Virus record (IMG/VR): IMGVR_UViG_3300005663_000119 | Coordinates: 1-38,305 of that record | DNA length: 38,305 nt | Reading direction: 5' to 3' (one strand) | DNA from: a virus | The notes under the pieces: generated by a model | What the model was told of the DNA's origin: nothing | Database searches by the model: none | What the model saw: only the letters and a program-made list of their open reading frames with translations | Program-made: the position numbers and the translations under genes | Shown: positions 1-38,305 of the stretch, in pieces | Layout of the letters: each line of letters opens with the position of its first letter | Numbering within the stretch: position 1 is the stretch's first letter

Positions 1-52
1 GTTTTACGCCCGCCATATCAAGGGAGATAGGCCTTGGGAAAATAGGCATCTG

Positions 53-511
53 ATGGCGGACGTGTTCGACTTCACCACTCGGTCGAGGATCATGCGATCA
101 ATCAAGGGTTCGGGGAACCTCTCGACCGAGGTGGCGTTCCGGATGGCGATGGTCCGAGCTGGACTGCGGGGGTGGGTCCTCCAGCCCCGCGAAGTCCTGG
201 GCCGGCCTGACTTCGCTTTCCTGGAAACGAAGATCGCGATCTTCGTCGACGGGTGCTTCTGGCACGGCTGCGCGCGGCGCGGATGCAGGAAGCCGCCGAA
301 AACGAACGTCTCGTACTGGCTCGCGAAGATCCGCAGGAACCGCGCAAGAGACCGTTCGGTAAATAAAAGGCTGAGAGACGAAGGCTGGATTCCGCTGCGG
401 ATAGCAGAGCACGAGCTCAGGGACGGCGAGGCCTGGCGCATCGTCAGGCTTGTCGCGGCCAACGTCTCGGTCATGCTTCAGCTTCAAACGAGGGAGACAC
501 ATGGAACATAA
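53..511 (+). CDS. vsr: Very-short-patch-repair (Vsr-type) mismatch endonuclease
   Basis: 152 aa, about the length of E. coli Vsr, which nicks next to the T of T:G mismatches left when 5-methylcytosine deaminates. The N-terminus MADVFDFTTRSRIMRSI matches the family start. The core GRPDF (Asp53, catalytic metal ligand in the family) and FVDGCFWHGC (His71) is visible, then WLAKIRRNRARD and a C-terminal RD.GW..LRI stretch. It sits directly before a cytosine-5 methyltransferase, the usual Vsr partner. The same frame is open upstream to base 2, so the protein could begin before the window, but homology favours the ATG at 53. No clear RBS sits immediately upstream; AGGGAG at 21-26 is rather far. Confidence 0.9.
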   Translation: MADVFDFTTRSRIMRSIKGSGNLSTEVAFRMAMVRAGLRGWVLQPREVLGRPDFAFLETKIAIFVDGCFWHGCARRGCRKPPKTNVSYWLAKIRRNRARDRSVNKRLRDEGWIPLRIAEHELRDGEAWRIVRLVAANVSVMLQLQTRETHGT

Positions 512-634
512 GAGAATACCCGATCCGAAGTCTTCCGGCCCGCTGTTCGAACCGGAGAACATCGAGCTGTGCGACGGAGGCGGGCTCGACGAGCTGCGCA
601 AGCAAGGCGCGGTAAACAAGGAGGGGGTGCTCAC

Positions 635-1657
635 ATGGGCGGAAAAGCAGGGGATGAGGGATCGGAACGGGTCGTGGCTCTTCGTTCCAGATCCGGAGAA
701 CTGTTCGTCGCCTCTCTCTGCGCCGGGGGGGGAGGGATGGACATGGGAGTCAGACTGGCGATACCGGATGCTCGCACTGTCGTGTACGTGGAGAGAGAGC
801 TCAGGGCCGTCCGACTTCTGGAGACGCGTATGCTCGAAGGAGCCCTCCATCCGGCGCCTATTTGGCCTGATCTCAAAACCTTCGACGGCCGACGCTGGCG
901 TGGATGCGTTGATCTCCTCACTGCGTCGTATCCGTGCCAGCCGTTCTCGCAAGCCGGGAAGCGTCTTGGCGAAAAAGATCCGCGGCACTTGTGGCCCGAA
1001 GTCGCTCGCATCATATCTGAAAGCGAGGTCCCCATGGTTCTCCTTGAGAACGTCGCAGGCCACCTTATTCTCGGATTCTCCACCGTACAAGGGGACCTTC
1101 AACGAATGGGTTACCGGCACGCTGCAGGATTGTTCACGGCGGAGGAGTGCGGGTTCCCGCATCTTCGTAAGCGGCTCTTCTGTCTCGCGGTCAAAGGAGA
1201 GGAACTGGATGACGCCATGCGCGGTGGACTTCGAAAGCCTGCCTCCGGCCACTCTCGTGGCGTCCGCGAAACAGGAGAAGCAGTTGCAGCTGGGTGCGCA
1301 GGTGAGGATGTGGCCGACGATCGGCGACAGGGAGGGAACGGACAAGGGGCTGTCGGCACCGGGACTGCAGGAAATCGCGCGGCTGTGGCACCCGGAGGGG
1401 CAGACGTTGTTCAAGGATGGGGACACGCCCCCCCGCCATGCGAGGGTGCAGGAGATAGGTGGAAGGAAATTCTTGATCAGCGGCCGGACCTTACTCCTGC
1501 GGCTGAACCCGAGGTTCACGGAGTGGCTTATGGGATGGCCAGTCGGTTGGACCGACTTGACCGGCATCACGTTCTCGGAAACGCAGTCGTCCCGCTGGTC
1601 GTCGCTCATGCGGTCTGTTCTCTCTGGATCAGGCTGATGGAAGGAGACGAAGATTGA
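635..1657 (+). CDS. DNA (cytosine-5-)-methyltransferase
   Basis: 340 aa. Transfers a methyl group from S-adenosylmethionine to C5 of cytosine. Family motifs appear in order: motif I LCAGGGGMDMG (residues 28-38), motif IV YPCQPFS with catalytic Cys101, motif VI LENV, motif VIII RKRLF, and motif X LGNAVVP near the C-terminus. The start at 635 is preceded by AAGGAGGGGG at 618-627; an in-frame ATG at 569 lacks such a site. The gene probably protects phage DNA from host restriction. Its stop overlaps the next gene. A second reading frame inside it (1209-1637) also looks like methyltransferase C-terminal sequence, so the final third carries two plausible codings. Confidence 0.93.
   Translation: MGGKAGDEGSERVVALRSRSGELFVASLCAGGGGMDMGVRLAIPDARTVVYVERELRAVRLLETRMLEGALHPAPIWPDLKTFDGRRWRGCVDLLTASYPCQPFSQAGKRLGEKDPRHLWPEVARIISESEVPMVLLENVAGHLILGFSTVQGDLQRMGYRHAAGLFTAEECGFPHLRKRLFCLAVKGEELDDAMRGGLRKPASGHSRGVRETGEAVAAGCAGEDVADDRRQGGNGQGAVGTGTAGNRAAVAPGGADVVQGWGHAPPPCEGAGDRWKEILDQRPDLTPAAEPEVHGVAYGMASRLDRLDRHHVLGNAVVPLVVAHAVCSLWIRLMEGDED
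1209..1637 (+). CDS. Nested out-of-frame gene: detached methyltransferase C-terminal-like domain
   Basis: 142 aa, +1 relative to the host methyltransferase gene and entirely inside it. The ATG at 1209 has a very good RBS, AAAGGAGAGG at 1193-1202. The protein begins MTPCAVDFES, contains QVRMWPTIGDREG and ends with LNPRFTEWLMGWPVGWT followed by SETQSSRW. From memory of the family, the series W.TP, MWPT and LNP.F.EWLMG.P.GWT is the usual C-terminal part of many phage cytosine methyltransferases, so this frame does not look random. Options are a nested gene made by internal initiation, the product of a +1 frameshift near 1195, or a relic of an old frameshift. The frame is open upstream to 450, including an ATG at 501 with RBS GAGGGAG. 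Confidence 0.55.
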   Translation: MTPCAVDFESLPPATLVASAKQEKQLQLGAQVRMWPTIGDREGTDKGLSAPGLQEIARLWHPEGQTLFKDGDTPPRHARVQEIGGRKFLISGRTLLLRLNPRFTEWLMGWPVGWTDLTGITFSETQSSRWSSLMRSVLSGSG

Positions 1658-2073
1658 CTTCGCTCGGACTCAGCATCAAGTTACTCGAACGACACGGATG
1701 GATGGCCACGAACGTGCAGCGTAGCGCGGGACGGCACAGCTTCGACGCCTACGGATTCGGCGACGTTCTTGCCTGCAAGATACTGCACGGAAGAGAAAAG
1801 CGGATCATGCTGGTGCAGGCATGCTTTGACCAGGACAAGAACCGTCACATCAAGAAAATGGAAGACGAGTCGCGCGTCGGCCGGTGGCTTCGGTGCGGAG
1901 GCCTTGTCATGCTGCACGTATGGGGTAAGAGAGTCAAGCCGCGCCCCGACGTTGTCTCCGGCTGGTCACTTGTCTTTGAACTAGCATGGGTTCTCGAGAT
2001 TGACGGAAAACTATTGCGCGACGGAAAGCGCGCGCGCCTTCCTAACATGTGGCACGATAGAATCAAGCCCTGA
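1654..2073 (+). CDS. PD-(D/E)XK-nuclease-like phage protein
   Basis: 139 aa. The TTG start overlaps the methyltransferase stop, with AAGGAGA at 1640-1646 as RBS, so translation is probably coupled. The order SFDAYGFGDVLA, then IMLVQACFDQDKNRHIKKM, then WL..GG..MLHVWGKR follows a small family of phage proteins with a restriction-endonuclease-like fold (Asp in a beta hairpin, Gln in place of the usual acidic residue, basic helix). The catalytic set is not complete enough for certainty. Position after Vsr and a cytosine methyltransferase suggests a DNA-modification or repair role; a restriction partner is possible but not shown. Confidence 0.5.
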   Translation: MTSLGLSIKLLERHGWMATNVQRSAGRHSFDAYGFGDVLACKILHGREKRIMLVQACFDQDKNRHIKKMEDESRVGRWLRCGGLVMLHVWGKRVKPRPDVVSGWSLVFELAWVLEIDGKLLRDGKRARLPNMWHDRIKP

Positions 2074-2147
2074 CTCGGAGTCCGCGAGGAAACCGTCGCG
2101 CGGGGACTGTCCCTCCCTCCGGTGATTCAGGCCTCGCGGGCTCCGGG
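2074..2147 (+). ncRNA. Structured RNA element closed by a 16-bp stem, class unknown
   Basis: It begins immediately after the stop codon at 2071-2073. Bases 2074-2089 pair with 2132-2147 in a 16-bp helix with two G-U wobbles and no mismatch. The 42-nt interior can form a further ACCG/CGGT pairing and a GGGA/TCCC hairpin. No U-run follows, so it is not a normal intrinsic terminator. No hammerhead core is present. The rest of the gap (2148-2307) becomes AT-rich, carries a TCTGAAAC direct repeat (about 2154-2178), and shows no gene. Confidence 0.5.
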
Positions 2148-2307
2148 ACCCTATCTGAAACACGTCTGAAACCTACCATTAGAGGCCTCCGCCGGGGGCC
2201 ATATAAGTCCTTTGTTACCAACGTCTTAGAAGGCCATTTATTTTCATTTATTTTCGCTCTTCCTTTGTTTTCAACAACTTAGGAAAGGAACTATTTATCC
2301 TATTATA

Positions 2308-2336
2308 TGTACATTAGACTACTTTGGTGGTATAAT
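2308..2336 (+). promoter_or_regulatory. Extended -10 promoter upstream of the cysteine-peptidase-like gene
   Basis: TATAAT at 2331-2336 is preceded by TG at 2328-2329 (extended -10). TGTACA at 2308-2313 lies 17 bp upstream and matches the -35 consensus at 4 of 6 positions. The stretch ACTACTTTGGTGGTATAAT contains an imperfect inverted repeat (ACTAC/GTGGT) and resembles elements near 3713, 5595 and 35306 (minus strand). Surrounding DNA is clearly AT-rich compared with the genes. Confidence 0.65.
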
Positions 2337-2401
2337 TTACCTAGATGGTGAATGAAATGAAACTAAGAAATAAAATGAACCGGAACGAAATGGAGGAAAC
2401 G

Positions 2402-3142
2402 ATGGCTAAGAAAGCGAACCAACACTACGGCGACTTCACCGGCTTCAACAACCAAGGCGACGAGCCGGACTGCATGCTCGCCACTCTGGCAAACCTCGCC
2501 GACGTCTCGATCGACTTCGCCCGCGGCTACTACCTCGCGAAGACCGGAAAGACATGGACGCAGATGGTCAAAAGAACTTTCGGGATCTACGACTTCGACA
2601 TGGCCGTCATAATGGTCGCCAAAGACTTCGGCCTCGACTGGTTCGCCAAGGACTTTGCGAAGCATCCTTGTAGGAAAATCAAGGACACGCTCGCAGCGAA
2701 ACCCGCGAGAGAATATGAAGGAACCCCATGCCCCAAGGGCGAAGGCGCAATCCGCATCAAGGTTTACGACGACCGCCACATCGTCACCTTCAAGAACGGC
2801 TACATCTACGACTCCAACATGGATCATAGAGAAACGTGGGAACAGTGGCTTCGCAGAATGGGTCTCCACTCAGGGAACGTGAAGATTGAGCACATCTTCA
2901 AGAAGACCCAAGATCAGAACGGACGGACGGTCTACACCCTCGACGGATACGAGATCGTCGCGACCAACAGGCACGGACAGACACTCTACCAACGGTTGAG
3001 GGGAGCCAAGGGAACCAAGTACATCATCGTGAGCGAAGGGAACGAGAAGGTCGAGGGCGTGTGGAACGACAACGGACGCCTCCGCCCCTGTAAGCCGGTC
3101 AAGGGAACTTGGAATTGGGTTGACCCGAAGAACGCCCGCTAA
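2402..3142 (+). CDS. Papain/C39-like cysteine peptidase-like protein
   Basis: 246 aa from the ATG at 2402, chosen because GGAGGA at 2392-2397 precedes it; an in-frame ATG at 2345 has no RBS. The order DEPDCMLATLAN (Cys24), then DDRHIVTF (His126), then GYIYDSN (Asp137) is that of C39-type peptidases, where Cys, His and Asp form the catalytic triad, and the His-hydrophobic-strand-turn-Tyr-Asp arrangement is typical. The remaining ~100 residues are not recognised. No signal peptide is seen. First gene after the promoter at 2331; likely early, perhaps acting on a host protein. A non-catalytic role cannot be excluded. Confidence 0.55.
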   Translation: MAKKANQHYGDFTGFNNQGDEPDCMLATLANLADVSIDFARGYYLAKTGKTWTQMVKRTFGIYDFDMAVIMVAKDFGLDWFAKDFAKHPCRKIKDTLAAKPAREYEGTPCPKGEGAIRIKVYDDRHIVTFKNGYIYDSNMDHRETWEQWLRRMGLHSGNVKIEHIFKKTQDQNGRTVYTLDGYEIVATNRHGQTLYQRLRGAKGTKYIIVSEGNEKVEGVWNDNGRLRPCKPVKGTWNWVDPKNAR

Positions 3143-3169
3143 CAAGCGGCATAACAGGAGGGACGAAGA

Positions 3170-3676
3170 ATGAGACTCTACCAAAGACGACGGAGCATAA
3201 CGAGGCGGTACGGATGGCAGGGGGGGGAGCGCGCTGCGGATCTTCACGTGAAGGAAATTGACAAGCTCGACGACTTCCGCGCGCAGACGGCCAAGGCCTT
3301 CCGATACATGAGGAACGCGCGCATCATCGCGAGGCAGAACTTCTCTTGCTGCGGCAGCTGCGGCGGGTACGAGATCGCGACGGACATTCGAGCATGGAAC
3401 AAGGCGAAAAAGGACGACGCAAAGAAGAAAATCGGCGCGGCGTTCTACAGCCGGCAAGGAACCGCGAAGACACTGCGCGACGCTGAGAAAGGTGTGCGCA
3501 TCAACTTCTATAAACTTGACGGCGATGACGCCGGCACCGAGGCGGTTGGGCGTATCGTCGCGGACTGTGTGAGGCGCGCCGGACTCGATGTCGATTGGAA
3601 CGGCACCCACGCGATGACGGTCATCGCGAAGATTCGCAAGGCGTTCCCGGTGGTTCCCCCGGAGGAGCTCGGGTAG
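3170..3676 (+). CDS. Conserved hypothetical protein (DUF6891-like)
   Basis: 168 aa; RBS AGGAGGG at about 3155-3161. A basic N-terminus is followed by NFSCCGSCGGYEI, KKKIGAAFYSRQGT, and a C-terminal segment with VRRAGLDVDWNGTHAMTV. The order CC..CG, a FYS.Q.T strand, then GL.V.W.GT recalls an uncharacterised family annotated DUF6891 in bacteria, an assignment made from memory of the pattern. No enzymatic motif is evident. Same strand as and close behind the cysteine-peptidase-like gene. Confidence 0.6.
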   Translation: MRLYQRRRSITRRYGWQGGERAADLHVKEIDKLDDFRAQTAKAFRYMRNARIIARQNFSCCGSCGGYEIATDIRAWNKAKKDDAKKKIGAAFYSRQGTAKTLRDAEKGVRINFYKLDGDDAGTEAVGRIVADCVRRAGLDVDWNGTHAMTVIAKIRKAFPVVPPEELG

Positions 3677-3690
3677 TACGGAAAAATAAA

Positions 3691-3718
3691 TGTGTACAAA
3701 CTGCCAAAGTGGTATATA
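3691..3718 (+). promoter_or_regulatory. GTGGTATA promoter/operator element before a 57-aa ORF
   Basis: ACTGCCAAAGTGGTATATA at 3700-3718, with TG-N-TATATA as an extended -10-like element at 3710-3718 and a TGTGTACA stretch upstream (3691-3698). The RBS of the next gene starts only about 8 bases after the TATA box, so a transcript from here would have a very short leader. Similar to the element at 2317-2336. Confidence 0.5.
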
Positions 3719-3740
3719 TTCAATGAAGGAGGGACAGGCA

Positions 3741-3914
3741 ATGACAATTCCAATCAAGGATTTAGGGGGCATATTGACTCACCAAATAATATCAGCGCCA
3801 GACCTACCGGATGATTGGCCCAGTGGGGATGCAATTGAGGTTTTTACTGAGGCTTATCAGGAATGGAAAACCAAGGTCAACGCCCTGCTTGCGCAGATTG
3901 AGAAGGAGAGATAA
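3741..3914 (+). CDS. Small hypothetical protein, 57 aa
   Basis: Starts MTIPIKDLGGIL; RBS AAGGAGGG at 3726-3733. An upstream in-frame start at 3690 would overlap the promoter and is rejected. Codon use is AT-rich compared with its neighbours. The C-terminal half (EVFTEAYQEWKTKVNALLAQ) is predicted helical. No family recognised. The first hammerhead ribozyme begins 16 bases after the stop, so cleavage would leave this gene on the upstream fragment. Confidence 0.65.
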   Translation: MTIPIKDLGGILTHQIISAPDLPDDWPSGDAIEVFTEAYQEWKTKVNALLAQIEKER

Positions 3915-3929
3915 ATAACTATTGTTGTA

Positions 3930-3999
3930 GCCGAAACCGGGACGTACGTGAGTCCCGGTCATCGCGGAGTGCCTTCCGCGATCTGACGATGGCAGGCAC
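3930..3999 (+). ncRNA. Type II hammerhead ribozyme, copy 1
   Basis: All core parts are readable. Stem II 5' strand GCC 3930-3932; GAAA 3933-3936; stem III CCGGGAC 3937-3943 with GTCCCGG 3952-3958; U3959-C3960, cleavage predicted after 3960; stem I ATCGCGGA 3961-3968 with TCCGCGAT 3975-3982; CUGACGA 3983-3989; stem II 3' strand GGC 3991-3993 after one extra base. Loop I GTGCCT (3969-3974) is exactly complementary to AGGCAC (3994-3999), the loop I pseudoknot seen in bacterial and phage type II hammerheads. The open helix is stem II, which defines type II. It lies just upstream of the DUF932 RBS (4009-4015). Confidence 0.93.
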
Positions 4000-4021
4000 C
4001 ATCCACTTGGAGGGACAGAGC

Positions 4022-4951
4022 ATGGAAACTCAAACATCCGAACCGAGGCAAGGCTACAACAGGCTGTTCGACAGCGCGTTCAAGCCGATCACCGAGAAGC
4101 TCGCGGGGAAGGACCGGCCTTGGGAGTTCGGCGTCGGGCTCGCGGACGTGCAGTTCGCGCCGGGAGCGAAAAAGAAGGCCGTCACGTTCGAGGGTTGGAA
4201 GACGTTGTACCGGACCGACACGGGCGAGGCGCTCTCGGTCGTCTCGGCGAAGTACAAGCCGGTGCTTCACCACGACGTGCTCGACGGGATCGACTCGAGG
4301 ATCCTCGACTCGGACCTCTTCAAGGGCGTGGCCAAGGACCTCGTGCCGATGCGCCGCGTCGCGCTTTTCGAGAACGGCGCGCGGATGAAGGCGGAGTACA
4401 GGTTCCCGGCGGTCCGCGTCGACATCGGCGGCGGAGACCTCATGGACATGACGCTCAACGTGACGAACAGCATGGACCGGACGCTGTCGGTCACCTCGCT
4501 TCTCGGCGCCTTCCGCCTCGTCTGCAAGAACGGGATGATCATCGGCATCAAGTTCAACGGGTTCCGCGGCCTCCACACGAGCGGGCTCGACATTGGGGCG
4601 TTCGTCAAGACGGTCACGACCAACGCCGAGGTCTTCAAGGACAAGGTCCTTCCGATGTTTCAGGCGATGCGCAAGGCGGTAATCGGTCCGAAGACCGTCG
4701 TCGCGCTGCTTGAGCCCATCCGCGAAAAGAAGACCACCGTCTCGAAGAAGTACCTCGACATGGTGTTCGACCGGTTCTCGCAGACGTGGTCGGCCAAGAA
4801 AGAAGGGACTGTGTGGGGCCTCTACAACGACTTCACGTACATCGGATCCCACAACGCGCGCGGAGAGTTCGCGTCGACGCAGATGCTCAAGCTCGCCGGC
4901 CGCGTAGCCGAACAGGCGATGGAGATCCCCGCGAAGAGACGCGCCGCATAG
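4022..4951 (+). CDS. DUF932 family phage/plasmid-like protein
   Basis: 309 aa; RBS GGAGGGA at 4009-4015. Family features are SVVSAKYKPVLHHDV near the N-terminus, TSLLGAFRLVCKNGMI in the middle (the FRLVC.NG signature) and WGLYNDFTYIGSH near the C-terminus. DUF932/TIGR03299 proteins are common on phages and plasmids, and their biochemical role is not established. What is unusual is the setting: a hammerhead ribozyme immediately upstream and another beginning five bases after the stop, so the coding region can be excised as a monocistronic RNA (3961-4982). Confidence 0.85.
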   Translation: METQTSEPRQGYNRLFDSAFKPITEKLAGKDRPWEFGVGLADVQFAPGAKKKAVTFEGWKTLYRTDTGEALSVVSAKYKPVLHHDVLDGIDSRILDSDLFKGVAKDLVPMRRVALFENGARMKAEYRFPAVRVDIGGGDLMDMTLNVTNSMDRTLSVTSLLGAFRLVCKNGMIIGIKFNGFRGLHTSGLDIGAFVKTVTTNAEVFKDKVLPMFQAMRKAVIGPKTVVALLEPIREKKTTVSKKYLDMVFDRFSQTWSAKKEGTVWGLYNDFTYIGSHNARGEFASTQMLKLAGRVAEQAMEIPAKRRAA

Positions 4952-4955
4952 GACA

Positions 4956-5022
4956 GGCGAAACCGGGGCGACCGCCCCGGTCATCGGAGGGTCGGCTCCT
5001 CCGGTCTGATGAAGCCAGCCGA
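4956..5022 (+). ncRNA. Type II hammerhead ribozyme, copy 2
   Basis: Stem II 5' strand GGC 4956-4958; GAAA 4959-4962; stem III CCGGGGC 4963-4969 with GCCCCGG 4974-4980 (GACC loop); U4981-C4982, cleavage predicted after 4982; stem I ATCGGAGG 4983-4990 with CCTCCGGT 4998-5005 (one G-U); CUGAUGA 5006-5012; stem II 3' strand GCC 5014-5016 after one extra base. Loop I bases TCGGCT (4992-4997) pair perfectly with AGCCGA (5017-5022). Stem II and the pseudoknot differ from copy 1 in compensatory fashion, which supports the fold. The RBS of the next gene (5025-5034) follows directly. Confidence 0.93.
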
Positions 5023-5040
5023 ATAAAAGGAGGAATGCAA

Positions 5041-5184
5041 ATGGCTAGAGTTTCAATTTCTATCGCGTTGGAATTTCACGAATATTTGAAACTGGAGAAA
5101 ATCGCAGAATGTCGAGGGGCAAGTCCGCTGATGTTGATCAAGTCATTGATCACAAAATTTATAAAAGAGGAGAATGATACATGA
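5041..5184 (+). CDS. Small ribbon-helix-helix-like DNA-binding protein
   Basis: 47 aa; RBS AAAAGGAGGA at 5025-5034, ATG at 5041 preferred over 5035 on spacing. The sequence fits the Arc/CopG pattern: a short N-terminal strand (ARVSISIALEF), a helix (HEYLKLEKIAECRG), a turn of the GASP type and a second helix (MLIKSLITKFIKEE). Such proteins bind inverted repeats as dimers of dimers and often repress transcription. It is a candidate, by inference only, for a regulator of the GTGGTATA elements. Its ATGA overlaps the next gene. Confidence 0.6.
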   Translation: MARVSISIALEFHEYLKLEKIAECRGASPLMLIKSLITKFIKEENDT

Positions 5185-5564
5185 GCAAACGAAAAGAGAG
5201 ACCTCTCAGGGTCACCGACGGGCTGCGGAAAGAGGCCGGGCGGCGCGACGCCGAGAGAGTCCGCGCACACAAGACTGCCCGCAACGGCAAGCCGGTACAG
5301 GTGCAAGTGGTCGAGCCCGGCACCCTGATGCGGCGGATTCCGAAGTTCACGCAGACCGAACTCGAGAAGGCCTTCGCCAAGGTGAAGCCGCACAAGCACT
5401 GGAAGGATCCGATCTACGCGATCATCGACGCCGCCGACATGGACGTCGTCGACGCTGCGATCATCCACTTCACGGCGACGAAGGCGGATTTCAGGATGAT
5501 CAAGACCGGGAAGCTTACGGTCCGCGCAGACGGGTACGCGGCCGGCCCGGCGGGTGACCGGTAG
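5181..5564 (+). CDS. Hypothetical protein, 127 aa
   Basis: Overlaps the RHH-like gene by ATGA, so translation is coupled. The N-terminal half is basic (MSKRKERPLRVTDGLRKEAG); the C-terminal half alternates strand and helix (DPIYAIIDAADMDVVDAAIIHFTAT). No cysteine clusters, membrane segments or catalytic motifs seen. Family not recognised. Confidence 0.7.
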   Translation: MSKRKERPLRVTDGLRKEAGRRDAERVRAHKTARNGKPVQVQVVEPGTLMRRIPKFTQTELEKAFAKVKPHKHWKDPIYAIIDAADMDVVDAAIIHFTATKADFRMIKTGKLTVRADGYAAGPAGDR

Positions 5565-5580
5565 AAAAAGTAGCGCACTT

Positions 5581-5600
5581 CACCACTTTCGTGGTATAGT
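5581..5600 (+). promoter_or_regulatory. GTGGTATA element with a perfect ACCAC/GTGGT inverted repeat
   Basis: CACCACTTTCGTGGTATAGT. ACCAC and GTGGT form a perfect 5-bp inverted repeat with a 4-base spacer next to TATAGT (5595-5600). The RBS of the following gene begins at 5603, so normal initiation from this -10 would start within the RBS. It is either a promoter giving an almost leaderless RNA or an operator whose TATA is not used in the standard way. Confidence 0.5.
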
Positions 5601-5616
5601 GGAAGGAGGGACGGGA

Positions 5617-5925
5617 ATGAAGAGATGGGGATTCAAGTCAACCGAGCCGACCGGCCCGCAAGTCCTCGCGCATTTCGTGGAGCGCGCGCTTCCTGGCGAC
5701 AACTTCAGCGACCGGAAGACAAGGCAGTGCGACCGGGCGGCCGCGGCAATCGGGGCGCGGCGCTTCAAGCTGAAGCACGACGGCGCGGTGAACGGGCTTG
5801 CCATCACGGTCGGCTACGTGACGAGCAGCCTCGACCGCGCGAACGAGCTAGCCCATAAGTTCCAGGAACTCGGGCACGGCGTTGACATTCACGTCAGGGG
5901 CAAGAGAGGGGGTGGTTCCGATTGA
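5617..5925 (+). CDS. Hypothetical protein, 102 aa
   Basis: ATG at 5617 with AAGGAGGG at 5603-5610. Begins MKRWGFKSTEPTGPQVLAHF. An alternating alpha/beta pattern and a glycine-rich basic C-terminus (RGKRGGGSD) are visible. No family recognised. Its stop overlaps the next start (TTGA), suggesting a coupled pair. Confidence 0.65.
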   Translation: MKRWGFKSTEPTGPQVLAHFVERALPGDNFSDRKTRQCDRAAAAIGARRFKLKHDGAVNGLAITVGYVTSSLDRANELAHKFQELGHGVDIHVRGKRGGGSD

Positions 5926-6116
5926 CAGACTACTCGAGAGAATGGGAGAAGAAGACAGAGCGGTGGGAGATCAAGGTCGAACCGTCGCTACATCGCGAGA
6001 CGTTCGAGCTCGCAGGCGGGCCGAGAAGAACAGCCGATTACGTGCGGCAAGCGGTCCGGGAGAAGAACGCGCGGGAGAAGGAGGCCCGCAAGAAGCCGAG
6101 ACGCCCAAGGCCTTGA
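5922..6116 (+). CDS. Small highly charged protein, 64 aa
   Basis: TTG start overlapping the previous TGA; a weak purine-rich stretch upstream. Reads MTDYSREWEKKTERWEIKV and ends in a run of Lys/Arg/Glu (EKNAREKEARKKPRRPRP), probably helical and nucleic-acid-contacting. Stop TGA overlaps the next ATG by one base. The alternative frame starting at 5882 is judged a shadow here because the TGATG junction at 6114 splits the region cleanly. Confidence 0.5.
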   Translation: MTDYSREWEKKTERWEIKVEPSLHRETFELAGGPRRTADYVRQAVREKNAREKEARKKPRRPRP

Positions 6117-6748
6117 TGGAGCGGGCCGAGGAGGCGTTCGCCGAAGGCGACCCGCGAGCCGCGGCGCACTTGGCGTATCGCGCGGAGGTCGAGGCGCAGA
6201 ACCTCGGCATGAGGAAGATGGTCACGTCTATCGTAGAAGCGAGAGCATGGTTTGCTCTCATCCATTTGAACAGCTGGCAGTGCAGGAGCGCAGTCAGCAC
6301 GCACGCGGTCAAGTACCGCGGGAAGGAGGCAGCCATGACGGCAGCCGAAAAAGTGAACGAGACCCGGAAAGCAGTGAAAGCCAAGGCCTCGGACAGGTCC
6401 AAAAAGGCCAAGAAACGTGCCAAGGACTCCGCTCACGAGGCCGAAACCCCTGGAAAGGACGGTAAGAAGGGGGCCCCCGAAAAGAAGGCTCCGAAGGCTC
6501 GGTCTGGGAAGGCCACCAAGCACGGCCGCATCAAGTTCGACGTCACGAAGAACGGTGCATCCGTGGCGATTTCGCAGCAACGCGAAGGCGAATCGAAGTT
6601 TTCCCGCGTGCGAACCGTCGCAATGAAAGATATTCGGGCGTCCGCGAGCAAGGTGGCTTACGGGTACACCAACGACACGATTGGTTCTCGCAAGGAGGTC
6701 GGCAACTATGGCTCGACTCTCTACAACGCTCTTAGGAAATTAGTCTAG
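6116..6748 (+). CDS. Lys/Ala-rich protein with histone H1-like middle
   Basis: 210 aa from the coupled ATG at 6116. An internal ATG at 6335 with a strong RBS (GGAAGGAGG, 6321-6329) could yield a 137-aa form beginning MTAAEKVNETRK. Order: helical N-terminus (EEAFAEGDPRAAAHLAYRAE), then a Lys/Ala/Pro-rich stretch like bacterial H1-type or HU-tail sequences (RSKKAKKRAKDS, APEKKAPKARSGK), then a folded-looking C-terminus ending YNALRKLV. The basic middle suggests nucleic-acid binding. Two products from one frame are plausible. Last gene before the terminator. Confidence 0.6.
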   Translation: MERAEEAFAEGDPRAAAHLAYRAEVEAQNLGMRKMVTSIVEARAWFALIHLNSWQCRSAVSTHAVKYRGKEAAMTAAEKVNETRKAVKAKASDRSKKAKKRAKDSAHEAETPGKDGKKGAPEKKAPKARSGKATKHGRIKFDVTKNGASVAISQQREGESKFSRVRTVAMKDIRASASKVAYGYTNDTIGSRKEVGNYGSTLYNALRKLV

Positions 6749-6756
6749 GAGGTTGG

Positions 6757-6826
6757 GGCCGGGTGAAGGGAACTCGCGCGAGCGGCAGCAAACGCGCTAG
6801 CGCCCCCAGCACCCGGCCTTTTTTTT
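6757..6826 (+). terminator. Intrinsic terminator of the rightward early genes
   Basis: GGCCGGGTG at 6757-6765 pairs with CACCCGGCC at 6810-6818 (9 bp), followed by eight T at 6819-6826. The 44-base loop contains more GC-rich pairing. It lies between convergent transcription units; no matching U-run exists on the minus strand, so it should act mainly rightward. The T-run overlaps the stop codon of the leftward lipoprotein gene. Confidence 0.9.
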
Positions 6827-7139
6827 ACTCCGGCGGGGGTTCTCTCGTCAGCACGGCGCGCTGGTACTTGATCACAGCCTCGAGCTCCTCGATCGCGGTC
6901 CGGATCTCCAGCCTCCCTGCGTCGACGTCGCGGGCGAGCCGATCGTATTCGACAAGTGCCTCGTCTGCGCTCTTGAGCCACGCGCACTTCGCCGTGTCGA
7001 CCGTCCCGGCCTCGCACTCGTCCTTGACGATCTCGCGGAAGACAATGTAGTCCGCTCGCAAATTGAGGTAAGTGTCGCGAAGCGGGCAGGCCATCGACAG
7101 GACGACGATCGCGAGCAGCGCGGTCATCAGGTGTTTCAC
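6825..7139 (-). CDS. Small phage lipoprotein, candidate outer-membrane spanin
   Basis: 104 aa from GTG at 7139 (AAGGAGA upstream, somewhat distant); ATG at 7127 is an alternative. The N-terminus MKHLMTALLAIVVLSMAC is a lipoprotein signal with lipobox LSMAC, giving an acylated Cys. The mature part is short, helical and charged (EALVEYDRLARDVDAGRLEIRTAIEELEAVIKY split over two helices). Position at the end of the lysis cassette suggests a spanin component, although no separate inner-membrane spanin was recognised. A lipoprotein with a different envelope role is possible. Confidence 0.65.
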   Translation of the reverse strand: MKHLMTALLAIVVLSMACPLRDTYLNLRADYIVFREIVKDECEAGTVDTAKCAWLKSADEALVEYDRLARDVDAGRLEIRTAIEELEAVIKYQRAVLTREPPPE

Positions 7140-7141
7140 TC

Positions 7142-7579
7142 TCACTTCTTTCTCCTTTTCTTGGCGTACCTTCCACCGAACATCCGCACGGACCGCCAGA
7201 CGTACCACGCGCGGAACTTGCCCATGCCATCCTCGAGGCATATCTGCCGCAGCAGGTCGTCTGCCTTCCGCCTTGAGCCGACAGGCAAGAATCCCAGTTT
7301 CTCCAACTGGTAGAGCATGTCATGCACGAGGGACCCGCGCATGAAGGACTTAGTGTCAATCGAGATCCCGCTCGGCCCGTCCCATGCGTAGCCCTTCTTC
7401 GCGGTCAACGTCCCCGCGCGGGTCATGTGGACGAACGGGAGATCTACCTCGTACTGAATCTTGATTCCGGTGTCGAAGATGTACGGCTCGAGCAGCTGGT
7501 ACTTGTACTTCTTGATCTTTCTGTACTTGATCTTCGGCAGCCGGAGCGGGATAGTAAATAGAACCCTGCTTTTCTTCAT
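7142..7579 (-). CDS. DUF1353 family phage protein
   Basis: 145 aa beginning MKKSRVLFTIPLRLPKIKYR; the ATG overlaps the upstream TGA (ATGA), so it is coupled to the holin-like gene. The DUF1353 signature is clear: TAKKGYAWDGPSG, then FMRGSLVHDMLYQ, then RRKADDLLRQICLEDG. The family is common in phage lysis and tail regions and has no proven function. The C-terminus is strongly basic (GRYAKKRRKK). Confidence 0.85.
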   Translation of the reverse strand: MKKSRVLFTIPLRLPKIKYRKIKKYKYQLLEPYIFDTGIKIQYEVDLPFVHMTRAGTLTAKKGYAWDGPSGISIDTKSFMRGSLVHDMLYQLEKLGFLPVGSRRKADDLLRQICLEDGMGKFRAWYVWRSVRMFGGRYAKKRRKK

Positions 7580-7956
7580 TCCCTCAGCGCCTCCACCGCG
7601 GTCTGGATCTTGCCGAGGCACTCGATGACCTCGCGGTGCCGCTCCTCCGCCTGCTGGAAGATGATCGGCCGCTGCTTCGAGTCCTTCGCACATACGATCT
7701 CGACCAGGTCATTGACGCCGTCTCTCGCCTCGTAGACCGCCGACCGTTCGCCCGGTGTCAATCCGTGTCCGGAGTTTCCGGGGTTTCCGGGGTTCCCCTT
7801 CTTTCCGTTCTTCCCATTCTTTCCGAGGAACTTCGGCCGGCGGATCATCCCCATCTTGTCGAGGACCAGGTACGCGAGAACCAGAGCGCCGACGAGGTTC
7901 GTCAATCCGTGGGAGTTGAGATCTGGAATTTCCAGACCGGAAAGGAATGCCATCAC
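7576..7956 (-). CDS. Holin-like membrane protein with collagen-like repeat
   Basis: 126 aa. A single hydrophobic segment (LVGALVLAYLVLDKMGMI, about residues 20-38) is followed by six Gly-X-Y triplets (GKNGKNGKKGNPGNPGNSG), then a helical charged C-terminus. Lies between endolysin and DUF1353 genes with TGATG/ATGA overlaps, the usual place of a holin. A collagen-like spacer in a holin is unusual and may hold the cytoplasmic domain away from the membrane or drive trimer formation. Assignment as holin rests on position and the membrane span. Confidence 0.6.
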   Translation of the reverse strand: MMAFLSGLEIPDLNSHGLTNLVGALVLAYLVLDKMGMIRRPKFLGKNGKNGKKGNPGNPGNSGHGLTPGERSAVYEARDGVNDLVEIVCAKDSKQRPIIFQQAEERHREVIECLGKIQTAVEALRE

Positions 7957-8438
7957 GCGAAGATCCTCCTCCAGATTCCGAGGTTATCGAGTGAATACGA
8001 TCCGAGCGCTTCCGCCTGGTCGATCGTCAGACCAGGATGCCATTCGACGTGAGGCCAGTCCCCGAAAGAGGACCCGCTCCGCATCCCTAGTTCTTCCGCC
8101 GTCTTTGCGAAGACCTCCCAGACGGGAACCTCAACGTCCCATGTCAACTCTTCCCGGTCGAGGACCAGGTCCGAGTCCGCGTCTCGGAACGGGATCCCGT
8201 CGATCGCGAGGCGGTAGCGATGCCAGGAACGATTCTCGGGCGCCGCTCGAGGTCCATCTCCGGCCAGGAACGTCGCATGAAGACGCCTCTGTGCCTCCCT
8301 AGAGGCGTAACTCCGGGTCAGGAGTACCAGGATGCCCTTCTGGGCCAGGACGCCCATCAGAGCGAGAATCCGGAGACGGAACGACGGATGGAGTTCGGCC
8401 AGGTGGGGCCCGTTCCGTTCGTAAATCTTCCGCGCCAT
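7953..8438 (-). CDS. Endolysin: M15-type L-alanyl-D-glutamate / D,D-peptidase
   Basis: 161 aa. Cuts peptide stems of peptidoglycan. Family features are LLTRSYASREAQRRL (substrate strand), SWHRYRLAIDG giving the first zinc ligands His and Asp, and DWPHVEWHPG giving the catalytic acid/zinc His. There is no signal peptide or membrane segment, so export would depend on the adjacent holin-like protein. Length is typical for phage M15 endolysins. First large gene of the lysis cassette, overlapping the holin-like gene by TGATG. Confidence 0.88.
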   Translation of the reverse strand: MARKIYERNGPHLAELHPSFRLRILALMGVLAQKGILVLLTRSYASREAQRRLHATFLAGDGPRAAPENRSWHRYRLAIDGIPFRDADSDLVLDREELTWDVEVPVWEVFAKTAEELGMRSGSSFGDWPHVEWHPGLTIDQAEALGSYSLDNLGIWRRIFA

Positions 8439-8442
8439 CCAT

Positions 8443-8562
8443 TCACTCCACGTCGACGACTCGACTTCGCGTCGGTCCTGCTACGTGAGTCACTTCCCAT
8501 TCAACCGCCTCGATGCAAACGTGGCAGTATAAAAATACCAGTATAAAAATAAGTTTCCGCAT
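8443..8562 (-). CDS. 39-aa protein with hydrophobic N-terminus
   Basis: The start ATG overlaps the fibre gene stop (TGATG at 8562) and the stop (8443-8445) lies five bases from the endolysin start, so it fits the operon exactly. Begins MRKLIFILVFLYCHVCIEAV: a basic residue pair, then a ~15-residue hydrophobic run, then a short hydrophilic tail. It could be a cleaved secreted peptide or a tiny membrane protein aiding lysis. The DNA holds two copies of CAGTATAAAAATA (8525-8552), which encode part of the hydrophobic run. Confidence 0.5.
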   Translation of the reverse strand: MRKLIFILVFLYCHVCIEAVEWEVTHVAGPTRSRVVDVE

Positions 8563-10787
8563 CAATCGTTCACCGTGTATTCGAAATGAACCCGCAAGAA
8601 TGTAGCGGTTGAAACTGCATCAATGTCAAGGGAAACCGGGTCGTATGCGTCAATCGTTCCGTTGGTAATGGTATTGACATCGCAACCGGACGCGCACGAC
8701 GATTGGGAAAGGTTGTCGCATACCAACCCGGCGGATAATATGTCCGTCCCCTGAGAATTTGGCGTTGTTTCTGCCCGTTCATCGGGCATTATAGTTACTG
8801 TCCCGGTGTCGGTACTGCACCAAACCTTTGTAATCGTTACCGCGGTCGCCGTGGACCATTGAATCTTATCCGAATCACCGGTTGCCGGGGTAAACAGGTT
8901 CCAGCTTTTTGTCCGGGTGCCGCCCGACGGCGTTGCAATACAGGCCCAAACCGATCCTTGTCGTTCCAGAATTTGCGACGCGGCGCAAAGGCCGGGCGCA
9001 AATTCCCCGGTTGCGTCAATCGCGTTTGCGGCAAGGTCGGTGACGTTCGTTCCGCCCGTCCCTCCCGAGTGGGTATGCGCGCCCAGATCGATTCCGTCAA
9101 CTAAGCTCCCGGCATCTAGGATAATTCCACCAATTCCCGAACCTAAATTGGTAATATTGATATTACGAAGAAATGGACTATTGAAAGAGAAAATGAAGTC
9201 CTGGCCGGGATCTTCAAGCTGAACAATCGTAACATTTGGGGAAGCACTCAAATCCCAATTCCCTGAGATTGGAGTCCAATCTCCACCTGTTGCATAGTTC
9301 GCTTCTTCATCAAATTCGGTTGGTCCGATTGAATTGGCAATTACAATCGCTGTCAAATCTTCCGGACCATCCGTAGTTGTGAAATCTATGGTACTGGAAT
9401 CGGTAATAGTAATCGTATCACCACGGGAATCGGCTACCGCATTTCCAATCGTTCCAAACCCACCGGCAGGAGTTGAACCGCAAGGGGTTCCATCTTCATA
9501 AATGAAAACACCGTCGCCGTCTCCATCTGGGTCGCAAATACAAAGTTGAGGTTTTACTCCACCACCCGCATCGAAAAAGAAGGAAGTCCCATCTAAGCAA
9601 ATGGTCGGAACGGTTCCCCTGGAGGTGTACTGAACCATTCCCCTTGCCCCGAACCTGAACTGGTTCACCCGCGTCGGCGGGGTCGCCAAATTGGAATCAT
9701 AATCATCTTCAACCGAGATGGAATGCACCCAGTCGGTGTCATCCAGCGGATCAGAAACATAATCGTAGGTCGGTCCATATTCATAAATTCCAGTACCGGC
9801 GAAGTCGTTATAGGCGTTCACCCCGCCGAAGGTATCAACTAAGGCACTTCCGTGAAATTCCAGAAAGGCGTTGTCGTAGAGGTCGAACCTGTGTTTCTTA
9901 TCCTCATATTCCCAAATTCCAAATGCCTCATCCTGAATTAGTTGACTGAATCCCCCCGGAGCTATTTGCTTATGTGTGATACTCTTGGCAAGTCCAGCAG
10001 CATCGTTCAAGCTAACTCTAAATCCGAGTCCGGCGGTTCCGGGAGAGGTTGTTGAGAACAAAAACTGTTCGATGCAAGACTCTGTGCCGCTTTGACAGAC
10101 ATTATGAAACCATGTACTACCAGCGACACCGTCAACATCTAACTCGAACGCCCGTTTCCCACTTACCTGGTCGTAAACGTGAAAGGCATCCGACGCAACT
10201 TCCGCAGCGGTGTTACAAACGAAGCAGGCTTTTTCTCCGTCGTCTGTGGTAACTTCTATAAGACCGGACCCAGGACCGGCCCCCATTGGTGCCAACGGGT
10301 CAATTTGAATTGTCTCTCCTGCGCCGTTATCCCATTCCCACAGAACTGAAAAAATAGGAGCGGCGGTCAGGTCCTCGGGGTTATCTGTCGTTGTGAAGTC
10401 GATCCAGACTGAATCCGTTACGGTCAAAACGTCCGCGGCCGCGTCCGCGATCGCCAGTCCGATCGTTCCGAATCCGTTCCCGCCGCCGGTGACCTCCGTC
10501 CACCCCACCGAGTCGTCGATGCAAGCGTAGACCTTGAGTTCAACCGACGTGCAAATGAAGAACTTCCGCTCTTCGGATCCGTCTCCCGCGTCGCATTCCG
10601 TCGCCGGCGGCGGGCAGACTCCGCCCTGGACCTTGTGCCGGCCGGTGAAGTTCCAGTCTCCAGCGGGATCGAAGTCCTGGGACTCGAGCCTCGGCTTGCT
10701 GATGGCGTTCCGCCGTTGCGCGCTCGTGTTATCTGAAAGCAGAAATACCGCCAGCACGACAGCAATGATCTTCAGCCAATCTCTCAT
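8562..10787 (-). CDS. Large fibre/appendage-type protein with N-terminal signal peptide
   Basis: 741 aa from ATG 10787 (GAGGAGGAT upstream). The N-terminus MRDWLKIIAVVLAVFLLSD then NTSAQ reads as a Sec signal peptide, odd for a virion protein. The body is Gly/Thr/Asp-rich and beta-type and contains a repeated module (GFGTIG.A.AD, then IDFTTTD.PEDLTA) around residues 107-145 and 440-485. The C-terminal part (SWNLFTPATGDSDKIQW and HFEYTVND) resembles the ends of phage fibres. Central DNA (about 9100-10300) is clearly more AT-rich than the flanks, suggesting an exchanged module. Probably a host-recognition or decorating protein; a secreted non-virion protein is the alternative. Confidence 0.65.
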   Translation of the reverse strand: MRDWLKIIAVVLAVFLLSDNTSAQRRNAISKPRLESQDFDPAGDWNFTGRHKVQGGVCPPPATECDAGDGSEERKFFICTSVELKVYACIDDSVGWTEVTGGGNGFGTIGLAIADAAADVLTVTDSVWIDFTTTDNPEDLTAAPIFSVLWEWDNGAGETIQIDPLAPMGAGPGSGLIEVTTDDGEKACFVCNTAAEVASDAFHVYDQVSGKRAFELDVDGVAGSTWFHNVCQSGTESCIEQFLFSTTSPGTAGLGFRVSLNDAAGLAKSITHKQIAPGGFSQLIQDEAFGIWEYEDKKHRFDLYDNAFLEFHGSALVDTFGGVNAYNDFAGTGIYEYGPTYDYVSDPLDDTDWVHSISVEDDYDSNLATPPTRVNQFRFGARGMVQYTSRGTVPTICLDGTSFFFDAGGGVKPQLCICDPDGDGDGVFIYEDGTPCGSTPAGGFGTIGNAVADSRGDTITITDSSTIDFTTTDGPEDLTAIVIANSIGPTEFDEEANYATGGDWTPISGNWDLSASPNVTIVQLEDPGQDFIFSFNSPFLRNINITNLGSGIGGIILDAGSLVDGIDLGAHTHSGGTGGTNVTDLAANAIDATGEFAPGLCAASQILERQGSVWACIATPSGGTRTKSWNLFTPATGDSDKIQWSTATAVTITKVWCSTDTGTVTIMPDERAETTPNSQGTDILSAGLVCDNLSQSSCASGCDVNTITNGTIDAYDPVSLDIDAVSTATFLRVHFEYTVND

Positions 10788-10797
10788 TTCATCCTCC

Positions 10798-11400
10798 TCA
10801 ATCGAACGAGTTCCGTACGAATCCTTGCCGCTTCGGCGTCGCACCCTTCGCGCGGTAGTGAGTCATCGTCAACGGATCAACGAGACTCCCGGTAATTCCG
10901 GCATCCTTGACGTCGGTGCGCATCGCCGTTCCAGTGGCGAGGTCTGACTGCACCTGGAACTGCACCTTGATGTGGGTACCGCGCAGGGCCTCGACGTCGG
11001 TCTCGATGAACGCGATGATCGGCCCCTCCAACGGATCCGGGAACCCCGGAAAGTCCCACGTAAGCGGCGGGTCCGTGATGACCTCGCCGTCATTGATGAA
11101 CAGCCGGAACGAGCGTTCCCTGTCCTCCGTGCTGATGTCGATCAGGTGAACGCCCAGCGCGAGGATCCCGGCGTGCCCAGGCACCCACCAGAAGAACTCC
11201 GTGCGCTGGCCGTCGGCGACAGACGTCCTGAAGTCATGCCAGAAAGCCGAGGCGGCAGAGACCCGCTCAACCTCGAGCCCGGGATTGAACGGCTTCTCGA
11301 CGAGCGTGCCGTCGTTGTCCCGCCAGCTGTCCTGCAGCTCAGAGGTGATCGGCGCGTGCGCCTTCCGGCGCGGCCGCAGGATCTCCTGGAACGCGACCAT
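10798..11400 (-). CDS. Tail-region structural protein, paralogue A
   Basis: 200 aa, beginning MVAFQEILRPRRKAH. Contains TEFFWWVPGHAGILALGVHL and RGTHIKVQFQVQSDLATG. These align by eye with FEFFIWAPSWAKSFIAEIEL and ETHIKIIIESKEVNSFDANG of the upstream neighbour, so the two are likely tandem duplicates. Beta-rich, no signal peptide. Located between tail tip and fibre genes; function unknown, perhaps a baseplate or fibre-anchor protein. Confidence 0.7.
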   Translation of the reverse strand: MVAFQEILRPRRKAHAPITSELQDSWRDNDGTLVEKPFNPGLEVERVSAASAFWHDFRTSVADGQRTEFFWWVPGHAGILALGVHLIDISTEDRERSFRLFINDGEVITDPPLTWDFPGFPDPLEGPIIAFIETDVEALRGTHIKVQFQVQSDLATGTAMRTDVKDAGITGSLVDPLTMTHYRAKGATPKRQGFVRNSFD

Positions 11401-11993
11401 CAGCCGACCTCGAAGCTCAGCCGCGACCGGGAGTTCCCGGCCTGCGACCTGATATTGCCGTTCGCGTCGAAGGAGTTAACTTCCTTCGACTCGATGATAA
11501 TCTTGATGTGAGTCTCGATCTCCGACGACGCGAGGATGATGCGCGAAGTCAGGAACGAGTACGTGTCCGACGTGGTGATCGCCTCGCTTCCGAGCGTCCC
11601 GCCGTCGACCTTCGCCCTCAGCACCATGCCGTCCTCGTCGGCGGCCCCGGCCTTCAGCTCTATCTCGGCTATGAACGACTTGGCCCAGCTCGGCGCCCAG
11701 ATGAAGAACTCGAAGTTGTTGACGAAGCCGCCTCCGGCGATCGCGGCCTCGGCGAACTCGATCTCCACCGGGGAATACCGCAGCGACTCGTCGCGGTCGC
11801 GCAGTTTCTTGTAGAGGCTCTCGGAGATGACGGAGTCCGGATCGACGAGACTGTCCGGAATCTCCTGCCAGATCCTCGCGTTGGCCACGGGCATAAGAAG
11901 CATGTGCGGGACGCGGATGATCCGCGCCGACGGAGCCTCCGGCCTCTTGCGCCGGTGCGCGAGTACGATTCCAGCGTGCCCGAGTACCTGCAT
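11400..11993 (-). CDS. Tail-region structural protein, paralogue B
   Basis: 197 aa, beginning MQVLGHAGIVLAHRRKRPEA. Shares the FFxWxP and THIK segments with the following gene and overlaps it by one base. Predicted beta-sandwich. Position after the large tail tip gene suggests a virion role. No named family recognised. Confidence 0.7.
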   Translation of the reverse strand: MQVLGHAGIVLAHRRKRPEAPSARIIRVPHMLLMPVANARIWQEIPDSLVDPDSVISESLYKKLRDRDESLRYSPVEIEFAEAAIAGGGFVNNFEFFIWAPSWAKSFIAEIELKAGAADEDGMVLRAKVDGGTLGSEAITTSDTYSFLTSRIILASSEIETHIKIIIESKEVNSFDANGNIRSQAGNSRSRLSFEVG

Positions 11994-12277
11994 CAGCCCT
12001 CCTCGTGGAACCCCGCAATGACGGGGTCCTCCCTCCGCATACCGGTCGCGGTCAGCCTCGCGAGCTCGCCATCATAGTACCGCTTCGCCTCGGACTTCGA
12101 GCCGCTCCCGCGGAACCGCTTGACGGTCCCGGCCACGCGGCCGATGTCCTTGCGCACGTCGAATCCGCGGTCAGGACCCGCCCCTGTCCTGTGCATGACG
12201 AGGGTCACCGATCCGCTACCGTCTCCAAGAACGAACCGGGACGCGCGCATACACAGGTATAGAGTCTGCGAGTTCAT
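11993..12277 (-). CDS. Hypothetical protein, 94 aa, tail region
   Basis: Start ATG at 12277 overlaps the upstream stop (ATGA). Begins MNSQTLYLCMRASRFVLGDG and has SVTLVMHRTGAGPDRGFDV, then a basic helix. No family recognised; genomic position implies a minor virion or assembly role. Confidence 0.65.
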   Translation of the reverse strand: MNSQTLYLCMRASRFVLGDGSGSVTLVMHRTGAGPDRGFDVRKDIGRVAGTVKRFRGSGSKSEAKRYYDGELARLTATGMRREDPVIAGFHEEG

Positions 12278-12726
12278 TCCTCGAAGACCATGTACGTGGC
12301 GGCCTTCCTGCTGCCGTCCAGCGCCGCGACGTTCTGGACACCCATGAAGTTTCCGGGGCTGCAGTCCGGGCGCTCGTCGGGATCGAACGGGATGATCAGG
12401 CCTCCAATCACCGGGACGAACCACCCGTGCAGGAGGTCCGCCGTTGTCCCGTCCGCGGTGTTATTGACGAGCCCTGTCGACTGCAAGGCGGTCGCGTCCT
12501 CTTCACGGACCGGCTTGATCGTCGCGGGCGTCCCCGTCCCGACCGTTGACATTCTCTGCAGGTCGAACTGCGTCCCGACGACCGAGCTGTTCGGGGGGCC
12601 GTCCAGCGTGATCGAGACCTGATGGATCTTGACCGGGCGGTTCGCCGCCGGAGCCAGCTCCACCCGGTTGAACGCGGTCCCTCCCGCGACCGAGATCCCC
12701 TTGATGATTCCGAGTCTTGCTCCCAT
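12274..12726 (-). CDS. Hypothetical tail-region structural protein, 150 aa
   Basis: Begins MGARLGIIKGISVAGGTAFN with an AGGAGG-type site upstream. Beta-rich, Pro/Gly/Thr-containing sequence (HQVSITLDGPPNSSVVGTQF) and a C-terminal MGVQNVAALDGSRKAATYMV. No catalytic motif. Sits immediately downstream of the 706-aa tail tip protein in the leftward operon. Confidence 0.65.
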   Translation of the reverse strand: MGARLGIIKGISVAGGTAFNRVELAPAANRPVKIHQVSITLDGPPNSSVVGTQFDLQRMSTVGTGTPATIKPVREEDATALQSTGLVNNTADGTTADLLHGWFVPVIGGLIIPFDPDERPDCSPGNFMGVQNVAALDGSRKAATYMVFEE

Positions 12727-12740
12727 CGTGCTTCCTCCTG

Positions 12741-14861
12741 TTATACCGTCAGGTACGGCGGATCGCCGTTGACCATCAGGTTCGTGAACTGGTCCGCCAT
12801 GAAGGCGGCCTCGGCCCTTTGCCTTGCCGTCGCCGTCGGGTAGTCCGGGACGTTGTTCTCCGCGATGACGCCGAACCTCGACTGCGGGACGGTGTCCAGC
12901 AGCACGAGCTTGACGCCACCGGCCTTGAAGTCGATCTCCGCGCGGATGACCTCGAAGGGCTGGTCAACCACGCCGCGCGTCCCGGTCAGCAGGTCCGGTA
13001 TCTGCGGGTGGCTCAGGAGCAGAACGTCGCCGATCTCGATGAACTGCTCGCGCATCTGCGCGTTCACCTTGATCTCCACAGGCGGAGTCGAGTACCTGCG
13101 CTTCAGCCGCGTCGCGATGAACGTCGCGAGATCCCGGCCGTTCAGGTGCTTCCGCAGGCCGCGCGACTGGATGACGAACTCGACAAGCTCGTCGGTCTCG
13201 TTCTGGTTGGCCGAGTCCTCCACGATCACGAGGTTCCTGAACGGCAGTGCCTTCAGGAAGTCCCCGGCCGTGAACGCGTTGACGAGGTTCTCCTTCGTGA
13301 CGACTGAGGCCCCTTCGTTGATGCTGGCTACCTCGATTGCCTCGTCCTTCAGGCCGTCCTTTCTCTGAAGCAGATAGACGTGGTCGACCCTGTACCCGTT
13401 CGTGAACGCGAGAGGGACGATCTTCTGGCCAGCAGCCGCCGTGCCGTCGAGCGCCCGCTCGAACTCGAAGTTGTTGTGGTCGCCGCGTATGACGAAGCGG
13501 TTGAAGTGAAGGTCCATCCGCTTGCGCCAAGCCGGAGGCCCGGTGATCTGGTCCGCGGTGAGCTGCGTCGGGTTGGGCGAGACGATCAGCGGCGGGTTCG
13601 ACGCGCGCACCGAGATCCTTCCGTCATGGAGGACGACCGCGTACCCGATTAGCCGCATGAGCTCCTGCTCGACGAACGTCCTCGCGGCCTCCGGCTTGCC
13701 GAACTCGAAGCGCAGGTTTAGCGTCGAGATCCACAGATCGCGCACCTCGATCAGGTCGGACAGGTTCAGGAGCGACGAATCAAGCCCGAGGCCGGTCGGC
13801 GAGCCGCTCGCCTCGTCCAGTGGGAAGTCCATCGACGTGAAGTCAGACGTCAGCACGGCGTAAAAGATGTTCACGAGGTTCCCCTCGAGCACGCTCAGCG
13901 CATCGGTCTCGGCGTTCTTCATGATGAGGTCACCGAACTTCCTCTTCAGGTCCGACAGCTCGAACTGGTAGGACGCGTTGCCCGGAGTCATCGACACGCC
14001 CGAGATCCTCCCGCGATAGATCTCCGCGAATTTCTTCGGGTCCATTCGGTCGAAGCCCTGGAACAGCGACACCTTTCGGTTCACGAGCGAAGTCAGCTCC
14101 GGGTTGCTCGTCTTCTCGATCGAGATGAGCCTCGTGATCTCGTCGTCCCTGTCGAGCAGCGCGAAGCGAATCGCGCCAACGGTCGTCCTGCCCTGGAGCC
14201 GGTCGACCCGCTGCAGCGTCGAGGCCGGCCGCGTCAGGAGCGGCCGCGCCTCCGGGAAGTTCCTCGTTATCAGGATCTCGTTGAGCGTCGTGACGCCTCC
14301 GGAGTCATGCCCGCCGATGTTCACCTCGAGCTGGTTGTTCGTCACGGTCACGGTCTTCTTACGTATGATGAACTCCTCGATAGCCGTAGATTCGCGGTTG
14401 ATGATGATCACGCCGTTGACGACCACCAGATGCGGCCCCTGAAGGAATCCTACGTCTCCGCACATTGCCGAGACCTCATAGTCGTCGTTCGGGATCCCCG
14501 TCATTATCCACTTGCGGATGATCGTGTTGCCGCCGTCGGTGAACACGAACGACCGCTCGACGTCGGTGAAATCTCCGGGGAAGCCGCCGGGTGTTCGGTA
14601 ACGCGCGCCGGAGTCCCCCATCGGGTTGATCCACCCGTACCCCTTGACGGACGACACGGCCGCTCCGCCGTCCAGCCTGTGGCCCGCGACCTCGGGCGTG
14701 TCGGGGTCGAGGCCGAAGTTCGTCCTCGGCCGCCAGACCGTCTCGAGCGGGGCCGTCGAGAAGATCCTGTCCGTCAACCCGTCAATCTTGATGTAGTAGA
14801 TCGGCCGCTTGTCGAGTTCCTTGTTGCGTTCGATCCACTCCGCGTTGGGTTCGAAGACCAT
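12741..14861 (-). CDS. Tail tip / baseplate-type protein, 706 aa
   Basis: Begins MVFEPNAEWIERNKELDKRP. Follows the tape measure and a distal-tail-like gene, the position of the hub or tip protein. A segment near residues 100-160 (ERSFVFTDGGNTIIRKW, YEVSAMCGD) looks like a beta-sandwich of carbohydrate-binding type. Residues about 465-535 (LDGTAAAGQKIVP, YLLQRKDG, KENLVNAFTAGD) match a module in the adjacent 196-aa protein. It probably joins tail tube to fibres and may hold a peptidoglycan- or glycan-binding part. No cell-wall hydrolase motif seen. Confidence 0.65.
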   Translation of the reverse strand: MVFEPNAEWIERNKELDKRPIYYIKIDGLTDRIFSTAPLETVWRPRTNFGLDPDTPEVAGHRLDGGAAVSSVKGYGWINPMGDSGARYRTPGGFPGDFTDVERSFVFTDGGNTIIRKWIMTGIPNDDYEVSAMCGDVGFLQGPHLVVVNGVIIINRESTAIEEFIIRKKTVTVTNNQLEVNIGGHDSGGVTTLNEILITRNFPEARPLLTRPASTLQRVDRLQGRTTVGAIRFALLDRDDEITRLISIEKTSNPELTSLVNRKVSLFQGFDRMDPKKFAEIYRGRISGVSMTPGNASYQFELSDLKRKFGDLIMKNAETDALSVLEGNLVNIFYAVLTSDFTSMDFPLDEASGSPTGLGLDSSLLNLSDLIEVRDLWISTLNLRFEFGKPEAARTFVEQELMRLIGYAVVLHDGRISVRASNPPLIVSPNPTQLTADQITGPPAWRKRMDLHFNRFVIRGDHNNFEFERALDGTAAAGQKIVPLAFTNGYRVDHVYLLQRKDGLKDEAIEVASINEGASVVTKENLVNAFTAGDFLKALPFRNLVIVEDSANQNETDELVEFVIQSRGLRKHLNGRDLATFIATRLKRRYSTPPVEIKVNAQMREQFIEIGDVLLLSHPQIPDLLTGTRGVVDQPFEVIRAEIDFKAGGVKLVLLDTVPQSRFGVIAENNVPDYPTATARQRAEAAFMADQFTNLMVNGDPPYLTV

Positions 14862-14862
14862 G

Positions 14863-15453
14863 CTATTCCGAGTCCTCCCTGAACTGGTGCACGAGCGTGA
14901 ACGTCTTCACCGCGTTCTCGAATACGGGGAGCCGGTCGTCGATCGACCGCACCCGCGGGAAGAAGTCCGGGTCCCGGCACAGGTCACCGGCGACGTACGA
15001 GTAGACGAGGTTCGCCTTCGCAGTGAACGACACGCCCGCCACGATCGACAGGACCTCCGCAATCTCGCGGTCTGACGAGTCCTCCTTCCGGAGAAGGTAC
15101 TCGCTGTCAACCGTAATGCCGGTCGTCGAGGTCACCGGCACGACCGCCTGGCCCGACACGGCCGCGCCGTCGAGCAGTGTATCGACTTTCTTCGCCGAGT
15201 CGAAGGCGAACGAGTACTGCTTGCCCTGACCGGCGTGGGCCCACCATGCGTGGAGGGACAGGAAGAATGCCCGGTCATCGAACTGCACGAGCTCGATCGT
15301 CGCCTGCCGAAAGATATTGTGTACGACGACCTCGAGCACGGAGCCGTCCGAGACGTTCAGCGTCTTGGTGTACCGCGGAGGCGCTTGGTATCCGGACAGC
15401 AGCTCGGGAAACGCGAGCGTCGTCGTGTTGAACTTGAACTCCGGTTTCGCCAT
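14863..15453 (-). CDS. Distal-tail-like protein, 196 aa
   Basis: Begins MAKPEFKFNTTTLAFPELL and contains FRQATIELVQFDDRAFFLSL and WWAHAGQGKQYSFAFDSAKK. Residues about 92-155 (LLDGAAVSGQAVVP, YLLRKEDS, KANLVYSYVAGD) repeat in the larger tail tip protein. Gene order after the tape measure fits a Dit-like or minor tail protein. Overlaps the tape measure gene by one base. Confidence 0.65.
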   Translation of the reverse strand: MAKPEFKFNTTTLAFPELLSGYQAPPRYTKTLNVSDGSVLEVVVHNIFRQATIELVQFDDRAFFLSLHAWWAHAGQGKQYSFAFDSAKKVDTLLDGAAVSGQAVVPVTSTTGITVDSEYLLRKEDSSDREIAEVLSIVAGVSFTAKANLVYSYVAGDLCRDPDFFPRVRSIDDRLPVFENAVKTFTLVHQFREDSE

Positions 15454-17237
15454 TAGGGCACGGTCTCCGTTGCGAGCAGCGTGAAGCCGCGTCGCTCGAC
15501 AAGCGAGTTGATGTCCTCAAACAGGTCCTCGAGCCCGGTCGCTCCTGCGAAGTTGAACGTCGCGGTCGCGGCCGGCCTGTTCACCGCATCGACGATCGCG
15601 CGCGTCACTTCCGGAGGAAGCACGAGCTCGCCCGGCCGCAGACCTGCGAGGACGGTGTCGCGTCCGGTGTCAACCCCCGGCACGATCCCGCCGCGCTGGA
15701 ACCCCGGCACGATCCCGCCCTTGCCCGCCCCAGCAATGCCGAAGAACCCCTTGAAGATCGATCCGAAGGCACCGCCTCCGACCGCCGACAGGATCGCGGC
15801 GAGGATTGTCGCCTGAACGATGGCAGCCGCGAGGTCAATCAGCAGCTGCTTGAAGAACTTCTGGAATGAAAGGTCCCCCTGCAACGCCGCGCGCGTCAAC
15901 GTCGCGCTGAACTGCGCAGCGAGATTGGCCGCGAACTGGAGACCTCCGCCGACCTTATTCTTGATAGTCACTCCGGCTTTAGCGAATGCGCTGCCAACAT
16001 CTATGCCAAGTTCTCTCAACTCGTTGGCTAGCTCAGTCAGCCTGAGCATGTTCGCTGCGAGCAGTTCCGCGTTCTGGCTGGTTACGTCAAACTCAAGGTT
16101 CGCGGCTTCCCACGCCAGTTTCAGTTGTTTTACCCGTTCAACGAGTTGCTCCTGTGTGACAAGGCCGGTCGCCTTCACTGCCTCCTTCAAGTCGAGCACA
16201 TGCTGCTGCGCCTCGGTCAACTCGGTGTTGAGCCCCTCTCCGAGGTCCGGCCCCGCGGACTTGCCAAGCGCTTCGATTCGCTTCTGCAGCTCGTCAAGGG
16301 CATCGTCGAGGCTTACGGCCCCGTCAAGCATCGCGCTGAACTTGTCTGCTGTCGCCTCGAACTCCTTGTTTGCCGGACGCGCCAGCGACCGCGTCGCAGC
16401 TAAAACAAAAGCGATGTTTAGAAGGACGCGTGACAGCTTAACTCCGGCCTCTACCACCAGGAGGAACACGCGGCCAGTCGTCTTGCCGAACTCAATCATC
16501 ACGTCGTCATTGTCCTTCAGTACGTCCGTCCACGCAATCAGCCTCGCCTTTATCAAGTCGAGGATCTCGATCCACGTCTCCGACTTCGTGACCGAAAAGC
16601 CGATCTGCTCCTGGAAGTCGCCGAGGACGTCGTTCGCCTGCTTCAGCTTGCCCTGGAACGTCAGGGCAATCGCCGCGGCGGTGCCGCCCATCTTCTCTTT
16701 CATGATGTCAAGGGCCTGGCTGAACTGATCCGTCTGGCTGAGCGAGGCGTCGACCTGGATCCCGTAGCGGCCTAAGGAGGAGACCATGCCTCCGGCGGCT
16801 TTCGCCATTATGATGGCGGCCGCGTTCAGGTCCTGATCGAGGCTCGCGGCCATGTCGAGGGTGGCCTCGGTGGCCCGCTTCAGTCCCTCGCCTTCAAGCC
16901 GCCCCAGCGAGGCCAGTAGCGCCTCGACACCGATGATCGCCTCGTCCCCGAAGGTGGTGGTCTTCTGGAGCGAGGAGGCGAAGTCGGTCAGGCCATCGCG
17001 CGTTTCCTGCGTATTGGCGCCGAGGCTCTTCAGCGCGTTGGCGAGCTTGATCTCCGCCTTCTCCTGAACGTTGGAGAGGGCCACGGCCTTCGAGAGCGCG
17101 AACGCGATCCCGGCAAAGGCGGCCGCGACACCGGCCGCGGCCTTCGCGAGCGTCTTCAACCCGGAGTTCAGCTTCTTCAGGACGCCGCTGGCCTGGTCCT
17201 TCGCCGTGATCTTTATTCCGAGTTTCTTGTCGACCAT
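15453..17237 (-). CDS. Tail tape measure protein
   Basis: 594 aa, long and mostly helical. N-terminal MVDKKLGIKITAKDQASGVL, then an Ala-rich hydrophobic helix (AKAAAGVAAAFAGIAFALS), coiled segments, and a C-terminal hydrophobic region (LIDLAAAIVQATILAAILSA) with Gly-rich GGIVPGFQRGGIVPG motifs, which are characteristic of tape measure proteins. It sets tail length. At about 1.5 A per residue its length suggests a tail of roughly 85-90 nm (inference). Directly follows the chaperone pair. Confidence 0.9.
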   Translation of the reverse strand: MVDKKLGIKITAKDQASGVLKKLNSGLKTLAKAAAGVAAAFAGIAFALSKAVALSNVQEKAEIKLANALKSLGANTQETRDGLTDFASSLQKTTTFGDEAIIGVEALLASLGRLEGEGLKRATEATLDMAASLDQDLNAAAIIMAKAAGGMVSSLGRYGIQVDASLSQTDQFSQALDIMKEKMGGTAAAIALTFQGKLKQANDVLGDFQEQIGFSVTKSETWIEILDLIKARLIAWTDVLKDNDDVMIEFGKTTGRVFLLVVEAGVKLSRVLLNIAFVLAATRSLARPANKEFEATADKFSAMLDGAVSLDDALDELQKRIEALGKSAGPDLGEGLNTELTEAQQHVLDLKEAVKATGLVTQEQLVERVKQLKLAWEAANLEFDVTSQNAELLAANMLRLTELANELRELGIDVGSAFAKAGVTIKNKVGGGLQFAANLAAQFSATLTRAALQGDLSFQKFFKQLLIDLAAAIVQATILAAILSAVGGGAFGSIFKGFFGIAGAGKGGIVPGFQRGGIVPGVDTGRDTVLAGLRPGELVLPPEVTRAIVDAVNRPAATATFNFAGATGLEDLFEDINSLVERRGFTLLATETVP

Positions 17238-17438
17238 CTACAGCCCCCTCGCCTTCCGCGCTCTCCTTGCTTTCTCCTCCGCCTCCGCTCGTTTCTGAGC
17301 ATCAACCCCGGCCTTCGCCGCCCTCATGTCGATGCACATACGCTGAAAACTGTTGAGGCCGTCAAGAAAATCCGACGGCCTCTTCCCGTATCTCCGGGCC
17401 AACGCGTCAAAGCTCTCCAGCGCCCGGAGGTTCCTCAC
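17238..17438 (-). CDS. Tail assembly chaperone, downstream (T-like) frame
   Basis: 66 aa read from GTG 17438, which overlaps the stop of the upstream chaperone (GTGA). More likely made as a -1 frameshift extension of the upstream protein, as with lambda gpG-T, because the slippery heptamer CCCTTTG (17444-17438) sits immediately before that stop in the right phase. Helical and charged (MRNLRALESFDALARRYGKR), basic C-terminus. It would recruit tail tube subunits to the tape measure protein. Confidence 0.75.
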   Translation of the reverse strand: MRNLRALESFDALARRYGKRPSDFLDGLNSFQRMCIDMRAAKAGVDAQKRAEAEEKARRARKARGL

Positions 17439-17854
17439 AAAGGGTCGATTGCCTTCGCCTCCTTGTCCGAGAAGCCGGAGATCTCCAGTATGACCTGGTA
17501 GATCCTGATTTTGTCAATGGGGGCGACACGGCTCAGCGGCAATGCCCCGTTGACGGCCTCCTCGGCGGAGTCCTTCGCGTCGCGGAAGAACACCGGCTCA
17601 ACGACGCATCGCGAGATGATGTCATCCATGTGATCACCGATGTTCTCCGGGATCCTCGTCAGCTTCTTCTTCATATTGAGCGCTGCGAGATCCGGGAGCC
17701 CGTGCATCACGATGACGGCCTCGGTCATCCCGAGCGGCCGCACCTTGACGCTCCGGTTCCCGCCAATCTCCATCCACCTGCTTTCCACTGATGGCCTCAG
17801 GTGCTCGGGGCCAAAGCAAAGTAAAGCTTCAGCTGCCACTTTCCCCTCTGTCAT
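17435..17854 (-). CDS. Tail assembly chaperone, upstream (G-like) frame
   Basis: 139 aa between the tail tube and the tape measure genes, the canonical place. Acidic and helical (VILEISGFSDKEAKAID). Ends Ile-Asp-Pro-Leu-stop; the bases of the last codons form C-CCT-TTG, a standard X-XXY-YYZ slippery site, so a fraction of ribosomes should shift -1 into the 66-codon frame that follows. Coats the tape measure during assembly and is absent from virions in the lambda system. Confidence 0.8.
   Translation of the reverse strand: MTEGKVAAEALLCFGPEHLRPSVESRWMEIGGNRSVKVRPLGMTEAVIVMHGLPDLAALNMKKKLTRIPENIGDHMDDIISRCVVEPVFFRDAKDSAEEAVNGALPLSRVAPIDKIRIYQVILEISGFSDKEAKAIDPL
17438..17444 (-). promoter_or_regulatory. 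Predicted -1 programmed frameshift heptamer CCCTTTG
   Basis: In the reading frame of the upstream chaperone the bases are parsed C-CCT-TTG, followed at once by TGA (17437-17435). Slipping one base back moves ribosomes into the GTG-AGG-AAC frame of the downstream chaperone part. Lambda uses GGGAAAG at the same gene junction. Confidence 0.75.
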
Positions 17855-17869
17855 GCTGCCTCCTTGCGG

Positions 17870-18829
17870 TCAGGCGACCGCGGTCTCTTCGTTCTGGATC
17901 CTGATTTCCAACGCGTCGATCGCGCCTCCGGTATCGAACATGGCCGTGAACGGCAGGGTGACGATGATCGGCCCGGCTCCCCCGATGTTCGCGGGGAAGT
18001 CCGTGAAGTGGCACTTCGTCATCGCGAAGAACACCTGCCGGAAGAACGTAGTCTCGATTGCGACCGAGTTCTTGTACTCGAGATCGAGCCTGAACTCCGT
18101 GGCCGGAGTCGCGAGGTACCTCGTCAGCTCAGCGTTGTCGTCCAAGTCGATGGTGATCGTCCCGGTGATGTCCCGGTGGTCGCCGCGCACGGGCTTGACG
18201 ATGTCTGCGACGCCGACGGCTTTCTTGTCCGCTTGCAGGTTGTTGGCCACGGCCACGGTCGCGCCGAGCACCGTGAACGGGGCAGTGTCGATCTTCCCGG
18301 TCAGCTCGGTGTGCAGGACCATCTCTTCCGGCGGCGCGACGAACGACGCGGGCGTGGCCTGCTCAATTCCCTGCTGCCCGACAATGTTCCACGACGCGCG
18401 AAGGATCTGGTCCGGCTCCATCGTGAAGGTCGCTCCGTCGATGAGGCTGCCCTCGTACCGCCAGGCCACCTGGTCACGCTCGACTTCGAAGGTCAAGCCT
18501 ACCGGGAGCGCGTCTATGAACTTGAAGGTATGCTCGAAGGCCAGCGCTCCGCCCGTCAGCAAGGAGGTCCCCTCTCCCATCAGGTACTCGAATAGCCGCA
18601 GGTATCCGTCGTACATGAGCTCGACTTCGAAGCTCCCGCCGTGCGACTTCACGCCTGGAAAGAACCGGTGGCGCGTGACGTTGCGGACCGCCTCCGCCGG
18701 GAGCTGCGGGTTCGCTCCGACGAGCGACTCGCTGACGAGCTCGGAGAACTTCGTCGGGGCGACCGGCGTGCCCCAAGTCGTCTCCTCTCCCCACGCGATG
18801 TGGGATGCAAAAGCATTGCTCGGTGACAT
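17870..18829 (-). CDS. Major tail tube protein
   Basis: 319 aa, beginning MSPSNAFASHIAWGEETTWG, a typical start for long-tail tube proteins (GEE.TWGT.V.PT). Beta-rich throughout, with conserved-looking FEVELMYDGYLRLFEYLMG and GTITIDLDDNAELTRYL. It follows the tail completion genes and precedes the chaperones. Longer than the lambda gpV core, suggesting an extra surface domain. Confidence 0.8.
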   Translation of the reverse strand: MSPSNAFASHIAWGEETTWGTPVAPTKFSELVSESLVGANPQLPAEAVRNVTRHRFFPGVKSHGGSFEVELMYDGYLRLFEYLMGEGTSLLTGGALAFEHTFKFIDALPVGLTFEVERDQVAWRYEGSLIDGATFTMEPDQILRASWNIVGQQGIEQATPASFVAPPEEMVLHTELTGKIDTAPFTVLGATVAVANNLQADKKAVGVADIVKPVRGDHRDITGTITIDLDDNAELTRYLATPATEFRLDLEYKNSVAIETTFFRQVFFAMTKCHFTDFPANIGGAGPIIVTLPFTAMFDTGGAIDALEIRIQNEETAVA

Positions 18830-18832
18830 TGA

Positions 18833-19018
18833 CTATCCTCCTTTTTTCTTCGGCCTCGAACCCGAGACGCCGATCTTGACCTTCTTGAAATCCTTCGGAT
18901 GGTCCTCGAGGACACGCTCGGCTATCAATGACGGAAGCTCCGTCTCCTGGTTGCGGACGCAGCGGAACCGGCCGTCAACGAACACCTCCGGAAGCGTCCC
19001 CACGTATTCGATCTTCAT
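18833..19018 (-). CDS. Small tail-region protein, 61 aa
   Basis: ATG 19018 with AGGAGGAAGA upstream; an in-frame upstream start is rejected as it lacks an RBS. Begins MKIEYVGTLPEVFVDGRFRC and ends with a basic PKKKGG tail. Resembles short conserved proteins found next to tail tube genes, but no named family is claimed. Confidence 0.7.
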   Translation of the reverse strand: MKIEYVGTLPEVFVDGRFRCVRNQETELPSLIAERVLEDHPKDFKKVKIGVSGSRPKKKGG

Positions 19019-19026
19019 TCTTCCTC

Positions 19027-19482
19027 CTATCCCGCTGGCGATCCCATCGGGTGGCGGTACACGCACCTGATCTCGACGTCCGCGCGGTTGACCGGACCGA
19101 AGGCCGTGTCCTCGTCCTCGACCGCGTGAACCGCCCCGAGGATCGTGTCGATGATGAACGTCTGCCCCATCCTCGGGTCGTCCTCGATCGTCTTCTCGAC
19201 GTCGGCGATGAAGTCCATCAGCTTCTGCCCGTCGACGTCGTTGGCCATGTAGAGCGTGACGACGACGACCAGCTCGGCCTGCTTCGACCGCGTCGGGAAC
19301 CTCTCCTTCGTCTCGTCGAAGCCGCCGGTATGTATGAGGGCCGCGGGGAACTTGTGGACCCGCTCCGCTCGCTTGAATATGTACGCGACCTCTCCGATGT
19401 CATTGTTGAACCCGCCCACGACGGTGATTTTTCTGAGCTCCGTGTCGATCGCCGTCAGGACGGTCTGCCTTCTGCTCGCCAC
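19027..19482 (-). CDS. Tail terminator/completion protein
   Basis: 151 aa, MASRRQTVLTAIDTELRKIT, then FPAALIHTGGFDE, VVVVTLYMANDVDGQKLMDF and ADVEIRCVYRHP. The pattern (N-terminal helix, central strand VTLYM, helix with a DVEK.I.DD stretch, C-terminal VEIRC.Y) is that of gpU-like tail terminator proteins. Lies between the HK97 gp10-like gene and the tail tube, as expected. Confidence 0.75.
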   Translation of the reverse strand: MASRRQTVLTAIDTELRKITVVGGFNNDIGEVAYIFKRAERVHKFPAALIHTGGFDETKERFPTRSKQAELVVVVTLYMANDVDGQKLMDFIADVEKTIEDDPRMGQTFIIDTILGAVHAVEDEDTAFGPVNRADVEIRCVYRHPMGSPAG

Positions 19483-19485
19483 TGC

Positions 19486-19893
19486 TCAACCCTCCAGCGC
19501 CGCGGAGACGCCTCTGCCGACCAGCTCGATGATCTTCGACTCCGACTTCACCAGCGCGGGCAGGAGGAACGGCCGGGCGATGGAGCCCTTCGTCCCGAAC
19601 TCGTGCTTCCGCGCGTACTCGACGTTGGTCCCGACCGTGACGGTCAGCCCGTCAGACGAGACTTTCGGGGGAAGCAGCGAGGATCGCAGGCGGCCGGTCA
19701 CGATGCCGAGCAGGTCCGGCGGGTTGGTGGCGCGCTTCCCGACGATCCGCTTCTGGGCCTCGCGCCCCACGAGCAGTCCGGCCTGGAGCAGCTGGGGCTT
19801 CTCCGCTTTCCTCAGACGCTTGCCGAACCCCTCTGTGGTCTTCTCCAGGTCTCGCGTGCCGAACACCTTGATGTCGAGAAGGTTCTGAGCCAT
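19486..19893 (-). CDS. HK97 gp10-like head-tail joining protein
   Basis: 135 aa from ATG 19893, which overlaps the upstream stop (TGATG). Contains TGRLRSSLLPP, TVTVGTNVEYARKHEFGT and ARPFLLPAL, the hallmark of the HK97 gp10 family (VG.n..YA...EFGT..rPF..PA). Functions in joining head and tail. Confidence 0.85.
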   Translation of the reverse strand: MAQNLLDIKVFGTRDLEKTTEGFGKRLRKAEKPQLLQAGLLVGREAQKRIVGKRATNPPDLLGIVTGRLRSSLLPPKVSSDGLTVTVGTNVEYARKHEFGTKGSIARPFLLPALVKSESKIIELVGRGVSAALEG

Positions 19894-20795
19894 CAGGGGA
19901 GCCTCGGTATCAGCCACGGGCGAATTAGGGCCCTCAGGTCGGGCGTGGTGGACGGCATCGGGAGCCTCGTCGACTGGGTCTCCCTCAGGCTCGCTGACGA
20001 CACGCCAATCTTGTAGCGGTTCGAGAACCACCAGCAAACGAGCGTCATGGCGGCCTGCTCCAGGGCGGCCGGTATCGTGGCGAACCCGCCGACGTATATC
20101 GCCTGCACGTTCTGAAACCCCTCGGCGAAGTTGACGTTTGCCTTTTTCCGCACGAACCCGCCGCTGTTGTCCCTGTCGAAGATGTAGTCTGCGGCCGCGA
20201 TCAGCGTCGTTCCGTCGAACGTCTGGTCCGTGTCCTCGTGCAGCGACGTGATGGACGCGATCGGCGGGTTACTCAGGCGAATGAGCGGATCGTGCCCGCC
20301 GTCGATTAGCTCGGTGAACGTGGCGGATATCAGCTTGCGGTCGCACTCCTCCTCGATTCTGTCGGTCGCGCGCGCAATAAGGTCCGTGATGAGCGAGTCG
20401 TGCGCCGTGTCCCCGGCCGCCATCGCCGTGCAGAAGCCCTTGACCTTGGCCAGTGTCGTGAGGAACGATCCGGTCGTCGCGGCGAACTGCACCGAGTCGA
20501 AGACCCGGATCTCAAAGCCGTAAATCGACTCGTCGCTCGTGTCGTCCGGCGCGATGATGTCGAGCTGGTAGGAGTACCCGCCGGCCCTCCCCATGATCGG
20601 GGTAAACACGAACTCGTAGTAACCGCTCGCGCCCTGCTCTGTGACGACCACCGTCTCCGCTGCTTCGCCACCTTCGTCGCGGAGATCCACCACGATGGTG
20701 CCGGCGAGCCCCGTCTTTCGGGTCCTGCCGTCAGTGTCGTAGATCGCCTGGATGACGACGATCTCGACGTTCTTTTGCGCGATCAGCAGGGACAC
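19893..20795 (-). CDS. Head-tail connector (gp6-like) with extra N-terminal beta domain
   Basis: 300 aa, about three times the usual connector length. Residues ~1-105 form a beta domain (KTGLAGTIVVDLRDEGGEA, GYYEFVFTPIMG) resembling phage carbohydrate-type or Ig-like modules. Residues ~110-300 show the gp6-like connector pattern (LAKVKGFCTAMAAGDTAHDS, LIARATDRIEEECDRKL, LEQAAMTLVCWWFSNRYK). A fusion or late-acquired domain is likely; the extra domain may project at the neck. Confidence 0.75.
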   Translation of the reverse strand: MSLLIAQKNVEIVVIQAIYDTDGRTRKTGLAGTIVVDLRDEGGEAAETVVVTEQGASGYYEFVFTPIMGRAGGYSYQLDIIAPDDTSDESIYGFEIRVFDSVQFAATTGSFLTTLAKVKGFCTAMAAGDTAHDSLITDLIARATDRIEEECDRKLISATFTELIDGGHDPLIRLSNPPIASITSLHEDTDQTFDGTTLIAAADYIFDRDNSGGFVRKKANVNFAEGFQNVQAIYVGGFATIPAALEQAAMTLVCWWFSNRYKIGVSSASLRETQSTRLPMPSTTPDLRALIRPWLIPRLP

Positions 20796-20798
20796 GGC

Positions 20799-21086
20799 CT
20801 ACTCCTTGGGGGTTTCCGGCGGAGGGTTCTCCGGATCCTTCTTGCCGTCTTCCGGATCCTTCTTGTCGTCCGGCTCCCTGTTGTCCTGTTTCCTTCTGGT
20901 CCTCTCCAGTTCCCTCCGGGACTTCGTCAGAGGCTTGTCGACCTCCTTGACGAACCCCATCCGCACAAGCTGCTCAGTCTGCTTCGACTTCTCGTTGAGC
21001 GTCAGGTGCCCGCCCTTGTAGACGCGGTTGCCGGTCTCGTGGTTGTGCACGGAGCTGACTACGCACTGGTAAAACTTCCTGGCCAT
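20799..21086 (-). CDS. Small head-region protein with charged Pro-rich tail
   Basis: 95 aa, MARKFYQCVVSSVHNHETGN then YKGGHLTLNEKSKQTEQLV and a Lys/Asp/Pro tail (DDKKDPEDGKKDPENPPPE). The N-terminal part resembles short proteins found after major capsid genes. The tail is encoded partly by a repeat (GGATCCTTCTTG twice near 20835-20870). Could be a capsid-associated or head completion protein. Confidence 0.6.
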   Translation of the reverse strand: MARKFYQCVVSSVHNHETGNRVYKGGHLTLNEKSKQTEQLVRMGFVKEVDKPLTKSRRELERTRRKQDNREPDDKKDPEDGKKDPENPPPETPKE

Positions 21087-21105
21087 CTCTCCTCCTGTCG
21101 TCGGC

Positions 21106-21127
21106 GGCCCGGGCCGAAACCCGGGCC
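21106..21127 (-). terminator. Hairpin after the major capsid gene, possible attenuator
   Basis: GGCCCGGG (21106-21113) pairs with CCCGGGCC (21120-21127) around a 6-base loop. No U-run follows on either strand, so it is at most a weak terminator or an RNA 3'-end stabiliser that could keep capsid mRNA levels high relative to downstream genes. Confidence 0.4.
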
Positions 21128-21145
21128 TCCAGACTTGTGTTCCCC

Positions 21146-22444
21146 TTACGGGGTGTTGGTTGACGTGTCAAAGCTGACGATCCTGACGAGAGCGCTGGCG
21201 AACTGAACACCGAAACCGAGCCGCTTCCGCAGGCGGATGTCCACCTGGTCGGTGCTGAACTTGGTGTGGATGCTCTGTGCCAGCGTCGTACCCACGCGAT
21301 CCACGATGGTGGAATGGCGCAGATTCCCGAAGTACAGGCTCGACTTGTCCGCTACGACGTCCATCCTGGTCCGCAAAATGACGTCGGTCGTCGCGTAGGG
21401 GTAGCCGTACAGGGTCGGCGGCGCGTTGCCCTGGATGTTTCCGGCCAGCCACAGCGGCCGGTTCTGGCTGTCCTGGAGTCCCATGAGGAACACCAGTTCA
21501 ATCGGGTGCATGTACCACCACGAGCCGGCGAGCTCCCTTGTCTCCAACTTCGCGAGGGTCTGCCGCAGATGCGAGGCCGTGAACGCGACAGTGTCGCCAA
21601 TCGACAACTCCTCCATCCCGGTCACGAATCGCAGGCCGTTGAAGACGTCGCTCAGGCCGGATACGTCGCCCTCGAAGAACATCCTGTCCTCCTCCTTGGC
21701 TACGGCTTCGGCCAGCTGGTCGTTGAGGTCGTCGATGACGCTGACGTTCGCGTCTTCCAGCAATTCCGTCGCTGCCGTGTAGATCGAGAGCATCTTGAAG
21801 ATGGTCACATCGATCTGCCCGTAGGTCGGCTCTCCGCCGGTTCCCGCGGCCGCGGCCTCCGCCTTCCACGTCACCGTGGGAGCGGCGTTCCGCTTGGCGA
21901 GATGGACGACGTCGCGAGTCGTAGTAAGCGCGCGCGCGCGCGGCCTGTAGGCGGCCTGCTCCTCGGCGATCTTCAGGATCTCGGCGATCCACTCCTCTGG
22001 CACGACCTCGGCGCCGGACCCGACAGTCCCTTCGGCGAGCGCCGTCTTCACGGTGAGCCCGTGCTCCGAAACCGCCTTGTCCATGTATTCCTTGTCGCGC
22101 TGCAGGAAGCCGATCATCCACTTCGTGGTGCCGAGCTTCTGGTCGTCGGTGACCTTGTAGTCGCGGTACGCCGGCAGGAACTTCCGGTCCTCGAGCTGCG
22201 CGATCTTCGCCGTCAGCGGCGTGACCTTCTTCAGCTGCTTGTCGGCCTCTGCCTTCGCGGCGATCCGCTCCTCCTCGGTGACGTTCATGCTGTTGAACTT
22301 CTCGAGCGCCTTCCCGATGTTCTCCTCCATGACCTTGCGGTCCACCTTCTCGGCATCGAGCCGGTCAGTGAGGGCCGTCTGGCCGTCGGTGAGCGCTTCG
22401 AGCGTCTCCAGCAACTCCTTCTGCAACTTTTCTGCTTCTGTCAT
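21146..22444 (-). CDS. HK97-family major capsid protein
   Basis: 432 aa. Residues 1 to ~110 are a coiled, charged delta/scaffold-type domain (MTEAEKLQKELLETLEALTD), normally removed by the protease. The mature shell region follows: SGAEVVPEEWIAEIL, VTWKAEAAAAGTGGEP, STAATELLEDA-like YTAATELLEDANVSVID, EEDRMFFEGDVSG, WWYMHP and the C-terminal FGNLRHSTIVDRVGTTL. Follows the protease gene with an overlap (ATGA-type). Confidence 0.9.
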   Translation of the reverse strand: MTEAEKLQKELLETLEALTDGQTALTDRLDAEKVDRKVMEENIGKALEKFNSMNVTEEERIAAKAEADKQLKKVTPLTAKIAQLEDRKFLPAYRDYKVTDDQKLGTTKWMIGFLQRDKEYMDKAVSEHGLTVKTALAEGTVGSGAEVVPEEWIAEILKIAEEQAAYRPRARALTTTRDVVHLAKRNAAPTVTWKAEAAAAGTGGEPTYGQIDVTIFKMLSIYTAATELLEDANVSVIDDLNDQLAEAVAKEEDRMFFEGDVSGLSDVFNGLRFVTGMEELSIGDTVAFTASHLRQTLAKLETRELAGSWWYMHPIELVFLMGLQDSQNRPLWLAGNIQGNAPPTLYGYPYATTDVILRTRMDVVADKSSLYFGNLRHSTIVDRVGTTLAQSIHTKFSTDQVDIRLRKRLGFGVQFASALVRIVSFDTSTNTP

Positions 22445-23730
22445 TTGGTTTCACCTCCTTTCTTTTGCGCGTTCCCCTTCAGGCGACGGGCCACTCGGCG
22501 GATCCTGCGTCGTGCCCCGCGAAGGTCGACCCCCTCCGGCACTGACGCGGTGCTTCCGCCCAAGGTTTCGCCTGACCACGGCTGCCTCGCTTTCGGCCCG
22601 ATCGCGGCGATCAAGCCGCGCATCTCTTCGACAGCGGCGGCGGTCTCAACCGTGAGGTCGTTGAGACCGGCCAGCACTTCTCTCATTTCCTTGCACTCGT
22701 CGAGGATCCCCTCAATCAGGTCCATGGAGACCCTCTGGGCCTCTAGTTCCTTTCTGAGCATGGCGTCCCTGCCGTCTCCCGCGGAGACACCCTTGCCAAT
22801 GCCCTTGTCCACCATCTGGATGCGGTGGGGGAGGCTGTAGGCCCGGTTCTTGGCCAGATCGTGGACCAGCCGCCGGAGGTCTTCCCCGGCCCCGTACTCC
22901 CCGGCCATGCTTTTGGCCGCGAGCGTGAAAGCGTCCGGATGGGCCGGGATCGGGGTCGCGCTGTACTCCATGAAGTCGATTCGCTTGAACAGCGTCCCCG
23001 GCCGCATGAGCATCGGGGCGTCCGCTCGCGCCTTCTCCGTCTCGTCGTCGACCTTGCGCATCTCGAAGTCAAGGGGGATGAAGCCGATCGACCAGCCGAG
23101 CGCCTTGGCGATCGCGGCCTTCCGCGCGTCCTGGGCGAACTCGTGATCCAGGAACTTCGTCGTGGCGACAGTGATCTTCGTCTGCCGGTTGATGCGCACG
23201 CGCCCGGTCCCGATCGGGAGGATAGTCGGGTTGTGCGCGTACAGGACCGTGGGAACCTTCCTGTAGTTCGCGAGCCGGATTCCGCTCGCCAGCACGATGT
23301 CGTTCTCGCGGTCCGGCGTCTCTGTCGAGATTTGCGACGTCACGGTGCCGGCTTCCTCGTCCGCGTCGTTCTCCTGCTTGAAGCCGTACTTGCGAATGAG
23401 CACCTGGCCCTCGTACCCCCTCAGGTGCGGCATGTCGCCGGTGATCCTCAAGACCGCGGTCGAGTCGCCGCTTTTGAACGGGTACTCGAGGGACGCCTGC
23501 TTCGTGTCGCACGTCATCATGCTGATTCCCGTCGGCAGGTCCTTCGCGACGGTCACGAAGCTCCCCTCCTTGCACAGCTCCCGCCCGAACTGGCGGAACT
23601 GCAGGGACTGCTCGGTCTCGACGAGCTTGCCCGCCTTGAGGTCGTGGTCTGCCAGCCACTTCCTCGCCTTCGCGGGCGTCCAGTCCCCGCGCTTCTTGCT
23701 GAAGATGACGTTCTGCGTCTTGGTCGCCAT
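22441..23730 (-). CDS. HK97-type prohead serine protease (U35 family) with C-terminal extension
   Basis: 429 aa from ATG 23730 (GAGGAGGAG upstream). Core: NDIVLASGIRLANYRKV, VLYAHNPTILPIGTG (catalytic His in YAHN), KALGWSIGFIPLDF (catalytic Ser in GWSIGF) and FMEYSATPIPAHPDA. Cuts scaffold domains from the capsid protein. The C-terminal ~150 residues are helical and Arg/Lys-rich and could act as scaffold. The N-terminal ~125 residues before the protease core are unusual and unassigned. Confidence 0.88.
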   Translation of the reverse strand: MATKTQNVIFSKKRGDWTPAKARKWLADHDLKAGKLVETEQSLQFRQFGRELCKEGSFVTVAKDLPTGISMMTCDTKQASLEYPFKSGDSTAVLRITGDMPHLRGYEGQVLIRKYGFKQENDADEEAGTVTSQISTETPDRENDIVLASGIRLANYRKVPTVLYAHNPTILPIGTGRVRINRQTKITVATTKFLDHEFAQDARKAAIAKALGWSIGFIPLDFEMRKVDDETEKARADAPMLMRPGTLFKRIDFMEYSATPIPAHPDAFTLAAKSMAGEYGAGEDLRRLVHDLAKNRAYSLPHRIQMVDKGIGKGVSAGDGRDAMLRKELEAQRVSMDLIEGILDECKEMREVLAGLNDLTVETAAAVEEMRGLIAAIGPKARQPWSGETLGGSTASVPEGVDLRGARRRIRRVARRLKGNAQKKGGETK

Positions 23731-23740
23731 GTCTCCTCCT

Positions 23741-23878
23741 CTACTTCTTCGATTCCAAGACTGCTTTGATGGCATAGCAGGCGACGATCCCCATGGATTG
23801 CCTGCCAATCAGGTATATCGCAATCTCTCGAATAACCCACCTCTCGGTTTCGGTCAGTCTGTGCATCATTTGCTCCAT
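23741..23878 (-). CDS. Small hypothetical protein, 45 aa
   Basis: ATG 23878 overlaps the portal stop (TAATG), so it is coupled. Reads MEQMMHRLTETERWVIREIA then YLIGRQSMGIVACYAIKAVL. Amphipathic helices with a hydrophobic second half; not clearly a transmembrane span. Short, but the junctions on both sides fit a real gene. Confidence 0.6.
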   Translation of the reverse strand: MEQMMHRLTETERWVIREIAIYLIGRQSMGIVACYAIKAVLESKK

Positions 23879-26076
23879 TACGCGGCCGCCTCCTCGCCCG
23901 GCAGCAGCGGAAGCGCGACGCACCTGCAGTTGATGACCTCTGAGGGCTCCCCTCCGAGATCGTTGGGGTGGATGAGCCCGTTCGCGAACTGCTCTCCCAT
24001 GGCCACGATTTCCCCGTCCTGAATGATATGGGTCTCGCGCACTATGCCGTCGCGCGCGGTCACCCACTGGTGCTGCTTGATTCCAGCCTCCGTGAAGACC
24101 TGGAAGCGGGCGTGGTTGAACGCCGTCGCGGTCTCTGTCCTCGCGATCGTCGGCGCGTGCTGGAACGCGGACAGCCTGAACTGGGTCTTGACCGCCTTGG
24201 CCATGCTCTTCTCAGACAGCCCCGACGCGATGCCTTCGCCGATGGTCTTCGACAGGTTGGCGTGCACGCTCCCGGTGAACCCCTTGACCCGTGTCGGGAT
24301 CTGGGCCAGGGAGGCGCTAACCGCTTCGGACACCTCGAAGTCGGCGCCCACAGCCGAGAGAAGCCCGAGCTCGAGTGTGGCGTCGGCGGCCGCGACCTCG
24401 ACGGCCTCCTCGATGATCGGCAGGATCGTCGCCGCGCCGTTTCGCGCCGCCTCCTCCAGGTCGAAGACGAAGTGATTGACGAGGTTCGGGGGCGGACCGA
24501 ACTGCTTGCCTGTGGGCCGGTTGACGACGAGCCTCTTCCACTCCTTCCGGATCCTCGCCAACGTCTCCGACCGCATCATGAAGAACTGCTTGAACAGCGA
24601 ACGCCTGACCTTGACCTCGGCGCGGTCCATCATCGCGCCCTTCGAGATCCAGTAAGCCGCGCGCTCCTTCGGCTGCGGAGCAGGGGCGCGAGGGGGACGC
24701 CTGACCAGCCGTAAAGTCCTGCCTGTCAGCCTGGCCGCCTTCCCCCCGTCGTCCCCGTCGATGTCGTCATTCTTCCCTTCCTCTTCTACGGGCTTCGGCT
24801 CGGGCTTCTCCTCCGGGAGCGGCTTGCCGTTCTCGTCGAGGCCGAGCAGGTCGCGGATCGGGACGTTCGCGGACGCGACAAAGGACTCTTTCGCCCATGG
24901 TATGTTGTCGAGGTTCAAGCCGAAGTCGAACAGCTCCTCGATTTCCGCGAGCGGCACGTTCATCTTGAATAGCCCGATCGCCGCCTCGACCTCCTCCTTC
25001 AGGGTGCGCTGCAAGGCCTGGATGCCCCCGAGGTCGAGGGTCACCGTCAGGCCCTTGCCGAATCGGGGCGCGAGATCGCGGTTGATGCGCGACTGCCAGC
25101 TCAGGGCCTTGGGGATCACGTTCCACTCCCAGAGGATCCGCTCCTGCACGGGCGCGTTCGAGTAGGTCGCCCGGTCGTACTCCCCGAGCAGGATCGGCGG
25201 GACCATCATTCCCGCGGCGAACTCCTTGGTCGTGCGCTGCACCAGCTCGAGCAGCTGCATCTCCCTGGATGTCTGCGGCATGCCCTTGATCTCGAGGCCG
25301 CTGTGCATGACGGGAATATTCTTGGTCTTGTCCGGCCCGCCGTGTTTCCGCTGCCAGTCCTTCTGGATCCCCTTCGAGACGGTCTCGGTCAGCTCCTGCT
25401 TGGTGGCGAGGTACGCGCCTGCGCTGATGCCGTGCTGCATCAGCTGGGTCAGGTGCCGCATCGCCTGGTGATCGAGGTTCATCGCTCGCTGCACGGCTGA
25501 GATCGCCGGCAGGCCCTTGATGTCGTCCCACGGGTTGAAGTACCTGAACTGTATGATCTCGAACGGCTGGAAGGTCCTGCGCCGCGGGGTGTTCTTGTCG
25601 AGCACCCAGAGCGCCACCTCCCCGGTGATCTTGTCCAGCTCGAAGTCCATCCGCGTCGGGTTGGGCAGGGAAATCGCGGTGATCGGCATGGACGGCGTCG
25701 GCGTCATCGAGCCGGTCTCGAGCACCCAGATCGCGGAGCCGAACAGCTCCATGAAAATTGCCGTGCCTTCCCGCAAGTCTTGCCCGCTCATTCGCGAGTT
25801 CGGAGCGTTTAGCAGCTTGACGAGAGGGTGCTCCGGCTGGTCGACGTCGATGCGCTTGTCTCCCTGCCAGACCTGAAGCTCCGGCCTGGAGAAGGCCCTG
25901 GCCACGACCGTCACGGCCGCCTTGATCCAGGGGTGCTGGCGAAACGGCTGCGTCACCTTCTCGTCTCTGCGCTTGTCCTCGGTGCCGCGCAGGAACGCGT
26001 CGATCAGCGGGTGCTTCGGCAGGGTCTTCCCCCGCAGCCCGTCGAACGCGGCCTTTACCCTGTCAAGCAGTTTCAT
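23878..26076 (-). CDS. Portal protein fused to a Mu F-like head morphogenesis domain
   Basis: 732 aa. Residues ~1-440 are an HK97-type portal (HPLIDAFLRGTED, PEHPLVKLLNAPN, FMELFGSAIWVLE, PFEIIQFRYFNPWDDIKGL, TKEFAAGMMVPPILLGEYD). After an acidic linker (EEKPEPKPVEEEGKNDDIDG), residues ~620-732 are a phage Mu F domain: ARTETATAFNHARF, QWVTARDGIVRETH, IHPNDLGGEPSEVINCRC. The two are usually separate genes, so one polypeptide here gives twelve head-attached copies of the F domain, or the fusion is processed. Confidence 0.88.
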   Translation of the reverse strand: MKLLDRVKAAFDGLRGKTLPKHPLIDAFLRGTEDKRRDEKVTQPFRQHPWIKAAVTVVARAFSRPELQVWQGDKRIDVDQPEHPLVKLLNAPNSRMSGQDLREGTAIFMELFGSAIWVLETGSMTPTPSMPITAISLPNPTRMDFELDKITGEVALWVLDKNTPRRRTFQPFEIIQFRYFNPWDDIKGLPAISAVQRAMNLDHQAMRHLTQLMQHGISAGAYLATKQELTETVSKGIQKDWQRKHGGPDKTKNIPVMHSGLEIKGMPQTSREMQLLELVQRTTKEFAAGMMVPPILLGEYDRATYSNAPVQERILWEWNVIPKALSWQSRINRDLAPRFGKGLTVTLDLGGIQALQRTLKEEVEAAIGLFKMNVPLAEIEELFDFGLNLDNIPWAKESFVASANVPIRDLLGLDENGKPLPEEKPEPKPVEEEGKNDDIDGDDGGKAARLTGRTLRLVRRPPRAPAPQPKERAAYWISKGAMMDRAEVKVRRSLFKQFFMMRSETLARIRKEWKRLVVNRPTGKQFGPPPNLVNHFVFDLEEAARNGAATILPIIEEAVEVAAADATLELGLLSAVGADFEVSEAVSASLAQIPTRVKGFTGSVHANLSKTIGEGIASGLSEKSMAKAVKTQFRLSAFQHAPTIARTETATAFNHARFQVFTEAGIKQHQWVTARDGIVRETHIIQDGEIVAMGEQFANGLIHPNDLGGEPSEVINCRCVALPLLPGEEAAA

Positions 26077-26239
26077 GTGGGGCTCCCTCCTCCACCGTGA
26101 CGATGTTCCCGCACTGAATGCACTCGAATCTCCCGCCTTTCATCACGCGATGCGGCCGCATGCCGTCGCACTCCAGGCAATTCGTCCAGGCACGCTTCGC
26201 CCCGGATCCGTCGTGACGAGTAATCTTGAGCTCGACCAT
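26063..26239 (-). CDS. Small zinc-ribbon protein, 58 aa
   Basis: Starts MVELKITRHDGSGAKRAWTN. CLEC and CIQC form a CxxC...CxxC zinc ribbon. Start uncertain: ATGs at 26251 and 26269 are in frame and none has a strong RBS. Overlaps the portal start. Possibly a small packaging accessory or regulator. Confidence 0.55.
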   Translation of the reverse strand: MVELKITRHDGSGAKRAWTNCLECDGMRPHRVMKGGRFECIQCGNIVTVEEGAPHETA

Positions 26240-26243
26240 CGGC

Positions 26244-26363
26244 CTATCCATAGGAACGCACCAAGGCAACTATAATTGGCAAGGACCACACCACTAGGAT
26301 TAGGACATAAATCCATGCAGGTGTATCCGTATTCCAAATCTCGTTATTGCCCGGTTCAGACAT
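26244..26363 (-). CDS. Small single-span membrane protein, 39 aa
   Basis: ATG 26363 overlaps the previous stop (TAATG). Sequence MSEPGNNEIWNTDTPAWIYV then a hydrophobic run LILVVWSLPIIVALV. One transmembrane helix with the N-terminus hydrophilic. Function unknown; it lies between terminase and portal, away from the lysis genes. Confidence 0.6.
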   Translation of the reverse strand: MSEPGNNEIWNTDTPAWIYVLILVVWSLPIIVALVRSYG

Positions 26364-26548
26364 TATCCCACCGTCCCGTGCCGGGGCTTGGGCGGTCGCG
26401 CCGGACCCTTGTCGCACCAGTACTGATCGGGATCGCATCGGCAACACCAGCCCTCGCCCTTTTTCATTCCTTTCCTGCAGGTCACGCAACTTTTCTCTAC
26501 AACCAGGCAGAACCAGAAACACCGTACGGCACGGACAAGCTTATACAT
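26363..26548 (-). CDS. Cysteine-rich small protein, 61 aa
   Basis: ATG 26548 overlaps the terminase stop; its own stop overlaps the next gene, so it is locked into the operon. Nine cysteines including CVTC and CCRCD, suggesting two metal-binding knuckles. N-terminus MYKLVRAVRCFWFCLVV is hydrophobic and could be membrane-associated. No family recognised. Confidence 0.55.
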   Translation of the reverse strand: MYKLVRAVRCFWFCLVVEKSCVTCRKGMKKGEGWCCRCDPDQYWCDKGPARPPKPRHGTVG

Positions 26549-27845
26549 AAAGCAGGCTTCCCTTCGTCTTGCGGTCGCGCCGAGCCCAGTTCGCCAGGCC
26601 GAGCGCGATCACCGTGTCGTCGTGCGCCCCCTCCGGCGCAGCGTACCTCCAGGCCCCCCCGGGGAGCCTCGTGGCCTGGAAGTCCTGCATCTCCTCGGAC
26701 AGCGTCGGCCAGTCGCCCCAGCTGATCTGCCCCGTCTCGACGTCCTTCATCAGCGCCGATATGAGGTTGTCCTTCGTCTCGTTCGTAAACTTGTACCCTT
26801 CGACGCGCACGCTCATGTCCTTCATCTCATCAAGCACCGGGTCGCCAACACCGGTAGAGTCAACGAGAATAAAGGCATCGTTGTACGTGGTGGCGATGCG
26901 GGCGATGCGTTTCCTCGCTTGGTCCCACGGAAGCCCGAGCGGGAAGATCGCCATGCTGACCATCTGTCCGCTCTCGATGTCGCACACGATGCAGACAGAG
27001 GGATCCCCGTGCTTGCCGAGGTCGGCGCCGATGACGTACGCCCGGCCCCTCTTGGGCATGCCCATGATGTCTTTGTCAATCCGGCAGCTGATATCCCCGA
27101 ATATGGACTGCGCGTCCGCGAAGAACTCGGCCTCGTAGAGCTCGAGGAACTTCCTCTCCGGCAGGTCGCGCCTCGCCTCTGCGACCTCCAGTGGGTCCAC
27201 GTACGGGTTCGCGACCGTCGAGATCCTGTGGCATGACCACCCCGGCCTGCCCTCGTTCGCCAGCCTCCACGAGCGAAAGAACCAGTTCGCCTTGCCTTTC
27301 GCGTTGGCGATGATCTTGCCGGGGGCCTTCGTCTGCGTTATCGTCGACCGGATCGCGTGCCATGCTGCCTCCCTTATCCTGCTGGCCTCGTCGATGACGA
27401 ACAGGTCGTACGCCGCGCCATAGATGAGCGCGGGCTTCTCCGCTGTCTTGAAGTGGAACTCGCTGCCCACAGGAAGGTACACTACCAGCTCCGCGTCGTT
27501 TGCCCTTCGCAAGTGCGCCGGAACCATCTCCTTGAGCAGGTTGTACCCGATCTTCGCCTGCGAGTACGACGGAGCGAACCACCCGACGCGCTTCCGCTTC
27601 CCCCACGCCTTCAGCACTGCCCAGATGACGCAGCCCATGGTCTTACCGCTCTTCGTCCCGGCAGCGCAGATCCCGAAGCGCTCCGGAGCGAGCACGAATC
27701 CGGCCTGCGTATGCAGTTCAGTCCGGTGTCCCCACAGGGACGGAAGGGTGAGCGTGACCCGCCTCCGGGAATGCTGAGAAGACGAATCACGCCCAGTCGG
27801 ACGGGCCGATGCCAGAGGCCCGCGTGCTGATGCCGTACCGTTCAA
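26541..27845 (-). CDS. terL: Terminase large subunit
   Basis: 434 aa. Packaging ATPase/nuclease. ATPase: Walker A AAGTKSGKT, Walker B LFVIDEAS. Nuclease: IGADLGKHGD (first acidic), ILVDSTGVGD (second) and GAHDDTVIAL (third). Start taken at TTG 27845, which overlaps the small subunit stop (TTGA); the first ~35 residues are Ser/Arg-rich and could be an over-extension. Immediately follows the small subunit. Confidence 0.93.
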   Translation of the reverse strand: MNGTASARGPLASARPTGRDSSSQHSRRRVTLTLPSLWGHRTELHTQAGFVLAPERFGICAAGTKSGKTMGCVIWAVLKAWGKRKRVGWFAPSYSQAKIGYNLLKEMVPAHLRRANDAELVVYLPVGSEFHFKTAEKPALIYGAAYDLFVIDEASRIREAAWHAIRSTITQTKAPGKIIANAKGKANWFFRSWRLANEGRPGWSCHRISTVANPYVDPLEVAEARRDLPERKFLELYEAEFFADAQSIFGDISCRIDKDIMGMPKRGRAYVIGADLGKHGDPSVCIVCDIESGQMVSMAIFPLGLPWDQARKRIARIATTYNDAFILVDSTGVGDPVLDEMKDMSVRVEGYKFTNETKDNLISALMKDVETGQISWGDWPTLSEEMQDFQATRLPGGAWRYAAPEGAHDDTVIALGLANWARRDRKTKGSLLYV

Positions 27846-28309
27846 TGTACCTTCTCCTCGTGCCCGATGCTGTCGCCTTCGCCGACCTTTGCGACGTACT
27901 CGACATGCTCGTGCACGATGTGCCCGTCGTGGCGGTCCTTCCAGATGTCCGGCCTCCGGTTCTTCAGCCAGAAGATCGCGGCAACTGGATGGGACCTCGT
28001 CATGTGCTTGAGGTTGTGCTCGACCTGGTCGTCAGGATCGATCTTCAGGCGCTTGACCCTGGCGGCGAAAGAGGGGTTCTTCGCCATGTAGTCGTAGAGG
28101 TAATCGCGAGAGACGCCGGCGGCCATGGCCGCGTCGCGCATCCTTCCGCCCACCATCAGAGCGCCGCAGGCTCGCTCGATGGCGAACTCGTCGAACTTGC
28201 GCTTCCGCCCGTTCAGCTTTCCAGCCCCTTCGCAAAGAGGACAAGGACGCGAAGAGCTGGGCGGCTTTTTGGCGCGGACTTTCGTCTGTCGTGTTCCATT
28301 GGAGCTCAT
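27842..28309 (-). CDS. terS: Terminase small subunit
   Basis: 155 aa from ATG 28309. A zinc-knuckle-like CPLCEGAGK near the N-terminus, a helix-turn-helix (RDAAMAAGVSRDYLYDYMA) and the conserved HPVAAIFWLKNRRPDIWKDR segment of small terminases. Recognises pac/cos DNA and directs the large subunit. TACAAT lies about 13 bases upstream of the start as a possible -10, without a clear -35. Confidence 0.85.
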   Translation of the reverse strand: MSSNGTRQTKVRAKKPPSSSRPCPLCEGAGKLNGRKRKFDEFAIERACGALMVGGRMRDAAMAAGVSRDYLYDYMAKNPSFAARVKRLKIDPDDQVEHNLKHMTRSHPVAAIFWLKNRRPDIWKDRHDGHIVHEHVEYVAKVGEGDSIGHEEKVH

Positions 28310-28388
28310 GTCGGCAGGATTGTAGCACGTTGCTCGCACGCGCGCGAGGGAAACAGTTCGCATGAGATTGGAAACAAAGAAGATAGGA

Positions 28389-28547
28389 GGGGGACGGAGC
28401 CGCAGCGAATGACGTTAGGCGAGCATTCCTTTACGGCACGAAGCTATCACGGACCCGCCTGGAGTACCTGCAGGGCTTGCAGGTGGGTTGAGTTGGCTGG
28501 AAGCGAATCCACTTCGAGTCTCCATGTAGCAGAAACTCCCGTCCCCC
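28389..28547. other. Structured non-coding region before the packaging genes
   Basis: GGGGGACGG (28389-28397) pairs with CCGTCCCCC (28539-28547), enclosing ~140 bases that include the hairpin ACCTGCA/TGCAGGT (28467-28485), GAATG/CATTC (28407-28428) and GAAG/CTTC (28500-28515). No convincing ORF on either strand. Position just before terS fits a long leader RNA of the late genes or a packaging (pac/cos-type) site. tRNA or tmRNA identity was tested by eye and not supported. Confidence 0.4.
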
Positions 28548-28560
28548 GTAAGGTGAAGAT

Positions 28561-28606
28561 AAAAAGACAGAGAAAAGAAAAAGACATGAGTCTTAGTAGG
28601 ACTCAT
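28561..28606 (-). terminator. Intrinsic terminator ending the leftward early genes
   Basis: On the minus strand ATGAGTC (28606-28600), a 7-base loop and GACTCAT (28592-28586) form a 7-bp perfect stem followed by a long U-rich tract (complement of the A-rich stretch 28584-28561). It lies between the small accessory genes and terS, so late genes need either their own promoter downstream or antitermination. Confidence 0.75.
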
Positions 28607-28643
28607 ATAGAGGCGGGGCGCGTATGGGGCATGGCATGGGCTA

Positions 28644-28865
28644 TTAGCCTTCCTCTCCGGGCAGTCCGGAGACGCCTTTCACTATCAGGCGCTCCTCGCT
28701 GAACCATTCCGTCAGGCCGACCTTCCCGTCAACGGCGGGGGCCTCGACCTGGTACCTCGTCAGGCCGGCGATGGTGAACACCCGCGCGGTGGCGGTGCCC
28801 TCGAATCCGGTGACCGAGTCGCGCACGAAACGGCCGAGCTTGATCTCCTCGCTTGGCTTCTTCAT
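28644..28865 (-). CDS. Small conserved phage protein, 73 aa
   Basis: RBS AGGGAGGTGAT upstream of ATG 28865. Sequence LGRFVRDSVTGFEGTATARV then a WFSEERLIV end matches a widespread small phage family recalled from memory (LG..V.D.VTGFEG.AT.R). Likely an SH3-like barrel. Function unknown. Last gene before the minus-strand terminator. Confidence 0.75.
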   Translation of the reverse strand: MKKPSEEIKLGRFVRDSVTGFEGTATARVFTIAGLTRYQVEAPAVDGKVGLTEWFSEERLIVKGVSGLPGEEG

Positions 28866-28883
28866 TCTATCACCTCCCTTCGC

Positions 28884-29174
28884 TTACGACTTCTCCTTTG
28901 ACTCAGCGCCCTCGACGTAGATCCGGATCCCGTAGATCGTCGCCCCGTGGAGGTCCTCTGGTCTCTTTGGGATGCGGGCGCTCGAGGGATCCGCGAGATC
29001 AATTTCGTTGAACATAAGATGATCCGGAATGTAAGGATTCGCGAGGCCCACCCGAAGACACGCGACGAGGTCTTCCGCGAACGACTTTCGGATAGTGATG
29101 GAGTTAGTCCCCTCCATGGCGAGTTCCCGGAGGAGATCGATCTTTCTCCGGAGACGGTCAACGAGCTCAGACAT
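28884..29174 (-). CDS. Hypothetical protein, 96 aa
   Basis: ATG 29174 with AAGGAGA upstream. N-terminal helix MSELVDRLRRKIDLLRELAM, then RKSFAEDLVACLRVGLANPY. C-terminal IYGIRIYVEGAESKEKS. No family recognised; codon use fits the neighbours. Confidence 0.7.
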   Translation of the reverse strand: MSELVDRLRRKIDLLRELAMEGTNSITIRKSFAEDLVACLRVGLANPYIPDHLMFNEIDLADPSSARIPKRPEDLHGATIYGIRIYVEGAESKEKS

Positions 29175-29201
29175 AAGATTCTCCTTATTCACCGGCTTAG
29201 G

Positions 29202-29687
29202 TTAGCCGAGATCCTTTTTCCAGTCCCAGTGGACGAGGCGCGGCTTCTGCCTATTGTGGCCAAAGACAACGACGCACGAAGGGAACAGGCCCGGATTGCC
29301 GGACCCGCTTCCGCCAATGAAGGGGATCCGGCCTTTGAGCAGAACGACCTCATCAGCGGAGGGCACGCTCGCATGCCACCACCGCGTGTCGGCCCGCAGC
29401 GGAACAAGGCACACGACCAGGGCTCCGCTCTGGGCCTCGAACAGCGCCTTGTTCATCCAGTTCCCGATGACCTTTCCGTACGGCGGGTTCATCCAACATA
29501 TTCCGAGCCACTCCTGTTTCAGCGCGTCATCCTTCAAAGTAAAGTACTTGCCAACCTTCGCGTTCGCCTTCGTCGCGCACACGTCGAGATCGAACGGCCC
29601 CCACTCCTTTTCGCAAAGGCGAAAGAAATCCCACGGCGTCGCCCAGTCCTGGCGCGCGCTCATGCCGAACCCAGGCGTGACCTTCAC
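29202..29687 (-). CDS. Phage N-6-adenine DNA methyltransferase
   Basis: 161 aa, the usual length for the phage Dam family (PF05869). Features: DWATPWDFFRLCEKEWGPFD, LDVCATKANAKV, and the catalytic motif WMNPPYG (NPPY). Methylates adenine N6 using S-adenosylmethionine. Second DNA methyltransferase of the window, besides the C5 enzyme, so phage DNA may carry two marks. Its stop overlaps nothing; its start overlaps the nucleotidyltransferase stop by four bases. Confidence 0.9.
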   Translation of the reverse strand: MKVTPGFGMSARQDWATPWDFFRLCEKEWGPFDLDVCATKANAKVGKYFTLKDDALKQEWLGICWMNPPYGKVIGNWMNKALFEAQSGALVVCLVPLRADTRWWHASVPSADEVVLLKGRIPFIGGSGSGNPGLFPSCVVVFGHNRQKPRLVHWDWKKDLG

Positions 29688-30430
29688 GGCAGCGTGTCCG
29701 GCCGCGCCGGATCCTCTTCTAGGTCTTCCTGAAACTCGCCGCCGATGATGTTGTCCGGATCGATCGCTGGGTCGACCTCGTTCAGCAGGCCGGTTACGAT
29801 CTCGGCGCGTATGCTCTCGTTCTCATCCCATGCCTTTCTCTCGATTCCGGTCCACAGCCGTGAGATCACCGCGCCGAGGTCTGAGAGCGGGATCCTGTAC
29901 CCCCTTTGGTAGAACTTGAGGACGCGCAGCAGCGAGCCGCCGGCCTCCTCCTCTCTGTCTGGTACCGTGTAAATCAGCCGGCGCGCCGCAAGGTCCGGAT
30001 AGAACCTCGACGAGCAAACGGACTTCCACGAACCACTAGATACCGCTACTCCCTTATCCCACCATATCGCGGCTTGCGCCATGGTGAAGTCGAACGACTT
30101 GATCGCCTGCCACGGGTCGCTGAACGTCCACCTGTGGATGAATTGCGTGGTGAGCGGCTTCGTGAACACGGTTAGGGCGTTGTCTGTCGCGTACGGAAGC
30201 CTTCCGACTTTCGCGTACTCAGAGAGCCGCTTCGACCAGATCTCCGCGGCCGCCTTGTCCGGCACAAACAGGTCGATGTCGGATGCTGGCTCGCGCGTCA
30301 CGATTTCCCTGAGGTACCCGCCCGCGAGGAACAGCTTTGGCCCCTCCTCCTTCAGGAGCTTCCGCGTCTCGCGCGGCAGTCTCCTCACCGCCCATGCGAG
30401 ATCCAAGTCAATCAGCTGGCATCTGTCCAT
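29684..30430 (-). CDS. Nucleotidyltransferase-fold protein (poly(A) polymerase/CCA-type head)
   Basis: 248 aa; RBS AAAGGAGGGG before ATG 30430. LFLAGGYLREIVTREPASDI followed by DLFV is the pol-beta-type GG...R...DxD motif. The LIYTVPDREE and GGSLLRVLKFYQRGYRIPL segments resemble the region after the head domain in PAP/CCA enzymes. It would transfer a nucleotide to RNA, a small molecule or protein; target unknown. Neighbours: adenine methyltransferase and zinc-ribbon proteins. Confidence 0.75.
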   Translation of the reverse strand: MDRCQLIDLDLAWAVRRLPRETRKLLKEEGPKLFLAGGYLREIVTREPASDIDLFVPDKAAAEIWSKRLSEYAKVGRLPYATDNALTVFTKPLTTQFIHRWTFSDPWQAIKSFDFTMAQAAIWWDKGVAVSSGSWKSVCSSRFYPDLAARRLIYTVPDREEEAGGSLLRVLKFYQRGYRIPLSDLGAVISRLWTGIERKAWDENESIRAEIVTGLLNEVDPAIDPDNIIGGEFQEDLEEDPARPDTLP

Positions 30431-30534
30431 TTTACCCCTCCTTTGTTGGGTTTCAAGCAATCGCTACAAGCCGGCCCGTTCTTTGTTGGTGTAAACCAAC
30501 CGTCAATTCGTTTACCACAGATTACACAATTCAC
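30412..30534 (-). CDS. 40-aa zinc-ribbon protein
   Basis: GTG start overlaps the upstream stop (GTGA at 30534-30531). Translation begins MNCVICGKRIDGWFTPT and continues to ACSDCLKPNKGG: CVIC and CSDC make a clear CxxC pair set. Its 3' end overlaps the nucleotidyltransferase start by 19 bases and contains that gene's RBS. Confidence 0.65.
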   Translation of the reverse strand: MNCVICGKRIDGWFTPTKNGPACSDCLKPNKGGVKWTDAS

Positions 30535-30722
30535 CCCCCGCCCTCTCCCTCCCGGCGTGGTCGGTCGCCACGCTCACGGTCGCCACTCTCAATTAAGAAT
30601 ATGGCTCGTTTGAATTTCCCGTAGCTATCCTTGCTCTGGGCTAAACCCGTCTCGACCTTTATTACAAATTCCCTTGCGGCTAGAATACAGAGACGGATTC
30701 CCTTTTCTTTTTTATTTTCCAT
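30531..30722 (-). CDS. Small basic protein, 63 aa
   Basis: ATG 30722 inside the end of the upstream gene, with AAGGAGAAGG before it. Sequence MENKKEKGIRLCILAAREFV, one amphipathic helix, Arg/Gly-rich C-terminus (GDRPRREGEGGG). AT-richer than neighbours. No family recognised. Confidence 0.55.
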   Translation of the reverse strand: MENKKEKGIRLCILAAREFVIKVETGLAQSKDSYGKFKRAIFLIESGDRERGDRPRREGEGGG

Positions 30723-31521
30723 CTTCCTTCTCCTTCACCTCACTGTCGAGCAGGGTGCGGAGTTCGTCAAGGCAGTATTCAAGTTCCTTGTCATCCGTCA
30801 CACCCAACAACCGCTTGTGAATCTTCCTCACCCCCTCCACCAGCGTCCGGAATTTCTTTTCGGCTTTATCTGCCCCAACAACCATAGCGATTTCTAGTTT
30901 CCGCTTTACCCTCGCCTCCGCCTCGATCAGCTTGCGTTGGAGTTCCGTTTGTAATTCATACTGAGCATCAGACTTGGCTTGCCATGCGTCTATTTGGTTT
31001 TGAGCGTCGGACTGGCGGATGAGGGGGCTTGGCGGGTTACTGCAAATAGTACAAACCTTTTCCGGCCTGAGAACATAAATAGATTGGTTGCATTTCTCGC
31101 ACCACCACAGCACCACCTCCCACCCCTCGCTGGCAGTCGGCTTGGCGGGTGGTACACGAAGGCTATGGTCAGCGGGACACGACTTTGCACCTGGGTCGTG
31201 ACAAGTACACCTCGGCTTGCTGGCGGGACGGTCGGGCTGGAGGGAGTCAATGGAGGACTCTCGGTCGCCACCGGACTCGCTGTCGAGTGGCCCTCCTACC
31301 GGCCTAGAGTGACTACCCACAAGATCCTCGATGGCGGGGCGGTCGCACGGCTTCACTCCCTCGTTCTCTACAGGGGCATGGTGATTCCCCGGACAAACAG
31401 GTTCGTTGCAAAACGCGCCGCTAGGTCCCTTGGCCTTCGGGTCGGGGCGGTCGGTCACGATGCAATCTATGGGCCTGTCATGGTCTTGGGTTTCAATACA
31501 GTCTGGTTTGCACTCACTCAC
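30712..31521 (-). CDS. Cys-rich zinc-binding and coiled-coil protein, 269 aa
   Basis: N-terminal ~110 residues are polar and Cys/His-scattered (CKPDC, CNEPVCPGNHH, CTCHDPGAKSCPADH). A zinc ribbon follows (WWCEKCNQSIY, EKVCTICSN), then a coiled coil (LQTELQRKLIEAEARVKRK) and an acidic end (LDSEVKEKEDGK). Overlaps its neighbours by ATGA. Probably an adaptor; function unknown. Confidence 0.65.
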   Translation of the reverse strand: MSECKPDCIETQDHDRPIDCIVTDRPDPKAKGPSGAFCNEPVCPGNHHAPVENEGVKPCDRPAIEDLVGSHSRPVGGPLDSESGGDRESSIDSLQPDRPASKPRCTCHDPGAKSCPADHSLRVPPAKPTASEGWEVVLWWCEKCNQSIYVLRPEKVCTICSNPPSPLIRQSDAQNQIDAWQAKSDAQYELQTELQRKLIEAEARVKRKLEIAMVVGADKAEKKFRTLVEGVRKIHKRLLGVTDDKELEYCLDELRTLLDSEVKEKEDGK

Positions 31522-31871
31522 CGCTCACCCCCTCCGGCCTCAAGGCTATTCGCTAAATCTAATATCGCCTTTGCAAGAATCGGTACGGCTGTTCTTGCCT
31601 CCACTATAAATCGAGCATCCTTTTGTTTTTGCTGCCAGAACCGATCATCTTTAGCCTCAAATGTCTCACCAGGTTCCCACTGTTTCTGTGAATCACTCCG
31701 AAGCCGGAACATTCTTCGAATAAAATGAAGTGGTTCCATTAGCGGGCTTCCCTGACGGTAGATCCACACATCCCCTGCCGCTGTTGTCGGACCTGTATTC
31801 CATGGTCCAGATTGGGCTTCTTTATCCAATTTCAGTATTCGCTTGGCTGTCTCGATAATCTTTTGGTTCAT
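31518..31871 (-). CDS. Ea22-like phage protein, 117 aa
   Basis: Helical with an embedded GPWNTGPTTAAGDVWIY stretch. The C-terminal KDARFIVEARTAVPILAKAI is the common end of Ea22-type early phage proteins (DA.FI..AR..VP.L). ATGA overlaps on both sides. Early, non-essential class in lambdoid phages; role unknown. Confidence 0.6.
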   Translation of the reverse strand: MNQKIIETAKRILKLDKEAQSGPWNTGPTTAAGDVWIYRQGSPLMEPLHFIRRMFRLRSDSQKQWEPGETFEAKDDRFWQQKQKDARFIVEARTAVPILAKAILDLANSLEAGGGER

Positions 31872-32149
31872 TCCTCGTCACCTCCGGCCTCAAGGCGGTC
31901 GGCCAACAAGTTCAGGCTTTCCGAACCTGAGAACTTATCGCCGTGATTCCATTCATCGTCAGCTTGCTTGCGTATCGCCTCCACCACCGCCTTCCGCACG
32001 GCTGGCTCGGGGAGGAGGCGTTCAACTACGGACCCACAATTCGGACACGCATCGTGCATTTTTGATAAATACGAACCACACTCACCACCACATTGATGAT
32101 GAGCCGGTTCCACCCCCGCTAGCGGGTCGCCAGGCTTGTCGGCCATCAT
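31868..32149 (-). CDS. Small zinc-ribbon protein, 93 aa
   Basis: MMADKPGDPLAGVEPAHHQC, then CGGECGSYLSKMHDACPNCG: a Cys/His set of rubredoxin-knuckle type. C-terminal half helical and similar in style to the preceding gene (ESLNLLADRLEAGGDEE). ATGA overlap with both neighbours. Confidence 0.6.
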   Translation of the reverse strand: MMADKPGDPLAGVEPAHHQCGGECGSYLSKMHDACPNCGSVVERLLPEPAVRKAVVEAIRKQADDEWNHGDKFSGSESLNLLADRLEAGGDEE

Positions 32150-32364
32150 TCCTCCTCGTCAGCGCGGAGAATCGTGAACCCCTCCTCGAGCCTCGCGTAA
32201 TAAGGCTTTCGCTCGCGCCCGACCTCCTCGAGCAAGACCCACCGCGCCTCCGCAGATTCGTCGCCCATAGCGGTAGGCAGCCACTCCGGAATCCAGCGCG
32301 ACCCCGGCCTCCCGGTCCTCAAGGAGACGCATGGCACCAAGTGGATCATCGCCCGGTATTTCAT
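32146..32364 (-). CDS. Hypothetical protein, 72 aa
   Basis: MKYRAMIHLVPCVSLRTGRP, then WLPTAMGDESAEARWVLLEE and an acidic end. Four-base overlaps at both ends keep it in the operon. Family not recognised. Confidence 0.6.
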   Translation of the reverse strand: MKYRAMIHLVPCVSLRTGRPGSRWIPEWLPTAMGDESAEARWVLLEEVGRERKPYYARLEEGFTILRADEEE

Positions 32365-32798
32365 ATGTCACCTCTAGCGGCGTCGTCACGCGCCTCGTCA
32401 TCCGGGTCTGTTTCTTGTCCGCGTTTCGCGTCTTCGACATCACCGGCAAAATCGCGCAAACCGCAAAACACTTTATCCATAGCAGCAACGAACTCAACCG
32501 CCTTGTCTCGAATAAAGCCGGTCGTTATCTCTCCACCCGAGTCACGAATCTTCTTAGGAACAGTTATCGGCGCGACGTTGACTCGCCCATGGGGACACAC
32601 CGAAATGAACGCGCTCCATTCCGAATCACGAACCGCGAGCCATGGAACGATGCACTCTACGTCCCCGGGGCCGGGAATCGGCTTTCCTTGCGCGTCAACT
32701 ATCGTGGGCTTCCCTCTCCACGCCGCGGATTCAACGTGCGAAGAATGAGACCGTGGCGGCGGTGCCTTCCGAATGGTGATGTTGACGTTTATCTCCAT
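32361..32798 (-). CDS. Hypothetical protein, 145 aa
   Basis: MEINVNITIRKAPPPRSHSS, beta-strand start, then VECIVPWLAVRDSEWSAFIS, and a polar acidic C-terminus (DAKRGQETDPDDEARDDAA). No motif identified. Overlaps the deoxyribosyltransferase-like gene by 10 bases. Confidence 0.6.
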   Translation of the reverse strand: MEINVNITIRKAPPPRSHSSHVESAAWRGKPTIVDAQGKPIPGPGDVECIVPWLAVRDSEWSAFISVCPHGRVNVAPITVPKKIRDSGGEITTGFIRDKAVEFVAAMDKVFCGLRDFAGDVEDAKRGQETDPDDEARDDAARGDI

Positions 32799-33286
32799 CG
32801 CGGCACCAGGTCAAGGAAATTGACGAGCGCGCTGACGGACGTGCATATCGTCGCCATCTTGTACATGAGCTCAGGATCCATCACGGGCATGGCCCCAGGC
32901 AGGAGCAGGATCACCGTCCGCTTCCCGGCGCCCGCGGCGAACCCCAGCTCAAGGTGAGCGCTCCTTCCGCACGGGGCAACGAGCACGCAGGTGTCGCACT
33001 TGGTGAGCGCGACCATGTCCTGCGTGAACCCCTTCCTTGCGAGCGAATTGGACATGGCTGCGACGTATTGCTCCACGCTCCACTGCTTCCAGTTCTTGTC
33101 GATCTCCGACCAGTGGAACCCCCCCGAAAGACCGGCCGCATTCGCCTTGAAAAACTGACCGGAGAGACTGTTTCCTGGATTGCGAAAGTCGAATACGGCG
33201 TGGCCGGCCCTCCGCAATATATTGACAATTGCGGGCTGGAACTCATTACGCCAGCTACTCGCGACGTATATCCTCCTGATAGGCAT
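32789..33286 (-). CDS. Nucleoside 2-deoxyribosyltransferase-like protein
   Basis: 165 aa. Rossmann-like start RRIYVASSWRNEFQPAIV, then VFDFRNPGN, FHWSEIDKNWKQWSVEQYV, DTCVLVAPCGRSAHLELGFA (the Glu in HLELG is the family nucleophile position) and AGAGKRTVILLLPG. Members swap or remove bases from deoxynucleosides or act as NMN/nucleotide hydrolases. In phages they are found with base-modification or anti-defence genes; which applies here cannot be told. Confidence 0.75.
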   Translation of the reverse strand: MPIRRIYVASSWRNEFQPAIVNILRRAGHAVFDFRNPGNSLSGQFFKANAAGLSGGFHWSEIDKNWKQWSVEQYVAAMSNSLARKGFTQDMVALTKCDTCVLVAPCGRSAHLELGFAAGAGKRTVILLLPGAMPVMDPELMYKMATICTSVSALVNFLDLVPRWR

Positions 33287-33307
33287 ACTACCTCCTTTAC
33301 CTATAAT

Positions 33308-33616
33308 TCAGAATGGCACCTCTCCGTCGAAATCAGAGTCCGGCGGGCTTTCCGGTTCTGGCGGTCCAGGCTCCGGCCTCCGAGGCCCGCCTCCCCGGTA
33401 GTCCTGCGACTCCGTCGCTTTAACGTCACGCGCCGCCTGGGCCCCGCGCTCCTCCGTCGTCTCCGGCGCCACCTTCCCGCTTCCGCAGAACGGGCACTTG
33501 ATCTCGTTCACTGACGACCCACACCCGCCGCACCAGCTCGCGCGGCAGTTCTTCATCGCGCACCGATATTTATCGTGCGCGACGGTCCCGCGGTCAACTG
33601 ACTTCTTTTTCGCCAT
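33308..33616 (-). CDS. Zinc-ribbon protein with SSB-like C-terminal tip
   Basis: 102 aa from ATG 33616 (GGAGGG upstream). Two CxxC pairs: CRASWCGGCG and CPFCGSGK. A disordered Pro/Glu linker (RRPEPGPPEPESPPDS) leads to the end DFDGEVPF, very like the acidic tip of single-strand-binding proteins (DFDDDIPF) that docks repair and replication enzymes. Suggests a partner of replication or recombination proteins. Confidence 0.65.
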   Translation of the reverse strand: MAKKKSVDRGTVAHDKYRCAMKNCRASWCGGCGSSVNEIKCPFCGSGKVAPETTEERGAQAARDVKATESQDYRGGGPRRPEPGPPEPESPPDSDFDGEVPF

Positions 33617-33905
33617 AATCTTCCCTCCTTCGATATTTCTCCCCACCTTCAATACAATCGGCTAGCAATCGCATTTCGGTGAACACACCCTCTTTATCGC
33701 AGGGCAAAGTATAAAGTATCCGCAACATATCCACAATAGCCTTACGAGCCTCGCGCTCTGAAATAAGACTAACAAGTCGAAGCATTCCCGCTCTATTCGG
33801 TCTTTCAGGATTGGGCCACACGATCCAATCGTTGTTATACTTGTTATATTTTGACTTGTATTTCCATCCAGAAATTTCCACTTCATCTAGTGGATCTTTA
33901 ATCAT
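33594..33905 (-). CDS. Hypothetical protein, 103 aa
   Basis: ATG 33905, with AAAGGGGA upstream. MIKDPLDEVEISGWKYKSKY then NPERPNRAGMLRLVSLISER. AT-rich relative to flanks, suggesting recent arrival. Pattern similar to small Ea22-like neighbours (AIVDMLRILYTLP, RLLADCIEGGEKY). Overlaps the next gene start by 23 bases. Confidence 0.6.
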   Translation of the reverse strand: MIKDPLDEVEISGWKYKSKYNKYNNDWIVWPNPERPNRAGMLRLVSLISEREARKAIVDMLRILYTLPCDKEGVFTEMRLLADCIEGGEKYRRREDYGEKEVS

Positions 33906-33919
33906 ACATTCCCCTTTTT

Positions 33920-34492
33920 TCAGAACGGAACGTCCACCTCGTTCTGGCGACCGCTCCCCTTGCAGTGATCGCAGTTGCTCGTGGCGAGGTTCTCCCCGGT
34001 CACTTGGTGATCGGCCAGGATATGCCCTGCGCCGCCGCACGTGACGCACTTCTCGTCGTCCCTCAGCCCTTCGCGTGCCTCCTCCTTCATGGCCTCCCTT
34101 TCCTCCCGCGTCACCTCCGCCTCCTCGATCGCCTTGTCGAACTCGACGCCGTTACCCAGCCTCGCGCACCGTACGATCGTCTTGACGGAGCACCGGATCC
34201 CCTTGCGGTCCTCGAGGTTCGCCATGCACGGCGGCACCGGGCCCATGTTACCGGCCCTCCGGAAATCGTCGCGGTCCAGCTCGCAGTTCTCGAAATACCG
34301 CGACAGCACGTCCTGCCTCACCCGTATCGGGTAGCGGGACGTCTTGACCCCGGCGCCGCCAAAGTCGGCAAAGTCCCACGCCAGCAGGTACGACCCCTCC
34401 TTGGGGATCCGCTCAGTCGCGAGCGTCTCGTTTTCCTTCCACCGCTGCCGGGAACTTCGCTTTGCCCGTGGCTCTCCATCCGTCAATGACAT
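33920..34492 (-). CDS. DnaJ-type zinc-finger protein with EVDVPF tip
   Basis: 190 aa. Central region (YPIRVRQDVLSRYFENCELD, RRAGNMGPVPPCMANLEDRK) unassigned. Near the C-terminus CVTCGGAGH and CDHCKGSG form the CxxCxGxG pairs of DnaJ-type zinc fingers. The last residues EVDVPF repeat the hydrophobic tip seen in the 102-aa zinc-ribbon protein. Overlaps the replication gene by 80 bases; no good RBS at the chosen ATG, so the true start may be internal. Confidence 0.55.
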   Translation of the reverse strand: MSLTDGEPRAKRSSRQRWKENETLATERIPKEGSYLLAWDFADFGGAGVKTSRYPIRVRQDVLSRYFENCELDRDDFRRAGNMGPVPPCMANLEDRKGIRCSVKTIVRCARLGNGVEFDKAIEEAEVTREEREAMKEEAREGLRDDEKCVTCGGAGHILADHQVTGENLATSNCDHCKGSGRQNEVDVPF

Positions 34493-35294
34493 GTTTCGCC
34501 ACTCCCTTTCCGATGAATGTCTGGAACCGCTCGACGTGAGTCGCGTCCCTCAGTATCAGCGCGAGCTGGTCGCGCCGCTTCTGGCCCTCATACTCCTTCC
34601 GCGCCATGTGCCAGTCCGAGCACGCGCATCCGACGATCGCCCACATCATCTCGAAGTTGTCGAAGCCTATCCTTCTGCATACGCGGACCCGGGTGATCCG
34701 CTCCGGGCTGACTTTCGCGCTGCCGTGATCCAACGCGTCCCTCCAGAACCTGACCGGCTCCGTGTCGTCTGGTTTTTGCGCAGCCTTTTCACGCAGCGGA
34801 GGTCCGCCCTCCACCTCTGTGTCTTTAAATTCCTTCTGATCCTGATCCTGAGTCTGATACTGATTACTGACAGAAGGGCATGGCGTGGGGTATCCCATGG
34901 GGCACGCCATAGCCCACCCCTTATCCTTGTAATGATTGACAAATCTGTGCACGAGCCTATGGCTGTGTATCTCCTTCAGACTTTTCTGCGCAGCCTTGAT
35001 GATCTTCTCCCCTCGGCCTTGGTGCTTCAGCATATTCACGACCCAAATCTCCTCCGTCATGCGGTCATAGAACACTTTGAGCGCGCGCTCCAAGCCGTCC
35101 AATGCGTCAGAGACCTTTCCCGGCGAGATCACGACGTCGCGCGAGATCGTCGACATGGGAAGCGGATAAATCCCGGATAGGTGCGAGCACGGAGACGTAA
35201 GCGAGTAGATGAACACGCAGCGCTCGTTGTGATTGAGCATCCGCGTAACGGGATCAGTCCAGAACTTCGTATGAATAGAACGGTACAGACCCAA
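34413..35294 (-). CDS. Phage replication initiator (winged-helix, DnaD/gpO-like)
   Basis: 293 aa. N-terminal GLYRSIHTKFWTDPVTRML, ERCVFIYSLTSPCSHLSGIY and PLPMSTISRDVV are typical of phage replication organizers (R.I.T.FW.D..., L...P....SGIY.LP). A linker rich in Gln/Glu follows, then a helical C-terminal domain. The TTG start at 35294 lies right after GGAGG and 11 bases below a TATAAA, so either translation starts at a leaderless/short-leader site or a downstream codon is used. Confidence 0.75.
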   Translation of the reverse strand: MGLYRSIHTKFWTDPVTRMLNHNERCVFIYSLTSPCSHLSGIYPLPMSTISRDVVISPGKVSDALDGLERALKVFYDRMTEEIWVVNMLKHQGRGEKIIKAAQKSLKEIHSHRLVHRFVNHYKDKGWAMACPMGYPTPCPSVSNQYQTQDQDQKEFKDTEVEGGPPLREKAAQKPDDTEPVRFWRDALDHGSAKVSPERITRVRVCRRIGFDNFEMMWAIVGCACSDWHMARKEYEGQKRRDQLALILRDATHVERFQTFIGKGVAKHVIDGWRATGKAKFPAAVEGKRDARD

Positions 35295-35305
35295 CCTCCA
35301 ATGAC

Positions 35306-35324
35306 TTTATACCACGACTTGGCC
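35306..35324 (-). promoter_or_regulatory. GTGGTATA element of the leftward operon
   Basis: On the minus strand GGCCAAGTCGTGGTATAAA, with TATAAA at 35311-35306 and CCA...TGG symmetry upstream, like the elements near 2331, 3713 and 5595. It faces the replication initiator and lies 12 bases from its TTG. Two 10-bp repeats follow upstream (35338-35363). Confidence 0.5.
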
Positions 35325-35337
35325 GACGATCGGAAAA

Positions 35338-35363
35338 CTACTTGGCACTACTTGGCACTACTT
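35338..35363. repeat. Tandem 10-bp repeat in the divergent control region
   Basis: CTACTTGGCA at 35338-35347 and 35348-35357, with a partial third CTACTT at 35358-35363. The complement TGCCAAGTAG resembles GCCAAAGTGG at 3703 and GGCCAAGTCG at 35324, so these may be extra binding sites for the same regulator. Confidence 0.6.
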
Positions 35364-35388
35364 CTGCGCGCTTTCACTTTTTCCGGCG

Positions 35389-35394
35389 TATACT
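35389..35394 (+). promoter_or_regulatory. -10-like TATACT six bases before an ATG
   Basis: TATACT at 35389-35394 and ATG at 35401 would place the expected transcription start on the start codon, giving a leaderless message. No RBS is present between them. No good -35 is visible. Confidence 0.4.
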
Positions 35395-35400
35395 GCAACC

Positions 35401-35655
35401 ATGAGCAAATCAGTTTACGGCAAGAGAGTGTTTTGGCCATTCATCAGCGGCTACTTTATCATCATAATGCCCTGCAGAAACGATGAGCTTGGTATCATTG
35501 AGAAGTGGGAACGATGGTTCAAGAGCCGTAAAATAAAAACGTTGCGGCGCGAGATGGTTGGTCGAACAGTCCTTTATAGAGAGGGCTATCAACTAAACTT
35601 TTACGGGCCGCAACCAGAGGAGGGACGGAATGTCAGAGTCGGAACCACGCACTGA
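35401..35655 (+). CDS. Small protein, 84 aa, possibly leaderless
   Basis: MSKSVYGKRVFWPFISGYFI then ELGIIEKWERWFKSRKIKTL. AT-richer than neighbours. No RBS, but a -10-like TATACT directly upstream. Its end overlaps the RBS and start of the next gene. May be a real first gene of the rightward operon or a spurious frame in a promoter leader. Confidence 0.45.
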   Translation: MSKSVYGKRVFWPFISGYFIIIMPCRNDELGIIEKWERWFKSRKIKTLRREMVGRTVLYREGYQLNFYGPQPEEGRNVRVGTTH

Positions 35656-36613
35656 AGCAATCGAACCGGAGGTTTTTGTGCCAGAGACCAAACCACCTGG
35701 AGACGAGTCACCGGCCGCGATTGAGGCGGAAGCTGACCATCCGCGCATGAAGGGCGGCGCGATCGTGAGGCGTGGGCAAACTCTGTACGACCTCGCGATG
35801 CGCGACCTCAACATGGACGACCCCGGTCAGCTCGCCCAGCGGATGGATCTGTTCTTCGAGCGGTTCGACGCGCTGTTCTACAAGCGCCTGCAGCCTGAGT
35901 TCCTGACGCGGTACACGGACACGGACGGCAACGCGATCTTCCGTCCGGACTTCCAGGCGTCGCTGGAGCTCTCGAAGATCTGGGGCATCTCGGTCTTCAA
36001 CGTATTGCCGAAAGACGAGAGCGGGATCCCGACCCCGCGCATCACGGAAATCAAGGAAGGCGTGTGGGAGGCGGAAATCTGGGGAAGCGGACACTGCGCG
36101 CGGACAGGGGAGACCGTCGAGTTCGTCCGGGCCTCGCGCCGGACGTCTGAGGGATTTATCGGGCGCGGGACGATGAAGTCGGGCGGCGACCGTGTGCACG
36201 CGGATTCCATGATGAGCGACCTCAAGGACTCTACGTACACCCTGCTTCGCAAGAAAATCTATCTCATGCTCTCCGGAAAGTCGAAGATTACGTCGCGGCA
36301 GCTCGAGAAGTACGGCAAGGACACCGGGGCAGCGCAGGACGGAATCGGCGGAGGCACCAAGAAGGAACGCGAGCAGCAGCGCAGCGCGAGCGGAGGGGCG
36401 AAGATCACGCCAAAGCAAGTCAGCCGTCTCTGGGCGATAGCTTATGCGACCGGGCGGGCAATGGGGCTTGACGAGGAGGGATCGCAAGACGTCGTCCGCG
36501 GCATGCTGAAGGCCGGAGGGTACGAGCACACGAAGGACCTCGACCCCGTGAGCTACAAGAAGATTTGCGGAGAGCTCGAAAATATGAAGGAGAACCCAGA
36601 AAAGAAAAAGTAA
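35630..36613 (+). CDS. Probable phage recombination (single-strand annealing) protein
   Basis: 327 aa; RBS AGGAGGGACGG before ATG 35630. Acidic disordered N-terminus (EPRTEAIEPEVFVPETKPPG), core with FRPDFQASLELSKIWGISV and GRGTMKSGGDRVHADSMMS, and a C-terminal ITPKQVSRLWAIAYATGRAM plus YKKIC segment found in phage annealing/recombinase proteins. Followed by a PD-(D/E)XK exonuclease, the usual partner arrangement. Family (Erf, RecT, Sak) not determined; the role is inferred from context. Confidence 0.6.
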   Translation: MSESEPRTEAIEPEVFVPETKPPGDESPAAIEAEADHPRMKGGAIVRRGQTLYDLAMRDLNMDDPGQLAQRMDLFFERFDALFYKRLQPEFLTRYTDTDGNAIFRPDFQASLELSKIWGISVFNVLPKDESGIPTPRITEIKEGVWEAEIWGSGHCARTGETVEFVRASRRTSEGFIGRGTMKSGGDRVHADSMMSDLKDSTYTLLRKKIYLMLSGKSKITSRQLEKYGKDTGAAQDGIGGGTKKEREQQRSASGGAKITPKQVSRLWAIAYATGRAMGLDEEGSQDVVRGMLKAGGYEHTKDLDPVSYKKICGELENMKENPEKKK

Positions 36614-36617
36614 AATC

Positions 36618-36724
36618 ATGGCCGGTCGCGATGAGGCAACCGGGTGGCACCCGGATCAAGGCTAAGAAGGAAACGTCTGGACGTCTTAGTCTAGCGCAGC
36701 TAAGCGGTCGAAGCGGCCGGTCAT
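36618..36724 (+). ncRNA. Structured intergenic RNA with 12-bp closing stem, class unknown
   Basis: 36618-36629 pairs with 36713-36724 (12 bp, two G-U). Inside are CCGGGT/ACCCGG (36640-36654, 3-base loop), GGCTAAG/CTTAGTC (36660-36666 with 36685-36691) topped by ACGT/ACGT with a CTGG loop and an AAGGAA bulge, and TAGC/GCTA (36692-36702). It thus forms a multi-branch junction. Starts five bases after the stop of one gene and ends just before the RBS of the next, the same placement as the hammerheads. No known ribozyme core was recognised. Confidence 0.6.
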
Positions 36725-36743
36725 AATTTACAAGGAGGGACAC

Positions 36744-37766
36744 GTGGAAAAGAACACCGAACATTTGCTCGCCAGCGTCACCGAACACTTCCAGCGCAAA
36801 ATCGACTCCCGCGACGACCCAGACTACCGGCCGAAGAACGTCTACGCCAGTGGACTCTACATTCCCTGCGCGCGAAAGCTCTACCATGATATGGTCGACG
36901 CCGGCAAGCGAGAGAAGATCACCGTCGAGCGCCAGGTCAGGTTCGACCGCGGGAACCATATGGAGGCGTGGTGGACCTCAACGCTGACGCACATCGGCGC
37001 GCTCGCGGATCCTCCGTTCCACTTCGAGGGCGGGCAGGAGCGCGTCTCCATCACCGGCAAGGACGGCAACGTCGTTCTGACCGGCAAGATCGATGGCAAG
37101 ATACGGTTCAGCGATGGGACGCGCGTGCCAATAGAGATCAAGAAGTGGCGCGACTCACTGTGGCAGAAAGCGGATTCTGTCGAGTCAATGCAGGCGAACG
37201 TGTGGACCGCGGGCGCCGTCTCGCAGATCCTCGGCTACCTGTTCGGGCTGTCGCTGAAGGACGAGGCGCGCAAGGACTACGAGTACGGACTTCTCTGGGC
37301 GGACGGCCCCGGCTTCCCCAAGGTCACGGAGGTCTACCTCAAGGACCATCTCGACACCGTCGAGAAGTGGCTCGGGCTGTCTGAGACCGCGTGCCTCCAC
37401 GCATCGACGGGAAGCGAACCTCCGCAAGGCGTCGACCGGCCGGACCTCTGCAACCGGTGCTGGTGGCAGGGCAAGGAATGCTTCCCGGAGCTCCGGCAGG
37501 ATCCGCTTGGCATCATTGTCGACGAGGAGTTCGAGGACTACCTTGCTGAGTATGTCAAACTGAAGCCGGCCGCCGAGCAGTTTGCGCGCGTCAAAAGACG
37601 CATTGACGAACGCTTCCGTGGAACCGAGGAGGCCCTGTGCGGCGACTACCTCATCAAAGGGAAATGGTCAAAGAAAACTTTCCACCCGTACCCGCCGTGG
37701 GTAAAAAGAAAGTGGTGCAAAGAAGATCCTGTTGGACGGTATTCGTTGAGAGTCGAGAAAGTCTGA
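36744..37766 (+). CDS. Cas4/RecB-like PD-(D/E)XK exonuclease
   Basis: 340 aa from GTG 36744 (AAGGAGGG upstream). YASGLYIPCARKLYHDM (family S.L..C.R..Y start), RFDRGNHMEAWW (G..E-type helix), VVLTGKIDGKI (catalytic Asp), VPIEIKKW (catalytic E.K) and QILGYLF (QxxxY). C-terminal LCNRCWWQGKECF adds three Cys to the N-terminal IPC, the four-Cys iron-sulfur pattern of Cas4/AddB nucleases. Likely degrades DNA ends for recombination with the preceding annealing protein. Confidence 0.85.
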   Translation: MEKNTEHLLASVTEHFQRKIDSRDDPDYRPKNVYASGLYIPCARKLYHDMVDAGKREKITVERQVRFDRGNHMEAWWTSTLTHIGALADPPFHFEGGQERVSITGKDGNVVLTGKIDGKIRFSDGTRVPIEIKKWRDSLWQKADSVESMQANVWTAGAVSQILGYLFGLSLKDEARKDYEYGLLWADGPGFPKVTEVYLKDHLDTVEKWLGLSETACLHASTGSEPPQGVDRPDLCNRCWWQGKECFPELRQDPLGIIVDEEFEDYLAEYVKLKPAAEQFARVKRRIDERFRGTEEALCGDYLIKGKWSKKTFHPYPPWVKRKWCKEDPVGRYSLRVEKV

Positions 37767-37784
37767 AAGGAGGGACTCTGCCTT

Positions 37785-37889
37785 ATGTCTGAGCGGTGGA
37801 GGGGATTCAAAGCGCTGCTGCGCAGGTCATGGGAATGGGACAAGGCGGTTCGGCGCGCGATTCGAGTCCTCAAGAAAGCCAACAAGTAA
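37785..37889 (+). CDS. 34-aa basic protein
   Basis: MSERWRGFKALLRRSWEWDK then AVRRAIRVLKKANK. AAAGGAGGG lies upstream with rather long spacing (about 11 bases). A single basic, Trp-containing amphipathic helix. The stop is followed eight bases later by the next gene. Short, so only moderate confidence. Confidence 0.5.
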   Translation: MSERWRGFKALLRRSWEWDKAVRRAIRVLKKANK

Positions 37890-37896
37890 AGGAGGA

Positions 37897-38124
37897 ATGA
37901 TGAAACGAAGAAAGAGAACGTACACGCCGAAGGGTCCGTGCTCGGTTTCCGGCTGCTGGGAGCAAGCCGCCTACGTAGGCCTTTGCCAAGCGTGCTACCA
38001 GTCGATGACGTACCACGGAAGGAAGACCGTGGGCGAACTCATGAAGTGGCAGCAGCGCGTCATAAGGTTTACCGGACGCGCGCGCAAGCTGATTGGCTCG
38101 CGGCGGATGCGGAGAGTCGCGTGA
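37897..38124 (+). CDS. Small zinc-finger protein, 75 aa
   Basis: AAAGGAGGA directly upstream; ATG at 37897 or 37900. CSVSGCWEQAAYVGLCQACY gives a Cx4C...CxxC zinc site between basic ends (MMKRRKRTYTPKG, SRRMRRVA). Likely nucleic-acid binding. Stop overlaps the next GTG. Confidence 0.7.
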   Translation: MMKRRKRTYTPKGPCSVSGCWEQAAYVGLCQACYQSMTYHGRKTVGELMKWQQRVIRFTGRARKLIGSRRMRRVA

Positions 38125-38305
38125 AGGAAAAAGCGGCAGTTGACATGACCGTCGAGGAGATCACCGTCGAGCGGAAGAAGATCGATGCCTTGACGCAGCT
38201 CGAGGCGTGCAGGATCTGGCGGTTCGCGCGCGCCGGGCACCTCTGGTTCCAGTCCGACGGTCCGCTGTGGCCGTTCTTCGAGGCGAAGTTCAAGGCCCTC
38301 GGCGG
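38121..38305 (+). CDS. Conserved phage protein, truncated by the window end
   Basis: GTG at 38121 overlaps the previous stop (GTGA). At least 61 codons: LTQLEACRIWRFARAGHLWF and WPFFEAKFKALGG match a widespread small phage protein (ELE.CR.W.FA..GH..F, then a F.ERF..LGG part) of unknown function. Incomplete at the 3' end. Confidence 0.7.
   Translation, partial: MKEKAAVDMTVEEITVERKKIDALTQLEACRIWRFARAGHLWFQSDGPLWPFFEAKFKALG

Follow-up and report, generated by a model that had tools for sequence, protein, structure and literature searches.

The DUF932 locus and its flanking hammerheads

The window, the whole stretch of 38,305 nt analysed here, is a 38.3-kb IMG/VR virus record. This phage record has portal and terminase genes on the minus strand, and the best named-phage match of the terminase is 33% identical. 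Small plus-strand genes cluster at the left end, where a Vsr mismatch endonuclease gene (53-511) and a C5 cytosine methyltransferase gene (569-1657) also lie adjacent to each other on the plus strand. Single-protein searches of viral contigs with DUF932 and portal found no close relatives, and the genome contigs scanned with DUF932 yielded no relative; homologs from Roseobacter phages were aligned in place of close relatives.

The DUF932 gene (4022-4951, plus strand, 309 aa) matches PF06067 with an E-value of 4e-16 and phrog_1221 with 5e-18. Its start is likely at 4022, preceded by the likely Shine-Dalgarno sequence (SD) GGAGGG at 4009-4014 on the same strand, and its stop codon is at 4949-4951. 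The longer start proposed by the ORF finder, at 3989, falls within the upstream ribozyme and has no SD. With 59.9 bits against a curated cut-off of 23, the PF06067 profile places the protein in the DUF932 family, whereas the score for the TIGR03299 subfamily (36.3 against 110.7) falls below the cut-off. An AlphaFold model of the protein has a pLDDT of 74.7 and a pTM of 0.71, and a PDB fold search with this model returned nothing below an E-value of 1e-3 (TM about 0.3).

On the upstream side, a small gene (3741-3914, plus strand; listed as an ORF from 3690) has an SD, GGAGGG, before 3741 and would share a transcript with DUF932. On the downstream side, a 47-aa gene (5041-5184, plus strand) follows an SD, GGAGG, and has no match in family searches. 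Two promoter-like sites on the plus strand, at 2308-2336 and 3693-3720, have TGTACA and GTGGTATA in common. The second lies just 5' of the small upstream gene and, judged by this position, may be the start of the ribozyme-bearing transcript.

Two type II hammerheads bracket the DUF932 gene. In a cmscan search, copy 1 (3929-4001, plus strand) scores 47.8 bits (E 6e-7) and copy 2 (4955-5024, plus strand) 47.1 bits (E 1e-6) against RF02276 (Hammerhead_II), both about 10 bits above the gathering score of 37, and no other Rfam family reaches threshold in the window. Our own descriptor finds the same pair and no further copy in the window. The Rfam scores thus bear out the sequence-only reading, which had recognised the pair and proposed this covariance-model check, and a base-by-base examination agrees with them on the identity of the motif.

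In copy 1, stem II is formed by GCC 3930-3932 and GGC 3991-3993, and the core consists of GAAA 3933-3936 and CUGACGA 3983-3989. Stem III comprises seven base pairs (3937-3943 with 3952-3958) plus A15.1-U16.1, and residue C17 is C3960, after which cleavage is predicted. Stem I comprises eight base pairs (3961-3968 with 3975-3982), and its loop forms a 6-bp pseudoknot between GUGCCU 3969-3974 and AGGCAC 3994-3999. In copy 2, stem II is formed by GGC 4956-4958 and GCC 5014-5016, the core by GAAA 4959-4962 and CUGAUGA 5006-5012, and stem III by 4963-4969 and 4974-4980. C17 is C4982, the predicted cleavage site; stem I has eight pairs including one U-G (4983-4990 with 4998-5005), and the 6-bp pseudoknot joins UCGGCU 4992-4997 with AGCCGA 5017-5022. 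Both copies therefore contain the RF02276 core CUGANGA, GAAA, U16.1 and H17 (within 3933-3989 and 4959-5012). The order of the segments and the cmscan alignment give the type II topology, with stems I and III closed and stem II open, and loop I of each copy pairs with bases 3' of stem II.

Every element that the sequence-only reading had assigned, namely the stems, cores and pseudoknots, the cleavage sites at C3960 and C4982, and the exchange of GCC/GGC in copy 1 for GGC/GCC in copy 2, is found in the sequence at the position given for it. Five pairs differ between the copies by compensatory double changes and the loops are unrelated, in accordance with its claim that the fold is backed by covariation.

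One extra nucleotide (U3990 in copy 1, A5013 in copy 2), which the sequence-only reading had overlooked, separates CUGANGA from stem II. The 10.1-11.1 pair, which a strict published criterion places beside A9 (PMC3088659), forms in both copies only past this nucleotide. An extra nucleotide at this junction, mostly U, is present in 29 of 50 phage copies, which the search pattern had not selected for the feature.

Both hammerheads are in the sense orientation and intercistronic; they share a strand, and each fills the interval from a stop codon to the SD that comes after it. Copy 1 begins 15 nt past the stop of the small gene and ends just 5' of the DUF932 SD; copy 2 begins 4 nt past the DUF932 stop, and the small gene downstream has its SD just 3' of the ribozyme. 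Fold computation gives the 3' ends that cleavage would liberate hairpins of -16.1 and -17.3 kcal/mol. These stem III hairpins were considered as intrinsic terminators and rejected because no T-run follows them; the terminator scan lists none there. Separately, copy 1 (3930-4008, plus strand) has a computed non-hammerhead fold of -35.7 kcal/mol, with the loop I strand paired to sequence further downstream; this competing fold could slow or regulate cleavage.

Hammerheads beside DUF932 and across viral contigs

DUF932 homologs were collected by protein sequence, blind to ribozymes. DUF932 adjoins a hammerhead in six lineages, and in two unrelated phages besides the window the gene is bracketed on both sides, so the search for the same pair that the sequence-only reading had suggested was productive. 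In the Roseobacter phages CRP-3 and CRP-212, and in the four related contigs L104, L106, L108 and L113, DUF932 is directly followed by a type II hammerhead, one gene and another hammerhead. In L104, a further copy lies directly upstream of DUF932, which gives a bracket as in the window. In L145, Rfam places hammerheads at 2412-2480 and 3593-3663 around DUF932 at 2501-3586, among nine copies in 6 kb. The sole hammerhead of the 81.6-kb record L130 lies directly upstream of DUF932, as do hammerheads in L088 and L089, which represent two more phages, both found via their ribozymes.

The DUF932 proteins of CRP-3 and CRP-212 are 72% identical, and the hammerheads behind their genes differ by eight compensatory double changes with no broken pair. 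The ribozyme is conserved at this orthologous junction with its pairing intact. L110 has a DUF932 protein with 85% identity to the CRP-3 protein, and no hammerhead stands behind the gene for it. At about 3263-3300 of L110, a simple GGGGG/CCCCC hairpin occupies the place of the hammerhead of its relatives. The sequence-only reading had counted loss of the core in relatives that keep the gene against itself; L110 is in part such a case, which speaks against a strict dependence but leaves the fold unaffected. In total, 72 of 78 DUF932-seeded records have no Rfam-level hammerhead; in each of the six that have one (seed records aside), a hammerhead adjoins DUF932. The DUF932 gene does not need the ribozyme, yet the ribozyme recurs at DUF932.

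A hammerhead lies within about 2.5 kb in 12 of 69 DUF932 clusters and in none of 34 C5-methyltransferase clusters (Fisher p 0.008), a comparison that uses a single control gene, counts in the two seed loci and includes weaker matches without Rfam confirmation (the type I match L135 and the pseudoknot-less L146-L148, L151, L152 and L191). For five of the six lineages, the estimated probability of the adjacency ranges from 6e-6, with all junctions equal, to 0.004, with 20 eligible junctions per phage, the gene counts being approximate. An association with DUF932 beyond the general habit of hammerheads in that part of the phage genome is suggested.

In L080, L082, L106 and L108, a conserved leader with CACCTNATAAAGTGCTTG or a near-match lies just upstream of DUF932, with no hammerhead there. 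The upstream hammerhead of L104 comes directly after an upstream gene. Set against each other, the leader and this hammerhead suggest that DUF932 has a ribozyme upstream only if another gene precedes it in the transcript.

A survey of viral contigs, by pattern scan and our own descriptor (score at least 15), extends the comparison to other genes. The descriptor finds 168 type II hammerheads outside the window in 802 kb scanned; block-shuffled sequence yields none. In a set of 183 distinct type II copies from viral contigs, 42 loci hold at least two hammerheads, in every case on one strand, at a median spacing of 694 nt. The hammerhead starts no more than 25 nt from a stop codon in 66% of these copies (12% for random positions), and an SD with a start codon follows in 89% (33% for random positions). 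Rfam sees nine copies in L145, five of which the descriptor missed, and one in L130 that the descriptor also missed, and Rfam in turn missed the upstream copy of L104; therefore, hammerhead counts are lower bounds.

Whole-record Rfam counts reach 17, 12, 12, 11, 9 and 9 per phage, and the record G028 carries roughly one hammerhead per gene across 9 kb. Arrays of 9-17 type II hammerheads on one strand, about one per gene, are seen in L091 (G028:3000-16500), L095 (Alvy), L070 (Salutena) and L145. The phage with 11 copies is the cultured Streptomyces phage Alvy. Its annotation leaves six gaps of at least 60 nt in the stretch from 40.1 to 51.9 kb, and each of them contains a hammerhead, the last in part. 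None of the Alvy hammerheads is annotated; the 25-aa CDS 84 (50036-50110) overlaps the ribozyme at 50022-50084. Among 54 orthologous junctions of five Streptomyces-type array phages, a ribozyme is present in both relatives at 8, in one at 4 and in neither at 42.

Proposed transcript processing and its alternatives

The two hammerheads probably cut a long phage transcript down to an mRNA that carries one gene. One transcript would run from the upstream small gene through DUF932 into the downstream small genes, and each hammerhead would cut itself after UC, at C3960 and C4982. By hammerhead chemistry, the predicted excised RNA (3961-4982, plus strand) is 1,022 nt long and contains the DUF932 frame. 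Its 5' end would carry a 5'-OH and present the stem I hairpin with the pseudoknot, followed by the SD; its 3' end would be formed by stem III, a GC-rich hairpin, and bear a 2',3'-cyclic phosphate, and the upstream mRNA would acquire a like hairpin 3' end. The likely benefit is that a polycistronic transcript would be separated into single-gene mRNAs with protected, stabilised ends, each translated and degraded independently. We consider it quite likely that active hammerheads in one transcript release the 1,022-nt DUF932 mRNA, with RNase-independent processing as the presumed benefit; cleavage and end chemistry are here extrapolated from the motif. Tandem hammerheads of other prophages self-cleave in vitro, and the Agrobacterium ardA set does so in E. 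coli as well (PMC3088659). Two features bear against processing: copies with an extra nucleotide next to stem II might not have passed the strict 2011 screen, although 29 of 50 phage copies have one, and copy 1 is predicted to prefer the alternative pairing in a nested-only fold. The benefit of processing is not essential, because L110, a close DUF932 relative, lacks the ribozyme.

On a larger scale, some dsDNA phages may dice their own transcripts, with hammerheads after nearly every gene of a block, DUF932 as a preferred cargo and the pair in the window as a minimal version of the arrays of 9-17 ribozymes in Streptomyces and other phages; we give this proposal an even chance. A co-transcript would then be cut into mRNAs of one gene each, whose non-standard ends are protected by hairpins.

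The chief rival to processing is circularisation. Two same-strand hammerheads yield exactly the 5'-OH and cyclic-phosphate ends that RtcB joins, and RtcB or back-ligation by the hammerhead could close the DUF932 RNA into a circle, a logic that retrozymes follow (PMC4918200, PMC7761336). RtcB is encoded in two of 47 hammerhead phages (G016 and G035, the records of L024 and L048), but it is absent from the genes of this phage and from the other 45, and a search by Perreault et al. for products that were circular or spliced was negative (PMC3088659). A circular product is therefore quite unlikely in our judgement, although the host might supply an RtcB. It is also unlikely that the hammerheads behave as mobile or selfish RNA modules and move from one intergenic site to another, with the pair at DUF932 incidental. 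Copies within one phage (L091) have pseudoknot sequences in common, about 30 nt of the L104 hammerhead that precedes DUF932 recur in the downstream one of CRP-3, and ribozymes are gained and lost between relatives; however, the precise placement from stop codon to SD, the retention at orthologous junctions and the preservation of pairing by compensatory change are at odds with an incidental insertion, and spread is compatible with function.

Control of cleavage by a ligand, a protein or translation, which would switch DUF932 expression, appears very improbable. The competing fold of copy 1 and the overlap of its 3' part with a possible ATG at 3989 are the features in its favour, but the loops vary freely, no conserved domain accompanies the hammerhead and Rfam detects no riboswitch nearby. 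Processing into single-gene mRNAs is the reading that we prefer.

The role of bacterial and phage hammerheads is called an open question in the field (PMC6155905). Our comparison narrows that role: the hammerheads lie on the sense strand, at mRNA boundaries and at orthologous junctions with compensatory change, at up to one per gene. Among the carriers are Streptomyces phage Alvy and the Roseobacter phages CRP-3 and CRP-212, which are cultured and whose hosts are isolated, so the role of the hammerheads is testable. The recurrence at DUF932 further offers a comparison of the same gene with the ribozyme present and absent.

Relation to known systems

In 2011, Perreault et al. (PMC3088659) described type II hammerheads with a loop I pseudoknot, some of which flank single genes of prophages. 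Two same-orientation hammerheads around a single phage gene, here DUF932, correspond to that description, and we count the pair as an example of a known arrangement because gene-flanking type II hammerheads are published (PMC3088659). The sequence-only reading had tentatively taken a tandem pair around DUF932 to be undescribed; this stands for the gene, as DUF932 together with hammerheads was not found in the open-access literature, but not for the gene-flanking layout (PMC3088659). The layout is known in outline; as judged from open-access publications, what may be new to specialists is how dense the arrays are and how DUF932 recurs as cargo.

The copies in the window differ from RF02276 in that a single nucleotide is added after A9, before stem II, as in many phage copies. 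De la Pena and Flores (2001, as cited in PMC6155905) describe an extra core nucleotide in a natural hammerhead of a viroid; that hammerhead belongs to a viroid RNA, whereas the copies in the window belong to the type II phage motif. Retrozymes (PMC4918200) likewise place a hammerhead pair around a unit. They are plant retroelements that propagate through non-coding circular RNA and have near-identical flanking repeats, whereas the copies in the window have diverged and enclose a protein gene. The theta ribozymes of gut phages (PMC10879173) are also small self-cleaving RNAs that trim phage transcripts, but they have an HDV-like fold and act at tRNA 3' ends, whereas the copies in the window lie between mRNAs. 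The prophage hammerheads of Perreault et al. (PMC3088659) share with the present pair the type II fold with its pseudoknot, the position flanking single genes or short blocks and the proposed processing of transcripts. Their cargo includes ardA, with gene identities that are not constant, whereas here DUF932 recurs, up to 17 copies occur per phage and orthologs are compared.
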